A DNA stretch of 64,000 bases, taken from the NCBI RefSeq assembly GCF_015207505.1, contig NZ_JADEWT010000016.1:1-64000 (forward strand), in the 5' to 3' direction. The DNA is from Tychonema sp. LEGE 06208. Lineage in GTDB: Bacteria > Cyanobacteriota > Cyanobacteriia > Cyanobacteriales > Microcoleaceae. Positions within the stretch are counted from its first letter, which is position 1; every line of letters begins with the position of its first letter. Position numbers and translations under genes: made by a program. Shown here one piece after another: positions 1-64,000 of this stretch. The notes beneath the pieces are model-generated. The model saw only the letters and a program-made list of their open reading frames with translations. It searched no databases and was not told the DNA's origin.

Positions 1-74
1 CTATGAAAGAGGGTCTAAATCCTGTTAATAATGCTGCAAGATATCCATCTAAATCAGCAATTTTTATGCTATGA
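1..74 (+). CDS. 3' end of an unidentified upstream gene (partial)
   Basis: An open frame enters from the left window edge and ends at TGA 72-74. Its last residues read ...NAARYPSKSAIFML. The stop overlaps the start of the methyltransferase gene as ATGA, the usual arrangement of translationally coupled genes. Too little is visible to name the product. A partner of a restriction-modification locus is possible from position alone, but this is inference. Confidence 0.45.
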   Translation, partial: MKEGLNPVNNAARYPSKSAIFML

Positions 75-1357
75 AAACCATCCATTTTATCGACCTATTC
101 TCAGGAATAGGCGGCATGAGATTAGGTTTCGAGTCAGCCGCTGATTCCTTGAATCAAAAAACAGAATGCCTCTTAAGCAGCGAAATTAATCCCGAAGCTC
201 AATTCGTTTACCGCAAAAACTTTGCCGACACACCTTTAGGCGATATCCGACTAATTGACCAACTACCAAAACACGATATTTTATTAGCAGGATTCCCCTG
301 TCAGTCTTTCTCCGCTGCTGGCAAAAAAGCAGGTTTTGGCGATACCAGAGGAACCTTATTTTTTGAAATAATGAGGCTGATTGATACCGCTAAACCTCAA
401 GCATTTATTTTCGAGAACGTGCGAGGACTTGTCAGCCACGACGGCGGCAGAACCCTCGAAACAATTAAACAGGAAATTACCAGTAGAGGTTACAGCTTCG
501 ATTGCTTTTTGCTCAACAGTTCTAACTTTAGCTTACCTCAGAACCGCGTCCGAGTTTACCTAGTCGGAATTTTAAATGCTTCGCCCCAATTTGACTTAGT
601 TTCCGACTTAGGGCCAAAAGATTCCCATTCCTGTAACCACCAACAGCTATCGTTATTTTCCCCCTTAAGTAAACCTGTCACAGTGGCAGATATTTTGGAA
701 GACAATCCAGACCCAAAATATGATTGTTCGCCCGATTTTGTCAAGGCATTAAAACAAATTGTTAACAATGATTTAAGTCGCTTGCACGGAATGCGGTTAA
801 TTGACTATCGCGGCGGCAATTCGATTCATTCTTGGGAACTTGGTTTGCGAGGAAAATGCAGTTTAGATGAAATTGAGTTGATGAATCTTTTTATATTAAA
901 AAGGCGAAATAAAAAATTTGGCTGTCACCAAGATGGTAAGCTTTTAAGTAAAGAGCAAATCGCTACTTTTTTTGCTCGTCCCAATCTTGATGAAATTCTG
1001 GATTTGCTGGTTGCTAAAAAGTACCTACAGCGGAAAAATGATTTGTACAAGCCTGTGTCGGGTAATTTTTCTTTTGAAGTGTATAAATTTCTCGATCCGC
1101 AGAAGATTTCTGTAACGCTTGTTGCTAGCGATGCTAATAAATTAGGTGTTTATCACAACCACAGAGTCCGCCGAATTACTCCCCGCGAGGCGGCGCGTTT
1201 ACAAGGTTTTTCTGATGGTTTTGTGCTGCATCCCAAGGATGATAAGGCTTACTATCAATTAGGTAATAGTGTGAGTATTAATGTGGTCAAGGCTGTGGCG
1301 AAAGAGGTTATGCAGAATGTTTTGTCTTCTATTAAATACAAAGTTAGGGTTTTTTGA
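71..1357 (+). CDS. DNA (cytosine-5)-methyltransferase
   Basis: This 428-residue protein would transfer a methyl group from S-adenosylmethionine to C5 of cytosine at a specific site. Conserved m5C-methylase motifs run in order: motif I FIDLFSGIGG near residue 6, motif IV GFPCQSFS with catalytic Cys77, motif VI ENVRGL, motif VIII QNRVRVYLVG, a target-recognition stretch of about 200 residues, then motif IX RRITPREAARLQGF and motif X YQLGNSVS. All catalytic motifs look intact. The start overlaps the upstream gene by ATGA, so the two are probably co-translated. No endonuclease gene lies downstream in the window. The recognition sequence cannot be read from the protein. Assignment to the Dcm/type II family is firm; its role as part of an R-M system or as a solitary methylase is open. 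Confidence 0.93.
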   Translation: MKTIHFIDLFSGIGGMRLGFESAADSLNQKTECLLSSEINPEAQFVYRKNFADTPLGDIRLIDQLPKHDILLAGFPCQSFSAAGKKAGFGDTRGTLFFEIMRLIDTAKPQAFIFENVRGLVSHDGGRTLETIKQEITSRGYSFDCFLLNSSNFSLPQNRVRVYLVGILNASPQFDLVSDLGPKDSHSCNHQQLSLFSPLSKPVTVADILEDNPDPKYDCSPDFVKALKQIVNNDLSRLHGMRLIDYRGGNSIHSWELGLRGKCSLDEIELMNLFILKRRNKKFGCHQDGKLLSKEQIATFFARPNLDEILDLLVAKKYLQRKNDLYKPVSGNFSFEVYKFLDPQKISVTLVASDANKLGVYHNHRVRRITPREAARLQGFSDGFVLHPKDDKAYYQLGNSVSINVVKAVAKEVMQNVLSSIKYKVRVF

Positions 1358-1700
1358 ATTGTCAAGGGTGGGCAAATTATATTGAGTGGGCACTACGATT
1401 TTTTTGGGGAAAGCATATGCAAGTCCGCACTACGAACCTTTTTTGTTATGCCGATCGCACGCACATGATTTGATATAAATTCCGGTTGCACTCCTCATGA
1501 TGTTAAGTGTTAACAGTCAACAGTCAACAGTCAACAGTCAACAGTCAACAGTGAATTTACTATGCCGATCGCACATGATTTGATATTGTTTCCGATATTA
1601 TTCACACTCCTCTCTCCCGAAGCCCAGGGGTAAAGAGAGGTTCTTCCTGGTAACGAGAAAAATCTCAAATCTCAAATCGACTGGCGCGATCGACAATTCG
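1358..1700. other. Intergenic region with a heptamer-repeat element
   Basis: No gene is seen. It holds one copy of the CAACAGT-type composite element (listed separately at 1467-1586), flanked by degenerate sequence containing CCGATCGCAC. The two genes on either side converge (plus and minus) here. No convincing GC-rich terminator hairpin was found. Confidence 0.6.
1467..1586 (+). repeat. Composite heptamer (STRR3, CAACAGT-type) element, copy A
   Basis: A tandem array of the 7-mer AACAGTC (about 1511-1552) is flanked by conserved non-repetitive arms. The left arm is GATTTGATATAAATTCCGG and the right arm is GTGAATTTACTAT... ending GATTTGATAT. The same arms bracket arrays at 13250, 29505 (reverse orientation) and 35452. 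The 7-mer matches the CAACAGT class of cyanobacterial short tandemly repeated repetitive sequences. The shared arms indicate a defined dispersed element, not a bare microsatellite. Confidence 0.8.
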
Positions 1701-4511
1701 TCATCGCCCAGCCAAACTTGCTACCACCGCCACTAATTCCGCAGGATCGAGAGGCTTGGACAGGTGAAGTTGAAAACCCTGCCGCAGCGCCCGCACCCGT
1801 TCCTCTACCCTACCTGTCGCCGTCAGCGCCACCGCTGGAATTTCCTTGTTCCCCGATCGCGATCGCACTTGCTGCAGCAGAGCCTCTCCATCTTCCCCCG
1901 GAATCCCCAGTTCGATCGCCAAAACATCTGGATTCAGGCAGAAAATCACCTCTAAGGCTTCCATGACCGAGGTCGCGGTCTCCACCAAGGCTCCGCAATC
2001 TTCGAGCACTGTACGGGCAAAATCCAGGGAATCCCGGTCGCGATCGATCGCCAAAACTCGCACTCCCGAAAGGTTGCTGCTCACAAAAGACTCCATCGGG
2101 TGCGATCGCGCCGGGGTTTCTCGAACCGCCAACTCCCCAAGCGCTACCACAGAAACTCCGCCGTCGCTATGAGACTGTTTAATTGGCAATCTCACCAAAA
2201 ACTTCGCTCCTTGTCCCGCACCGGCCGATTCGGCTTGCACTGTTCCCCCGTGCATTTCGACAAAATGGCGCACCAGAGCCAAACCCAAACCCAATCCGTT
2301 GTAAGGTCGCGCTGTAGAGCTGTCAGCTTGGCTAAAGCGATCGAAAACATAGGGCAAAAACTCCCTCGCAATCCCTTCTCCCGTGTCGCTGACCTCAATT
2401 TCGACGCTAGGATGCGACACATTTTTACTCGCAGTTAATTGCGCTTGTCCATCAGTGCTCTCCACTTTGTGCAGCGCCACCGTTACCTGTCCGCCGTCAG
2501 GAGTAAACTTAATCGCATTTGACAGCAAATTCCACGCCACCTGCTGCAAGCGGCCGGAATCGCCAAAAATCCGCCCCGCTGTTTCGTCGAAATCCGTTAC
2601 GAATTGAATATTTTTTGCCCTCCAAGCGGGGGCGAGAGCTTCGATCGCAGCCTCAACAGTCGAAATCAAATCCATCCACCGCAAATTCAAGAACAGTTTG
2701 CCGGTAATAATCTCCGACACGTCCAACAAATCCTCGATCAGAGTTGAGAGCGATCGCGTATTGCGGTCGATCGTTGAGAGAGCTCTAACCGTCGTTTTTT
2801 CGTCAAACTTGCGGTTTTGCAACAGTTGCGTCCATCCCAGCATCGCATTCAGCGGTGTCCGCAATTCGTGGGACAAAGTTCCCAGAAACTCGTCTTTCAT
2901 CCGGTTGGCTCGCGCCAATTCCTCGGCTCGATCGTGCAGTGCTTTTTCTAACTCCTTGCGATCCGTCAAATCGAGAACAAAAGCCACAAATTGTTGTCGC
3001 TTTTCCCCCAACAAAATATATCCCAAAAACACAGAAATCCTGCTACCATCGGGCCGAATGTATTCCTTTTCGTAGGGAGTGCAAACGCCATTTGTTTTTG
3101 CCTCTGCAATGCTGCGATCGTCCAGCGGTAGGTGTTCCGGCGGTGTAAGGTCTTTACAGCGGAGTTCCCCGCGCTCCAACTGTTCCCGCCGGTAGCCCAC
3201 TATCCGCAAAAATTCGTCGTTAGCGTCGCTGATGCCATCGTCAAGATCGCCGAAGACAATTCCTATCAAGTTAGATTCTGCCAACATTTTCAGCTTTTCT
3301 TCGCTAGCTTTGAGTGCAGATTCTGCTTGCTTGCGATCGCTCACGTCTTCGATGTAAGCCGACAAACCAGAACAGGCAGGATAAAAACGCACCTTCAACC
3401 ACTTATTCAATAAAGGCACGAATTCTTCATACTCTACTGTTACCCGATCTGCTAATGCTTTGGCTGCCATTTTGTAAAATGATAATTCCACAGCATTGGG
3501 AAATAAATCCAGAAGATTTTTACCGAGGAGTTCGGCTTGTGATTTGCCTAAAAGTTCGAGAGCTTTGTGGTTGAGATAAGTGTAGTTCCAATTTAAATCG
3601 AAGGCGACAAAAGCATCGGTAATGCTTTCGAGAATGTTAGTAATTCGAGCGTTGGCCGATAGCAGGACATGAGCTGTTTCTTCTGCTTCTTTGCGAGCTG
3701 CTTGTTCGTTTTTCAAAGCGGCAGTGCGTTCTTGTTCTGCTAATTTGCGATCGCTAATATCGATGCAAGAACCGATGTAACCTGCAAAAGTGCGATCGAG
3801 TCTGTACCGGGGTACGCCCGTACCCAAAACCCAGCGGTATTCCCCGTCATAGCGCCTCATGCGACATTCGAGCCGGTACTCGCGGCGGGCCTCGAAGGCT
3901 CTGTTGCAAAGATCCCGACATTTTGGCAAGTCATCGGGGTGCAAGCTTTCCATCCAACCGCTGCCCATTTCTTCCGCCAAAGTTTTACCGGTAAAATCCA
4001 ACCAAACTTTGTTAAAATAATCGCCAAGGTTGTCAGAGTCCAACATCCAAATCATCACCGGCGCAGTATCTGCCATCATCCGAAATCTCGCTTCGCTCTC
4101 GATCCGCTGCGCTTGAGCTGCTTTGCGATCGAGCCGCTCTTTCACTTCTCGCATCGCGCGATCGATCGACGGCACCAAGCGCGTCAAACTGCGTTTAAGA
4201 ACGTAATCTGTAGCGCCGCTTTTCAAAGTTTCGATCGCCACTTCCTCGCCCAAGGTAGCCGACACAAAAATAAACGGCACTTCGGGACAAGTAGCGTTCG
4301 CCATGGAGAGCGCCCCTAATCCGTTAAAACCAGGCAGCATATAATCTGCCAAAATAATATCAAAACATTGTTTGTCTAGTGCCGCAGCAAAGTCTTCCCG
4401 AGTGTCTACGCACCGCAGAGAAAACTTGAGACCGCCTTCAACTAGATAAGCCTCAATCAGTTCGGCATCTAGGGCACTGTCTTCTATTAAGAGGATATTT
4501 AGCGTTTTCAC
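1701..4511 (-). CDS. Hybrid sensor histidine kinase: REC-PAS-PAS-PAS-HisKA-HATPase-REC
   Basis: A 936-residue cytoplasmic two-component protein with no membrane segment seen. An N-terminal receiver domain (residues about 1-125) has acidic pocket ED10-11 and phosphoacceptor D56 in ILADYMLPG. Three PAS-like sensor modules follow at about 138-515. The dimerisation/phosphoacceptor helix carries SHELRTPLNAM. The ATPase domain shows N-box NLLSNAIKF, DTGEGI and GLGLGLAL. The C-terminal receiver (about 815-936) keeps the late Thr and Lys (LTATG, LSKP), but the phosphoacceptor position in AIELGIPG is Glu867, not Asp. Phosphorelay from the kinase core to this domain is therefore unlikely by the normal route. 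An isolated gene, so its partner is unknown. Confidence 0.92.
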   Translation of the reverse strand: MKTLNILLIEDSALDAELIEAYLVEGGLKFSLRCVDTREDFAAALDKQCFDIILADYMLPGFNGLGALSMANATCPEVPFIFVSATLGEEVAIETLKSGATDYVLKRSLTRLVPSIDRAMREVKERLDRKAAQAQRIESEARFRMMADTAPVMIWMLDSDNLGDYFNKVWLDFTGKTLAEEMGSGWMESLHPDDLPKCRDLCNRAFEARREYRLECRMRRYDGEYRWVLGTGVPRYRLDRTFAGYIGSCIDISDRKLAEQERTAALKNEQAARKEAEETAHVLLSANARITNILESITDAFVAFDLNWNYTYLNHKALELLGKSQAELLGKNLLDLFPNAVELSFYKMAAKALADRVTVEYEEFVPLLNKWLKVRFYPACSGLSAYIEDVSDRKQAESALKASEEKLKMLAESNLIGIVFGDLDDGISDANDEFLRIVGYRREQLERGELRCKDLTPPEHLPLDDRSIAEAKTNGVCTPYEKEYIRPDGSRISVFLGYILLGEKRQQFVAFVLDLTDRKELEKALHDRAEELARANRMKDEFLGTLSHELRTPLNAMLGWTQLLQNRKFDEKTTVRALSTIDRNTRSLSTLIEDLLDVSEIITGKLFLNLRWMDLISTVEAAIEALAPAWRAKNIQFVTDFDETAGRIFGDSGRLQQVAWNLLSNAIKFTPDGGQVTVALHKVESTDGQAQLTASKNVSHPSVEIEVSDTGEGIAREFLPYVFDRFSQADSSTARPYNGLGLGLALVRHFVEMHGGTVQAESAGAGQGAKFLVRLPIKQSHSDGGVSVVALGELAVRETPARSHPMESFVSSNLSGVRVLAIDRDRDSLDFARTVLEDCGALVETATSVMEALEVIFCLNPDVLAIELGIPGEDGEALLQQVRSRSGNKEIPAVALTATGRVEERVRALRQGFQLHLSKPLDPAELVAVVASLAGR

Positions 4512-4822
4512 AACAATTCCTTAATATCTTTTACTTAAAGTTTTAATCAAAATTCTTTGAATACTTCCATTATTCACTCAATTTCGATGGTCGCTCTAAA
4601 AAAAAAATAAAAAATTGCTCCGCTTTCTAGTTGAACCTCTGCCCCTGTTGGTTAGTTGATCCCGATTTCTCATATATAGTCCTGGACGCACTCTTTTTTG
4701 CTCGTTACCAGGAAGAGCCTGGTAATGCAGGTGCGGAGCCTCTGCCTCCTTTGTCTGGTAATGCAGGTGCGGAGGAAGAGCCTCCTTTTACCTTGGCACT
4801 TATCAAAAAATTGGATTGAAAA

Positions 4823-5145
4823 CCCCGTCCTTTTAGGACGGCTTTAAGTTAAGATGTAGATGGTCACTGACCCGCCCGGATTTGAGATACTCCAAAATAA
4901 ACAGCAAGGTTGAGAGTCCTGCCAGAGTTGCGATCAGAAATAGGGGAAGCAAGAGGGCAACGGCAAAGTCCGACCTTTGAGGCAACTACAAGTTTTTGGG
5001 CTTGTGCGAGCAAAACGAAAAGTCGCCTAGCGGGCATTGGGAGACTCTAAACGGACGTGGAGCAAAGGTCAAACTACTTCGGTAGCGCATTGCAGTGAAG
5101 CGTCAAGGAATCCTCGCTCATTTAGGACGAGGAGGTATGTCAAAG
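4823..5145 (+). mobile_element. IS200/IS605-like remnant (tnpB tail or derived miniature element)
   Basis: Two short palindromes bracket the segment: CCGTCCTTTTAGGACGG near 4825-4841, and TCCTCGCTCATTTAGGACGAGGA near 5111-5133, followed by GGTATGTCAA. Hairpin ends of this shape followed by a TCAA-type terminus are typical of IS200/IS605 insertion sequences. Between them one frame reads ...SGHWETLNGRGAKVKLL before a stop, which resembles the tail of TnpB proteins, but no catalytic motif remains. It could be a dead transposase end, or the non-coding omegaRNA region of a lost TnpB. Seen: palindromes and layout. Inferred: family. Confidence 0.45.
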
Positions 5146-5357
5146 GATAGGACTGCAGGAGATGTTTAATACCATTTTTCTAAAGATGTGCTACGGATGA
5201 AGTCTTAGCCCCCCCTTAATAAGGGGGGGTTGGGGGGTAATATCTAGCGCTACTTTATGAAATTGGTATAAGTTATTAAATTTTCCTTCCCAAAAATATA
5301 GTCCGGGGACGCACTATTTGCCCAGAAACCGAGTTTTATCGACGAAAATACTGCATC

Positions 5358-5460
5358 TATAGCCTTTCTGTGCTCTGGTATGAGATACTATCCGGCATAG
5401 GGCTCCGTGGGCATAGGGCATAGGGCTTAGGGCATACCTCACTTTTTGAGAACCGCTATA
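5358..5460 (-). mobile_element. MITE-like element carrying CATAGGG heptamers (TATAGC-TIR family, copy 1)
   Basis: The segment begins TATAGCCTTTCT and ends CTTTTTGAGAACCGCTATA, an imperfect terminal inverted repeat. The interior holds ATAGGGC/GCATAGG heptamers. The same ends and interior recur at 55713-55807 and, degenerate, at 19587-19683. TA flanks fit a Tc1/mariner/IS630-type miniature element. See the 55.7 kb copy for the insertion-site evidence. Confidence 0.75.
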
Positions 5461-5614
5461 GACCTTGAATCGCCATAAAAACCCGATTTCTGTGGTCTTA
5501 ATGCGATCGCGAACTCCTACAGATCTATGGCACAAATCATATCATGGGCGATCGCTCTTAGAAACCGCTCCTTCAAGGCTCATTCAACCCTGATAGGAAA
5601 GCGACTTTTACAGG

Positions 5615-7036
5615 TTAGGCGATCGACACAATACTAGCTCGATCGTAAGGCAATCGGTTAGTCGGCAAAACCTCCAGATTAATTTCCACTGAATTCAAAG
5701 CCGGATTTTCTGCCAGCACTTTTTGCGTCAAATTCTTATTCACAATTTCCCAGAAATCCGTTTCGTTTGGATAAGCACTCAAGAAATTGTCAATAGCTTT
5801 GTAAATCGGCACAAAATCAGGATATTCACCCTGGGTAATTCCTGGTTTATACTGATACTTGACATCAATATTTAGATTATTCAAACCCTGATGTTCGATC
5901 GCATAATCAAGAATCTGGAAATCCCACCTTTCTCCTAATTTGCCATCGGCTGTCCGAGTCACAGTGCTGCTGCGCTCCTAAGGCAATTTTTCCGTCGGTA
6001 AAACATCCAAATCAACCGTCACAGACGCAATTGTCTGATTTTCTGCCAGCACTTTTTCCGTCAGGTTTTTGTTCATTATTTCCCAAAAATCTGTTTCGTT
6101 TGGGTAATTAACTAAAAAATTGTCAATGCTCTTGTAAATCGGCAAAAAATCAGGATATTTAGAGTTTTGAATCCCATCTTTGTACTTGTAATTTACATCA
6201 ATATTCAGGTTGTTTAACCCTTGATGTTCGATTGGGTAATTTGCCAGTGAAAAATTCCACTTTTGACCTAATTGAGCATCCGATGGAAAGAAAGCAATTC
6301 CCACTGGACGCTCTAACTTGCTGTCGGGAGGAACAAAAATAGAATTGTTACTCAACAAAGTATTGCTCGATATTGGCAGCGGTTCGTCAGTCTTGCCACT
6401 GTAGCGCAAAACAGCACCCGCACCGTTAGCGCTGGCGCGGTTGTCAAAGCCCACAACGAACAAATTGCCGATCGGCGAAAATGCCAAACCACCTACATAA
6501 TTGCTACTGGGCGAAGTATCAGTATAATTCGTAGGTAACGCAGCACCTGACTGGGTAAATTTGCGCTAAAATCGGCTTCACCTTACGAGCAACACTCCCC
6601 TGCGTTGTCACGTACAAATAGCCGTCAGGAGCAAACAGTAAACCGTTCGGCCCGTTCAATCCTCCTGCTTGCTGGTTTCCCGCAGCAAATACATCAATGA
6701 ACTGTCCAGTTTTGCCGTTATATCGGAGAATTTGGTCAGTCAAAAAACTACTGACATAAAAATTTCCGTCAGGGCCAAAAGCTAAACCTTAAGGGCGAGA
6801 CAGGCCGCCAGTTTCATCAGTTGCTGTATTCGGATTTTCAGCGACAAACCTGTCAATATATTCGCCAGTAACTCCGTTATACCGCAATACGGCAGATGCT
6901 GTCGGTTCTCCCGAATTCCCTGGTTTGTCACCGCTAGAAATGTAAATGTCCGCCAAATAAGTCGGGTATTTTGGTTGAAACACCCGCAATATTTCCTTGA
7001 ATAGGGTTTTATTCCAACAGTTCTGTTGTCTGCCAC
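5615..7036 (-). pseudogene. NHL/beta-propeller-like protein with duplicated C-terminal module, pseudogene
   Basis: Four consecutive minus-strand fragments belong to one ancestral gene. The upstream part has propeller-like repeats (VLRYNGVTGEYIDRF, ILRYNGKTGQFIDVF, LLFAPDGYLYVTTQG, LAFSPIGNLFVVGFDN). The downstream part is a module of about 110 residues present twice (both contain EHQGLNNLNIDV, YPNETDFWEI and VLPT). It is broken by an in-frame TAA after LSRP near 6787, two frameshifts between about 6515 and 6600, an in-frame TAG after EKLP near 5979, and a further shift near 6985. I do not recognise the duplicated module. The gene is dead unless read by extensive recoding, which is very unlikely. 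Confidence 0.8.
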
Positions 7037-7771
7037 ATAAGCTATTTATTTTTGAGCTGATTTTCGCGATCGGATATGAATTTGACTATACCAGTCTTGG
7101 ACGCATCACAATCAGATTTTAGATTTAGGGATTTAGGGATTTAGGGATTTAGGGATTGAGGGATCTATCGATATTCCGTAACAATTTAACGGACTCGCAT
7201 TCCACACTACGAATCTCTTTTATTATGGTAATTCAATAGTCAAATGGTTTAATAAGTATCTAGAATTTTAGAAATAATTTGACGTAATATCTGCTACATT
7301 GGTCGATCGCACTTCTGTCAATTTCTCAAAAAAATGATTGTGCGATGGGAGGGAGCGCGATCGCAGTACAATTACCAACTGTCTTGGTTTAGCCAGCCCC
7401 ATCCTCAAAATTCAACTGTTCTCCCAGCAGCCCAACAGCCTTCTAGGGGAAACGTCCCGATGGGATCGGCCTCAACTCTAAGAGCTAATTTGTTAAGTCC
7501 TAGCTAAATTGTCTTAAAATATACAAAGGAGTAAAGTGTTTCCCAAGTCACGTAGTATATTAAAGACAGGCAGTAATTTGCAAGAATTCTTGACAATATA
7601 AGTACAGCACAACCGCAGTTACCACCTCCTAACTCTTTCCATATCCAAGGGCGCGGCAAGGTGGGATAGAAGACAATAAAAATGCCGACTTTCACTAAAG
7701 CCCGTGCAGTTGCTTTACTCTCAGGTTTGTTCACGTTATTTGCAGCCAGTTACGAGGAGAGTTGACCACCA
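7037..7771. other. Intergenic region with an octamer repeat
   Basis: No gene is supported. Positions 7122-7161 hold five tandem copies of the 8-mer GATTTAGG (the last one GATTGAGG). Just after it, near 7190, lies GGACTCGCATTCCACACTAC, a relative of the hairpin arm at 59187. The minus-strand frame at 7504-7734 has no recognisable feature and was not accepted as a gene. Confidence 0.6.
7122..7161. repeat. Tandem octamer GATTTAGG x5
   Basis: Five back-to-back units, the last with one change (GATTGAGG). The 8-bp period differs from the 7-bp period of the other short tandem arrays in this window. Confidence 0.9.
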
Positions 7772-8497
7772 GTGCTCCAACGCATCAAACAAGACTTAAA
7801 AAACGACCTGATCGCAGGTCTGCTGGTAGTGATACCCTTAGCTACCACCATCTGGCTGACAATTACCGTCGCCAGTTGGGTCATCAATTTTCTTACCAAA
7901 ATTCCCAAGCAGATCAACCCTTTTGACGGACTCAACCCGATTTGGGTCAATCTGCTGAATTTTTTAGTAGGGCTGGCTGTACCCCTGCTGAGCATTTTAC
8001 TCATCGGTTTAATGGCCCGCAACATCTTCGGGAAGTGGCTGCTAGACTTTGGCGAACGCCTGTTGCAGGCAATTCCCCTAGCGGGTTCGGTTTACAAAAC
8101 CCTCAAACAACTGCTGGGAACTATTCTTAACTCAAATGACAAATTTCGCCGGGTGGTGTTGATAGAGTATCCCCGGCGGGGAATCTGGACTTTGGCGTTT
8201 GTGACGGGTACGATCGACAGTAACGATATTAAGTCTCATTTGTCCGGCGAAACTCCGATCGGCATTTTCATCCCCACCACGCCAAACCCCACCACCGGAT
8301 GGTACGCTATAGTCCCGGAAACCGATCTAGTGAATTTGTCAATGTCGATCGAAGATGCCTTTAAACTGATCATCTCCGGCGGCATCGTCAACCCCAGCAA
8401 CTCGCTTACCGTCAGCCCCGACAACCCCCCCGGAAAAACACTCGAACCGTTAATATCCGAATCAAGATACCAGCCTGTACCAGTCGAAGAAGATTGA
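7772..8497 (+). CDS. DUF502 family membrane protein
   Basis: A 241-residue protein starting at GTG, preceded by AGGAG at 7755-7759. Two hydrophobic segments are visible at about residues 14-38 (LIAGLLVVIPLATTIWLTI) and 62-84 (LNFLVGLAVPLLSILLIGL). The soluble part begins after FGERLLQAIPLAGSVYKTLKQ, the characteristic DUF502 region. The family is widespread in cyanobacteria and plants (COV1/LCV-like) and its biochemical role is not established here. It lies upstream of nusB on the same strand, about 265 bp away, so co-transcription is possible but not shown. Confidence 0.88.
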   Translation: MLQRIKQDLKNDLIAGLLVVIPLATTIWLTITVASWVINFLTKIPKQINPFDGLNPIWVNLLNFLVGLAVPLLSILLIGLMARNIFGKWLLDFGERLLQAIPLAGSVYKTLKQLLGTILNSNDKFRRVVLIEYPRRGIWTLAFVTGTIDSNDIKSHLSGETPIGIFIPTTPNPTTGWYAIVPETDLVNLSMSIEDAFKLIISGGIVNPSNSLTVSPDNPPGKTLEPLISESRYQPVPVEED

Positions 8498-8762
8498 AAC
8501 CAGGTTCAGAAAAACGTAATTTCAATCGCCCTTGTCTTCAACCCCCACAGCAGGTAGGTGCAAGTTTGACTTTCTGGCGGTTGAAACCGTCCAGTATTTT
8601 TAATAACAGATTCTATATTGTCCAAAACCAGCCCAACAACAATCATGACCGAGGGCGGGTTTTTTGCGGGTTTTTCTGCTAAAGTCCAAGGCTAGGGTCT
8701 CAACCAACACCTAGCAATCTCAACAATTCTTAAATTCCTATCCCAATTTCTATCTAAAAAAT

Positions 8763-9395
8763 ATGAAAAAATCCCGCGAAACAGCACGCGAACTCGCACT
8801 CCTCGGCATCAGCCAACTACCGTCAAATCCAGAACTCTTAGAAGCGAAGAAACTGGAAGATGTTGTCCTCGCCGCCATCCGCACCCTGACAGCAGAAGTT
8901 CAAGAATCCTTAGAAGCAGCAGCCTCGGAAGTGCAGCGGAGTAGTGACAAACTGCTTGCTAGCGAAATCCGCGCCGGCGATATACAAAGTGCTAGAGTAA
9001 TGGTGCGCGAAGCTGTGGAACTTACGCAAACCGCCATCAACCGTCTCGGTTCCGCAATGGAGTTTCCAGAAATGCTCCAGCTTGCTAACCAGCAAGATGT
9101 CCGCACCTATGCTTTGCAAATCCTGACGAAAGTTAGCGCCAACCGCTCTCAAATTGACGAATTGCTCTCGGAATCCCTCGTGGATTGGCAAATAGATCGG
9201 TTGCCCAGGATCGATCGAGATATCATGAGAATTGCGATCGCCGAAATCCTCTATCTCGGCTTAGCCGAACAAGTCGGCGTCAGCGAAGCAGTCCAACTAG
9301 CAAAACGTTACAGCGGCGACGAAGGACATCGCTTCATCAACGGAGTCCTCCGCCGAGTAGTCGATAAAATTAACGCAGAAGTTGTCACTCAATAG
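8763..9395 (+). CDS. nusB: Transcription antitermination factor NusB
   Basis: NusB binds boxA RNA with NusE (ribosomal protein S10) in antitermination, mainly on rRNA operons. The 210-residue protein opens with the family pattern SRETARELALLGISQL. The C-terminal helical core contains DELLSESLVDWQIDRLPRIDRDIMRIAIAEILYL, followed by AVQLAKRYSGDEGHRFINGVLRRV, both diagnostic. A central insertion makes it longer than the 140-residue E. coli protein, which is usual in cyanobacteria. ftsY follows 116 bp downstream on the same strand. Confidence 0.95.
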   Translation: MKKSRETARELALLGISQLPSNPELLEAKKLEDVVLAAIRTLTAEVQESLEAAASEVQRSSDKLLASEIRAGDIQSARVMVREAVELTQTAINRLGSAMEFPEMLQLANQQDVRTYALQILTKVSANRSQIDELLSESLVDWQIDRLPRIDRDIMRIAIAEILYLGLAEQVGVSEAVQLAKRYSGDEGHRFINGVLRRVVDKINAEVVTQ

Positions 9396-9482
9396 TCAAC
9401 AGCCTGCAGTCATTAGTCATCAGTCATTGGTCATTAGTGATTGGCAATCCGCAATCCGCTCTACACTAAGGACTGATGACTA
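9396..9482. repeat. Degenerate TCATTAG/TCATTGG heptamer tract
   Basis: Imperfect copies of TCATTAG, TCATCAG and TCATTGG fill much of the nusB-ftsY gap and stop about 30 bp before the ftsY start. Related heptamers occur at 34966 and 43597. Confidence 0.6.
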
Positions 9483-9511
9483 ATGGCTAATAACTATATT
9501 CCCAATTTCCT

Positions 9512-11230
9512 ATGGTTTTTAATTGGTTTCGTCGCCAGTACAGCGAAAGCGGATCTTCTGAAAAAGAAACTCCCCCCCAGCCAACCCAAGATGAGTCGGC
9601 AACTTCGGCACCCGCCGGGTCTCCAACAGATGCAGCAACCGACCAAAGTTCACCCGCGGCAGCCGAAGATTATCTCAATTGGGCGAAAGCTGCTTACAAA
9701 AATATTCAAAAACAGCAAAAACCTGAAACAGAAGTAGCCGAGACAGAAGTTGCCGAAGTTGCAGAAGTTGCAGAAGTTGCCGAAGTTGCAGAAGTTGCAG
9801 AAGTTGCCGAAGTTGAACCAGCAGAAACTGTTGCAGAAGTTCCAGAAGTTGCACCAGAAGCGATTGTTGAAGCAACCGATGCAGCACAAAATGCAGGATT
9901 TGCCGACACAGATCCACAAATCGCTGGGGCGATCGACCTTGCACCCGTTGCTCCACAATTAGAAGTTACAGCAGAAAATATAGAAATTGCCCAACCTGCA
10001 ACTGCAACCTCAGTTGTAGAAGAAACCGAGTCGATCGCATCTGAGGCGCAAGCCGACGAATCTCTGCCGTTTTGGGCCAGAGCTCAAGCCGAGCGCATGG
10101 ATCGCATCGAACGCCTCAAAGAAACCGCCATTGAAGAACCAGAAGTAATTGCAGCCTCCGCCGAAAGAGCCGCAATTATCGAAGAAATTCCCGGTTTCGA
10201 CTTTGACGAAGGCTTTTTATGGTCATCAGAAATCCTCGCCAGTCAGGGCCGCCGGCCAGATCAAGTATCCGTCGAAGAAATCAGTTGGCTGCAAAAACTG
10301 CGGAAAGGCTTAGAAAGAACCCGCCGCAGCTTAATTAATCGACTAAAGGCGATCGTCGGTCAAGGCCCGCTCAACCAAGACGCAGTAGCCGAAATTGAGA
10401 CTTTGCTCCTACAAGCCGATGTCGGAGTCGCAGCCACCGACATCATTATCAGCCGTCTGCAAGAAAGACTCAAACAAGAAGCTTTACCGCCAGAACAAGC
10501 TCTAGCCTTCCTCAAAACCATCCTGCGCGACATTCTAGACGCTCCGACAGCCGAAACCGCCGCCGGCAATCCCGCCTACAGCCTGACTTTTGCCCCAGAA
10601 AAAGACACCTTTAACATCTGGTTAATTGTCGGAGTCAACGGTGCGGGTAAAACTACAACGATCGGCAAACTCGCCCACATCGCCCAAAAATCCGGCTACA
10701 ACACCCTAATAGCCGCCGCCGACACCTTCCGCGCCGCCGCCGTAGAACAAGTCAAAGTTTGGGGAGCCCGCAGCGGTGTCGAAATTATTGCCAACCCAGG
10801 CAAAAATACCGATCCCGCAGCAGTCGTGTTTGATGCGATCGCCGCCGCCAACGCCAGAAACACAGAACTGCTGATCGTAGACACCGCAGGCCGCCTGCAA
10901 AACAAAAAAAATCTCATGGACGAACTCAGTAAAATCCGTCGCATAGTAGATAAAAAAGCCCCCGGCGCTACCGTAGAATCTCTACTGGTCTTGGATGCCA
11001 CATTAGGTCAAAATGGTTTGCGACAGGCAGAAGTATTCGCAGAATCTGCAAAATTAAGCGGAGTAGTATTGACAAAACTCGACGGTTCTGCTAAAGGTGG
11101 TGTTGCCCTAGCAGTAGTGCAGCAGCTCGGTCTGCCCATCCGCTTTATTGGAGTCGGGGAAAGCATCGAAGATTTGCGGCCGTTTTCTAGTTACGAATTT
11201 GTCGAAGCCCTACTGGATTTTAGATTTTAG
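9512..11230 (+). CDS. ftsY: Signal recognition particle receptor FtsY
   Basis: FtsY is the SRP-receptor GTPase that docks ribosome-SRP complexes at the membrane. The C-terminal NG domain (about residues 260-572) shows P-loop GVNGAGKTTTIGK near residue 375, DTFRAAAVEQV, DTAGRLQNKKNL, TKLDGSAKGG and the end GVGESIEDLRPF. The first 250 residues are an acidic, low-complexity A region rich in Glu, Ala and Val. It includes eight GAAGTT (Glu-Val) units spaced by GCC/GCA at 9746-9815. FtsY A domains vary widely, so the repeat probably adjusts a linker. The chosen start MVFNWFRRQYSE fits the usual short amphipathic FtsY N-terminus. Confidence 0.96.
   Translation: MVFNWFRRQYSESGSSEKETPPQPTQDESATSAPAGSPTDAATDQSSPAAAEDYLNWAKAAYKNIQKQQKPETEVAETEVAEVAEVAEVAEVAEVAEVAEVEPAETVAEVPEVAPEAIVEATDAAQNAGFADTDPQIAGAIDLAPVAPQLEVTAENIEIAQPATATSVVEETESIASEAQADESLPFWARAQAERMDRIERLKETAIEEPEVIAASAERAAIIEEIPGFDFDEGFLWSSEILASQGRRPDQVSVEEISWLQKLRKGLERTRRSLINRLKAIVGQGPLNQDAVAEIETLLLQADVGVAATDIIISRLQERLKQEALPPEQALAFLKTILRDILDAPTAETAAGNPAYSLTFAPEKDTFNIWLIVGVNGAGKTTTIGKLAHIAQKSGYNTLIAAADTFRAAAVEQVKVWGARSGVEIIANPGKNTDPAAVVFDAIAAANARNTELLIVDTAGRLQNKKNLMDELSKIRRIVDKKAPGATVESLLVLDATLGQNGLRQAEVFAESAKLSGVVLTKLDGSAKGGVALAVVQQLGLPIRFIGVGESIEDLRPFSSYEFVEALLDFRF
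9746..9815 (+). repeat. In-frame 9-bp repeat (GAAGTTGCM) in ftsY
   Basis: Eight GAAGTT units separated by GCC or GCA encode a Glu-Val-Ala tripeptide array. The spacer codons follow an approximate GCC-GCA-GCA rhythm, suggesting expansion in 27-bp blocks. Confidence 0.9.
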
Positions 11231-11504
11231 ATTTTAGATTGATGAGGTATCTGCCGCGGGCCCGATTTTTGGAGGCCCGGACAGAACTTCAAAGTCTCAA
11301 ATTCTTAAGCTCAAACTAGCATCCCACCAAACTACTAAAGAAAAAAAACCGGGTTTCTGCTCGCTGGCGTGCAATATCGTTTCCAGTTGTATCGGTATTG
11401 TTCCAAAACTCAACACTCAACAATCACGCTTCGGTGCAACTGGACTCTTCTCTCAGTCCTCAATCAATCAAGTTCCTTTTAAGATCGAAAATCACAAATT
11501 TAAA

Positions 11505-12992
11505 ATGACTGCTGTGCCTTTGCCTCGTCCCTCACCTCAACCTGCTGACCGCCCGACGGGTCGCAATTCCACCGACGCGACGCCAGTATTTGCCCTCAAA
11601 GAACTGGTGGGCCGCTTGCACCGATACCAGCACAACGTTCAAGATATGTTGGGCTCCCTGGGATTTGCCCTCCGCAGTTTTAACAATCTCAATCAATTTT
11701 TGGAGTTAGTACCTTTGGTGGCGACTCGCGTTACCGATGCCGACGGGGGAGCTTTAGTGCTGTTCAAACCCAACGGTCAAGTCAGGTTTCAGCAGTTGCA
11801 CTGTCAGGAAGGACGGCAGTGCCAAGATTTGCAAAAAGCGCTGGAAATGGCCACCAGACAAGCTACAGCAGTTGCTGCCCCGGCTGGTGAATCTGCTTCC
11901 TCAATCTCAGGGCAAACTTCTAGTCTAGACCTGCAAGTAAGTCGTTATTTGGGCCCGGATGTTCAATTGTTTGGAACGCCAATTTTAGTCAAAAATTTAG
12001 AACGCGGACGGCTTTATGTTTTTAGCAGTGACCCTCAATATTTGTGGACTTCCAGCAGACAGAAATTAGTTCGGTTGGTGGCGGATCAAACCGCAGTGGC
12101 AGTCTACAAAGATGAACTTACTGTTAAGTTAGCTGAAAAAGAACGCTTAGATAGAGAGTTAGAAATCGGGGCGGAAATTCAATTGCGGCTGCAACCCCGC
12201 AGTTGTCCGAAAATTCCCGGTCTTGAGGTGGCCGCCCGCTGCCAAACCGCTAGCAGAGTCGGTGGAGATTATTATGATTTTATTCCCGCTGACTATGACC
12301 CGATCGGCAAGGAAAATGAGGGGGAACCCCCCCCATCCCTGATTCAAAATCTTAAGTCCAAAATCGACAAGGGCCGCTGGAGCATCGTCATCGGCGACGT
12401 GATGGGCAAGGGAGTGCCGGCGGGACTCTTGATGACGATGACTCGGGGTATGCTGCGGGCCGAGGTTTTGAACCGCCACTCGCCTGCGAGAATTTTGCAA
12501 CATTTAAACCGGGTAATGCACGCGGATTTGGAAAATTCCCACCGTTTTGTTACTCTGTTTTATTCGGAGTATGACCCGAAAACTCGCGTTTTGTCTTACA
12601 GCAATGCTGCTCACCACCCACCTTTGCTGTGGCAAGCTGCAACTAATACGATTCTGGGACTCGATACTTTGGAGGGTATGTTAATTGGTCTCGATCCAGA
12701 TTCGCACTACCAAGAAGCTCAGGTGCAATTGCAGCCGGGAGATACTATTATTTATTACACTGACGGTTTTACCGATGCTGCTAATCAAAGAGGCGATCGG
12801 TTTGATGAGGATAATTTGACTGCGGCTTTTCAGTGGGCTTGTCAAAATTATCAGCAGTCTGAGGAAATTTTGGATTATTTGTTCGATCGAGTTCAGCAGT
12901 TTATCGGTATTGGCAATCGCAACGAAGATGACATGACACTGGTTGTACTTAGAGTAACACCTTTAACAGGAGAAAATCAACATGATAGTTAA
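11505..12992 (+). CDS. SpoIIE/RsbU-type PP2C serine phosphatase with GAF-like N-terminus
   Basis: A 495-residue predicted Mn/Mg-dependent phosphoserine phosphatase of partner-switching pathways. Residues about 45-205 form a GAF-like sensor (LNQFLELVPLVATRVTDADGGALVLF ... VADQTAVAVYKDEL) joined by a helical linker (LDRELEIGAEIQLRLQP) to the phosphatase domain. That domain shows metal-site motifs GGDYYDF and IGDVMGKGVPAGLLM, then SNAAHHPPLL and IIYYTDGFTDA. No anti-sigma factor or antagonist gene is adjacent. The next small gene overlaps its 3' end by 11 bp and is probably co-expressed. Confidence 0.92.
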   Translation: MTAVPLPRPSPQPADRPTGRNSTDATPVFALKELVGRLHRYQHNVQDMLGSLGFALRSFNNLNQFLELVPLVATRVTDADGGALVLFKPNGQVRFQQLHCQEGRQCQDLQKALEMATRQATAVAAPAGESASSISGQTSSLDLQVSRYLGPDVQLFGTPILVKNLERGRLYVFSSDPQYLWTSSRQKLVRLVADQTAVAVYKDELTVKLAEKERLDRELEIGAEIQLRLQPRSCPKIPGLEVAARCQTASRVGGDYYDFIPADYDPIGKENEGEPPPSLIQNLKSKIDKGRWSIVIGDVMGKGVPAGLLMTMTRGMLRAEVLNRHSPARILQHLNRVMHADLENSHRFVTLFYSEYDPKTRVLSYSNAAHHPPLLWQAATNTILGLDTLEGMLIGLDPDSHYQEAQVQLQPGDTIIYYTDGFTDAANQRGDRFDEDNLTAAFQWACQNYQQSEEILDYLFDRVQQFIGIGNRNEDDMTLVVLRVTPLTGENQHDS

Positions 12993-13218
12993 TTTAATGC
13001 CGGAAATTATTGCTGGATTGACCGGCTCGATTCATTGGCATGATGCGGTTGATTTGTTAGTTGTAAAATCTCATTTGAATACGGTGATTTTGGGCCAAAG
13101 CTACGAGATTTTTACTAATTTCCAGAAAGCTTGGAATCATTTTGTTTCGACTGGTCAAATAGGAGCTTTTTTTATAGGTATATTTGTTGGCTGGTTCGTT
13201 AAGGGCATTTTTCCTTAG
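12982..13218 (+). CDS. Small hypothetical protein with a C-terminal membrane segment
   Basis: A 78-residue frame starts at ATG 12982, inside the last codons of the phosphatase gene, behind a good AGGAG at 12968-12972. The last 22 residues (GAFFIGIFVGWFVKGIF) are a likely transmembrane helix. The overlap and the ribosome site argue that it is real and translationally coupled. No family was recognised. Confidence 0.65.
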   Translation: MIVNLMPEIIAGLTGSIHWHDAVDLLVVKSHLNTVILGQSYEIFTNFQKAWNHFVSTGQIGAFFIGIFVGWFVKGIFP

Positions 13219-13645
13219 AGCTTTTGTGGGACTTGGGGCATTAGGAAAAGATTTGATATCAATTCCGGTTGTACTGTCATGTGATTGTTGACTGTTGACT
13301 GTTGACTGTTAAGAGGGCGGGCCCGCACCATCCACCGCCCCTACGGACTGTTGACTCGATTTTATTATTCCGATGCAACCGGAAAAGATTTGAAAAGTTA
13401 GCAGGCAGGATTTCATTTTTTTGTGATGCAGTATAATTTTAATAATTTTGTAGTCAGGAATTCAGTTTTTTAGTGTCAATACAGGTATAAAAAGTTTGCA
13501 GTCGGGATTAAAGTCTTTTTTTGCCGAATTAGGGAAGCAGGATTTTAGTTTGATGCTGCAAATCGGCAGACTTGCATTTCGATGCCCAGAACCGGTTTTT
13601 TAAAGACTTCTGCAACAGACATATAATCTAGTTTTACCTTCAGTA
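13219..13645. other. Intergenic region upstream of argH
   Basis: Contains the composite heptamer element copy C (13250-13392). The remaining 250 bp before argH is AT-rich with no gene seen; the argH promoter presumably lies there. Confidence 0.6.
13250..13392 (+). repeat. Composite heptamer (STRR3-type) element, copy C
   Basis: The left arm GATTTGATATCAATTCCGG is followed by TGTTGAC/TGACTGT heptamers. A GC-rich stretch (GGGCGGGCCCGCACC...) interrupts the array, then ACTGTTGACTCGATTTTATTATTCCGATGCAACCGG follows as the right arm (positions 13347-13382). The same right arm occurs at about 35547-35585. Confidence 0.75.
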
Positions 13646-15031
13646 ATGACAGCACAACAAAAAACTTGGAGTCAAAGATTTGAATCAGCGCTGCACCCAG
13701 CGATCGCCCGATTCAATGCTAGTATTGGCTTCGACATTGAACTGATTGAGTACGATTTGACTGGTTCTGTCGCTCATGCTAAAATGCTCGCCAAAACGGG
13801 GATTATTTCTGCAGCAGAAGGCGAACAGTTAGTCAATGGTTTGGAGCAAATTCGCCGCGAATACCGCGAAGGTCTTTTTGTTCCGGGAGTTGATGCAGAA
13901 GACGTTCACTTTGCGGTAGAAAAGCGACTGACGGATATTGTGGGGGATGCGGGCAAAAAGCTGCACACAGCTCGATCGCGCAACGACCAAGCAGGTACTG
14001 ATACTCGTTTGTATTTGCGCGATCGCATCGCCGAAATTCGCCAGCAATTGCGGGAATTTCAAGGGGTTTTACTCGATATTGCCGAGCTTAACGTCGAAAC
14101 TTTAATCCCCGGTTACACGCACTTGCAGCGCGCTCAGCCAATCAGTTTGGCTCATTACTTGTTAGCTTATTTTGAAATGTCCGATCGCGATTGGGAACGT
14201 CTCGGCGATGTCTCCAAGCGGGTGAATGTTTCGCCTTTGGGTTGCGGTGCGCTGGCGGGGACGACTTTCCCAATCGACCGAGATTATACGGCAGAACTCT
14301 TGCATTTTGACAAGGTTTATGCTAACAGCTTAGATGGAGTGAGCGATCGAGATTTTGCGATCGAATTTCTCGCAGCCTGCAGCTTGATTTTGGTACACTT
14401 GAGCCGCCTGTCAGAAGAAATGATTTTGTGGTCTTCTCACGAATTTGGATTTATTACGCTCAAAGATAGCTGCGCTACGGGTTCTAGCATCATGCCCCAG
14501 AAAAAAAATCCCGACGTGCCAGAGTTGGTGCGGGGCAAAGCGGGACGGGTGTTTGGTAACTTGCAAGCCTTGTTGGTAGTAGTGAAGGGACTTCCTTTGG
14601 CCTACAACAAAGATTTGCAAGAAGATAAAGAAGCTTTGTTTGATACCGTGAAAACGGTACAGGCTTGCTTGGAAGCAATGACGATTTTGCTCAGGGAAGG
14701 AATCGCGTTTAACAAATCGCGCCTCGCCGCGGCTGTTACCGAAGACTTTTCTAACGCTACAGACGTCGCAGACTACTTGGCCGCTAAAGGCGTTCCCTTC
14801 CGGGAAGCTTACAACCTCGTCGGGAAAGTCGTCAAAACTTGCCTTTCGGGGGGCAAACTCCTCAAAGATTTGACACTTGAGGAGTGGAAAGACTTGCACC
14901 CAGCTTTTGATACAGACATTTACAGCGCGATCGCGCCTCAGCAAGTGGTGGCGGCTCGCAATAGTTATGGAGGTACCGGGTTTGAACAAGTGAGAAAATC
15001 ACTTATCGCTGCGCGCGATCGGCTCGCCTAA
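13646..15031 (+). CDS. argH: Argininosuccinate lyase
   Basis: Catalyses the last step of arginine biosynthesis, splitting argininosuccinate into arginine and fumarate. The 461-residue protein has the normal family length. It shows the N-terminal [30 protein letters not shown], the histidine loop [15 protein letters not shown], and the fumarase/lyase signature [12 protein letters not shown] containing the catalytic serine. It stands alone, far from other arg genes, which is common in cyanobacteria. Confidence 0.97.
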
Positions 15032-15131
15032 ACATCGTTAAATTCTCGGACAAATTCCGGCTGGCTATCTCTCCGAAAGAACGATCGTGTTTTCCACTCT
15101 GGTTCTAAATTGGGCAGATAGCCTGACTCTA

Positions 15132-15323
15132 TTACTCTTCAGCAGCAGCCATATCCTTGTCCCGTCCGCCGCCGCTCATGGCGCCCATCCCGCCGCCGTT
15201 GCCGCCGTCAAATCGCCTTCTCTTGTTGGAGAACATATCTTGATTTCTCCGCTTGCGAAATTTGCGAGCGTATGCTTGATTTCGTTGTGCCTTCTCTTTC
15301 TTGAGATTGCGGCGCTTAGCCAT
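15132..15323 (-). CDS. Small conserved basic cyanobacterial protein
   Basis: A 63-residue protein reading MAKRRNLKKEKAQRNQAYARK, then an RRR-rich stretch and a Gly/Met-rich tail (DGGNGGGMGAMSGGG). The frame is open to 15350, but the start at 15323 is preferred. GAGG lies seven bases upstream of it, and the longer form would begin inside the IS-like terminus at 15344. The composition suggests nucleic-acid or ribosome association, but no function is known to me. I recall similar short MAKRRNLKKEKA-type proteins in other cyanobacteria. Confidence 0.72.
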   Translation of the reverse strand: MAKRRNLKKEKAQRNQAYARKFRKRRNQDMFSNKRRRFDGGNGGGMGAMSGGGRDKDMAAAEE

Positions 15324-15343
15324 TATGACCTCACTAATAAACA

Positions 15344-15720
15344 TTGACACTCCCCGCGCCCGAAAGCCCGGGAATTCTTAAGATTGATACTCTGTGCACT
15401 CAGGCGTGACTGAGATTCTTGCTTGGGCGAAGTCACTTGCTTCTGACAGGATTTCTCCCGCTAAAGCAGACGTGTCTTCTCCCGAAGCGTAAATTCCGGT
15501 ATACTATACCGTACTCGATCGGTTCTGTTTCTGTAGCTAGGTTTTCTTCAAATTTAGCTTTCGTGACGCTGCCACAACAATCGCAAGCGATATGGTTTAG
15601 GCTTCTGAGTCCTGTTAAGGATATCGAGAACTTCCTTCAAGGTACTCCAATCGTTTCCCTCTACGGCATTTTAAAGTGAGGAACACGTCGGGCCCCACTG
15701 ATATTTTAAAAAGGAATTGG
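15344..15720 (-). mobile_element. Degenerate IS200/IS605-like element end with TnpB-like tail fragments
   Basis: Read on the minus strand, the right end carries AATTCCCGGGCTTTCGGGCG, then CGGGGAGTGTCAA, a hairpin plus TCAA terminus like that of IS200/IS605 elements. Just inside, broken frames read ACDCCGSVTKAKFEE and YASGEDTSALAGEILSEASD. The first contains a zinc-ribbon-like Cys cluster and the second resembles acidic tails of TnpB proteins. No RuvC motif is left. The terminus lies only about 20 bp upstream of the small basic gene's start, so that gene's promoter may now be within the relic. How far it extends past 15720 is unclear. Confidence 0.45.
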
Positions 15721-16083
15721 TTCGTCTCGTTGTCCACCCCTCCACGGCTCAAAGCTATGCTTATGAGATTGTGAACGGGTGGAATCAGGAGTCTCACGCG
15801 CCTTTTATCCCACACTAACCTTCGATCGGTATACTGTGGGGATTCCTGTCTGCCTAGCTAAACCGCAACACCGTTAGGTGTGACTACGCACTCAACTAAT
15901 CCAGTTAAGTTTTTACGTTGTCTAGTTATACTCAATTTTAGACCGATGACGATCATAGCACACCCGGTACAAGACCCAGAAAAAAGAACACCGGGATTCA
16001 AGTCGCTGGGAATCTGGGTGCGATCGGACGCAATGTTTTTAGTCTCCCAGAGTATTTATCTCAACAATTGACAAATATGACAA
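15721..16083. other. Intergenic region upstream of prxQ
   Basis: No gene is supported. The plus-strand frame at 15880-16071 has no recognisable feature. Part of this stretch may still belong to the IS relic. Confidence 0.4.
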
Positions 16084-16099
16084 ATGACACTTAATCCCG

Positions 16100-16558
16100 G
16101 TGACGCGGGATCCTGTCTTCAGCCTGCCCGACGCTGCCGGCAATTTGGTGAGCCTCGCAGATTTGCGAGGGCGGCGAGCTGTACTCTATTTTTACCATCG
16201 GGACAATACCTCCGGCTGTACTAAAGAAGCTTGCGGCTTTCGCGACATTTACTCTGAATACCGGGCGCGCAATATTGCAGTGCTAGGTATCAGCACCGAC
16301 GGGGCCGCGTCTCACGCCAAGTTTGCAGCTAAATATCAACTGCCTTTTCCGTTGCTGTGCGACTCAAAGGCGGAAGTCGCTACCGCCTACGGCTGTTACG
16401 GACTGAAAAAGTTTATGGGCAAAGAATTTATGGGAATTATTCGATCGACCTTCGCGATCGACCCAGATGGTAGGATTGAAAAGGTTTATTGCAAAATCAA
16501 ACCAGAATCTCACGCAGCGGAAATTTTAGCAGACTTGCTAGAAATCTCGCCTGAATGA
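16100..16558 (+). CDS. Thiol peroxidase PrxQ/Bcp (thioredoxin-dependent peroxiredoxin)
   Basis: Reduces H2O2 and organic peroxides using thioredoxin. The PrxQ signature NTSGCTKEACGFRD gives the peroxidatic Cys and a resolving Cys five residues later. The rest (GISTDGAASHAKFAAKYQLPFPLLCDS, STFAIDPDGRIEKVY) fits the family. In the present frame the first usable start is GTG 16100. Family members normally begin about five residues earlier with a short strand. The ATG at 16084 gives MTLNPGDA in another frame and would run directly into DPVFSLPD if the GGG at 16107-16109 were GG. So there is a recent one-base insertion, a base-calling error, or a genuine short start. The last codons overlap the Nudix gene by ATGA. 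Confidence 0.88.
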   Translation: MTRDPVFSLPDAAGNLVSLADLRGRRAVLYFYHRDNTSGCTKEACGFRDIYSEYRARNIAVLGISTDGAASHAKFAAKYQLPFPLLCDSKAEVATAYGCYGLKKFMGKEFMGIIRSTFAIDPDGRIEKVYCKIKPESHAAEILADLLEISPE

Positions 16559-17091
16559 CAAATGCAAAATTAAGACTCCAGAGCTGCGAGCTAGGAGGCC
16601 TCGAATTACTTTCTCCTAAACAAGCTTTTGAGTTTATGCGTCGATTGTGGCAAATTGGACAAACTGTGCTGGGGCTGATTTTTCGCCATCCCGTCACTGG
16701 TACTGCGGTGATTCCCATATTACCTGACGGGCGAATTGTGTTAATTCGCCGCCGCGACAACGGTCGCTGGGGACTGCCGGGAGGTATGGTTGACTGGGGA
16801 GAGGATGTTCCGACAACAGTGCGGCGGGAATTGGCGGAGGAAACAGGACTCGATTTAGTCAAAATCCTGCGCTTGGTGGGCGTTTATTCGGCTGCCGATA
16901 GAGACCCGCGCCTGCACTCAATTTGTATCGTGGTAGCTGCTGAAGTGGAAGGAAAGATGCAAATTCAGGATACGCTGGAAATCAGCGAGGTTGAGGCTTT
17001 TTCGCCGGGATCGCTGCCGGAAAACCTGCTGAGCCACGATAACGACAAGCACTTGCAGGACTATTTTCAAGGTCTGACAACTTTGGCTTAA
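16555..17091 (+). CDS. Nudix hydrolase
   Basis: A 178-residue protein that would hydrolyse a nucleoside-diphosphate-linked substrate; the substrate cannot be inferred. The Nudix box GGMVDWGEDVPTTVRRELAE-ETG is complete, with the two metal-binding Glu in the REL.EE core. The start overlaps the prxQ stop as ATGA, so translation is coupled. Pairing with a peroxidase suggests, but does not prove, a role in removing oxidised or stress-derived nucleotides. Confidence 0.9.
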   Translation: MTNAKLRLQSCELGGLELLSPKQAFEFMRRLWQIGQTVLGLIFRHPVTGTAVIPILPDGRIVLIRRRDNGRWGLPGGMVDWGEDVPTTVRRELAEETGLDLVKILRLVGVYSAADRDPRLHSICIVVAAEVEGKMQIQDTLEISEVEAFSPGSLPENLLSHDNDKHLQDYFQGLTTLA

Positions 17092-17247
17092 ACCGGCGGG
17101 GCATCCAAATTTAAGCACAGTCAGAAATTATCTCGCCGTCAAAAGTTGTCTGCGATCGGTGGAATTAATTTTTAATTTTTCCCTACCTTAATTTACAGGT
17201 TCTGAACATTAAATTAATCATCTTTTTATTGCTAAATATTTAACCGG

Positions 17248-18054
17248 ATGTACTCACAGCTACGCAATTCTCGGGTCAAACTTTCTTTAGGGCAAATCTT
17301 CTGGCACGAAGTCGGTCAAGGCTCTAATTTAGTATTTTTACACGGTTCTTGGCAGGACAGCAGTCAGTGGCTGGGGACGATCGAACATTTGAGCCCCTAC
17401 TACCAATGTTTCGCGCCGGATTTGCTGGGGTTTGGCGATTCCGAACGGCCGAACGTTCATTATTCGATCGACCTAGAAGTAGAATGTCTCGCGCAATACC
17501 TCGACACTTTGAACCTGCAACAGGTTTATTTGGTCGGTCATTCTTTGGGCGGCTGGGTGGCGGCCAGCTACGCGATCAAATATCCCGATCGAGTTCAGGG
17601 TTTAGTGTTGTTGGCCCCTGAAGGGGTAAAGGTTGGCCACCGGCGGGCGCGGTGGCAGAATGCTCGCTGGCTGATCGGTAAACCTCCCTTAGCTTACTGG
17701 TTGTTGCGATCGATCTATCCCATTGCTAAGTTGTTGGGCCGCAAAAAAAAGATTGACAGATTGCTAAACTTCAGACAGCAATTGGTGCAGTCCCCAGTTG
17801 CAGTGCAGTTGCTGTTGGGGCGTCGGCGGGCTGAAACTACAGCGGAGTTAGTTGATGATAATTTACCATTTTTGAAAGTGCCTGTTTTGTTGTTGCACGG
17901 TTCTGAAGATAGCGTCACAGCTTTATCTCTGTGTCAATGTTATGCCGCTCTAGTTCCTAATGCCGAACTGCAATCTGTCAGCGGGGGAGAAAGCAATTTA
18001 CCGCAGGAAGCCCCGGATATTGTTGCTAAGTATATTCGCGAATTTGCTAAGTGA
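17248..18054 (+). CDS. Alpha/beta hydrolase with an altered catalytic triad
   Basis: A 268-residue alpha/beta-hydrolase-fold protein. The oxyanion motif LHGSWQDSSQW and the nucleophile elbow GHSLGGW are clear, and the acid is likely Asp in LLLHGSEDSV. At the usual histidine position, where related proteins read like GxxHxLPxExP, this protein reads GGESNLPQEAP. Ser or Asn therefore replaces the catalytic His. It may be inactive, use another base, or have a binding function. The substrate is unknown. A heptamer array follows directly after the stop. Confidence 0.85.
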   Translation: MYSQLRNSRVKLSLGQIFWHEVGQGSNLVFLHGSWQDSSQWLGTIEHLSPYYQCFAPDLLGFGDSERPNVHYSIDLEVECLAQYLDTLNLQQVYLVGHSLGGWVAASYAIKYPDRVQGLVLLAPEGVKVGHRRARWQNARWLIGKPPLAYWLLRSIYPIAKLLGRKKKIDRLLNFRQQLVQSPVAVQLLLGRRRAETTAELVDDNLPFLKVPVLLLHGSEDSVTALSLCQCYAALVPNAELQSVSGGESNLPQEAPDIVAKYIREFAK

Positions 18055-18321
18055 ATTAGTCAGTAGTCAGTAGTTAGTAGTTAGTAGTTAGTGGTCAGTA
18101 GTCAGTAGTCAGTAGTCAGTAGTTAGTAGTTAGTGGTCAGTAGTTAGTGGTCAGTAGTCAGTAGTCAGTAGTCAGTGGGAATTGTGGGCTGTTGACCAAT
18201 AACCAATAACCAATAACCAATAACCAATAACCAATAACCAATAACCAATAACCAATAACCAATAACCAATAACCAATAACCAATAACCAATAACCAATAA
18301 CCAATAACCAATAACTACTAA
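18055..18321. repeat. Double heptamer array: AGTAGTC/AGTTAGT then AACCAAT
   Basis: The first half (about 18058-18178) is imperfect tandem TCAGTAG/TTAGTAG/TTAGTGG units. The second half (about 18195-18312) is an almost perfect run of the 7-mer AACCAAT. The array fills the whole gap between convergent genes (hydrolase and coaX) and ends at the coaX stop codon. Confidence 0.92.
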
Positions 18322-19218
18322 CTAAGGACTAATTCCCCAAAAAATGGCTTCTGGTGCGTCAATTATGCAGGAAGCTGTATCGGGAAAGGCTGCGGTGAGG
18401 TATTGCAATAACAAAGTTCGATCGCCCCCGGTGAGTGCAATTTTGCTATTGGGAAACAACCTCTGCCAATCTTCAATAAAATCCCTAACTCCTGCCAGAG
18501 TGGCATACACCACTCCGCTGTGAATTGCCCCAGCAGTATTTTTTGCCCAGCGGTGTGGCAGATTTTCTGGTAAACTAACTGAGGGCAATGCAGCGGTTTG
18601 TTTCCCTAGCGACGACAATTGCAAACCCAAACCGGGCAAGATAGCGCCCCCAACTAAATACCTATTGACATCTGCCCCAGTAAATGTTAGAGCTGTACCA
18701 GCATCTATAACTAAAACTGGCCAACCCAATTGGTTGCCAGCACCCAGTAAAGCCAAAGCTCTGTCAATTCCTAGAGTAGGATACAGTCCCCCGATCGGCA
18801 ACTGGTCTAAAGTAATAATTCGGACATTAGGATAACTCTGCCAGATTGCTGTTTGCTGGGGAACTACTGATGCCAAAACCAGAGGTGGCGCGATGAAAGA
18901 AACTGCGTCAGAATTAGAAACGGCGGGAGTATCATGAAGAAAAGGGAGATTTAGATCTGATATTTGGCCGATGGAACTCATGACTGTTTTTACCAAATAT
19001 TCGGCTTTTTCTGTCTCACAGAGCGTGGAAACAGCATCAGCTTTCAGATGCTCTGTATTCCATGTTTTTTCTATGGTTTTCCCAGCAAATAATCCCCAGT
19101 GGAGTCGCGAATTGCCGATCGCCAAAGCTATTTTAACCTCGTCTTTACCTGTGAATTGAGGTGTCAGGTTGCTTGTAGCAACTAGCGGGCGAAAATTATC
19201 GACAATTGAGTTTTTCAT
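18322..19218 (-). CDS. coaX: Type III pantothenate kinase
   Basis: Phosphorylates pantothenate, the first step of coenzyme A synthesis; type III enzymes are ASKHA-fold. The 298-residue protein shows the phosphate-1 motif ALAIGNSRLHWGLF near residue 32, QLPIGGLYPTLGIDRALALLGA, and the phosphate-2/metal motif VIDAGTALTFTG, then GGAILPGLGLQLSSLG. The phosphate-1 Asp of DIGNT is Ala-Ile-Gly-Asn-Ser here, a variant worth checking in close relatives. The gene stands alone. Confidence 0.92.
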   Translation of the reverse strand: MKNSIVDNFRPLVATSNLTPQFTGKDEVKIALAIGNSRLHWGLFAGKTIEKTWNTEHLKADAVSTLCETEKAEYLVKTVMSSIGQISDLNLPFLHDTPAVSNSDAVSFIAPPLVLASVVPQQTAIWQSYPNVRIITLDQLPIGGLYPTLGIDRALALLGAGNQLGWPVLVIDAGTALTFTGADVNRYLVGGAILPGLGLQLSSLGKQTAALPSVSLPENLPHRWAKNTAGAIHSGVVYATLAGVRDFIEDWQRLFPNSKIALTGGDRTLLLQYLTAAFPDTASCIIDAPEAIFWGISP

Positions 19219-19489
19219 GTTTATCGAGCGCGATCGTCAACATTGAACTAAAGATAGATTTTAGATTAATTTGATTCGCTTAACCTAGCAAGTAAGTCTA
19301 ATTTACCTGCAAAAAAACAGGTTGCGCGCCCCCGACAATTGTTGTGGATGCTTCCAAAGTTTTAGAATTTTGTTCCTGCTAACCGATCTGTGAAGTAAAT
19401 CTCAAAGCGAAAAATGGAAAATCTCAAATCGACCGATAGCTAAGGAATTTCAATGGCGCGCGCTTAATTTGTATTTTCGGCTACATAAC

Positions 19490-19770
19490 CCACATTCTGC
19501 ACCCTCAACTGTCACAGAGTACAATTACTCAGAGCAATCGATTTTTAAAGTGATAAATTATGCCTCTCAAAAAACTTTTTTCCGTCTATAGCGGTTTTCA
19601 AGAAAGTGAGGTATACCCTAAGCCCACAGAGGTTTATGCCCTATCCTAGATAGTAGCTTTTATGAGAGATTGAAAGGCTATATATACGATAATAAAGTAT
19701 AATCTAGAGCTTAATTGTTCAATAAAAGTAAGTAAAAACCGATTGTGACAGTTGAGGGTGCGGAATGTGG
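19490..19770. mobile_element. MITE-like element with 27-bp terminal inverted repeats
   Basis: The left end starts CCACATTCTGCACCCTCAAC and continues TGTCACA (to 19516). The right end at 19744-19770 is its reverse complement with one mismatch. The outer bases CCACATTCYGCAC are shared with the insertion inside the sulfotransferase pseudogene at 23083-23250. It encodes nothing, so it is probably non-autonomous. GCGCTTAATTTGTATTT (from 19460) and ACGCTTAATTTATATTT (from 19776) lie just outside the two ends as an imperfect direct repeat. Confidence 0.8.
19587..19683 (+). mobile_element. TATAGC-TIR element, degenerate copy 2 (nested)
   Basis: Begins TATAGCGGTTTTCAAGAAAG and ends GAGAGATTGAAAGGCTATA, with one TATGCCCTAT remnant inside. 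It is nested within the 19490-19770 element, so it inserted after that one. Confidence 0.65.
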
Positions 19771-19955
19771 ACAGAACGCTTAATTTATATTTATAAATAT
19801 TTGTAAAGCAAATAATTGCAAGGGTCGGGGTGCATCCTTTATAATGTTTTAATATCTTCCAACATTCCTAGTAGTGGCGATCGCGCTGTTGGCAGGGTAA
19901 GCAAATCTGTAAAGAACCAGGATCTATCGAAATACAGTACAACGGCAGAGTAAAT

Positions 19956-22055
19956 ATGTCTCTAAAAATACAACAACAAGAAAACCATTGCACGATCTTC
20001 ACTTCGCAATTGCCGGAAGCTGAAAATTGGAGGCAGGAAGAAGGTCTTTTGCAGCCGCAAATAGACGAACAAAAAGCCCTAATTGTGCAGATGCAGCAGC
20101 AAGTTCAGCTATCAAACCTGCTCAACCAAATTAATAACGAAATTCGCAGCACACTTGACATAGAAGAAATTTTGACATCTGCCTGCCGATTGCTGGGGCA
20201 AGTGCTGCAGTCCAGCCGCGCGAGTATTTTAGTCAAAGAATCAAGTACAGGAAATATTTTAGTCACGCGGGGAGAGTACAACGCGGGGGATTATCCGATC
20301 CAACTGGGCATGAAAGTACCGCTTGCTGACAACCCGCACTTGGAAAAAGTTATGTCTCAGCAGGAGTCGCTAGCAGTGACGAAGTTTCTCGATTTTCCGG
20401 GGTTGAACCCACAAACCAGGACAATTGCGGAAGCTTTGGAGATTAAGTCAATGCTGTCAGTAGCTACTCGCTATCAAGGTGAAGTCAATGGCATAATTGG
20501 CTTGCATCAGTGCGATCGCGAACGGGAATGGACAGATTGGGAAAGGCAACTTGTAGAAGGGGTAGCTTCTCAATTGGCGATCGCGATCAATCAAGCCAAA
20601 CTCTACAGGAAAACCCGCCGCCAAGCTGAACGAGAATCGCTGCTGCGACTGATCGGCAACCAAATTCGCAGTACGCTGGATCTGGGAACTATCCTGGAAA
20701 CAGCGGTGAGAGAAGTCCGCCAAATGTTGCAGTGCGATCGAGTAATTATCTACCAGTTTGAAGATAACTGGCAGGGAAAAGTTGTCGTTGAAGATATGAC
20801 GGTTCCTTGGCCTTCAATTTTAGGAGATATGGGGGCAGATAAGTGTTTCAGAGGAGATTACGCCGATCTTTACCAGCAAGGGCGAGTCAAAGCAATTAAT
20901 GATATTTTTAATTCCGGTTTAGAGCCTTGTCACGTTGATTTTTTAGACAGTTTGCAGGTAAAAGCTAATCTGATCGTACCGATTATTACATCCAGAAATG
21001 AAGAAAATTCGCTGTCTGCCGACGGAAGTTGTAATTTCAAATTTCCCGGTAGACTTTGGGGTTTGCTGATTGCTCACGAGTGCCGGGATACTCGCAACTG
21101 GCAGCGACAAGAAATGGAGTTGCTGTCGCAGCTAGCCGACCAAATGGCGATCGCGATTCAGCAAGCAGAACTTTACAGCCAAGTCCGAGAAGCTGCGGTC
21201 AAATCTCAAGCTCAAACCCAGCAACTGCAAGCAGCGCTGCAAGAATTGCGATCGGCACAGCAGCAATTAATTCAAACCGAAAAAATGTCTGGTTTGGGGC
21301 AAATGGTGGCCGGTATTGCTCACGAAATCAACAACGCCAACAATTTTATTCACGCCAATTTGTTTCACGCTAAAGAATATTTTAAAGTCTTAAACGAAGC
21401 TCTTGAATTCTGCGGAACAGCCTGCCCGGAAGCCGCGGAAGCACTTGTCAAAATCAATGAAGAACTAGAACTAGATTATGTTCGAGAAGACTTTGGCAAA
21501 CTGCTCAATTCCATGCGAGAAGGCAGCGGTAGGATTCGCTCAATCGTGACGACGCTGCGAAGTTTTTCTCGATTAGACGAGGCGGAATTTAAAGCGGTGG
21601 ATTTGCATGAAGGTTTGGACAGCAGTTTATTGATGCTGCAAAATAAGCTAAAAACCAAGATTAAAATCGAGAAAGAATACGGAAGTTTGCCGCTAGTTAA
21701 CTGTCATGCAGGCCAAATCAACCAAGTATTTTATAATTTGATTGACAATGCTTTAGATGCGATCGACTCTGCAGACAAACCGGGGGAATTAACAATCCGC
21801 AGTTGGCAAAGCGAGCCGGACTGGGTAGCAATTTCTGTCCGCGATACCGGAAATGGCATTCCTGCGGAAATTCAGGATAAGATTTTTGACCCATTTTTTA
21901 CTACTAAACCTGTCGGGAAAGGTACTGGTTTGGGACTTTCTGTGTGCTATCAGGTAGTTGTGCAAGCCCACGGCGGCCGGATTCGGTGCGTCAGTGAGGT
22001 TGGCGGAGGAACTGAGTTGATTGTTGAATTGCCGTTGACCAATCAGATGGGTTGA
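19956..22055 (+). CDS. Histidine kinase with GAF plus DXCF-type cyanobacteriochrome GAF domain
   Basis: A 699-residue soluble sensor kinase. After a short coiled region come GAF1 (about residues 50-220, no conserved Cys) and GAF2 (about 228-410). GAF2 contains GADKCFRGDY and EPCHVDFLDSLQVKANLIVP followed by LWGLLIAHECRDTRNW, the cyanobacteriochrome pattern. Cys325 of the CH motif is the expected bilin attachment residue, and Cys297 lies in an Asp-x-Cys-Phe motif exactly 28 residues before it, as in DXCF photoreceptors. The kinase core shows GIAHEINNANNFIHANL, NLIDNALDAI, DTGNGI and GTGLGLSV. A blue/green-type light sensor is likely; the absorption colour and response regulator are unknown. 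Confidence 0.88.
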   Translation: MSLKIQQQENHCTIFTSQLPEAENWRQEEGLLQPQIDEQKALIVQMQQQVQLSNLLNQINNEIRSTLDIEEILTSACRLLGQVLQSSRASILVKESSTGNILVTRGEYNAGDYPIQLGMKVPLADNPHLEKVMSQQESLAVTKFLDFPGLNPQTRTIAEALEIKSMLSVATRYQGEVNGIIGLHQCDREREWTDWERQLVEGVASQLAIAINQAKLYRKTRRQAERESLLRLIGNQIRSTLDLGTILETAVREVRQMLQCDRVIIYQFEDNWQGKVVVEDMTVPWPSILGDMGADKCFRGDYADLYQQGRVKAINDIFNSGLEPCHVDFLDSLQVKANLIVPIITSRNEENSLSADGSCNFKFPGRLWGLLIAHECRDTRNWQRQEMELLSQLADQMAIAIQQAELYSQVREAAVKSQAQTQQLQAALQELRSAQQQLIQTEKMSGLGQMVAGIAHEINNANNFIHANLFHAKEYFKVLNEALEFCGTACPEAAEALVKINEELELDYVREDFGKLLNSMREGSGRIRSIVTTLRSFSRLDEAEFKAVDLHEGLDSSLLMLQNKLKTKIKIEKEYGSLPLVNCHAGQINQVFYNLIDNALDAIDSADKPGELTIRSWQSEPDWVAISVRDTGNGIPAEIQDKIFDPFFTTKPVGKGTGLGLSVCYQVVVQAHGGRIRCVSEVGGGTELIVELPLTNQMG

Positions 22056-22684
22056 GATGGGTTAATGATTAGTGGTTGTAAGTTGTTTTGGCATTTGAAT
22101 TGCATATTTTTGGCTAGCAACTAGACTAACACCCCACTGATGGTTTAATTATTTTTTGAGGTGCAATTTAAATGCTGGGCGAGCTTATTATTGTAAGCCA
22201 CCGGGTTTCTGTTTCCAACAATGCTTAAATGACGATCGCCCCAGCGCCATTTAATCACAGTATTTGGGCGATCGCACTTATTGTCGATCGCACTTATTGT
22301 CGATCGACCTTTTATTGAATTCCAGATTTTTTATAATATAGGGTATTAGCATATTTCGTGGCAAAAAGCAACGATCTAGATCATGAGTCTTTGATGAGCG
22401 CGATCGCGCTCCTGTCCAGCTCACCATCATATAATCGCGAGGATCCCTTGACTGCCATCTACCGCCAGATAGACCTTGCAAAAAACCGACGGTAATGCCG
22501 TAAAGTTATGCAACATCCAGCCTGAAGCAGATACTGTCTCAGATGCTAGATGTACAGTCTTGTCTCCAGACATTATTTAAGTCTCTAACAGGTGTCGCAG
22601 TCAGAGCAAGTGTCTACCACCAAGCGTCAGCCTTCTTCTTGACCGGGGTAAACTACTTGAAAACCTGAAACATCTTCCAACTCG
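22056..22684. other. Intergenic region with no recognised gene
   Basis: No supportable coding region. CGATCG-rich sequence around 22235-22310 includes a short duplication of CGATCGCACTTATTGT. The rest shows no motif I recognise. Confidence 0.5.
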
Positions 22685-23646
22685 ATGCCCCAGAAAATCC
22701 ATTTTATTTCAGGATTGCCGCGCGCGATCCGGTTCCACCTTAATCGCTGCCATCCTGCGGCGAAACCTCCGGTTTCACGCAGCCATGACTAGCCCTGTGG
22801 GTGGTTAAATTCGATCGAATGTTGGAAGCCATGAACGAAGATAACGAGTTTTCTGTCTTCATTTCCGATGAACAAAAACGGGCGCTCATTCTGAGCATCT
22901 TTTCAGCCTACTATCACCCGGAAGCTGATAAAAAAGAAGTGATTTTCGATACCAATCGCCTATGGTGTAGCAAATTACCTTTAATTGGGAACTATTTCCC
23001 CAAGCGACAGTCATCTACCCTATCAGGAACATCGCCTGGATAATGGATAGCATTGAGTTACGGATTCGGCGTAATGCCTTTGACCCACCTTTTGTACTTC
23101 AAAATGTAATATGTAATTATTACATTAACTTAGTAATTGAGCCAACCTTAAAATTGAAAAAACTAAGTATTTGTACGTAAATCAAACGTCAAATAACTCA
23201 GAATTTTCGTATTACTTGGCATACTACAAATAGACGTGCGGAATGTGGGTTTGATGTTTCCTAGTTATTTAAGAATCCAGCGGAACGAGCGACAGTTGGT
23301 AGTCGTACCGAAGCATTAAGCCAAGGTAATCGTTTAGTAGGATTTGCCTACAACTCCCTGAAAGAAGTATTCTATAGCGAACAAAGTGCATCTCTACTAT
23401 TAGTTGATTACAATTTATTGACAAAAGTACCAGAGAAAACTATATCGCTAATTTATCAGTTTTTAGGAGAAGAAAAATTCATTCGTGATTTCGATAATGT
23501 CCAGTAGGGCGAGCCATTATTTGACAATGAACTGAAAGCCCAAGGGTTACATCAGGTGCGTTCTCAAGTCTAGTTTCAAGGAGAGAAAAGCAATCTTATT
23601 ACTAGACTTTATTGAGCGATTAGATAGATTATTTTTGTTGGAATAA
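22685..23646 (+). pseudogene. Sulfotransferase pseudogene, split by a miniature insertion
   Basis: Reassembled across frames it reads MPQKIHFISGLPR | GSTLIAAILRRNLRFHAAMTS | FDRMLEAMNEDNEFSVFISD ... FDTNRLWCSKLPLIGNYFPK ... IAWIMDSIE, then LFKNPAERATVGSRTEALSQ ... LLVDYNLLTKVPEKTISLIY. The N-terminal GLPRSGST-like segment is the PAPS 5'-phosphosulfate loop, so the ancestor transferred sulfate from PAPS. Damage includes frameshifts near 22725, 22802 and 23005, a 168-bp insertion at 23083-23250, and an in-frame TAG near 23505. The acceptor substrate is unknown. Clearly non-functional. Confidence 0.85.
23083..23250. mobile_element. 168-bp miniature insertion in the sulfotransferase pseudogene
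   Basis: The coding similarity stops at ...NAFDP and resumes at LFKNPAERAT just beyond this block. Its ends, ACCCACCTTTTGTAC and (reversed) ACCCACATTCCGCAC, form an imperfect 15-bp inverted repeat. The right end matches the outer TIR of the 19490-19770 element. The interior is AT-rich and non-coding. Confidence 0.65.
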
Positions 23647-23880
23647 GACCACAAATAGCCGCGCTAGTGCCATTGTCGAAAAAGCTAAATAAATCGTAAA
23701 ACCTTGACATCTGTTCCCCGGAGATATCCCTAAACCTTTTTTTCAAGGGAAGTAGGGATTGACTTTAAGAACTATCTTGTCCCTTTTTTAAATGGGTTAG
23801 GAAGGGGGTATAGGGCGAGAGGATATCCAGCTTAACTCAAGTGTATTCAAAACCAATCAATCATTAACCGGAAACTAAGC
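23647..23880. other. Upstream region of the large surface protein
   Basis: No gene. It is likely to carry the promoter of the surface protein gene. A short near-palindromic AAACC...GGTT stretch is present, but no confident regulatory site. Confidence 0.35.
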
Positions 23881-26800
23881 ATGACTAAGCAAATCATTTT
23901 CGTTGACTCCTCTGTACAAGATTATCAAAGCCTTGTTCAAAGTGCCGAGGGCGGTAAAGTTGTCATTTTAGATGACAAATCCAGCAAAATCGCGCAAATC
24001 ACTCAATCCTTAGCCGGAGAAAGTGATATTGAAGCATTGCACATCATTTCTCACGGGAATGAAGGGAGTATCACACTCGGTACTGAGGTACTTGATGAAA
24101 GTGCGATCGAAACTTTCCGCGATCGGCTAAAACAGTGGGGAAAAGCCTTAACTAAAACAGGCGACATCCTATTATATGGATGTAATGTTGCTGCCGGAGA
24201 AGTTGGTAAGAAATTTGTCAAAAAATTAAGTGAAATCACGGGTGCGGCTGTAGCGGCTTCTAATAACTTAACCGGTGCGGCGGCATTAGGTGGAGACTGG
24301 AGCTTAGAAGTGAGATTTGGGGAAATTGAAACCCAACCCCTGAATTTTGCCAACTATGGTTATACTTTGCCAGCTACCATCACCAATGTCACTTCAACTG
24401 CACCGAATGGTAATTATGTGGCAGGTCAAACTATTCCGATTACCGTTACCTTTAGCGAACCCGTCAACGTCTCCTTCGCCCCGGGCTTTCCAGGATTCAA
24501 TCTTAACTCAGGAGGAGTAGCAATTTATGCTAGTGGTGCAGGGACAAATACCCTCCTCTTTAACTACACCATAACTGGGGGTCAAGTCGCTGCAAACCTT
24601 GATTATAGCTCGACTTCTCTCAACGGTACGATAACTACAGCCTCCGATAATAGTCCTGCTACTTTAACGCTTCCCGTTACAGGTGGGGCTCTTGACTCCC
24701 TGGGTGACAATAAAGCCTTTGTCATCGCAGATGCAGTACCACCCACCATCACCAGTGTAACTGCCCCCGCCGCCGCCACTTACAAACTTGGAGATACACT
24801 CGACTTTGTGGCAACGTTCAGCGAACCTGTCACTGTCACAGCCGGTGCAACCTTACCCATTACTTTAGATAGTGGTGGGGTAACTGCTGTCTTAGTGGGT
24901 TCAGGAGCATTGTCTGCCACCCAAACCTTCCGTTATACTGTTGTAGCTCCCAACCTAGATACCGCTGGCGGCATCGCAGTGGGGACAGCCTTAACTGGAA
25001 CTATTACAGATGGTGCCGCTAATGCTGTTGCTAACCCTACCTTCACTGCACCCGTCACTCCAACGGTAAATGTGGATGGAGTAGTACCCACCATCACCAG
25101 TGTAACCGGACCGATTACACCTGGTACCGGCACACCCACCACCACCTACTTAGCTGGAAATGTCCTCGACTTCACGGCGACTTTTCTCGAACCAGTCACC
25201 ATCATAGGCGGTGCAAACTTACCCATCACTTTAGATACTGGGGGTACAGTCAATGCTACCTTAACGAGTGGAGGAGCATCATCTGCCACCCATACTTTCG
25301 GTTATACTGTTGTAGCTGGCAACGCAGATACCAATGGCATTGGAGTAGGGACAGCCTTAACATTACCTACCGGTGCGACTGTTAAAGATGCCGCAGGGAA
25401 TGATGCAACTCTTACCTTCACTCCACCCGCAACTCCAACGATAAACGTGGATGCAGTAGTACCTACAGTCACCAGCATCGTTCGTAAAACTCCTACAACA
25501 GAATCAATCCCTGGTACAACCACCGCCGTGACTTACACGGTGACATTTAGCGAACAGGTTAGTGGCCTAGATCCCGCTGATTTTACCGTTACTTCCGTCG
25601 GCGGTGTTACTAATACCGGTGTTGTCGTTTCGGCACCAACCGCCAGCAACAGTGTAGATGTTACGGTGAATGGCATTGCAGGTGGTGATGGTACTATCCG
25701 CTTAGACCTAGCTGCAGCTCCCACAGCGCTTGTTGATAATGCGGGTAATGCCGTCGCAACACCATTTAACACTGGGGACACCTACACGAGAGATGCAACA
25801 CCACCAATTCTCCAAAGCGTTACTTCTACCACCGCTACTGGCAGTTACAGCAACCTAGCTGCTGCTCCTGATATCAACGTTACTCTAACCTTCAGCGAAC
25901 CTGTCACATCAACGAGTGCCATAACTGTCGCCTTAAATAATGGTGGCACTGTCACTATTCCAGCTTTCGCCACCGCCGCTGCATCTGTTAGCGGCACTTA
26001 TACTCCACCAGACGGAGCCACTCCGGGAGTTGCAGGAGCCGGAGATATTCCCCTTCTTGACCTGTTCGCAACAACTCCCATAAATTTGGTTGGAGGTTTA
26101 GCAACCTTAACAGATGCTGCTGGCAATGCTATTACTTCTCTGACTCCTACTACGGTATCTTTAGCAGCTAATAACATAACGGTAGATACTAAGGAGCCAA
26201 CTCTTACCTTAACAACCGCAGCAGTAGCACCTGTCACCGGCCTGTTTAGCGTCACGGCTACCTTTGATGAGACTGTGGGAACAACTTTTGATGATACTGA
26301 TGTCACTTTAGGCAATGGTAGTATAAGTAACTTTGTTCCAAGTGCTACTACACCTGGACTCTACACCTTTGATGTCACACCTACAAATGATGGGCCTGTC
26401 ACCATTGATGTCGCTGCATCTAAAGCGACAGATGCAGCATTAAATCCCAATACAGCAGCGCAACTGCTGGTTAATGCGAACGTTCCACCTAAAGTCACCA
26501 GTATTAGCTCAACTTCCCCTGATGGTAGCTATGGGACTGGTAAAGTAATTCCGATTACCGTCACATTTACCGAACCCGTCGTCGTCACTGGTTCACCGAC
26601 GATCGCGCTCAACTCCGGGGGGACGGCTACCTATCGCACTGTGGGTGGTGGTAGCGGTACGAATACGCTCACCTTTGACTACACCGTAGCAGCAGGTCAA
26701 ACCATCGCTGACCTGGACTATAGCGCGATCGCTGCCCTTACCCTGAATGGCGGTACGATTAATGACGCAACGGTGACGACTAGCGCAGCGATACTCGATC

Positions 26801-29220
26801 TCCCTGCTCTGGGTGCTGCTAATTCCTTGGGTGTGAATAAAAACTTAGTCATTGACACCACCCCACCCAACGTTACGATTAACCAAGCTAGTAGCCAAGT
26901 CGATCCGACGAGCAATACCCTTATTAACTACACCGTCGTATTTGACCAAGAGGTGACGGGGTTTGATGCTACCGACATCACTTTCACTGGTATCACCGGG
27001 GCCGCCGCTACCGTAACAGGAGATGGTACAGGTCAAAATTACAACGTAGCCGTTACAGGTTTGACCCAACCGGGAGCATTGACTGCTACTATTGCCGCCA
27101 ATGCTGCTAACGATTTAGCCGGAAATGGTAATACAGTCAGTACCAGTACGGATAATTCTGTCACCTTTAATCCGGTTACTCCCTACGTCACCGCCATCAA
27201 CAAACTCGATCCAGATCCTACTGCTGCTACAACAGTTAATTATCAAGTCACCTTTAATGAATCTGTGACAGGAGTTGATGCTGCGGACTTCACCTTAGTA
27301 ACGAATGGTGTCACCGGCGCAACTATCGGTGCAATCACGGGTTCAGGCACAACCTATAATGTCCCAGTGAACACAGGGACTTTAGATGGCACGGTACAAC
27401 TGGATTTAGTCGATAATAACAGCATCCTTAATGCCCTGAATGCTCCTCTAGGTGGAGCGGCCCCGAACGATGGAAACTTTAAGGGACAGGTTTATACTGT
27501 TGGTAAAAACAGCGCTCCTGTTGTCGCCGTTGCGATTAACGATCAATCTGCGACGATCGATACGGGGTTTACTTTTACAATACCCACAGGTACGTTTACC
27601 GATCCTAACAACGACCCGTTAACTTACACCGCGACATTAGAAGGCGGAACACCGTTACCGACTTGGTTAACCTTTGATGCAGCAACAGGCATTTTTAGTG
27701 GCACACCTGCAACAGCAAATATTGGAAACCTGAAAGTTAATGTGGCTGCTTCCGACGGTCAAGCTTTTACGACCAATACTTTCCTGTTAACGGTATCCGA
27801 TAAACTCAATACTCCTCCTGTTGTCGCCGTTGCGCTCAACGATACGTCAGCGACAATCAATACGGCGTTTAGTTTTACAGTACCAACAACTACGTTTACG
27901 GATGCTGAAAATGACCCTTTGACTTACACCGCCACCCTAGAAGACGGAACAGCGTTACCGGGTTGGTTAACCTTTGATGCGACAACAGGCGTTTTTAGTG
28001 GCACACCTGCGGCTGCAAATGTCGGGAACTTAAAGGTAAAATTGACTGCGAATGACGGCAAAGCCTCTACGGGCAATACCTTTATCTTAACGGTATCCGA
28101 TCAACTCAATACTCCTCCTGTTGTTGCCAGTGCAACTATCGATAAGTCAACGACGAGCGGTGCGGTGTTTAGTTTTACAGTACCGGCCGGTACCTTTACG
28201 GATGCTGAAAATGACCCGTTGACTTACACTGCGACTCAAGAAAACGGCACGGCGTTACCGACTTGGTTAGCATTTGACGCGGCGACTCAGACTTTTAGTG
28301 GCACACCTGCGGCTGCAAATGTCGGAAACTTAAAGGTAAAATTGACTGCGAATGACGGGAAAGCCTCAACGAGCGATTTCTTCCAACTTGTCGTGAATGC
28401 GGCACCGACACCCCCGCAGACACCCGGACAGGGATCCTCGCCGACACCATTACCGATACCAACACCGGCACCATCGCCGGGGCCATCGCCGACACCAACA
28501 CCGGCACGCACATTAGTAATTAACACGCCGCCAATCAGTCTCATCGGTCGTGGCGAACCCACCGGTTTCCCACAAAATCAAGTAGTAGATGGTCAATATT
28601 TACTCACCGATGGAGATGATACTAGCATTCCATCATCAGCCTTTGGCAAACCAATCTTCGCGTTATCAGGTAATGATAACTTGACGGGAAGTTCTGGTAA
28701 TGACACGATTTTGGGCAACCAAGGTGCTGATATCATTAATGGTGCTGATGGTAACGATTCCTTATTTGGTGGGAAAGAGTCAGATCAATTATCAGGTGGC
28801 AATGGTAATGATTTCTTGAGTGGCAATAATGACAATGACACTCTCACCGGCGGTGCTGGTAATGACCTCTTACGCGGTGGTAAGGAAAATGATGTCTTGC
28901 TTGGCGGAGATGGGGATGATGAGTTGTGGGGCGATCGAGGTTTCGATGCTCTCACAGGTGGTGGAGGAAGGGACACCTTTGTATTACAATATACTGACAC
29001 TAACCCATCTCAAGCTGATGTGATTACTGATTTCAATTCTTCTGAGGATAAAATCAGATTGGTTGGTTTTAGTTTCAGTCAATTAACTTTTGAGTCAGTC
29101 AACGTCGTTTTAGATGGGGCGACAGCTTTAGCTTCAACGGCAATCAAGTCTGGTAATGACTACTTAGGAGTGGTTTATAATGTGAACCAATCTGCTCTTA
29201 ATAGCGGTTCTTTCTTGTAA
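23881..29220 (+). CDS. Large DUF4347 / Ig-like repeat / RTX surface or secreted protein
   Basis: A 1779-residue extracellular protein without an N-terminal signal peptide. Residues 1-165 form a DUF4347 domain with ALHIISHGNEGSI (His58) and ILLYGCNVAAG (Cys101), a layout like the His-Cys dyad of caspase-fold (clan CD) peptidases. Residues about 170-1200 are repeated bacterial Ig-like domains (ITSVT..., VTFSEPV). Residues 1210-1505 hold three putative-Ig (He_PIG) repeats of about 98 residues with LTYTATLE and GTPAAANVGNLKV. A Pro-rich linker (1508-1545) and about ten GGxGxDxLxG calcium-binding RTX nonapeptides (1593-1705) follow. The C-terminus (VITDFNSSEDKIRL) fits type I secretion. Likely an adhesin or sheath/biofilm protein; no secretion genes are adjacent. 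Confidence 0.9.
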   Translation: MTKQIIFVDSSVQDYQSLVQSAEGGKVVILDDKSSKIAQITQSLAGESDIEALHIISHGNEGSITLGTEVLDESAIETFRDRLKQWGKALTKTGDILLYGCNVAAGEVGKKFVKKLSEITGAAVAASNNLTGAAALGGDWSLEVRFGEIETQPLNFANYGYTLPATITNVTSTAPNGNYVAGQTIPITVTFSEPVNVSFAPGFPGFNLNSGGVAIYASGAGTNTLLFNYTITGGQVAANLDYSSTSLNGTITTASDNSPATLTLPVTGGALDSLGDNKAFVIADAVPPTITSVTAPAAATYKLGDTLDFVATFSEPVTVTAGATLPITLDSGGVTAVLVGSGALSATQTFRYTVVAPNLDTAGGIAVGTALTGTITDGAANAVANPTFTAPVTPTVNVDGVVPTITSVTGPITPGTGTPTTTYLAGNVLDFTATFLEPVTIIGGANLPITLDTGGTVNATLTSGGASSATHTFGYTVVAGNADTNGIGVGTALTLPTGATVKDAAGNDATLTFTPPATPTINVDAVVPTVTSIVRKTPTTESIPGTTTAVTYTVTFSEQVSGLDPADFTVTSVGGVTNTGVVVSAPTASNSVDVTVNGIAGGDGTIRLDLAAAPTALVDNAGNAVATPFNTGDTYTRDATPPILQSVTSTTATGSYSNLAAAPDINVTLTFSEPVTSTSAITVALNNGGTVTIPAFATAAASVSGTYTPPDGATPGVAGAGDIPLLDLFATTPINLVGGLATLTDAAGNAITSLTPTTVSLAANNITVDTKEPTLTLTTAAVAPVTGLFSVTATFDETVGTTFDDTDVTLGNGSISNFVPSATTPGLYTFDVTPTNDGPVTIDVAASKATDAALNPNTAAQLLVNANVPPKVTSISSTSPDGSYGTGKVIPITVTFTEPVVVTGSPTIALNSGGTATYRTVGGGSGTNTLTFDYTVAAGQTIADLDYSAIAALTLNGGTINDATVTTSAAILDLPALGAANSLGVNKNLVIDTTPPNVTINQASSQVDPTSNTLINYTVVFDQEVTGFDATDITFTGITGAAATVTGDGTGQNYNVAVTGLTQPGALTATIAANAANDLAGNGNTVSTSTDNSVTFNPVTPYVTAINKLDPDPTAATTVNYQVTFNESVTGVDAADFTLVTNGVTGATIGAITGSGTTYNVPVNTGTLDGTVQLDLVDNNSILNALNAPLGGAAPNDGNFKGQVYTVGKNSAPVVAVAINDQSATIDTGFTFTIPTGTFTDPNNDPLTYTATLEGGTPLPTWLTFDAATGIFSGTPATANIGNLKVNVAASDGQAFTTNTFLLTVSDKLNTPPVVAVALNDTSATINTAFSFTVPTTTFTDAENDPLTYTATLEDGTALPGWLTFDATTGVFSGTPAAANVGNLKVKLTANDGKASTGNTFILTVSDQLNTPPVVASATIDKSTTSGAVFSFTVPAGTFTDAENDPLTYTATQENGTALPTWLAFDAATQTFSGTPAAANVGNLKVKLTANDGKASTSDFFQLVVNAAPTPPQTPGQGSSPTPLPIPTPAPSPGPSPTPTPARTLVINTPPISLIGRGEPTGFPQNQVVDGQYLLTDGDDTSIPSSAFGKPIFALSGNDNLTGSSGNDTILGNQGADIINGADGNDSLFGGKESDQLSGGNGNDFLSGNNDNDTLTGGAGNDLLRGGKENDVLLGGDGDDELWGDRGFDALTGGGGRDTFVLQYTDTNPSQADVITDFNSSEDKIRLVGFSFSQLTFESVNVVLDGATALASTAIKSGNDYLGVVYNVNQSALNSGSFL

Positions 29221-29504
29221 GATTGCTGGGAAAAAACGCTTAGCAAAAGCATCAAAGGGAGGCGATCGCCTCCCTGGAAGCCGGTAACTCAAAACTCTTT
29301 ATCGCCTTAGCTTCTATAAATCAAAGCCACGGGCTCAATCAAAACTCGGTACTACCAAATCACCATTCTGCTTAGTCAACTGGTTGTACAACCGTTCTCT
29401 ATTCGGAAAATTAGCAGCAGGTAGTGTCGGAAAACGGCGATACGACACCGTATCTTCCCCCAAAAAACATAAAGCGAAGTCCCATACATCTTCCGAAACA
29501 CATC

Positions 29505-29629
29505 ATATCAAATCCTCTCTTCATGGGAATAGTAAATTCACTGTTAACTGTTGACTGTTAACTGTTGACTGTTAACTGTTAACTGTTGACTGTTAACATC
29601 ATGTATGAGTGCAACCGGAATTGATATCA
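29505..29629 (-). repeat. Composite heptamer (STRR3-type) element, copy B (inverted)
   Basis: Begins ATATCAAATCC and ends GGAATTGATATCA, so its ends form a short inverted repeat ATATCAA(A/T)TCC. Between them the arm GGAATAGTAAATTCA leads into TGTTAAC/TGTTGAC heptamers, then ATCATG and GCAACCGG. It is the reverse orientation of copy A. Confidence 0.8.
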
Positions 29630-29631
29630 CT

Positions 29632-29674
29632 AGCACCCAAAACTTAGAAACCGGGTTTCTGAGTTTTGGGTGCT
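29632..29674. repeat. 43-bp near-perfect palindrome
   Basis: AGCACCCAAAACT and AGAAACC are mirrored by GGTTTCT and AGTTTTGGGTGCT, with one mismatched pair between the two arm segments. It abuts the end of the copy B repeat. It could fold as a long hairpin on either strand. There is no clear U-run, so a terminator role is uncertain. Confidence 0.8.
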
Positions 29675-29908
29675 TCCCATTTATTTTAAAATTTGATTGG
29701 TAAAATTGTAATTTTGTCAATACCTAATTTGTAGATTTTTTACAAAATTCCCGCGAAACGAAGCTATCCCGCAGGCGATCGCCCCATCCATACATTAATA
29801 ACTTTCAAGTTACTTAACACCTTCATAAGAAATTTTATGAAGATTTACAAAAGAAACGTGTCAGAATGGAAACAATAAGGTAATGGATAACAGACAAGGA
29901 GGCACAGT

Positions 29909-31636
29909 ATGGTAGCCCTGACTGAACGAGTCCAACGCAGATTGACAGTGGAAAAAGTCGAAATTGCCCCTGATACAACGGCAATTCGATGCCTGGACTG
30001 GGATAGAGACCGCTTTGACATTGAATTCGGACTCCAAAACGGTACAACTTACAACTCATTCATCATTCGCGGCGAAAAAACCGCCCTCGTCGATACATCC
30101 CACGAGAAGTTTCGCCAGCAATATATGGAGACTCTGACGGGGGAAATTGACCCGAAACAAATTGATTATCTAATTATCAGTCACACCGAACCCGACCACA
30201 GCGGTTTAGTTAAAGATGTGTTGGCTTTGGCACCCCAAGCAATAGTCGTGGGGGCGAAAGTAGCAATTCAATTTTTAGAAAATCTCGTACACCAGCCTTT
30301 TGAGCGGCTTGTAGTCAAAAATGGCGACAAATTAGATTTAGGTAACGGCCACGTTATCGAATTTGTATCTGCGCCGAACCTGCACTGGCCTGATACTATT
30401 TTCAGCTACGACAGCAAAACTCAAGTGATCTTCACCTGCGATGCTTTCGGGATGCACTATTGTTCCGACAGTACCTACGATGACGATTTGGCAGCGGTTG
30501 AGGAAGATTATCACTTTTATTATGAGTGTTTGATGGCTCCCAATGCTCGATCGGTACTCAGCGCCATGAAGCGGATGGCAGAATTGGGAGAAATCGGTAC
30601 GGTGGCAACAGGTCACGGGCCACTGCTCAGGTACAATGTAGTTGAACTTACTGGACGTTACAAAAAGTGGAGCCAAGCCCAAGCTAAGGCAGAAACCACG
30701 GTAGCGGTATTTTACACTTCTGATTACGGATTTAGCGATCGGCTCAGTCAGGCGATCGCCCACGGAATCACCAAAACCGGTGTCGCCGTAGAAATGATGG
30801 ACTTGAAAACCGCCGACTTGCAAGAAGTCCGCGAACTTGTCGGTACTGCTGCGGGGATCGTGATTTGTTCGCCGCCTAGTAACGGCGCTGCTGCAGAAAA
30901 TGCCGAAGCAGCTATCAACACAATTTTAGTCGCAGCTAACAACAAACAATCCTTCGGTTTGTGCGAATCCGGCGGCGGCGATGACGCATCTATTTACCCG
31001 CTGCGAAACAAGTTCAAAGAATTGGGTTTGAAAGAAATATTTCCCAACATTTTGATCAAAGAAGCGCCGACGGAAGCAGTTTATCAACTTTGCGACGAAG
31101 CCGGCACCGACTTGGGACAGTGGTTGACGCGGGACAAGGCTGTCAAACAGATGAAATCCCTCGATAGCGACTTGGATAAAGCTTTGGGACGGATCAGCGG
31201 CGGACTGTACATTATTACCGCTCAAAAAGGCGCGGTTAGCAGTGCGATGTTAGCTTCTTGGGTGACGCAAGCGAGTTTTAAACCGTTGGGTTTAACTATA
31301 GCAGTTGCGAAGGATCGGGCGATCGAATCGATGATGCACGCGGGCGATAAATTTGTGCTCAACGTGCTCGAAGAAGGCAACTATCAAACCTTGATGAGGC
31401 ACTTTTTGAAGCGTTTTGCTCCTGGTGCCGATCGATTTGCCGGAGTTAAAACTCAACCAGCCAGCAACGGTTCTCCAATTTTGACAGATGCTTTGGCTTA
31501 CATGGAATGCGAAGTAGTCAGCCGGATGGAACTTTCGGATCATCATATCGTATATGCTACGGTCGATAGCGGTCGCGTATCCAACCCCGAGGCGCTGCCG
31601 GCAGTTCACCACCGCAAAGTCGGCAATCACTATTAG
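29909..31636 (+). CDS. flv3: Flavodiiron protein Flv3
   Basis: A-type flavodiiron protein of the Mehler-like reaction: with Flv1 it passes photosynthetic electrons to O2, making water, which protects photosystem I under fluctuating light. The 575 residues show a metallo-beta-lactamase domain (about 30-250) with the canonical diiron motif H92-x-E94-x-D96-H97 (SHTEPDHSG). A flavodoxin domain (about 255-400) and a C-terminal flavin-reductase domain (about 430-575, GRISGGLYIITAQKG ... ADRFAGVKT ... VHHRKVGNHY) follow. The canonical ligands and overall wording match cyanobacterial Flv3 rather than Flv4. Upstream of the VWA gene and flv1 on the same strand. Confidence 0.95.
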   Translation: MVALTERVQRRLTVEKVEIAPDTTAIRCLDWDRDRFDIEFGLQNGTTYNSFIIRGEKTALVDTSHEKFRQQYMETLTGEIDPKQIDYLIISHTEPDHSGLVKDVLALAPQAIVVGAKVAIQFLENLVHQPFERLVVKNGDKLDLGNGHVIEFVSAPNLHWPDTIFSYDSKTQVIFTCDAFGMHYCSDSTYDDDLAAVEEDYHFYYECLMAPNARSVLSAMKRMAELGEIGTVATGHGPLLRYNVVELTGRYKKWSQAQAKAETTVAVFYTSDYGFSDRLSQAIAHGITKTGVAVEMMDLKTADLQEVRELVGTAAGIVICSPPSNGAAAENAEAAINTILVAANNKQSFGLCESGGGDDASIYPLRNKFKELGLKEIFPNILIKEAPTEAVYQLCDEAGTDLGQWLTRDKAVKQMKSLDSDLDKALGRISGGLYIITAQKGAVSSAMLASWVTQASFKPLGLTIAVAKDRAIESMMHAGDKFVLNVLEEGNYQTLMRHFLKRFAPGADRFAGVKTQPASNGSPILTDALAYMECEVVSRMELSDHHIVYATVDSGRVSNPEALPAVHHRKVGNHY

Positions 31637-31966
31637 GAAGTGAGTTAACAGTTGACAGTTGACAGTTGACTGTTAACTGTTGTCAGGAGCAAGAGGGAAA
31701 TTAAACGATATATCGATCGACAGTCTGAGTCAACACAGGCCAAACTGATTAGTAAGGTGCGTCAGACGATGTTTTATTCGACTTCATCATCGACTATCTA
31801 CTGACGCACCCTACAATTAAAGTCTAGGAGGCAACTGGCTACGCCAAAACTCTCAACTTTGTGCTTGTGGCGCACCTTACCAGGTTCTAGGTGTTGGGTG
31901 CGCCACAAGCAGCAAACCGGGCAAACCGTTGTCATTTAGACTCCATTTTAACTAGGGGAATTGCTA
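31637..31966. other. flv3-VWA gap with heptamers and inverted repeats
   Basis: Starts with a TTGACAG/TTAACTG heptamer tract (about 31648-31681). It then holds two inverted-repeat pairs: GGTGCGTCAG (31757) with CTGACGCACC (31801), and TGCTTGTGGCGCACC (31862) with GGTGCGCCACAAGCA (31899). These could fold on the flv3-flv1 transcript as attenuating or stabilising hairpins. AGGGG at 31954-31958 serves the next gene. Confidence 0.65.
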
Positions 31967-32596
31967 ATGCCCGCTAATCTTTTAGAAGACCGAGATTACA
32001 CAATTATTATTGCCAGAAGCGATGGCAGCCGAGACCCAAAACATCCTTTTTATGAGGAATGGGTAGAAGCACAGGCATCTCTGATCGACTTAGCAAAAAA
32101 ATGTCAAGAATTTGACAGTGACGGCATAACCGTCTATGAAGCTTCTACTCCTATGTGGAAGTATAAAAATTCTAATGTTGCCCGGTTGGCTGAAATTTTG
32201 CAGCGACAAAATACGGAACCTGATTCAGCAAAACCGACTGCAATTAATTTGGCAGAACCTCTAACCACAGCTTTTAGCGATTATTTTCAGCTCAAAACAA
32301 AGGCTGCTGGGAAACAAGGAGCAATAATTGTTGTAGTGCTAGATGAAAAACCAGAAAATGGCGCTGCTATCGCCGAAATTCTTGTAAGTGCGGCCAATAA
32401 AATAGATAGAGATGAAGAAATTGGTGTGAGCTTTATCCAAATTGGGGACGATTTGAAAACCCAGAAATTTCTAATTGATCTGGATACCAATTTACAGGTT
32501 CAAGGTGCCAAATTTGATATTGTAGATACCAAATTTTGGCACGAAATTAAAAGAAGTTCTGTTGTTCAGTTTCTCATAGGTGCAATAAATGACTAA
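31967..32596 (+). CDS. VWA-like protein with degenerate MIDAS, between flv3 and flv1
   Basis: A 209-residue protein starting at ATG 31967 (AGGGG eight bases upstream; the frame opens further to TTG 31961). The wording RDYTIII..., KKCQEFDSDGITVYEAS, AANKIDRDEEIGVSFIQIGDD and GAKFDIVDT is that of cyanobacterial von Willebrand A-domain proteins. The MIDAS DxSxS is A16-R-S18-D-G20, the conserved Thr position reads PTAINL, and the usual TDGEP reads LDEKPEN, so metal-dependent ligand binding is probably lost. Its stop overlaps the flv1 start by 8 bp, which argues for coupled translation and a role linked to the flavodiiron pair. Function unknown. Confidence 0.82.
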   Translation: MPANLLEDRDYTIIIARSDGSRDPKHPFYEEWVEAQASLIDLAKKCQEFDSDGITVYEASTPMWKYKNSNVARLAEILQRQNTEPDSAKPTAINLAEPLTTAFSDYFQLKTKAAGKQGAIIVVVLDEKPENGAAIAEILVSAANKIDRDEEIGVSFIQIGDDLKTQKFLIDLDTNLQVQGAKFDIVDTKFWHEIKRSSVVQFLIGAIND

Positions 32597-34334
32597 CGCT
32601 CTAGTTTCCAGAACCGCATCTGATGCCAAACCGCGCGACGTGCAGTTTGTCCAAATTGCTGCAGATACGGTAACAGTACGATCGCGCACTTGGGATAGAC
32701 TAAAATTTGAAGTAGAATATTCCCTGCAAAAGGGGACGACAGCAAACAGCTATATCATTCAAGCCGACAAAACAGCTTTGTTTGACCCGCCGGGGGAATC
32801 TTTCACCCAAAATTATCTGGATTCTTTGCAGCAACGGGTGGACTTGACAAAGCTAGATTATGTGATTTTGGGGCATTTCAACGCTAACAGAGCTGTCACA
32901 ATTACAGCTTTGTTAGAATTGGCTCCGCAACTAGCTTTTGTTTGTACAAATCCAGCGGCGATTGGTTTGCGAGGCGCTTTTCCCGAACAAGAATTAAACA
33001 TTATGATTGTGCGGGGAGAAGAAACTCTCGATTTAGGAAAAGGTCACAAATTAAAATTCATCGCGACTCCGACTCCCCGCTGGCCTGACGAACTTTGCAC
33101 CTACGATCCGCAAACTCGAATTGTGTTCACGGACAAATTTTTTGGTGCTCACGTTTGTGGCGACCAAGTATTCGATGAAGGGTGGAGCGTATATAGCGAA
33201 GACCGGCGCTATTATTACGATTCTCTGCACGCATCTCAGGCTAAACAAGTGCTGACGGCAATGGATAAATTAGTCGATTTACCAACAGCATTTTATGCTC
33301 CAGGCCACGGCCCAATCGTCCGTTACGGCCTCCACGAACTGAGCAATTTGTATCGGGAATGGAGCCAGCAACAAAATTCAAAAGACTTGACAGTTGCTCT
33401 ACTTTATGCTTCGGCTTACGGAAATACGGCTACTTTGGCGCAGGCGATCGCCAAAGGCATTACGAAAGCAGGCGTTGCTGTAGAAACGATCAACTGCGAA
33501 TTTGCCGAACCGGGAGAAATTAAAGAGGCGATCGAGAAATGCGCGGGATTTATCATCGGAACTCCGACGCTAGCAGGACACGCGCCGACGCAAATTCAAA
33601 CTGCTTTGGGAATTGTGCTCTCAACAGCGGCTAAGAGCAAATTAGCGGGGGTTTTCGGTTCCTTTGGCTGGAGTGGAGAGGCGATCGATTTAGTAGAAAA
33701 CAAGCTGAAAGATGCTGGCTACCGCATTGGATTTGAGCCGATTAGAGCGAAATTTAAGCCGACGGCGGCGACGATTTACGAGTGCAAAGAGGCGGGAACA
33801 GATTTTGCTCAAGCTTTGGTGCGATCGCAAAAATTGCGGGCACCGAAACCGCAGTTGACTGGTGGGAGCGATCGCACGGAACAAGCAGTGGGAAGATTAG
33901 TAGGTTCGCTGTGCGTAGTCTCGGCGAAGCGCGGAGATCTTACGAGTGCGATGCTGGCTTCGTGGGTATCGCAAGCCACGTTTAATCCCCCTGGCGTGAC
34001 GATTTCGGTGGCTAAAGATCGATCGATCGAAGCTTTGATGTACGCCGGAGATAAATTTGTGCTCAACATCTTAGCAGAAGGGCGACAGTTGCGGAAGTAT
34101 TTCATGAAAAACTTTGCTCCGGGAGAAGACAGATTTGCCGGAGTTGAAACGGTGGAAGCTAGCAACGGCTGTCCGGTTTTGACAGAAGCTTTAGCTTATC
34201 TCGAATGCGAAGTAATAAGTCGGATGGAATGCGGCGATCACTGGGTAGTTTATGCAGCGGTTGAAAACGGTCATTTGCTGAAAAATGACGGGGTAACAGC
34301 GGTGCACTACCGGAAATCGGGCAGTCATTATTAA
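32589..34334 (+). CDS. flv1: Flavodiiron protein Flv1
   Basis: The 581-residue partner of Flv3 with the same three-domain order. The diiron motif is non-canonical: GHFNANRAV keeps His96 but has Asn98, Asn100 and Arg101 where Flv3 has Glu, Asp and His. This is the hallmark of the Flv1/Flv2 class. EFSLQKGTTANSYII, LVGSLCVVSAKRGDLTSAML, EDRFAGVETVEASNG and the end VHYRKSGSHY support Flv1. It starts inside the last codons of the VWA gene. The Flv3-Flv1 heteromer is expected to work as one O2-reducing unit. Confidence 0.93.
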   Translation: MTNALVSRTASDAKPRDVQFVQIAADTVTVRSRTWDRLKFEVEYSLQKGTTANSYIIQADKTALFDPPGESFTQNYLDSLQQRVDLTKLDYVILGHFNANRAVTITALLELAPQLAFVCTNPAAIGLRGAFPEQELNIMIVRGEETLDLGKGHKLKFIATPTPRWPDELCTYDPQTRIVFTDKFFGAHVCGDQVFDEGWSVYSEDRRYYYDSLHASQAKQVLTAMDKLVDLPTAFYAPGHGPIVRYGLHELSNLYREWSQQQNSKDLTVALLYASAYGNTATLAQAIAKGITKAGVAVETINCEFAEPGEIKEAIEKCAGFIIGTPTLAGHAPTQIQTALGIVLSTAAKSKLAGVFGSFGWSGEAIDLVENKLKDAGYRIGFEPIRAKFKPTAATIYECKEAGTDFAQALVRSQKLRAPKPQLTGGSDRTEQAVGRLVGSLCVVSAKRGDLTSAMLASWVSQATFNPPGVTISVAKDRSIEALMYAGDKFVLNILAEGRQLRKYFMKNFAPGEDRFAGVETVEASNGCPVLTEALAYLECEVISRMECGDHWVVYAAVENGHLLKNDGVTAVHYRKSGSHY

Positions 34335-34432
34335 GCGGCGATTAGGACACGGCACCGCGCCGTGTCCCTACAAATAGATCGAAGTTTTTACCTGGGTTAA
34401 TCCGCGTCAATCTGCAGTTACCAAAAACCGAT

Positions 34433-34954
34433 TTAGTTTGTCTCAACCGCCGATTGTGGCCACAGATAAATAGCGCCAGAAATCAAAGTTAAAGCTACAG
34501 AAATCCAAAACGCAACTAAGGCCGGAACGTTCCACGCCTCAGATAGAGGAGCGATTAAAAGCGCGATCGCCACAATCTGACTAACCGTCTTCAACTTGCC
34601 CCAAATATTAGCTCCAGAAATCGTAGTTTTATTAACACGCCACCCCGCAATTGTCAACTCCCGCCCCAAAATTAAAAACACTGCCCAAGCCGGCACTTTA
34701 CCCAACTCAATCAACACTAAAAGCGGCGCTAACACTAACAATTTATCCACCAAAGGATCGAGAAACTTTCCCAAATCGGTAATTTGATTCAGCTTCCTAG
34801 CCAAATAGCCGTCCAGCCAATCAGTAGCCGCAGCTACCACAAAAATTGCGGTGCAAATCCAGCGACTTTGGGCGCTGGGATCGTACAAACCGTAGAGCAG
34901 AAAAGGCACTCCCAGCAAGCGGGAAAAAGTAATCAAATTAGGTAAATTCATCAT
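34433..34954 (-). CDS. pgsA: CDP-diacylglycerol--glycerol-3-phosphate 3-phosphatidyltransferase
   Basis: Makes phosphatidylglycerophosphate, the precursor of phosphatidylglycerol, the only major phospholipid of thylakoids. The 173-residue membrane protein opens [19 protein letters not shown]. It carries the complete CDP-alcohol phosphotransferase motif DGx2ARx8Gx3Dx3D in [10 protein letters not shown]...[12 protein letters not shown], plus [11 protein letters not shown]. About five hydrophobic segments are visible. No Shine-Dalgarno sequence precedes ATG 34954; instead a TTGGTCA-type repeat array begins about 12 bp upstream. Confidence 0.94.
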
Positions 34955-34965
34955 AGAAGTCGTGG

Positions 34966-35135
34966 GGAATTGGGACTTGGGAATTGGGAATGGGGAATTG
35001 GGAATGGGGAATTGGGAATGGGGAATTGGTCATTGGTCATTGGTCATTGGTCATTGGGAATTGGTCATTGGTCATTGGTCATTGGTCATTGGTCATTGGG
35101 AATTGGTCATTGGGAATTGGCCAAACAGGTCATGG
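34966..35135. repeat. TTGGTCA/TTGGGAA heptamer array upstream of pgsA
   Basis: Starts with GGGAATTGGGAATGG-type units and continues as tandem TTGGTCA and TTGGGAA heptamers. TTGGTCA is one of the described cyanobacterial STRR classes. It lies where the pgsA promoter and leader should be. Confidence 0.9.
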
Positions 35136-35211
35136 GGCATGGGGTATATCGTTGTCAATCGACCAGAAATGATGTCATCAGTCATCAGTCAAGGGAGATG
35201 GAGATGAACAA

Positions 35212-35252
35212 AAATTAAGGGCAATATTTTTACAAAATATTGCCCTTAATTT
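35212..35252. terminator. Perfect 19-bp stem hairpin, possible terminator
   Basis: AAATTAAGGGCAATATTTT pairs perfectly with AAAATATTGCCCTTAATTT across a 3-base TAC loop. On the plus strand T7 follows at 35257-35263. It could terminate transcription on the plus strand, or protect an RNA 3' end. No plus-strand gene ends nearby (flv1 ends 878 bp upstream), so its client transcript is unclear. Confidence 0.6.
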
Positions 35253-35451
35253 AACATTTTTTTGTAACATTTTTATTTTTAGCAAAACAGCTTTTAGCTC
35301 AATCTTTATCCACAGCTCACGACAAACTAACAACCAAAACAGCAGGTATATTAACACGCAGCTTGTTTATTTAAGACAACCCAAATTGTTTTGCAAATCA
35401 GATTGATGTCTTGACAAACCTCTGTCTTTCATGGGAGAGGATTCTTGATTC

Positions 35452-35597
35452 ATATCAAATCCTATCTTCATCGGAATAGTAAATTCACTGTTGACTGTTG
35501 ATTGTTGACTGTTAACTGTTAACTGTTGACTGTTGACTGTTGACTGTTGACTGTTAACTCGATTTTATTATTCCGATGCAACCGGAAACAATATTAC
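35452..35597 (-). repeat. Composite heptamer (STRR3-type) element, copy D
   Basis: Begins ATATCAAATCC with the arm GGAATAGTAAATTCACTG, continues with TGTTGAC/TGTTAAC heptamers, and ends CTCGATTTTATTATTCCGATG followed by CAACCGG. It combines the left arm of copy B with the right arm of copy C, showing that the arms are modular. Confidence 0.8.
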
Positions 35598-35762
35598 TTG
35601 CAAGCAAGCATCTTGACTGGGAATGAAAATTTAATCACTTAAGCGATTTCTCGTTATATCGTTTCCGCTTGCATCGTCAGGTGATTTAACCTTATTAGTA
35701 CGCAGAGTACACAGAGTCCGAGAATATATATCTGAATCATTCCGATGCTACCGGATTTGATA

Positions 35763-37580
35763 TTACCCATCGCTCGGTGTGTCAACATCCCAAACAATGG
35801 TGAGCGGTTCTAAAAATTTTTGCTGGCTGAATCCGGCGAGTTTTCCTAAATATTCGCGCACAAGCCTAGCGTGCTCGATATTCAAGCGATAACCCCGCGA
35901 GACATCCTCAAAGAAAAGCGGCTCAGCCAAAATTGCTTGCCAATCAGGATTTTGCCTCGACTCCTGGGCTAGCAACATGAAATCTTGCTCCTCCGGCAAA
36001 AGTCCCGCCGGCAATTTTCCAGCCAAAATCTCCAAAATCCGAGGCCTGCAGGTGCGGGTATTCACGCCTTGGCGTTCCAACAACTGCAAAATTTCCTCAA
36101 AACTCTGAGTTTGGGCACCCAAAACCTGCATTAATTCCCACAGCAGAAAAAAGTCGCTGTACTGCTGCGGCACATCCAAAATTTGAGGATAAAGAGCCAA
36201 ACTCGCCAACCCGCAGGCAACTAAACCAATTTTTTCTGAATAGTTTGTGCTTGGCAATACAGAATCAACAGCCGAATTGTGTGACTCAGAAATATTGCGA
36301 TCGCCCTCAAATTCCCTGTCTAGCCTGTCTTGAACGACGATCGCATTGGGCAGCTTCTGTCGCAACCAACGGGCGATCGCAGGCCAAGCGCCCATACCTC
36401 CAGTACAAATCGCGCGATCGATCCCCGCCGGCGACATTCCCGCGCGGCTGAGCAAAGCATTTAATTCGCGGTTCAACTGCTGCACAAAAGGCACTAAAAC
36501 CAGACTTTCCAAATCTCTGCGCTTCACATCCCAATGCTGCTGGCCAATATTCAAAACAAAACTTTCTTGATGTTGCAAAATAACTTTCAAATGCCTTGCC
36601 GCTGCCAACAATTGCAGCCCAAAAGCAGAACCTTGCAACCGCTGCTGCAATTGATAGCGACTAGGCAAATCGGGATGCCCCGGACGCGGCAAATCGACCG
36701 ACATTCCCCAAGTTTCATTTTTCGCCAACAACTGACAGACAATATCCTGATCGAAAGCATCGCCAGCAACATCAAAACTTTGGCAAGTAAAATCAGCACG
36801 AGTTAAACTTTCAAGATTGGAGGGCAAATCAACTAAAGCTAATTCCACCGTTGTCGCCCCCGCATTCAGAATCAAAGTTCCCCCGCTAAAAGCCCCATCA
36901 TTCACAGTTAGCGGTACAGCTTCTGCGACTTTGCCACTAATAGAATCGAGCGCCAAAGATTGCACTTTTGTGGAATTTTTGATAGGAGTTACAACAGCAA
37001 TTAAAGTGGCGATCGCATCTGGCACCACAAAAATTTGCGAAGCCGAAGCCACCAAACCTGCGCCCAAAACAGCCTCCCGCAGGTTAAACCGATAAGCATC
37101 CGACCAACCCGCCGGAGTCCCCAAAATTACACCCTGCAAGTCTGAGAGTGCCGCATCCAGAGTTTCAGCAGTCAGTCCCGAAGCTTTACAAACTTCCCCC
37201 GATCCCCCAACTTTTTGCCCTCGGCGGGGATTCAAAGTAGCCAGCAGCGCCCGTACACCTTGCACCGGTATGGCGACCGACAAAGCCCCGCCATAGCACT
37301 GCAACAGCGGTTCGTACATCCCAGCAGCTTCTCGCTGATAAGGAATGGTCACTTTTAAAGGCAATTTAAAATTTTGCAGCAAAAATTCTTCCCCTGGCCA
37401 AGCCACCTGCGGGTCTGCATTGCTTGGGACTGTTTCCTCCACCGCCACAACCGAGGGAATCCGAAAGGTAGCCGAGGCTTCCGGGGCCTGCGGTGTTTCC
37501 CAGTAAATCGGGTACAACTTGCCGCTGGTGCGATCGAGCAAAGCAGCCGACAGTCCGCCCGATGCCAAATCAATGCCCAA
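35763..37580 (-). CDS. Hsp70/actin-like (ASKHA-fold) ATPase, possibly the C-terminal half of a fused protein
   Basis: About 605 residues from the TTG at 37580. Nucleotide-fold landmarks of Hsp70/actin proteins are present: phosphate-1-like LGIDLASGGLSAALLD, connect-like FDVAGDAFDQDIV, phosphate-2-like LILNAGATTVELALVD and adenosine-like AICTGGMGAWPAIARWL. There is no recognisable Hsp70 substrate-binding domain. The frame stays open upstream to 37742 but has no ATG, GTG or TTG before 37580, which lies inside the first beta strand and is a poor start. At 37735-37744 an A10 tract joins it to the preceding gene: one extra A gives a continuous 1396-residue frame. Function unknown. Confidence 0.8.
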   Translation of the reverse strand: MGIDLASGGLSAALLDRTSGKLYPIYWETPQAPEASATFRIPSVVAVEETVPSNADPQVAWPGEEFLLQNFKLPLKVTIPYQREAAGMYEPLLQCYGGALSVAIPVQGVRALLATLNPRRGQKVGGSGEVCKASGLTAETLDAALSDLQGVILGTPAGWSDAYRFNLREAVLGAGLVASASQIFVVPDAIATLIAVVTPIKNSTKVQSLALDSISGKVAEAVPLTVNDGAFSGGTLILNAGATTVELALVDLPSNLESLTRADFTCQSFDVAGDAFDQDIVCQLLAKNETWGMSVDLPRPGHPDLPSRYQLQQRLQGSAFGLQLLAAARHLKVILQHQESFVLNIGQQHWDVKRRDLESLVLVPFVQQLNRELNALLSRAGMSPAGIDRAICTGGMGAWPAIARWLRQKLPNAIVVQDRLDREFEGDRNISESHNSAVDSVLPSTNYSEKIGLVACGLASLALYPQILDVPQQYSDFFLLWELMQVLGAQTQSFEEILQLLERQGVNTRTCRPRILEILAGKLPAGLLPEEQDFMLLAQESRQNPDWQAILAEPLFFEDVSRGYRLNIEHARLVREYLGKLAGFSQQKFLEPLTIVWDVDTPSDG

Positions 37581-37729
37581 ATACCAGCGAGAATTCCGGC
37601 GTTTTGGAGATTGAGAGGAGGAAGGGGCGATCTCGCTGGGAACAAAATCTGCTGGCGACTCTTGCTGCTGCGCGCTTTCCCTAGGCTCGGTTTTCGCCTC
37701 AACAGCTTTTGTTTTATTCTCTGTGGGAA

Positions 37730-39952
37730 TTAGGTTTTTTTTTTACTTTCTGCTGGAGTCGATCGCAATTCATCAGTTTCTGCAATTTCTCGATCGGTTT
37801 GAGTCAAACTAGCCAAAATGTCGTCTAGCGTCAACTTTGACTCATCTTCCTCAACAAACAAATCATCCTCAAGTTCGTCTTCCACAACAAACGGTTCATC
37901 TTCAGATGAGAGTTCCAACACATCGGAGAACAAATCCTCCAGCGTGCCGAATTCTTCCTCTAGGGTTTCGGGAAAGGGATTTTCTGCACCGTCGTCGGAG
38001 GAATTCGCCAAATTAAAGCTGCTAACCGCACTTGAATTCGATCGCCCTTGGGCCGTATTTTCCAATCCCTCCAGATTGTAGAGGTCTGTCTCCAACAATT
38101 CCAGAGTATTGTTATCCAAATTTAGAGCTCGATCGAGGTCATCTTCTAATGCTTCAACCGGCAGCAAATCCTCATCCGGCGAAGCTTGGATGTAGTCATC
38201 ATCTAATAGCTGCGAAGATGCGTCGGACTCGCCCGTGCGAACATCACGAGCACTGGGGAGGCGCGCGGCACTGGGTTGCTTCGGGCTAGTTTCAGGAGTC
38301 GCGCTCAAAGTCGGCGGCTGTGGTAATGTTGCAGTGTCGGAACTATCGCCTAGGTTTTTAGCCGTTGCTCGATTTGGTCGATCGTCCGAATCAAGTTGCG
38401 GCGCGATCGAACTTTTGGCTGGCGGTTCTGAAACTTGAGGTACTGTTGCAACTTGCAGTTCAAATAAATCTTCACTATCTAAAGTTAGATCCTCGATCGA
38501 ATCACCGATTACAAAGTCTGAAGTTTCACCCAAATAATCTTCCAGCGATTCGCCTTCATCCAGCAGATTTACAAACAAATCTTCCGCATCATTCAAGAGT
38601 TCGGCAGTTTCCTCGCCTGCTTTTTGAGATATTACCGCTTTATTGGTCGCAGCACTTTCAGTATTTTCTATAGTAAACTCTTCGAGTTCTAATTTTAATT
38701 CTGCGACTTCTTTTTCCGCAAACAAACTTGCGTACAAATCTTCAACATCTTCGCCATTTTCTGCTAACATATCTTCCGACTCAGCGCCGGACAACAGAGT
38801 TACAGATGCTGATTCTTCTTCTGGTGCAGAACCGAACAAATTATCTTCCCAATCCGAGAGAGAGAGAGGAGTTTCAATAGGATCGCGATCGTGCCTCACC
38901 TGTCCGAATTGCTGAGAAATTTCTGTACCGGCGTAGGGAAATCTGTCTTGTTCTGGCAGTTCGCCGCTCAGATTTTCACGGGTGGCAGGGGCATCCGGTT
39001 CGATCGCCCGATTTGAGATAGCGGGAGCCGCACCAGAGCTGTCTGTGGCTCTTGGGGCTGCCGTTTCGAGGTTTTCCACAGATATCGGCTGCTGAACGTA
39101 GGAAGACGCTTCTCGTCCCAACTGTGTCGCCAAGTGGTTAACAAAAGCCGCGAACATTGCCTCGCTCTGCTGGCTCAAACCGTACATATTTTCGAGTCCT
39201 TGTCCCAAGGAAGCTTGATAGCTTTGCAAATTTGTTTCCAAACCCTCGAAGGCCATATTCATCGTCGAATCTAGCCTCATCAGCAGGCTGTCGGCACGAG
39301 CTTGGAAATTTTGCATTTGCTCCAACCTCTGACCCGGTGTCAGCAGCGGGAGTTCTTCTGAAGTTTGTGGGTTTAAAGCCGATTGTTCGGATTGTGCTGC
39401 ACTACTTGGCAAAAACTGATTTTCTAGGGTAGCGAAAATTTGGGACAAATCGCGATCCAAGGTTTCTGTCAAGCGGCTCCTGAGCACCTGCAAGAATTCA
39501 GAAATGATTTGCTGTTGGTTAGCTTGTTGCTGAGCTAGGGATTGTTGCTGCTGCCGTTGTGCTTCTAGCTGTTTGATTTCTTGAATTAGAGCTTGCTGCT
39601 CTTGTCGCAGAGCTTCTATGTCTTCTTGCAGCGGCCCCGTCAGGCTCGAACGCAGGTTGCTAATTTCTCCGGTGACGGCAAGCATAATTTGCTCTGCTGC
39701 TGAGGGAATCGCGGGCGGCATCGGCAATTTTGGCACTGGAACCGGTACCGGGCGGACGTTTGGGGCCGGCGGCCTGTTGGGAATTGCTAGCTTTGAGTCT
39801 TGGGAAAACAGGTAAGCGCGAACTCGCTCTAACAGTTGGCGCTGGTGGACAGTATCAAGAGAACCCGTCCAAGGCAAGCGGGGGGCGGGCTTGCTGAGTA
39901 CCTCGTCAATCTCAGCAATTAGTGCTTGAATTTTGTACTTCTGAGAATTCAA
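37730..39952 (-). CDS. Coiled-coil/acidic low-complexity protein upstream of (or fused to) the Hsp70-like ATPase
   Basis: A 740-residue protein. Residues 1-60 are a conserved-looking segment (KIQALIAEIDEVLSKPAPRLPW ... QRQLLERVRAYLF). A Pro-rich stretch (about 61-82) follows, then a Gln/Glu-rich coiled coil (about 105-165), a helical region to about 290, and a long very acidic, probably disordered tail. The frame ends AESKKKT at a TAA directly after ten A residues. Reading one extra A continues it as AESKKKNLIPTENK into the Hsp70-like frame. The pair may be one gene with a slippage site, a recent one-base deletion, or a base-calling artefact. Confidence 0.82.
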   Translation of the reverse strand: MNSQKYKIQALIAEIDEVLSKPAPRLPWTGSLDTVHQRQLLERVRAYLFSQDSKLAIPNRPPAPNVRPVPVPVPKLPMPPAIPSAAEQIMLAVTGEISNLRSSLTGPLQEDIEALRQEQQALIQEIKQLEAQRQQQQSLAQQQANQQQIISEFLQVLRSRLTETLDRDLSQIFATLENQFLPSSAAQSEQSALNPQTSEELPLLTPGQRLEQMQNFQARADSLLMRLDSTMNMAFEGLETNLQSYQASLGQGLENMYGLSQQSEAMFAAFVNHLATQLGREASSYVQQPISVENLETAAPRATDSSGAAPAISNRAIEPDAPATRENLSGELPEQDRFPYAGTEISQQFGQVRHDRDPIETPLSLSDWEDNLFGSAPEEESASVTLLSGAESEDMLAENGEDVEDLYASLFAEKEVAELKLELEEFTIENTESAATNKAVISQKAGEETAELLNDAEDLFVNLLDEGESLEDYLGETSDFVIGDSIEDLTLDSEDLFELQVATVPQVSEPPAKSSIAPQLDSDDRPNRATAKNLGDSSDTATLPQPPTLSATPETSPKQPSAARLPSARDVRTGESDASSQLLDDDYIQASPDEDLLPVEALEDDLDRALNLDNNTLELLETDLYNLEGLENTAQGRSNSSAVSSFNLANSSDDGAENPFPETLEEEFGTLEDLFSDVLELSSEDEPFVVEDELEDDLFVEEDESKLTLDDILASLTQTDREIAETDELRSTPAESKKKT
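37735..37744 (-). other. A10 slippery tract joining two frames
   Basis: Ten consecutive A on the minus strand (T10 on plus) end the 740-residue frame in the sequence AGT A10 CCTAA. A -1 shift or one added A reads through into the downstream ATPase frame without a stop. A runs of nine or more are known sites of RNA-polymerase slippage. Confidence 0.85.
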
Positions 39953-41221
39953 GGGCGGAACCTCTGGGAATGCGGCTTGGCAGAAATTTTGTTGAAAAAA
40001 GAGTGAAGTCAGGCGGCAGCTATACCAATAGATAGAATAATCTGAATGCGAGCCTGTAAATAATCGACTAATATTTTATGACAACTTGGAATTAACCTTT
40101 TGCTTTTGCCTTCGGATGACTTCTATTACCCATCATAGGTTAGCTGGTACTTCCGCATCAAATGCTGGCTTCTATCAACTGCAAATGTTCTCAAATTCTG
40201 TGGCTGCTTTCCGTTTTTGCCGATCGACTGCAGGGACGATCCCGGAAGAGGGATAGCTGGGCTTGATGAAATGCAGGCTGGCACCGGCCCGGGGCTGTGG
40301 CGTGCCGCACCGGCTGGCCATTCTATCTCGCTCTTTCACCGAAAGCAGAACAGTTCGCGCGTCGCAGTTCAAAAACCCGGTTTCTCGATCGCCCGTCTCT
40401 GGCTCGCGGGCCGCGATCGTCTCAAAAACCGGGTTGAGAAGGCCTTACTCCGACAGAAAAAACCTCAAACAATTGGCGATCGGTAACAGCCCCATTAATT
40501 ACAAAAAGACTCTTGAAGCTGGTTAGGCCCTGGGGCTATTTGCAAGTGTAATTAATTCTGCCCGCCCTACTTACCGTTTCAAAAAAACAATGCAACTGTA
40601 TGTCCCTAACCCAAACTCATATCCAGTAACTCATTCCCAATGCTTCAATTCTTTAATCTTCAATCGAAAATTGTAGGATTTAGGTGCCCCAAATTCGGCT
40701 TTATCCGGCTACAGTTGATGGTAACAACCTCCGATGATAGCTTTTGATCTGTATTCGTGGTTAGAAAGATTAATGGTATCATTAGACTCCCAGCGGTTGC
40801 GGTCGATTTGGTCGCTGTATACCCGGTGTGCCCGCTTGTGGTGTTTCTCCGTGCCGATCGACTGCTGGGCCGGCTGACCACAAATCTCTCAACAGTGTTA
40901 AGCTTGTTTTCGTCAAGTGCTGGTCTTCGTTAACTCGATCGGCACAAGCAGCTTGCCACGCTGCTTAAATTTTGTTAATAAAATTTGCTTTGCGGTATAT
41001 ATCTAAAAAATCATGGTATATTCTTTAGTTTCTAGCTCGCCATCAGAACTTGAAGGTATTAATTTCCATATTCGACCGATAGACCGCCTAACTTGAGAGG
41101 TAAAATTGCCGATTTGAGATAGTTGTTTCTCAAATTTTGAATTTCCCATCGAATGACTCGGCTGCCAACTATTTCTAACTGCCCAGCGCAGCTCAAGCGC
41201 GTAAATTAAAATAATGGCCTC
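39953..41221. other. 1.27-kb intergenic region, no gene recognised
   Basis: Divergent region between the coiled-coil gene and the Crp-type regulator. Short open frames on both strands lack recognisable features or ribosome sites. One inverted pair is present: AAACCCGGTTTCT near 40373 and AAACCGGGTT near 40426. The 90 bp before the regulator's ATG are expected to hold its promoter. Confidence 0.5.
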
Positions 41222-41935
41222 ATGGAAGACCGCTTTAACACCCGAGATCCGCAGTCTAATATAAATCAATTGATTGTTTCTACTCCTTTTTTTGTAGGTT
41301 TACCCGACCCTGTAATTGAAAGAGCAACTGTCCACATCGTTACCCGGAGTCATCCGTCAAATCAAGTGATTTTGCTGGAAAATGACTGGGGAACATCAGT
41401 GTATTTTATATTAGATGGTTGGGTAAAAATTCGCACCTACAACCTAGACGGAAAAGAAGTAACACTGAATATTTTAGGGAAAGGAGAATTGTTTGGAGAA
41501 ATGGCAGCGATCGAAGAAACACCGCGATCGACAGATGTCATCACCCTAGCCCCGACACTGATCGGGAATATGCCAGCTCAGGATTTTGTGCAACTGATTC
41601 ATACCGAGCCGCTAGCGGGCATTCGGCTAGCTCAACTGATGGCTCGCCGCCTGCGGCAAGTCAACCGCCGCCTGCGTTTGCGAGAGTCGGACAGTACCTC
41701 GCGAGTAGCAGATATTCTGTTATTTTTGGCAGAGGGGCAAGGCAAAAAAATCCTGGAAACAGGAGGCACAGAAATTCCCAACCTCCCACACAGAGAATTG
41801 AGCAGCCTCAGCGGGCTGGCTCGGGAAACAGTAACGCGAGTGCTCAGCAAGCTGGAAAAAAAAGGAACAATTCAGCGCGAACGTGACGTTTTGTGCATTC
41901 CCGACCTACAGGCCTTGGAGCGTCTGTTAATGTAG
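41222..41935 (+). CDS. Crp/Fnr-family transcription regulator (SyCRP1-like)
   Basis: A 237-residue regulator. The cyclic-nucleotide-binding beta-barrel spans about residues 20-135 with VILLENDWGTSVYFILDGWVK and the phosphate-binding cassette LFGEMAAIEETPRSTDV, where Arg-Ser and Glu fit cNMP-binding members. A dimer helix follows. The winged helix-turn-helix (about 165-230) reads LPHRELSSLSGLARETVTRVLSKLEKKG. The wording resembles cyanobacterial cAMP receptor protein SyCRP1 rather than NtcA. The next gene, a universal stress protein, starts about 90 bp downstream; co-regulation is possible. Confidence 0.88.
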   Translation: MEDRFNTRDPQSNINQLIVSTPFFVGLPDPVIERATVHIVTRSHPSNQVILLENDWGTSVYFILDGWVKIRTYNLDGKEVTLNILGKGELFGEMAAIEETPRSTDVITLAPTLIGNMPAQDFVQLIHTEPLAGIRLAQLMARRLRQVNRRLRLRESDSTSRVADILLFLAEGQGKKILETGGTEIPNLPHRELSSLSGLARETVTRVLSKLEKKGTIQRERDVLCIPDLQALERLLM

Positions 41936-42024
41936 AAGTATCAGAGACTGCTAATTAGAATCTAATTAAAAAGCACTCTCTGTTAATTAACTGATATTGA
42001 TGATTTCCCGCCGGAGGTAAAGCT

Positions 42025-42522
42025 GTGAGTTTTAAGAAAATTTTCGCCGCCGTTGATGATTCTGAACTGGGCCAGCGCGTCTTCAGTCAAGCTCTAGAAT
42101 TAGCTGTGGGCGATCGATCTCAGATGATGCTATTTCACTGCGTTACTGTCAACACCCTAGGCGAGGTGGCAGTACCAATTCCAGTAGATTTGGGCATGAA
42201 TGTCGAGTTAATGGATCGAGCTTATCAAGCTCAACGTTTGCGACAGGAAAGTGAGATCGAAAAGACTTCGGGCTTGCTAAAAAATTACTGCGACGCTGCC
42301 ACAAAACAAGGATTGCAAGTGGAATTTGACTGCAAAATGGATGGAGATGCAGGGCATTCTGTCTGTGAAGCGGCCGAAAATTGGGGCGCAGATTTAATAG
42401 TAGTGGGGAGGCGCGGCCGCACGGGCTTCACAGAAGCTTTCCTCGGCAGTGTCAGCAATTATGTGGTTCACCACGCATCTTGTTCGGTTTTTGTAATTCA
42501 GGACGCTCAACCCGAAAAATGA
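42025..42522 (+). CDS. Universal stress protein, UspA family
   Basis: A 165-residue protein from GTG 42025 with GGAGG about eight bases upstream. The Rossmann-like fold starts FKKIFAAVDDSELGQRVFSQAL. The C-terminal ATP-binding pattern Gx2Gx9GS is present in VVGRRGRTGFTEAFLGSVSNYVVHHA. So an ATP-binding type USP is likely. Its specific role is unknown. Confidence 0.9.
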   Translation: MSFKKIFAAVDDSELGQRVFSQALELAVGDRSQMMLFHCVTVNTLGEVAVPIPVDLGMNVELMDRAYQAQRLRQESEIEKTSGLLKNYCDAATKQGLQVEFDCKMDGDAGHSVCEAAENWGADLIVVGRRGRTGFTEAFLGSVSNYVVHHASCSVFVIQDAQPEK

Positions 42523-42827
42523 TACTGCCCCAAAGTTGGGCGGATAAAATTAATCTAAAATAAGACTGGCGCAGGCATCTAAACCCGGTTTCTCCTAAAA
42601 TCAAAAATTCCAAATAGAGTTGAATTGCAAAAATCGGAAAATACCCTGAAATTATCTGCTATAGGGTGTGTTCCATCTGCCCGATATCTGCGGTTTCTGG
42701 ATCGAAGACTTGTGCAACTCAAGTCTAATCAAAAATCAAAAACCAACAACCGGGAATCAAAAACCGGGAATCAGCCAGCGCCAAGTCCCTGAAAATCTAA
42801 AATCTAAAATCTAAAATCTAAAATCGG
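42523..42827. other. Intergenic region ending in an AAAATCT heptamer array
   Basis: Contains the dispersed palindrome AAACCCGGTTTCT at 42581-42593 and, at 42792-42823, tandem AAAATCT heptamers running to within four bases of the next ATG. No separate Shine-Dalgarno sequence is visible for that gene. Confidence 0.65.
42792..42823. repeat. Tandem heptamer AAAATCT directly before a start codon
   Basis: Four to five units of AAAATCT occupy the ribosome-binding position of the DUF2232 gene. Confidence 0.9.
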
Positions 42828-43583
42828 ATGAGTGATTTTTTGTCAGCAGATGCCGCGTCTAATTCGAGCAGTTCACCCAGTACCAATAACGATCCCCAAA
42901 CTGCAGATATTTCAAATTTGGCGGGCGATCGCCCAAATCCAGATACGGGGACGCGCGCTGGCCCGGAAGCGCCTTTGAGGCTCGTAGAAACCGCATTTTT
43001 GGCAAGTACGGCTAGCTTGATTTGGCTGGTAAATTATTACTTTCCGCTGGGGCCTTTGCTGCGGGTTTTTTTCCCCCTCCCCATCGCCTTGGTTTACCTG
43101 CGCTGGGGCAACCGAGCCGCTTGGATGTCAGCTTTGGTATCGGGTTTGCTGCTTTCGGTACTCATGGGCCCGACGCGAAGCATTTTATACGTGATTCCTT
43201 TTGGAATTATGGGAGTGGCGCTGGGAGGACTTTGGAGGCGCAAAGCTAGTTGGTCTTTATCTATTATTGTGGGTGCGCTAATTGGTACTGTCGGCTTCTT
43301 TTTTCGGTTTTGGCTGCTGTCAGCTTTGGTGGGCCAAGATCTCTGGGTTTACATCACTGTGCAGGTAACAGAGATGGTGGAATGGGCGTTTGTGAAGCTG
43401 GGCTGGCTGATGGTGCCGAGTTTGGACGCAATTGGGGCGATCGCCGCCGGGATGATTTTGGTTAACAATATTGTTTATTTATTTGTCGTACATTTAGTAG
43501 CTTTGTTGTTGCTCGATCGTTTGGGAAATCCGATTCCGCGGCCGCCGCGTTGGGTGCAGGTTTTAATTGATTATGAAGAGTAA
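42828..43583 (+). CDS. DUF2232 family membrane protein
   Basis: A 251-residue integral membrane protein. The first 45 residues are Ser/Asn/Asp-rich and probably disordered. They are followed by about six hydrophobic segments (TAFLASTASLIWLVNYYF, FFPLPIALVYLRWGNRAAW, ALVSGLLLSVLMGPTRSILYV, SLSIIVGALIGTVGFFF and others). The layout matches the cyanobacterial DUF2232 family, distantly like S-components of ECF transporters. The transported molecule, if any, is unknown. The start at ATG 42828 has no Shine-Dalgarno sequence, so initiation may be weak or leaderless. Confidence 0.82.
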   Translation: MSDFLSADAASNSSSSPSTNNDPQTADISNLAGDRPNPDTGTRAGPEAPLRLVETAFLASTASLIWLVNYYFPLGPLLRVFFPLPIALVYLRWGNRAAWMSALVSGLLLSVLMGPTRSILYVIPFGIMGVALGGLWRRKASWSLSIIVGALIGTVGFFFRFWLLSALVGQDLWVYITVQVTEMVEWAFVKLGWLMVPSLDAIGAIAAGMILVNNIVYLFVVHLVALLLLDRLGNPIPRPPRWVQVLIDYEE

Positions 43584-43596
43584 TACGAGGGAAGAA

Positions 43597-43780
43597 GTCA
43601 TTAGTCATTAGTCATTAGTCATTAGTCATTAGTTATTAGTTATTGGTTATTGGTTATTGGTTATTGGTTATTGGTTATTGGTTATTGGTTATTGGTTATT
43701 GGTTATTGGTTATTGGTTATTGGTTATTGGTTATTGGTTATTGGTTATTAGTCATTAGTTATTAGTCATTAGCCATTAGT
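43597..43780. repeat. TCATTAG then TTGGTTA heptamer array
   Basis: TCATTAG units turn into a long near-perfect run of TTGGTTA (about 43640-43745), then back to TCATTAG/TTATTAG forms. The gradual shift between unit types suggests point mutation spread by repeat turnover. Confidence 0.92.
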
Positions 43781-44072
43781 GCTGTCGCCTCCGAGCTTTC
43801 CGTACAACGTCATCAGGAAGAAGGAAGAATGAAGAAAGATTTTGTAACTGATTTCACGGGTGTTAGGAAGTTGGGCAACGGATTATGTAGCGGATTTAAA
43901 GGATGTAACGGATTGATGTTGAGGGAAGAGGGAAGTTCGGCAAACGAACAATGTACGGGATTTAACGGATTTAATGGAGGTATTTTGAGGGAAGAAGTCA
44001 GAATTCAAAAGCAAATCAGAACGGAAGAAGAAAGATTAATTCCCGACCACCAATTCCCCATTACCCATTACC
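43781..44072. other. Spacer between two heptamer arrays
   Basis: A plus-strand frame (43829-44077) consists of degenerate repeated GGATTTAA/GGATGTAACGG and GAGGGAAGA units and ends in the next array. It is judged non-coding. Confidence 0.5.
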
Positions 44073-44276
44073 TATGACTAATAACTAATAACTAATAACC
44101 AGAACCAAGAACCAATAACTAATAAGAATGACCAATAACTAATAACTAATAACTAATAACTCACAACTCACAACTCACAACTCACAACTAACAACTAATA
44201 AGAATAACCAATAACCAATAACTAATAACTAATAACTAATAACTAATAACCAACAACTAATAACTAATAACTAATT
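44073..44276. repeat. ACTAATA/ACCAATA/ACTCACA heptamer array
   Basis: Tandem 7-mers (ACTAATA, ACCAATA, ACTCACA) run up to one base before the next ATG. They are complementary in type to the TTGGTTA array at 43640, so the two arrays could pair into a long imperfect hairpin. Confidence 0.9.
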
Positions 44277-44277
44277 T

Positions 44278-45423
44278 ATGATTGGTATTTATACAGAAAT
44301 TGAACAGGGGAAGCGGTGGCTCGATCGCCATCGGGGACAGCAACCGATATTTGCCTGCGTGTTAGGATTCACGGCGACAGGCTTAATTCCGGGGATTTCG
44401 GCGGCCGGAGCAACACCGCGCGATCGACAGTTTACTTGTTTGGCGGATGCAGAATTTTTGTATAACGGCCCCCAACCATCGCCCCAATATCCTTTGCCGC
44501 CCCTAGAAGCTGGTGCTTCTCCGGTACTGATCTCTCGCGCTGTAGTCGAAGCTTTGGAAATTCCCCTTTACCTGTTTAATGCTGGTTTACCCCTGTCGCC
44601 TCCCGTACCTGCAATTGATTTGGGCGGTACTCCAGCAAAATGTCTGATTTCTGGAAATGCTTTAGAACTCGAAACAGTCAAATATTTGCTGGAAGAAGGG
44701 TTAATTTGGGGAGCTAAATTAGCCGCCCAAACTAATGGCAGTTATTTAATTTTAGGGGAGTGCGTAGTTGGGGGAACTACTACTGCTTTGGCCGTGTTAA
44801 TGGGTTTGGAAATTGCGGCGGCGGGAAAAGTGAACAGTTCTCACCCTCGCTGCAATCACGCTCAAAAATTGGCTGCGGTGACAGCGGGACTCAATAATGC
44901 TAAGTGGAAAATTGGCGGAGAAAATAGCACTCCCCTGGATTTGGTAGCGGCGGTGGGCGATCCGATGCAGATAGCGGTGGCGGGAATGGCGATCGCCGCG
45001 AGTCGGACTTGTGGTGTGCTCTTGGCTGGCGGCACGCAAATGCTGGCAGTCTACGCTTTGATTGAAGCCTTAGCGCGGGAATATGCTCTGTTATGGTGTC
45101 CCGAACAAGTCACGGTGGGGACTACGCGCTGGGTGGTCGAAGACCCGACAGGGGACACGGTAGGACTTGCTAAGGATATCGGCGGTGTGCCTCTGTTGGC
45201 GGCGCAGCTCAGTTTTGCGGGTTCTCGTTACGGGCAACTGCAGGCTTACGATCGCGGGTATGTTAAAGAGGGTGTCGGTGCCGGAGCGTGCGCGATCGCC
45301 AGCGGGCTGAGTGCAAATTGGACTCCGGCTCAACTTCTCCAAGCTGTTGAAGCTCTAGCCTCGCGATGCGAAATTAAACATGAGACGAATCTTCTCAAAG
45401 CTAGGGGAGTATCTGATACATAA
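44278..45423 (+). CDS. UPF0284 family protein (archaeal-type CobT-like)
   Basis: A 381-residue protein of the UPF0284/TIGR00303 family, related to nicotinate-nucleotide:dimethylbenzimidazole phosphoribosyltransferase. Typical features are CVLGFTATGLIPGISAAGATP, LGECVVGGTTTALAVLMGL, VGDPMQIAVAGMAIAAS and LLAGGTQMLAVYAL. A role in cobamide lower-ligand activation is inferred from the family and not proven. No cobalamin riboswitch is seen; the entire upstream region is heptamer repeat, ending next to the start codon. Confidence 0.88.
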   Translation: MIGIYTEIEQGKRWLDRHRGQQPIFACVLGFTATGLIPGISAAGATPRDRQFTCLADAEFLYNGPQPSPQYPLPPLEAGASPVLISRAVVEALEIPLYLFNAGLPLSPPVPAIDLGGTPAKCLISGNALELETVKYLLEEGLIWGAKLAAQTNGSYLILGECVVGGTTTALAVLMGLEIAAAGKVNSSHPRCNHAQKLAAVTAGLNNAKWKIGGENSTPLDLVAAVGDPMQIAVAGMAIAASRTCGVLLAGGTQMLAVYALIEALAREYALLWCPEQVTVGTTRWVVEDPTGDTVGLAKDIGGVPLLAAQLSFAGSRYGQLQAYDRGYVKEGVGAGACAIASGLSANWTPAQLLQAVEALASRCEIKHETNLLKARGVSDT

Positions 45424-45874
45424 ACCGCAGATGCAACACAGATCGACGCAGATAATTTTAGATAATTTATAATTTTTGCAAGAGGTATATTTTAGGGTTA
45501 TATCGGGGGGCGATCGCACTCAAGCACTCAAGCAAAAAAATACTTTTTACCAAGCCGGAGATGCTCGAAGCAGCCTGCAAAGATCCAACTTTTAGGAATT
45601 AAACATTAAAAATTTCGATACGCCCCTCAAACTGTGAAGCTACTTGTGTCGCTCAACCCGCTTCATTTTAGCTAGATAATTATATCATTTTCTGTAGCAT
45701 TTGGGCTCTCAGATTTACAGAATTTCCTACACCATATTTCGCTTAGATGCAGTGTTTTTCATGCTAATTGCGGGAGAGAAAAAACTCCATGCAATCTCTC
45801 TATAAGTTGACGAGCCGAAATTTACGCTACTTGTATTTTTTCTGCAATTAATGCCCAATCGCCAGCAGCAATAT
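45424..45874. other. Intergenic region between convergent genes
   Basis: No gene is seen. The CACTCAAGCAAAAAAATAC stretch (about 45522-45543) loosely resembles CACTCAAACAAAAATGC near 52552, a possible degenerate dispersed repeat. Confidence 0.45.
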
Positions 45875-46273
45875 TTAATTAGACCCGCCTACGTGGTGCG
45901 AGTATATTCTTTTGGAGAGCAACTGTTCTTCTAAGGCTGCAATTCGATTGTATGCTGCTGTTAGCTGAGCAGTGAGGCGCTGGATTTGAATTTCTGTGCT
46001 GTGCTCTTTTTCAAAGCTTTGAGAATTCTTGTCGAAGTAGCTGTCATCTAACAGTACGTCCTTGTGTTCGAGGAACAAGTCGAGACGGCTGTAGGTTTGA
46101 TCTGACGAGGTTTGGTCATTTCCTACCGTTCCAGGGCGATCGTCGATCTGCCGCTGGGCCTGCTTCCTTTCCGTCGCCGACTCTAATAACTTTTCATTGA
46201 GATTTTCTATGAGTTTGTACAGGGCCTCGACTTGTTGACTCAATACTGTAACTTGCTGGCGTAGCGCTTCCAT
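45875..46273 (-). CDS. Small coiled-coil protein
   Basis: A 132-residue protein from ATG 46273 (MEALRQQVTVLSQQVEAL), chosen over the upstream ATG 46345 because the heptad pattern begins here. Two coiled coils, residues 1-40 and 95-125, are separated by a polar linker. The sequence has no catalytic motif. Function unknown; possibly a cytoskeletal or scaffold-type factor, by composition only. Confidence 0.6.
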   Translation of the reverse strand: MEALRQQVTVLSQQVEALYKLIENLNEKLLESATERKQAQRQIDDRPGTVGNDQTSSDQTYSRLDLFLEHKDVLLDDSYFDKNSQSFEKEHSTEIQIQRLTAQLTAAYNRIAALEEQLLSKRIYSHHVGGSN

Positions 46274-46865
46274 ACCATCATCCTTTGGCTCGTGACTTAT
46301 ATCTTTACATTCTAGGGAAATCTTTACATAACTGGCATTTATCACTAAATTATTTAATTTTTGAGGTAATTGTTGTGTTTCAAATCCTGACGGTAGATTT
46401 AGGGACTCAGTTTCAGGATTTTAGATTTGAGATTTGAGATTTTAGCTTGTCTTGGAGGCTGAAACGAGGTTTGTTAACCCCGACACTTCGTTCTAACCTT
46501 TAATCAGAATTATACAATCAGGTTTCTGCGAGTTGGATGGCGGAGTCTTCCGTTAAATTAATTGTGCGCCACCAGCGCTTTCGGTAAAACAAACTCCGAT
46601 CGCACCAAAACCTAGTACAATGGCTCTGTGTTTCAGAAAGAAATAAAATACGCTCCCGGACGCATGAAGACCTTCAAACCTGAGTTTTTTTTACCCTGAC
46701 TGCGGGTAGCGTGAGAATAATTTTCTCTAAAAACAAAGGTGACGGGTGCCCGCGCCTCCTAGAGTAAAACAACTCAGCGCCAAATACCGGACTCAATAAA
46801 CTATTATTTTTATGGCGGCTGAATACAACACGATCGCTTAATATTTAGATAAAACGGGTTCACAG
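46274..46865. other. Divergent intergenic region, nothing recognised
   Basis: Contains short TTTTAGATTTGAGA repeats near 46420 and no coding region. Promoters of the coiled-coil gene and the lipoprotein gene must lie here. Confidence 0.45.
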
Positions 46866-47975
46866 GTGAAACGAAGGTCTTTGCTATTGGGTGCAGCCAC
46901 CCTAACTTTAAGTCAATTGGCGGCAGGATGCGACTCGAAGCCCATTCTCAAAATTCGATCGCTCAAAAACGGTATTCCGGCCCAACTCGCAAGCAAATTT
47001 AGCCGCGACTTACAACCGTCTCCGGTTTTGCAGGTAACGCAGGAAGCACAATTAAAAGAATTATTCGCGCTGTTGCAGCAGTGGAAACGAATTCCGAAAG
47101 CCAAAAATCAAGCTGACTTGGTGATGTTGGGAGATTATTGGCTGACTTTGGCAATTCGGCAAAAATTGATTCAGCCGATCGATCCTGCTAAATTTGATAA
47201 TTGGTCAAAATTGCCCGAAAGATGGCAAAAACTCGTCCGGCGCAACGATGACGGACAATTGGACGCTAAAGGTCAAATTTGGGCGGCACCTTACCGCTGG
47301 GGAAGTACGGTAATTGCCTATCGAACCGACAAATTTAAGGCTTTGGGGTGGACTCCGACAGATTGGAGTGACTTGTGGAAGCCCGAATTGCGCGATCGAA
47401 TTTCTCTACCGGATAGCGCCAGAGAAGTTATCGGTTTAACCTTAAAAAAACTGGGAAAATCTTACAATACGCAGCAATTAGATCGAGTTCCAAACCTCAA
47501 AAAAGAACTCACAAATCTGAACGCACAAGTTAAATTTTACAGTTCCGACGCTTACCTGCAACCGTTGGTTTTAGGCGATACTTGGTTAGCTGTCGGTTCA
47601 TCTGGAGACTTGCTGCCACTGCTACAAACTCAAAAGGATCTTGCTTTAGTAATTCCGGTTTCGGGAACTGCACTTTGGACGGATTTGTGGGTAGAACCCG
47701 CCTCGAAAAAAGCAGTTTCGTTAGCATCAAAATGGATTGATTTTTGCTTGCAGCCTCAAATTGCGCCTCAGTTATCTTTGCTGGCTAAGGCTAGTTCGCC
47801 GATAATTGTCGGCATGAAACCCGAGGATTTGCCTGCGGATATTCGCGCTAATCCCGTGCTGTTGCCGCCTACTAAAATTCTTGCTGCTAGCGACTTTATG
47901 CTGCCTTTCGGGGAGGCGGGGATTCAGCAATATCGATCGCTCTGGCAAGAAATTCGGCAAGTAGTGAGAACTTAA
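46866..47975 (+). CDS. Polyamine/iron-type extracellular solute-binding lipoprotein
   Basis: A 369-residue periplasmic binding protein. The N-terminus MKRRSLLLGAATLTLSQ has a twin-arginine-like RR and a lipobox LAAGC, with Cys22 as the lipidated residue. The mature part shows the family 1 binding-protein fold: AAPYRWGSTVIAYRTDKF, WSDLWKPELRDRISLPDSAREVI, WLAVGSSGDLLPLL and SKWIDFCLQPQIAPQ, most like PotD/spermidine-putrescine binding proteins. The ligand is unproven. No ABC permease or ATPase lies nearby, so it is an orphan component here. Start GTG 46866. Confidence 0.85.
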   Translation: MKRRSLLLGAATLTLSQLAAGCDSKPILKIRSLKNGIPAQLASKFSRDLQPSPVLQVTQEAQLKELFALLQQWKRIPKAKNQADLVMLGDYWLTLAIRQKLIQPIDPAKFDNWSKLPERWQKLVRRNDDGQLDAKGQIWAAPYRWGSTVIAYRTDKFKALGWTPTDWSDLWKPELRDRISLPDSAREVIGLTLKKLGKSYNTQQLDRVPNLKKELTNLNAQVKFYSSDAYLQPLVLGDTWLAVGSSGDLLPLLQTQKDLALVIPVSGTALWTDLWVEPASKKAVSLASKWIDFCLQPQIAPQLSLLAKASSPIIVGMKPEDLPADIRANPVLLPPTKILAASDFMLPFGEAGIQQYRSLWQEIRQVVRT

Positions 47976-48058
47976 AATCTAGGGTGCGTCAGTCGCCAGC
48001 CCAAAAGCGCCGAGAAAATCATCAAAACTGACACACCTTAAACCGTAGGGTTCGTCAG

Positions 48059-48373
48059 TCACCAGTTGTACCTGTATGGTGCGTCAGCTCTTAGATTCTC
48101 TACTACTACTAAGGGTGAATTTTCAGGTAAACAAAAATCCTGACCTTTTTTGTGAGGCGTGTATCCTTGTGCTAAGGCATGGAGAATTACCTCACGTACC
48201 AGCACAGGCGTAATAGCTTGATAATCATCAGAAAAACCTGTCGTCAATTTCTAAGCAGGATTATCATATAACTCTACGTACAAACCAATGCCGTAATCGT
48301 CGCGTGAAATAAGCCAACGATATTTTTCCCCGTTTATGGTGATACTACGTGAAGCTTTTTTAGGAAATGCCAT
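48059..48373 (-). pseudogene. Small cyanobacterial hypothetical gene interrupted by one stop
   Basis: From ATG 48373 the frame reads MAFPKKASRSITINGEKYRW, LISRDDYGIGLYVELYDNPA, a TAG, then KLTTGFSDDYQAITPVLVRE and VILHALAQGYTPHKKGQDF. The frame is otherwise intact over 105 codons. A single CAG-to-TAG change explains the break. The domain is a short beta-rich protein followed by a helix; no function is known. GTGCGTCAG-type repeats flank both ends. Confidence 0.75.
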
Positions 48374-48465
48374 TTTTTGTCTGTTATTTTGTTAGCTAAA
48401 ATGTAGAGTGCGTCAGCTTTTGATTTATCGATTATCCCAAAAATCTCTCTAGCTGACGCACCCTA

Positions 48466-48996
48466 CTAAAAGCCTTTCTTTTTGCCTCTAAGTCCTGGAT
48501 TTGAGAGAGAATCTAAATCAATTTTACAGTTAAGCCGATCGCCCTTGCACGAATAAACCGCCAAAGCCTTCCCTTGACGGTTGCAAACTCGCAGATTGTA
48601 ACCGTATTCGCTCGAAACCGTGCCGAAGCGGTTGACAAACTGATAGCGTTCGATATAGTCTAGCAAACTCCACAGTTGGCGGTTGACGATGATGATTACC
48701 AAAGCGTTATCGCGATCGACAAACCAGCGATCGAGCAATTTGCCACCAAACAGTTTTTCAGCTAACCACAGACTCGGCACGCTTGGTTCGGCTTGCGAAA
48801 GCGGCGGCGACGGGAAATTCGCAATGTCACCAGTCGGGCAAAACCGCTGCTGGGAATACGCCGCAGATTGTCCCCACAGCAAGGCCGTGATGCAGGTAGA
48901 ACTGGCAATTGAGAACAAAAATAAACTTTTTGTCAAAATGCTAGGTCTGCGGGGGAAATCTTGATTTATGTGGGGCAATTTGTGGTAATTCATCAT
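48466..48996 (-). CDS. Secreted hypothetical protein
   Basis: A 176-residue protein with an N-terminal hydrophobic stretch (SLFLFSIASSTCITALLWGQ) followed by SAAYSQQ, a probable signal peptide. The mature part has four Cys (RFCPTG, VCNRQG, YSCKGDRLNC) that could pair. It starts 20 bp after the end of the large Cache/PAS kinase gene on the same strand and is probably co-transcribed. Family not recognised. Confidence 0.65.
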   Translation of the reverse strand: MMNYHKLPHINQDFPRRPSILTKSLFLFSIASSTCITALLWGQSAAYSQQRFCPTGDIANFPSPPLSQAEPSVPSLWLAEKLFGGKLLDRWFVDRDNALVIIIVNRQLWSLLDYIERYQFVNRFGTVSSEYGYNLRVCNRQGKALAVYSCKGDRLNCKIDLDSLSNPGLRGKKKGF

Positions 48997-49016
48997 ATTT
49001 TATGGCGACAAAAAAG

Positions 49017-52280
<3,264 letters not shown>

Positions 52281-52725
52281 TAATCTGGAATTATCAATTT
52301 GAGACGTGAGATTTGAAGTCCAATTCGGTTAATCAATCATCATAAAATTCTTCGGTTTTGCCCTGCCTAACCCAGTAATAAAATAATCGGTATTTCAGAA
52401 AATGGTTGTTTTTTTCGTTCGATCTGATTGTGTTATTTAGTTGTTTTTACATATTATTTTGGCTCTTATTTAAAGTGTGTTGGAAGCATCCAAACAGGCG
52501 CTTTCACAAAAGTGTTTGCGCTTAGATGTAGGCTGGGCTGTGTAGGATGCTCGCACTCAAACAAAAATGCTTTTTGCAAAATTGGGATACTAGCGAAGGC
52601 AGTCCCCAAACTAGGTACTTTTGCGATCGACTGTATTGTAAATTTACTTAAAAAAAGTCTAACTTAATTCTGGCATCACTCGACATCGGCTCGATCGAGC
52701 TTTTCCCTGTTTTGGCTGCTTCGCC
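52281..52725. other. Intergenic region, no gene recognised
   Basis: Upstream region of the sensor kinase and downstream region of the aldo/keto reductase gene. No supportable frame or clear terminator. Confidence 0.45.
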
Positions 52726-53856
52726 TCAATCCCACAACCGCCTCCCTGCTTTACCGCCTAGTCGTTGATGAGTATCTTTTAGCAGAGTTGGGATGTCCAA
52801 CTCTTCGGGACATCTGGGCAAACATTCGCCGCAATCGGTGCAGCGGTTGCCTTTGTTGCCGGGAAACCAGTGGCCGGCATTTTCAAACATCGCGTAGCGG
52901 TATTTACCGAAGTCCGTCATGTCGCAGCCAACGGCGAGATTGCGAAGGCGCAACACTTCGGGAATGTTGATGTTTTCCGGGCAAGGCAAACAGGCATAGC
53001 ACTGGCTGCATTTGTCGGTTGCCAAACGATCGACCATAGCTGATTCTAACTTCGCAAATGCAGCGATTTCGCTGTCGGTGAGGGGAAAGTCGCGATCGCA
53101 ATATTTCAGAGGTTGTTCCAATTCTCTCGGATTTGCAGCCCCCACGCTCACAGTCCCAATCCTAGTATCGCTCAGCAAAAACCGATAGTTCAACTCTAAA
53201 GGCGAGAAAGGCGAACACAATTTTGTGAGAGTTTCCGGGGGCGTGTAGAGTTGCCCTCCTTTGTCTGCCGGGGAAATGATGAAAACGCCCATATCTTTGT
53301 CTTTGGCGAGTTGAATTGCGGGGGCGTGGCGCTGAAAAAAATAGTAATAATGCAGATTGACAAATTCAAACAAATCTGTATTAATTGCCGCCAAAATCAG
53401 CTCCAGAGGCCCGTGAGTCGAAAAACCGACGTGCCGAATTCTGCCATCAGCGAGGGCTTTTTGTACGGCGCTCATGCAGCCTGTGGGCGATCGCACGATC
53501 GCCAAATGTTCCCAAACATTCAAACCGTGAATTGCCAGACAGTCGATATAGTCTAGATTCAAGCGTTTGAGAGACGAATCGATGCAGCGTTCCATTGCAG
53601 CAGCATCGTCCGTTGGGGGGATTTTTGTAGTGATGTGGAAGCGCGATCGATCGATCGACAAACCAGCCGAGATGGCCACACCGAGATATTCCTCGCTGCA
53701 ACCGTAACCCGCCGCCGTTTCCAGGTGATTGATTCCCATAGACACCGCCTGTTGTACAGTCTGACGGGCAATTTCCTCAGAAGCCAAATAGCGCATGGTT
53801 CCCAAGGAAAATACAGACAGGTGCAACTGCGTTTTGCCAAACCGTCGATAGCGCAT
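52726..53856 (-). CDS. Aldo/keto reductase with two [4Fe-4S]-type cysteine clusters
   Basis: A 376-residue oxidoreductase. The AKR barrel spans about 1-270 with MRYRRFGKTQLHLSVFSLGT, Tyr in TAAGYGCSEEYLG, Lys in TTKIPP and His in LAIHGLN. The usual catalytic Asp in FDTA is Glu (HLETA), as I recall for the iron-sulfur AKR subgroup. The C-terminus adds CSQCYACLPCPENI and CTDCGECLPRCPEELDIP, cysteine clusters for iron-sulfur centres, so electrons may come from ferredoxin-like sources. The substrate is unknown. It lies 5 bp downstream of the DUF151 gene in the same direction. Confidence 0.9.
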   Translation of the reverse strand: MRYRRFGKTQLHLSVFSLGTMRYLASEEIARQTVQQAVSMGINHLETAAGYGCSEEYLGVAISAGLSIDRSRFHITTKIPPTDDAAAMERCIDSSLKRLNLDYIDCLAIHGLNVWEHLAIVRSPTGCMSAVQKALADGRIRHVGFSTHGPLELILAAINTDLFEFVNLHYYYFFQRHAPAIQLAKDKDMGVFIISPADKGGQLYTPPETLTKLCSPFSPLELNYRFLLSDTRIGTVSVGAANPRELEQPLKYCDRDFPLTDSEIAAFAKLESAMVDRLATDKCSQCYACLPCPENINIPEVLRLRNLAVGCDMTDFGKYRYAMFENAGHWFPGNKGNRCTDCGECLPRCPEELDIPTLLKDTHQRLGGKAGRRLWD

Positions 53857-53861
53857 AAATT

Positions 53862-54368
53862 TTAGGAAGTTTCGCCGGAGCTAAAGCCGCTTCTCTTGAT
53901 CAAATCCTCTGGGCGGAGGTTTGAGATAAATTCCCGGAAGGCGCGGCGTTCGGCCTCATCAGCATCTCGATCGACCGGTATCGAAGCATCGGCGACAACT
54001 TCTTCCATCACCCAGATGGGGCTATTCGTTCGCAGGGCGAGGGCGATCGCGTCACTGGGTCGGGCATCGATCTCTTTTTTAACTTCTCCCTGACGGACAA
54101 TCAGCACGGCATAGAACGTGTTATCTTGCAGCGAGTGAATCACTATCCGCTCCAAAGTAACACTCCAGGCCTCTAAAAAAGTGACCATCAGATCGTGAGT
54201 TAAGGGTCGAGGAGGCTTGTTGCCTTCGAGAGCACTAATAATAGCCTTTGCCTGCTCCTGACCGATATAAATAGGCAAAGCGCGTCGCTCAGTAGCGTCT
54301 CTCAATAGGACAATAGGGCTGCGCGTGGCTGCATCTAAGGCAATTCCAGCGACTTTCATTTCAATCAT
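53862..54368 (-). CDS. Bifunctional nuclease (DUF151) family protein
   Basis: A 168-residue protein of the DUF151/BFN family. Diagnostic segments are MIEMKVAGIALDAATRSPIVLL, LPIYIGQEQAKAIISALEG, RPLTHDLM and the highly conserved EIDARPSDAIALALRTNSPIWV. Family members include proteins with RNase/DNase activity; the cellular role in cyanobacteria is unclear. It precedes the aldo/keto reductase with a 5-bp gap (operon-like) and diverges from ribE. Confidence 0.92.
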   Translation of the reverse strand: MIEMKVAGIALDAATRSPIVLLRDATERRALPIYIGQEQAKAIISALEGNKPPRPLTHDLMVTFLEAWSVTLERIVIHSLQDNTFYAVLIVRQGEVKKEIDARPSDAIALALRTNSPIWVMEEVVADASIPVDRDADEAERRAFREFISNLRPEDLIKRSGFSSGETS

Positions 54369-54593
54369 TCGATCGGCCTCATAGAATTAAGACACTGCAA
54401 GGCGGTAAAGAACTCGGACACAAAAATGACCTGCTAAATCCAGTATGACTCGATCTTCGCCTGAATCTGCAACGGATCGGCATGAGTCGATTTTAGATTT
54501 TAGATTGACTTGGGGGGGAGAGGGGGCGGCCAAAGCTCCTGCGTCTGGTTTGTGGTTTGACTTAAATAAGCGATCGACCAAGGAAAAATAACT

Positions 54594-55307
54594 ATGTTTA
54601 CAGGACTAATTCAATCTCTCGGAAAACTGAAGTCGCTAGGTAACGACTACTTCCAAATTTCCTGCACCTCAAGCAACTCCTACCAGATTTTACAAGATTT
54701 AGCCATTGGAGACAGCGTAGCCGTCGATGGAGTTTGTTTGACAGTAGTAGAAGTTCTGCCGCAAGGTTTTGTCGCCGTCGCTTCGCCAGAAACCCTGCGG
54801 CGCACAACTCTGGGATCGTTCCCCGATGCTTTGGTCAACTTAGAAACCTCCCTGCGCGCCGGTAGCAAATTAGGCGGACATTTTGTGACGGGGCACGTAG
54901 ATGCGATCGGCAGTTTAGCCACATCAACCCAAACCGCCAACGCTTGGGAAATGAAGTTTGCAGCCCCACCAGCAGCCAATTCGGCATGGCAGCGTCAAAT
55001 CGCACCCTACATCGTTTCCAAAGGCAGCATCGCCATCAACGGCATCAGCCTAACCGTCGCCGATTGCGATGCAGACGGAAATTGGTTTGAAATTGCCGTA
55101 ATTCCCCACAGTTTTTCCGAAACCAATCTCAAATATTTGCAACCAGGAAGTTTAGTAAACTTAGAAGCAGATATACTCGGCAAATACGTAGCAAAATTTC
55201 TCCGCAGCGGCCGACAACCGCATCCCGAATCCTGGGAAGAAACCCCCGCAATCAAAAGTTTAGGAACAATTACACCCGAATTCTTAGCCGAACACGGATT
55301 TATGTAA
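54594..55307 (+). CDS. ribE: Riboflavin synthase alpha chain
   Basis: Converts two 6,7-dimethyl-8-ribityllumazine molecules to riboflavin. The 237-residue protein has the two lumazine-binding repeats: MFTGLIQSLGKLKSL ... DSVAVDGVCLTVVEV ... GSKLGGHFVTGHVDAIG, and APYIVSKGSIAINGISLTVAD ... LVNLEADILGKYVAKF. Length and motifs are normal. It is divergent from the DUF151 gene across about 225 bp. No FMN riboswitch was recognised. A tandem duplication begins immediately after the stop codon. Confidence 0.96.
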   Translation: MFTGLIQSLGKLKSLGNDYFQISCTSSNSYQILQDLAIGDSVAVDGVCLTVVEVLPQGFVAVASPETLRRTTLGSFPDALVNLETSLRAGSKLGGHFVTGHVDAIGSLATSTQTANAWEMKFAAPPAANSAWQRQIAPYIVSKGSIAINGISLTVADCDADGNWFEIAVIPHSFSETNLKYLQPGSLVNLEADILGKYVAKFLRSGRQPHPESWEETPAIKSLGTITPEFLAEHGFM

Positions 55308-55949
55308 TCGCAGAACTCGGCGGTTAAAACCGCTACTACAGAAACGAAGTCCGCCTCCGCAGACTAAAGAATAAAGTTGTAGAGTGCGACAGCGAACTAT
55401 TCCATCAATAATCGACCACTCAAAGCTGACGCACCTACTAAAACTAACTTCTCTCTCTGCGCTCTCTGCGCTCTCTGCGGTTCAAAAATCCAAATCTATT
55501 CCTCAACAACATTGTTTTTCTCCCAAAACAAACCCGCCGCAATTCCAGCCTGAGAAACAAAAAACAATGCTGCAATTAATCGCATAACTCGGCAGTTGAA
55601 ACCGCTACTACAGAAACGAAGTCCACCTCCGCGGACTAAAGAATAAAGTTGTAGAGTGCGACAGCGAACTATTCCATCAATAATCGACCACTCAAAGCTG
55701 ACGCATTTACTATAGCGGTTCTCAAAAAAGTTAGGAGAGCCTCATGCCCTATGCCCTATGCCCTATGCCCTATGCCGGATAGTACCTCATCTTTTTGAGA
55801 AAGGCTATAAAACTAACTTCTCCCTCTGCGCTCTCTGCGCTCTCTGCGGTTAAAAAATCCAAATCTATTCCTCAACAACCTTGTTTTTCTCCCAAAACAA
55901 ACCCGCCGCAATTCCCGCCTGAGAAACAAAAAACAATCCTGCAATTAAT
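55305..55949. repeat. Tandem duplication (period 273 bp) covering the ribE-glycosyltransferase gap and the 3' end of the glycosyltransferase
   Basis: Copy 1 (55305-55577) and copy 2 (55578-55949) share TAATCGCAKAACTCGGCRGTT, GTAGAGTGCGACAGCGAAC, CTCTCTGCGCTCTCTGCG and AAAACAAACCCGCCGCAATT. Copy 2 includes the last 28 codons of the glycosyltransferase gene, so copy 1 carries a dead duplicate of that gene's end. Copy 2 alone contains the TATAGC-TIR element, giving an empty/filled site pair. Confidence 0.9.
55713..55807 (+). mobile_element. TATAGC-TIR MITE with ATGCCCT heptamers, copy 3, with TA target duplication
   Basis: The element is TAGCGGTTCTCAAAAAAG ... CTTTTTGAGAAAGGCTA with TA on both sides (55711-55712 and 55808-55809). 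The empty site in duplication copy 1 reads ...CTACTAAAACTAAC, which is exactly the filled site minus the element and one TA. The interior carries tandem TATGCCC heptamers. A TA target duplication is the signature of the IS630/Tc1/mariner superfamily, so a related transposase elsewhere in the genome probably moves it. Confidence 0.88.
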
Positions 55950-56755
55950 AGCTTTTGAATACCCGCTGCGTGGGAAAATGGATAAGCGAGCAAATTCAAA
56001 TAAAACGACGGATGTTGCAATTTCCCCTTAGCCCCGCTGTTCGAGATAATTTTCCCAAACAAAAAAGCACCTCTACCGTAATTGAATTGCTGCCGCCAAA
56101 ATTTGCCCAGAGTTAGGGCGTGAAAGTGATAAACTGTAACTTCAGGACGGTAGACCGCGCAGCCTCCGGCATTGAGCCAGCGAAAGCAAAATTCCCGGTC
56201 TTCTCCCGCCGCTAGCGAAAAAGTCGTGTCAAACCCGCCGATTTTTTGGAAAGCCTCAGCCGAAAGAGCAAAATTGTTAGAAGTGAAAAATTGCGCGCGA
56301 TCGCCAATAGCATTGTAATAACTGTAAAGATAGTCGATCAATTGCTGGCTGGCCGTAGAATAGATGTTATCCTGCAGCGCGTTGACAGTCCGACCTCCAA
56401 TCAAACAATCTGGTGTTTCCATAAATCGCCGTTCCAGATTTCGCAGCCAATCTACCGCCACAGTACAGTCATCGTCAGTAAACACTAAAAATTTGCCCTC
56501 GGCTGCAAAAGCCCCAGTATTTCGCGCCGTAGCCGGGCCAGAATTTGGTTGTGTCAGAAGTCTGAGATTTAGCTGATTGAGAAAAGGAGAAATTGTACTT
56601 TCTACAGATATTTCCGTGCTGTCGTTAACCACAATGACTTGAAACCCATCGCGCGGATATTCTAGTTCAACAAAAGACTGAAGACACTGCGCTAATTTCT
56701 CAGGTCGATTGTAAGTCGGAACAATAATTGAAAATAGAATGTTCGCTTGGTTCAT
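55865..56755 (-). CDS. Family 2 glycosyltransferase
   Basis: A 296-residue GT-A-fold enzyme that would move a sugar from a nucleotide donor, probably in cell-surface polysaccharide synthesis. It shows FSIIVPTYNRPEKLAQCLQSF, VIVVNDSTE, GPATARNTGAF and the metal-binding LVFTDDDCTVAVDWL, then FSLAAGEDREFCFRW. A hydrophobic segment near the C-terminus (LLIAGLFFVSQAGIAAGLFW) may anchor it in the membrane. It starts 15 bp after the upstream membrane protein gene, so the two form an operon. Its last 28 codons lie within the tandem duplication. Confidence 0.92.
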   Translation of the reverse strand: MNQANILFSIIVPTYNRPEKLAQCLQSFVELEYPRDGFQVIVVNDSTEISVESTISPFLNQLNLRLLTQPNSGPATARNTGAFAAEGKFLVFTDDDCTVAVDWLRNLERRFMETPDCLIGGRTVNALQDNIYSTASQQLIDYLYSYYNAIGDRAQFFTSNNFALSAEAFQKIGGFDTTFSLAAGEDREFCFRWLNAGGCAVYRPEVTVYHFHALTLGKFWRQQFNYGRGAFLFGKIISNSGAKGKLQHPSFYLNLLAYPFSHAAGIQKLLIAGLFFVSQAGIAAGLFWEKNKVVEE

Positions 56756-56770
56756 GATAACTAATTACTT

Positions 56771-59065
56771 TTAATTTTTCAAGCGATATAACACCGACTC
56801 AGTATTAAAATCTTTGCCGAAAACTGGTTGTAGCGGGCCATCGGGACTTGTCAGCCAAGATAAACCTTGTTTGGTGTATTCGTCTGTCTCAGTCATGGGC
56901 CCGAATCCCACAAGGCTAATTTTATTTTTTCGGAGGTTGTCAATCCATGCCGGAAGTCGATCGGCTCTAAAGGGCATATATAAAACTTTTCTGTCTAAAT
57001 TTCTCCCGTAAAACAGGTAGCTGCGGGAACTCAGAAAGAAGCCGATTCTTTCATCCGGTACTGTATTTTGATCGATATACTCGTATATGCCTCGATACAG
57101 TTGGGTTCTAGCAATATCTCGCTTTTCCCTCGCCACCCAACTAGCACTTACCATCAATGCTATACACAGAGCTATACACAGACAAATTATCATCATATAA
57201 CTCGATTTTTTCAAATTTACCAGTTTATTTTTTAACTCGGTTAAACTTGAACTTTGCTTAAACGAAATCCAACCTAACAGCATGAAGCCAATATAAGCTA
57301 ACAGGTATATTGCTAAATCTAGCCCGTAGGGAGCTAATATTTTAATTACCACATTGATGGCTGCCACTGGCTCGGATTTAAACCGATCAATCAACCCGCT
57401 TCCCCAAACAATACTGTTGCCGGTAAAAGAATCATTTTTAATTAGGTCAAAAATTATGTTGCTAATAATGCCGGAAATACTGCTAATTAAAACAACTGCT
57501 ACGACAAGTTGATTCGGAGTTTTTAATTTGGTTGCTGTAGCTGCTGCTATACCTAGCAAGCTTAGGAAGGAAAATCCGTATCTGAGATTGAAACCGAGTA
57601 TGGGGCTGAGTTGACCGATCGACTCTCCAGCAGTACCGGAGGTGTAAGGTGTAATTAGATACAGAATTCCGGTGCTGGCAAGAAGTACAATTAAAATGAT
57701 CTTATTTTGATTGATTGTTCTGGTTTTAGTTTGCAACAAAGCCAGAGGTGCTGCTAAGACTTGAAGTGCGATCGCCAGAAAGGGCAGTTGCAATCTAATG
57801 ATGATTTGTAAGCCGACAGTTTGCCAGTGGGAAATATTGCTGGGATTAAATTGAGCTGCTAAAGTGCTTTGCCAAATATTTAGAATTGGCGAAGCGGGCG
57901 GCTGCTGTACCGAAGGTATTGGTGCAGGTATGGGAGACTGTATGCGAACAGGCTCTAAGGGAATTTTAATATCGCCGACTTCGCCGACAGGATAATTGAT
58001 TTGCAGCAAGTTTCTCGCATACCAAAAACATCCTAAAAGCAAGCAACAAGCTAGGCCGCACAGCAAGACTGGTTTGAGAAAGCGGCGAATTCTCAAATTA
58101 GCTGGTGTGGAATCTTGAGTAAGGGCGAATCTTGTAATTTCTAATATTGCTAATCCTCCTAAGAGTGAGGCTGCATAAACTAGGCCAGTAATTTTTATTC
58201 CGGCTAGCATTCCTACCGATGCCAAAAATAGGGATAGTTCCCAGACAGCTCGGCTTTTATGATAGGATAAACCCAGATACAAACCTACTGTAAAGATGGC
58301 AGCTAGCGGTAGGTCTGGGTGAATGGTGTTAATTTGGTTGAGCACCATCGGTACTGTCAATACTAATGTTGATGCTGCCATAGCGTGAATTCTGGTAGAG
58401 CCAAATTTTACGCTCAATAGATAGACGGCTATTCCTTCAAGCACCCAGGCTATTAGCAGGGGAAAGGCTGCGAGAAAGTCTTCTTTGAATGGGATTACAC
58501 ACAAGGCAGATAAAACGTGCCAATTGTACGGATATACTCGGGCTTGCTCGTGTTCAAAAATCCAGTTTCCGGCGGCATCTAATAGTGTAAAGGAATGGGT
58601 TTGATACCATCGGGCGATCGCGGGCAGGTGAAACCACAATGAGTCATAATTGGTTGTGGGTTTGGTTGCTAGGGTGTAACACAGCACAATTCCTGCAAAA
58701 GCGGCGGTCAAAACAATTAGAATTTCGGAGCTGTTGAGGGGTTGTTTGAGTTTGGGGATCTGCCAATGCGATAAGGTAAAAGCTCTGTTTTTTTTGGTAT
58801 AGATCGGGATTGTGCCGATCGCGCAAATCAAAATTTCTGCTATAATTACTTGAGCGAGATTTAGGCGATCGGCACTTCCTAAAATCAAGCCGATACAAAC
58901 TTGTATGATGCTCCATCCCGTCAGAAGTACGAGGAGAAAATGGGGAAACGAACAGTTACTGTTTGCTTTTTGATTCTCGAAAGCCAGAAACAAGCTTAAG
59001 GGAATTGGCCCGAATACAATAATTAGAAATAAAGTTAATTCCCACAAATGCTGCGTTATTAGCAT
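56771..59065 (-). CDS. Large polytopic membrane protein, probable GT-C-type glycosyltransferase
   Basis: A 764-residue protein with about 12-14 hydrophobic segments. A loop after the third or fourth segment reads TKPTTNYDSLWFHLPAIARWY and VYPYNWHVLSAL, resembling the first periplasmic loop of GT-C (ArnT/PMT-like) enzymes with an acidic residue near the membrane. A C-terminal soluble part (about 660-764: RTQLYRGIYEYIDQNTVPDE ... FFLSSRSYLFYGRNL) may bind substrate. It is immediately upstream of the family 2 glycosyltransferase, consistent with making a lipid-linked sugar that this protein uses. The specific product is unknown. Confidence 0.75.
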   Translation of the reverse strand: MLITQHLWELTLFLIIVFGPIPLSLFLAFENQKANSNCSFPHFLLVLLTGWSIIQVCIGLILGSADRLNLAQVIIAEILICAIGTIPIYTKKNRAFTLSHWQIPKLKQPLNSSEILIVLTAAFAGIVLCYTLATKPTTNYDSLWFHLPAIARWYQTHSFTLLDAAGNWIFEHEQARVYPYNWHVLSALCVIPFKEDFLAAFPLLIAWVLEGIAVYLLSVKFGSTRIHAMAASTLVLTVPMVLNQINTIHPDLPLAAIFTVGLYLGLSYHKSRAVWELSLFLASVGMLAGIKITGLVYAASLLGGLAILEITRFALTQDSTPANLRIRRFLKPVLLCGLACCLLLGCFWYARNLLQINYPVGEVGDIKIPLEPVRIQSPIPAPIPSVQQPPASPILNIWQSTLAAQFNPSNISHWQTVGLQIIIRLQLPFLAIALQVLAAPLALLQTKTRTINQNKIILIVLLASTGILYLITPYTSGTAGESIGQLSPILGFNLRYGFSFLSLLGIAAATATKLKTPNQLVVAVVLISSISGIISNIIFDLIKNDSFTGNSIVWGSGLIDRFKSEPVAAINVVIKILAPYGLDLAIYLLAYIGFMLLGWISFKQSSSLTELKNKLVNLKKSSYMMIICLCIALCIALMVSASWVAREKRDIARTQLYRGIYEYIDQNTVPDERIGFFLSSRSYLFYGRNLDRKVLYMPFRADRLPAWIDNLRKNKISLVGFGPMTETDEYTKQGLSWLTSPDGPLQPVFGKDFNTESVLYRLKN

Positions 59066-59186
59066 AAGCTACTATTTACCAATTTTTATGGGTTTTTCCT
59101 AGCTACCAGGCTCTTAATGATAACGAGAAATCTATCAGATTCGCGGTTTTTGTGATGGTAATCGATTGAGAGCCTTCTTGGGAGAG

Positions 59187-59239
59187 GACTCGCATTCCTC
59201 ACTACAAACTTGTCTGGTTTGTAGTGAGGAATGCGAGTC
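59187..59239. repeat. Perfect 23-bp stem hairpin between a peptidase gene and a glycosyltransferase operon
   Basis: GACTCGCATTCCTCACTAC (plus CAAAC to 59209) pairs perfectly with its reverse complement at 59217-59239 across a 7-base loop TTGTCTG. It lies directly after the stop codon of the M23 peptidase gene is passed on the plus strand, i.e. upstream of that gene's 3' end as read from minus. As RNA on the minus strand it would form about 15 bases past the M23 stop and could act as a terminator or 3' stabiliser. A diverged arm occurs near 7190. Confidence 0.8.
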
Positions 59240-59251
59240 ATTATCAAAAGC

Positions 59252-61120
59252 CTATCTGCTTGCTTGCTTCTGAGTTTTGGGTTTGAGAGCTTCCTTGTCT
59301 TTGGGCGCTGAAGTGTCAGCTTTTAACAATTCTGGGAATGGCGGCTGGAGGTTGTGAACTTCGATGTCCATTCCCAGCGGCAGAGGTGGAAGCATGGGCA
59401 GATCGCTTTCTAAATCCTTGAGTCCCCTAGCGCTTAGTGTTTCCACGATTTTCGGCATTAGGGGTACTTTGGCGGTTTCTAAACTGCCCATCATTTTGGC
59501 TACGGCGAATTCTAGCTGAGCGCCCGGATCTACCGCCACCCAACCCCGATCGGTCATTTGCCGGATCTCGAAGTGAAGGTGAGGCCCTGTAGACATTCCC
59601 GTACTACCGACGCGGCCGATAGTTTCTCCCTGTTTCACAAACTCTCCCGGTTTGACAAACAGTTCCGAAAGGTGTCCGTAGAGAGTTTCCTGAGACTGTT
59701 TGTTGTGGTCAAGAACCACCGTCAAACCGTAGCCGCCCAACCAATCGGCGATCGCCACTTGACCCGCATAGGCCGCCAGTACGGGCGTTCCCATCGGAGC
59801 TCCCAAGTCAGTTCCGGTGTGAAACCTGCCGTAACCCATAACCGGATGAGTCCGCCACCCGAAGGGCGATGTAATGTCGGCAGCAATAGATAGGGGAAAC
59901 AACAGGCTGGTGTTGCCGTTTCCGGGCATTCCTAAAGGACGCGGCGTGAGATTGTAGTAAGCAAAACCTGTATTGCTGCCGCTGCTGACACTAACGGCAC
60001 CGACTTGCACCGGCCCTAGTCCCATGCTGGGTTCGGGAGGGCCGCCGTAGGATGCAGGGTTGACCGAATATCCAGAGTTAGCCGAATATCCAGAGTTAGC
60101 CGAATATCCAGAGTTAGCCGAATATCCAGAGTTAGCCGAGTATCCAGAGTTAGCCGAGTATCCAGAGTTAGCCGAATATCCAGAGTTAGCCGAGTAGCCC
60201 TTGGGCCCATAAGCAGATTCTCCGCTGCTTCCTTGTCCCCAAAGCTTGTTGCTTACTTGTTGAATGGCTCGATCGACTTTATTGGCAGAATAACCCCGAT
60301 CGTTATCGCCCGCATTTCCCCGAACATTGCTCGGAACATTGCTCGGAACGTTCTCCGCCAGGTTTTGTGGCAGATTTCGAGGCGGGGGTGCAATATAGGA
60401 GTTACCGGCGATCGGGCTGTGGGGACTGTCGTTGGGTTCTTGTGCGATCGGGGTTTGGGGGCTGTAGCTGGGAGGGGCTGCTTCTGCAGTGACAGGCTCG
60501 TCCACAGCAGCAGGCCCGCACGAACCGCCACCGGAACCTTCGCAACCGCTCGATCGTTCTGCAAACTCGATTCTCGTCGGCGGTTCGTAGCCGCCCTCAG
60601 CGCCAGCGCTGTAGTCTGTATGGTCGGCTTCAGCAGTATGGACTGGGTTAACTGGCGCTTCAAAAGGAGGCTCTTGGGCTGTGGCTTCTGGCAGGGGAAT
60701 CAGCGCCGGCTCTGGCAGATAATAGGCCGGAGGTGCTTCGGTGACGTAATCTGACTCCCGAGGCGGTTCGGCATAGACAGGCTCGGGAGCCGGAGCTTCT
60801 GCCTGCGGTGGGGAGTACGGTTCTGGCTCTACTTGGCTAACTGCTGGTTCCGGGGGGGCCAGAGGCGCTTCATACAGTGGCTGGAGTTCTGCTGCACCGG
60901 GGACTGCTTGTTCTGCTGGCGGTGTTTCGGTCTGGGCCCACACTAGGCCTTTGCTGAGCAGTCCCAGACTGGCGAGGCAACCCAGTCCTACCAGCAGCGA
61001 GCGATCGGACAAAAGGCGCGATCGAGTCCGAGCGCCTTTCGGGTTATTTTTGTGATGTTTGGTGTTCAAATGGGCTGCTATTTGCTTGTCTGGAACTGGT
61101 TTCACGATTTTTTTTCCCAA
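59252..61120 (-). CDS. M23 family (LytM-type) peptidoglycan endopeptidase with repeat linker
   Basis: A 622-residue cell-envelope protein. A basic N-terminus and a hydrophobic helix (LVGLGCLASLGLLSKGLVWA, about residues 40-62) are followed by a Pro/Glu-rich linker (65-270) and seven tandem GYSANS hexapeptides. The peptidase domain (about 415-535) has the zinc motifs GRFHTGTDLGAP (HxxxD) and GPHLHFEIR (HxH), plus the conserved DITSPFGWRTHPVMG. All zinc ligands are present, so it is probably an active peptidoglycan hydrolase or division factor. The linker length is likely variable between strains. Confidence 0.92.
   Translation of the reverse strand: MGKKIVKPVPDKQIAAHLNTKHHKNNPKGARTRSRLLSDRSLLVGLGCLASLGLLSKGLVWAQTETPPAEQAVPGAAELQPLYEAPLAPPEPAVSQVEPEPYSPPQAEAPAPEPVYAEPPRESDYVTEAPPAYYLPEPALIPLPEATAQEPPFEAPVNPVHTAEADHTDYSAGAEGGYEPPTRIEFAERSSGCEGSGGGSCGPAAVDEPVTAEAAPPSYSPQTPIAQEPNDSPHSPIAGNSYIAPPPRNLPQNLAENVPSNVPSNVRGNAGDNDRGYSANKVDRAIQQVSNKLWGQGSSGESAYGPKGYSANSGYSANSGYSANSGYSANSGYSANSGYSANSGYSANSGYSVNPASYGGPPEPSMGLGPVQVGAVSVSSGSNTGFAYYNLTPRPLGMPGNGNTSLLFPLSIAADITSPFGWRTHPVMGYGRFHTGTDLGAPMGTPVLAAYAGQVAIADWLGGYGLTVVLDHNKQSQETLYGHLSELFVKPGEFVKQGETIGRVGSTGMSTGPHLHFEIRQMTDRGWVAVDPGAQLEFAVAKMMGSLETAKVPLMPKIVETLSARGLKDLESDLPMLPPLPLGMDIEVHNLQPPFPELLKADTSAPKDKEALKPKTQKQASR
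60065..60196 (-). repeat. 18-bp in-frame repeat x7 in the M23 peptidase gene
   Basis: Seven copies of AGAGTTAGCCGAATATCC (read on plus; GAATA or GAGTA variants) encode GYSANS repeats, followed by one diverged GYSVNP. Confidence 0.92.
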
Positions 61121-61873
61121 CTCAACAGGGGACGCAAGGATATCTAAGTCAGTCGATTTTAGATTTTAGATTTTAGATTTACTTGCAACTTTGTGAATCA
61201 AAGGAGCCCGAACTAAAGTCTAAAGTTTTGGGCTGCTGGCGACAGGAGTCTTCAAGCAAGTATCTGTTTTTTTTGGCGGGGCCTGGATCGACTGTATGGC
61301 AATCCCAATCTTTAATACAGACTTAACTGATTTTACCCGGCTTGAGGCAATTTTTTGGCGCGTCGAACCAGCTCGAATGCTGTGGCGTCGATTCGCGATC
61401 GATGCCCTGGTTTTTTGGCCGACGATCGCACTGGCTGGCGGAGTCTGTGAAGGCCACATTGATAATAGCGCTTTGACGTTCGTCTGTGTTAGTTAGTTCG
61501 CTCTATTTTTCGGGTCGCGCCAAATTTCGCCAGCGTCCACCGCCTCGGTCGATTTTTGATTTTAGATTCTTCGACTTCGCGAGCGAACAAGTTTTAGATT
61601 TGAGATTTACTTGCAGACGAGTGAATCTAAGTCGCCCGAACTAAAGTTTAAAGTTTTGGGCTGCTGGCGACAGGAGTCTTCAAGCAAGTATCTGTTGTGT
61701 TAATTATTTGCCTCTATTTTTCGGGTTATGCCAAATTTCGCCAGCGTCCACCGCCGCTGGGTGGCTTCTTTCATCCCGATTTTTTTGATGAAAGCCGATC
61801 GCGCATTTAAACCTCAGCCGCCAAAATTGTTGATTGCTTAGAATAGAATGCAAATTGATTCGTTTGGGGATGG
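61121..61873. other. Intergenic region with an imperfect block duplication
   Basis: Block A (about 61150-61268, ending GGAGTCTTCAAGCAAGTATC) recurs at about 61577-61693. Block B (CTCTATTTTTCGGGT then GCCAAATTTCGCCAGCGTCC) occurs at 61501-61543 and 61711-61752. In the first pair about 220 bp separate A from B, in the second about 17 bp. The extra segment contains a 66-codon plus-strand frame (61296-61496) without recognisable features. No gene accepted. Confidence 0.65.
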
Positions 61874-62764
61874 ATGGCTTTAATGACTGTAGCTGGCGAT
61901 CGCTTGACAAATTTTCCTGACTCCTCACCGACGACCGGATCCCCTTCGGGGATCGGTTGGGAGTGGCAGAACTCCCAAGGTTTGCCTTATCTGACTTGTA
62001 GCTTGCTCTCTCGATGGTCTCACGGCTTTTTTACTCGCGATTTCTCGCCCCAAGGCCCGATCGAGCTGACGGAAATTCTCGAACCAGGAGCCAAGGTTTA
62101 CCGCCTTCAGCAGGTACACGGCAATGCGGTACTCAAAACCGGTCAGTTGTCCCCGGTTGTGCCTCCGGTTTCGGAAACCGCCGCTCAAAGCTATGTTGAG
62201 GCTGATGGGTTGGTGGCCGAACTAGAGGGTGAGGCGCTGTGGGTTTGCTCGGCCGACTGCGTGCCGGTGCTGATTGCTGACGATCGCACTGGACTGGTTG
62301 CGGCAGTTCACGCTGGTTGGCGCGGCACTGCTGCTAAGATATTACCAGAGGCAATCGATCGACTTGTGGCCGTCGGCAGTCAACTAGACAATCTCAAGAT
62401 TGCTATGGGGCCGGCGATCTCTGGAGAGGTTTACCAGGTATCTGTGGAAGTTGCCGCGTCTCTCTTAGCCGCGATTACTCCCCAGAGTGCTGTTAGTGCC
62501 CGTGCCGCCGGCATCTGCGAGTTTTTGCACCAACTGCCAGAATCTCCTGTACTAGCAGATCCAGAACCTGGAAAAGTACGCTTGGATGTTCGCCTCTGCA
62601 ATGCTCTGCAATTGCAGAAATTGGGAATCGATCTTTCTCAAGTGGCGATCGCTCCTTTCTGTACCTATTCTGACTCGGCTCGCTTTTTTTCCTACCGCCG
62701 CGATCGACTAAAAAAAATCCAGTGGTCGGGAATTGTCAGCGCCTGCGGGACAAATCCCCGTTGA
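61874..62764 (+). CDS. pgeF: PgeF/YfiH-type multi-copper-fold purine nucleoside phosphorylase
   Basis: A 296-residue protein of the Cu-oxidase_4 (laccase-domain, DUF152) family. Members act as purine nucleoside phosphorylase/adenosine deaminase and help peptidoglycan editing. Signature metal-site motifs are LQQVHGNAV, SADCVPVLIAD and VHAGWRGT, with CTYSDSARFFSYRRD at the end. All key His/Cys positions are intact. The family member GlmU-like synteny seen in other bacteria is absent; the gene stands alone here. Confidence 0.92.
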   Translation: MALMTVAGDRLTNFPDSSPTTGSPSGIGWEWQNSQGLPYLTCSLLSRWSHGFFTRDFSPQGPIELTEILEPGAKVYRLQQVHGNAVLKTGQLSPVVPPVSETAAQSYVEADGLVAELEGEALWVCSADCVPVLIADDRTGLVAAVHAGWRGTAAKILPEAIDRLVAVGSQLDNLKIAMGPAISGEVYQVSVEVAASLLAAITPQSAVSARAAGICEFLHQLPESPVLADPEPGKVRLDVRLCNALQLQKLGIDLSQVAIAPFCTYSDSARFFSYRRDRLKKIQWSGIVSACGTNPR

Positions 62765-63372
62765 AAGCCTTCGGCAACAGGTAAAATTATTGTAGACGGC
62801 TAAGCTAAGGTAAAAACAAAAATCTTTAGGTTCATAATTTTTTATTTCCTGTTGCCCAATGCCTTCTACCTTCCTAAGGTTTGCTGGTTTCTGTCTCAAA
62901 GCACTAAAAACTACCAGTAAAACTTTTGGGAAAGCGGCGCGGCTTTCCTCTCTTGTTAAAATTGCACTATTTTTAACGAGAGCCTTCAGCGGGTTATTAA
63001 ATTTAATGACCGAGCACTGGTGGATAAAAAATGCTTAGCGACCGCAAGGTTAACCATCATTGGTGTCAACAACCAAGTCAAATGCAGTACAGGTATACTA
63101 TCTGACGATTAAAACCTAGAACCTCCCCTGGCCACCCGACTATTTGGGAGGACAAAAAGCGCTCTTGCATCAACCCTACTCCCATTCTTAATGGAGATTA
63201 GGAGGGGATCGAGACTCAGCTATAAACGAGAGAAACAAAGGTTTTTAAACTTAAATTGACGCCAATGGTTTAGGATATCATCCTACACTTTCAAACCACG
63301 GCGGTTAACACCGCCCGCTCGCATCCCTCTCAGGTCTAAAGACGCTGAGTTTTCCGCATACCAACAAGTTTT
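62765..63372. other. Intergenic region with small palindromes
   Basis: No gene recognised. It contains an inverted pair CTCTTGTTAAAAT/ATTTTTAACGAGAG (about 62950-62981), a CTCCCATTCTTAATGG...GGAGGGG fold near 63178-63208, and CTCAGGTCTAAAGACGCTGAG at 63330-63350. The last is a bulged hairpin resembling the end structures of IS200/IS605-type elements. No transposase remains. Confidence 0.45.
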
Positions 63373-63981
63373 ATGAGTGAGCCAACTCCCTATCAACTGC
63401 TTGAAGTCGATGAAGATGCTTCCTTTGATGAAGTGCAAGAGGCCCGCACCCGTCAAGCCCAGCAGCACAGCGGCGACAAGAAACGTTTGGAATCGATCGA
63501 AGCTGCTTATGACGCGATTCTCATGGATCGCTTGCGACAGCGACAGGAAGGTAAAATTAAAGTGCCCGAAGGCATCCGCTTTCCCGATCGGCTGACTCCC
63601 CCACCCGCAAGCTTTACTCCGTCTACTCCGTCGGGGAGTCCTGCTTGGTTGCAGCGACTAATCGATACTCCTAGTCGATCGGACATTTTGTGGCCGGCTG
63701 GGGTTTATGTGGCCTTGGGCGGACTGAGTATTTATCCGGCTAATGATTCTTTGCTACAGTTGACTCTGGCTCTTGGAGTCGGCTCTTGTCTTTATTTTCT
63801 TAATCGCAAGGAACAAAAATTTGGTCGGGCCGTGCTGCTGACTGTGGCCGGCTTGGTTTTAGGCCTGGTGCTGGGAGGTGTTTTCGGCCCTTTGCTCAGT
63901 ACAGCATTTGTCTCAACAGAGAAACTGATTGCTTTGTTTACGTTTTTAACTCTGTGGCTCGTCAGCAGTTTTTTGCGATAG
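63373..63981 (+). CDS. CPP1-like J-domain-related membrane protein
   Basis: A 202-residue protein. Residues 1-60 (PYQLLEVDEDASFDEVQEAR ... SIEAAYDAILMDRLRQRQEG) form a J-like domain without the HPD tripeptide. After a Pro-rich linker, three to four membrane segments follow (LWPAGVYVALGGLSIY, LTLALGVGSCLYFL, VLLTVAGLVLGLVLGGVFG, LIALFTFLTLWLVSSF). This architecture matches the chloroplast CPP1 family (chaperone-like protein of protochlorophyllide oxidoreductase), conserved in cyanobacteria. A role in pigment-enzyme stabilisation or membrane protein handling is inferred. Confidence 0.88.
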   Translation: MSEPTPYQLLEVDEDASFDEVQEARTRQAQQHSGDKKRLESIEAAYDAILMDRLRQRQEGKIKVPEGIRFPDRLTPPPASFTPSTPSGSPAWLQRLIDTPSRSDILWPAGVYVALGGLSIYPANDSLLQLTLALGVGSCLYFLNRKEQKFGRAVLLTVAGLVLGLVLGGVFGPLLSTAFVSTEKLIALFTFLTLWLVSSFLR

Positions 63982-64000
63982 TCAGTAGTTAGTGGTTATT

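What the first reader, a model, noticed from the sequence alone, without database searches (positions are those of the whole stretch)
19956..22055. Likely DXCF cyanobacteriochrome hidden in a GAF-GAF histidine kinase
GAF2 has the CH-motif Cys325 and an Asp-Lys-Cys297-Phe motif 28 residues earlier, the same spacing as in dual-cysteine DXCF photoreceptors, plus QVKANLIVP and LWGLLIAHEC. It may be a blue/green or similar two-colour light sensor driving a kinase, easily overlooked as a generic GAF kinase.
Basis: partly seen in the sequence, partly recalled or inferred. Interest (0 to 1): 0.7.

Follow-up and report, generated by a model that had tools for sequence, protein, structure and literature searches.

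The report
Blue/green light-sensing histidine kinase
This cyanobacterial gene almost certainly encodes a colour-sensing protein (a dual-cysteine "DXCF" cyanobacteriochrome) wired to a signalling kinase; it is a sound, previously unnamed member of a well-known photoreceptor class, and one of about twelve such light-sensing domains in the same genome.

Summary
ORF 19956-22055 (+, 699 aa) is GAF1-GAF2-histidine kinase. GAF2 carries D295-K-C297-F and C325-H, 28 residues apart, aligned column for column with DPCF and CH of TePixJ. GAF2's best solved relatives by sequence and by fold are cyanobacteriochrome (CBCR) GAFs. A maximum-likelihood tree puts it inside CBCRs, in a clade of 25 domains (bootstrap 98, SH-aLRT 99) in which C297, F298, C325 and H326 never vary. 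The genome encodes haem oxygenase and three bilin reductases. GAF1 lacks bilin cysteines.

Colour: the two positions whose Phe residues blue-shift red/green and teal-DXCF photoproducts are V276 and L333, the same pair as in blue/green TePixJ, SesA and SesC. I predict blue dark state, green photoproduct. This is inference; no spectrum exists.

Novelty is modest: DXCF CBCR kinases are textbook, and this genome has about twelve dual-Cys GAFs. The new part is that the GAF-GAF-HK subclade (20 domains, several families) holds none of the named receptors I could place (TePixJ, SesA/B/C, CikA, Cph2, and 40 GAFs of the RcaE genome). Its response regulator and output are unknown.

The parts
19956..22055 (+). 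GAF1-GAF2-histidine kinase gene, 699 aa
   Evidence: ORF and Pfam
20154..20591 (+). GAF1 (residues 67-212), no Cys at either bilin position; conserved in orthologs and cousins
   Evidence: Pfam; alignment; PDB search
20631..21191 (+). GAF2 (residues 226-412), DXCF cyanobacteriochrome sensor domain
   Evidence: PDB sequence search, trees, AlphaFold model, Foldseek
20838..20849 (+). D295-K296-C297-F298, DXCF motif, second Cys (expected C10 adduct)
   Evidence: aligned with DPCF of TePixJ; C297 and F298 invariant in 25/25 clade members
20928..20933 (+). C325-H326, canonical bilin-attachment Cys-His
   Evidence: aligned with CH of TePixJ, AnPixJg2, NpR6012g4; invariant 25/25
20781..20783 (+). V276, position of the beta2 'trapped-twist' Phe of red/green CBCRs
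   Evidence: alignment; role of the position from PMC5240096
20952..20954 (+). L333, position of the helix-alpha4 'trapped-twist' Phe
   Evidence: alignment; role of the position from PMC5240096
20988..21050 (+). variable surface loop (residues 345-365), about 18 aa longer than in TePixJ, holds non-conserved C359
   Evidence: 4-42 aa across the clade; low model confidence 58-59
21321..21323 (+). H456, expected phospho-acceptor His in GLGQMVAGIAHEINN
   Evidence: motif scan; no Pfam HisKA hit, so this rests on the H-box pattern
21714..22040 (+). HATPase_c kinase domain (residues 587-695) with DTGNG (630), FDPFF (644) and GKGTGLGL boxes
   Evidence: Pfam; motif scan

Best explanation
A light-colour-sensing histidine kinase. 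GAF2 attaches a phycocyanobilin-derived bilin to C325 (inferred) and, as in DXCF cyanobacteriochromes, converts it to phycoviolobilin (inferred). In the dark the second cysteine C297 adds to C10 of the bilin and gives a blue-absorbing state. Blue light isomerises the 15,16 bond, breaks that second bond and gives a green-absorbing state; green light reverses it (inferred from relatives). The shift is passed through the long helix at the end of GAF2 (residues 384-411 in the model) and the linker into the kinase, changing phosphorylation of H456 and of an unlinked response regulator (inferred). GAF1 is a non-bilin GAF that may add a second input. Shown here: sequence motifs, conservation, fold, phylogeny, kinase boxes and bilin-synthesis genes in the genome.
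For: Best solved relatives of GAF2 are CBCR GAFs: PPHK 8e-36, RcaE 2e-35, TePixJ 1e-32, against 8e-8 or weaker for canonical phytochromes. DKCF and EPCH align with TePixJ's DPCF and CH. All 22 orthologs shown keep both Cys. Clade of 25 at bootstrap 98 / SH-aLRT 99 with C297, F298, C325, H326 invariant. AlphaFold model pLDDT 84.6; Foldseek hits are CBCR GAFs, including the blue-absorbing form of TePixJ 4fof/4glq, TMt 0.83-0.90. Full-length HATPase with motif boxes. Haem oxygenase and three ferredoxin-dependent bilin reductases in the genome. V276 and L333 match TePixJ, SesA and SesC (SesA and SesC blue/green, PMC8846402), unlike SesB M/Y (blue/teal).
Against: No biochemical evidence. The X of DXCF is Lys, which none of the named references has at that position. 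The loop after beta-strand 'LIVPII' is longer than in characterised receptors, effect unknown. GAF1 or the output could dominate in vivo. The colour assignment rests on two positions and a handful of named sequences; Cph2 (V/Y) and PixJ1 (V/F) are also blue/green to my knowledge, so the rule is loose.
Confidence: 0.85

Rival explanations
1. A functional dual-Cys cyanobacteriochrome kinase with another colour pair: phycocyanobilin retained (blue/orange), a teal photoproduct, or a DpxA-like teal/yellow cycle without the C10 bond.
For: DXCF photoproducts range over teal, green, yellow and orange (PMC5240096). DpxA of F. diplosiphon is teal/yellow (PMC4937213). The query sits in a clade without any receptor of known colour among those I could place.
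Against: V276 and L333 match TePixJ, SesA and SesC, which are blue/green; the teal sensor SesB has Met and Tyr. None of the 40 GAF domains extracted from the genome carrying RcaE at 100% identity joins the GAF-GAF-HK subclade, so a DpxA ortholog is unlikely (DpxA itself could not be identified by name).
Confidence: 0.25
2. GAF2 has lost bilin binding and serves as a non-photic (redox, metal or small-molecule) or purely structural GAF, with the two cysteines kept for another purpose such as a disulphide.
For: Some GAFs in this genome have lost the canonical Cys, and no binding data exist.
Against: Both Cys plus F298, H326 and D261/R262/Y266 are invariant in 25 domains down to 42% identity; D295 is kept in 22/25. 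Loss of function should have let them drift, as C260 and C359 did.
Confidence: 0.05
3. An insert-Cys or three-cysteine receptor in which C359 of the long loop takes part in the photocycle.
For: C359 lies in an extra loop (residues 345-365), present in the window and some orthologs.
Against: C359 is in 1 of 25 clade members and absent in many close orthologs. The insert-Cys of known receptors lies upstream of the DXCF position (C713 against Y741 in Mbr3854g4, PMC5240096), a different place.
Confidence: 0.02

Closest known systems
TePixJ GAF (Thermosynechococcus, PDB 3vv4/4fof/4glq), type DXCF cyanobacteriochrome
   Same: Both chromophore Cys in the same alignment columns and at the same 28-residue spacing; CH motif; same fold (TMt 0.83-0.90); Val and Leu at the two tuning positions
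   Different: 41% identity; TePixJ is in a chemotaxis-type protein, not a histidine kinase; falls in a different clade; lacks the long loop
SesB/Tlr1999 GAF (blue/teal; identified here by genome position and GAF-GGDEF-EAL architecture, L123)
   Same: 49% identity, among the highest of the named receptors; DXCF (DSCF) plus canonical Cys
   Different: CY instead of CH, Met/Tyr at the tuning positions, c-di-GMP enzyme output; not in the query clade
PPHK dual-sensor histidine kinase (PDB 6oap) and RcaE (8k9o)
   Same: Best sequence hits, PPHK also the best fold hit; CBCR GAF feeding a histidine kinase
   Different: Neither has the DXCF Cys: PPHK has DQYF, RcaE has QEVF with a CL motif
DpxA of Fremyella diplosiphon (teal/yellow cyanobacteriochrome kinase controlling phycoerythrin, PMC4937213)
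   Same: Same idea: CBCR GAF driving a histidine kinase
   Different: Sequence not available by name; no GAF read from the RcaE-bearing genome falls in the query's GAF-GAF-HK subclade
Unnamed GAF-GAF-HK proteins L125, L148, L149, L153 (660-720 aa, several cyanobacterial families)
   Same: Same architecture and motifs; 54-65% identity over the protein, same subclade
   Different: Loop length 4-42 aa; G066-type relatives have a third GAF

Membership tests
DXCF cyanobacteriochrome | Canonical bilin Cys in the CH/CY motif | tested here: met
   C325-H326 aligned with TePixJ and AnPixJg2; invariant 25/25
DXCF cyanobacteriochrome | Second Cys in Asp-Xaa-Cys-Phe | tested here: met
   D295-K-C297-F298 aligned with DPCF of TePixJ; Cys and Phe 25/25, Asp 22/25 in the clade
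DXCF cyanobacteriochrome | Phylogenetic placement among CBCR GAF domains, apart from phytochrome-type GAFs | tested here: met
   85 CBCR-type rows split from 6 phytochrome-type GAFs at 96/93; query within; repeated with 120 rows
DXCF cyanobacteriochrome | CBCR GAF fold | tested here: met
   AlphaFold pLDDT 84.6, Foldseek top hits CBCR GAFs
DXCF cyanobacteriochrome | Cyanobacterial host with bilin precursor synthesis | tested here: met
   Orthologs in Microcoleus/Tychonema/Oscillatoria; haem oxygenase and 3 bilin reductases
DXCF cyanobacteriochrome | Covalent bilin, PCB-to-PVB conversion, reversible C10 adduct, photoconversion | not testable with these tools
   Needs expression and spectroscopy
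Extended red/green (XRG) cyanobacteriochrome | WXDXXL motif without the second Cys | tested here: not met
   Query has G293-A-D-K-C-F; XRG references have WEDTHL; separate clade
Green/red protochromic (RcaE/CcaS) cyanobacteriochrome | No DXCF Cys, CL motif | tested here: not met
   RcaE QEVF/CL against query DKCF/CH; separate clade
Insert-Cys cyanobacteriochrome | Second Cys in the insert upstream of the DXCF position | tested here: not met
   C359 is downstream of C325 and not conserved; position of known insert-Cys from PMC5240096
Histidine kinase | H-box plus HATPase with N, G1, F, G2 boxes | tested here: met
   HATPase_c 5e-28; AHEINN at 455, DTGNG 630, FDPF 644, GKGTGLGL 654. Pfam HisKA not hit; H-box by pattern only

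The most novel reading that the evidence does not exclude
GAF2 represents a spectrally uncharacterised DXCF lineage (GAF-GAF-HK) whose kinase sits beside a flavodiiron gene pair in Microcoleaceae and gates that electron-sink (photoprotection) system by blue/green light ratio.
Probability: 0.06. Interest if true: 0.5.

Novelty: new member of a known kind. Interest (0 to 1): 0.22.

Why it matters
It adds a whole subclade of probable blue/green light-sensing kinases, conserved across several cyanobacterial families, that can be tested by a routine E. coli expression experiment. The mat-forming and freshwater Microcoleus group has few receptors with known targets. The mechanism itself is already established.

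Tried and rejected
Third-Cys or insert-Cys idea: rejected, C359 is not conserved. GAF1 as a second bilin domain: rejected, no Cys at either position; weak similarity to CBCR GAFs only. DpxA ortholog: not supported. Response-regulator partner next door: no response regulator was recognised beside the gene in the window, and none stood out in the cousin neighbourhoods, which were compared only with window genes and not annotated. Flavodiiron link: downstream pair in 12 of 27 ortholog loci and in G129 and G099, but shared ancestry explains it, the window has a 5.3-kb gene in between, and in Synechocystis flavodiiron genes did not respond to blue, orange or red light (PMC7496141). Labelling error of mine: row 'REF_Anacy2551g3_6oap' is really PPHK; the far-red receptor is 6uv8; corrected. 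Key subscription papers (Rockwell 2012/2015, Wiltbank and Kehoe 2016, Cho 2015) are not held, so I could not exclude that a member of this clade has been measured.

Full report
What was checked. ORF 19956-22055 on the + strand encodes 699 aa. Pfam finds two GAF domains (67-212 and 242-401) and HATPase_c (587-695). The host is a Microcoleaceae cyanobacterium by its relatives: the nearest orthologs are Microcoleus, Lyngbya and Tychonema records at 86-93% identity.

Is the motif real? phmmer against the PDB returns CBCR GAFs first: 6oap (PPHK) 8e-36, 8k9o (RcaE) 2e-35, 3vv4 (TePixJ) 1e-32; canonical phytochromes come at about 1e-7 or weaker. In the alignment, DKCF falls on TePixJ DPCF and EPCH on TECH. 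All 22 orthologs displayed keep DKCF and the canonical Cys. In a 25-member clade going down to 42% identity, only 27 of 187 columns are invariant, and C297, F298, C325 and H326 are among them; C260 is in 8 of 25 and C359 in 1 of 25.

Phylogeny. A first tree of 74 GAF domains and a careful one of 91 place GAF2 among CBCR GAFs, apart from phytochrome-type GAFs (96/93). It sits in a clade of 25 (98/99). Named or identifiable references lie outside: TePixJ; from the genome with 100% TePixJ identity, SesA, SesB, SesC and CikA, recognised by position, length and domains (identities partly from my knowledge of the T. elongatus gene order); from a Synechocystis genome, Cph2-, UirS-, CcaS- and slr1393-like proteins; RcaE, AnPixJg2, NpR6012g4 and PPHK from the PDB. 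When 40 GAF domains of the genome that carries RcaE at 100% identity are added, two fall in the sister group (L215, L226) and one deeper in the clade (L233), none in the 20-member subclade of the query (SH-aLRT 94). Only the best 30 loci of that genome were read. The bootstrap had not fully settled. The subclade is typified by GAF1-GAF2-HK (L125, L148, L149, L153) or GAF1-GAF2-GAF3-HK (L120, L150, L151) proteins.

Structure. AlphaFold2 on 40 aligned domains gave pLDDT 84.6, pTM 0.82, with a weak stretch in the loop at residues 345-365. Foldseek returns CBCR GAFs throughout the top ranks, including the blue-absorbing state of TePixJ (4fof TMt 0.83, 4glq 0.90).

Colour. [quoted passage not shown] The corresponding residues of the query are V276 and L333. 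TePixJ, SesA and SesC also have Val and Leu; SesB has Met and Tyr. SesA and SesC are blue/green and SesB blue/teal, all with phycoviolobilin (PMC8846402). I therefore favour blue dark state and green photoproduct, about 0.65 given that the domain binds bilin. Typical DXCF domains convert PCB to PVB, and the second Cys bonds C10 in the blue dark state (PMC11284453).

Chromophore supply and output. The genome has one haem oxygenase and three ferredoxin-dependent bilin reductases, two of them adjacent, which suggests PcyA plus PebA/PebB (inference). The kinase has an H-box at H456, found by pattern and not by Pfam HisKA, and the ATP-binding boxes. No response regulator was recognised next to the gene in the window, so the kinase is an orphan and its target is unknown.

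Context. The gene diverges from coaX (type III pantothenate kinase); this pairing is kept in Microcoleaceae and in more distant G066, G157 and G129. Downstream lies a flavodiiron gene pair in 12 of 27 ortholog loci, in G129 and G099, and in the window beyond a 1779-aa repeat protein. This is a lead, not evidence of regulation. Against it, flavodiiron genes of Synechocystis did not respond to light colour (PMC7496141).

How ordinary is it? The same genome has about twelve GAF domains with both cysteines and 97 Pfam GAF hits. DXCF CBCR kinases are a known class. I file this as a new member of a known kind, with the modest addition that its GAF-GAF-HK subclade seems not to contain a characterised receptor, a statement limited by the references I could place.

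Noticed in passing
19490-19770: About 285-bp element with 27-nt, 96% complementary terminal inverted repeats inserted upstream of the kinase gene; in the 13 ortholog loci compared the flanks lie much closer together and the element gives no match, while about 180 bp next to the start codon are conserved. Looks like a miniature inverted-repeat element.
   Followed up: partly
29909-31636 and 32589-34334: Two flavodiiron proteins (ODP/flavodoxin/flavin reductase domains) with a 211-aa ORF between them, downstream of the kinase in many relatives.
   Followed up: partly
18322-19218 (-): Type III pantothenate kinase, divergent neighbour kept across several families.
   Followed up: partly
L091:1504-2010:-, L124, L156, L095: Sister CBCR-type GAFs keep the second Cys but vary the Asp (QECF, PECF; L095 keeps DECF); most sit in proteins with an N-terminal phytochrome-type GAF.
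   Followed up: partly
L022:8331-11456 (-): In Tychonema BBK16 a second multi-GAF CBCR kinase (1042 aa) is convergent with the ortholog.
   Followed up: no
23881-29220: 1779-aa protein with repeated domains and a Ca-binding-type repeat C-terminus, inserted between the kinase and the flavodiiron pair in this genome.
   Followed up: no
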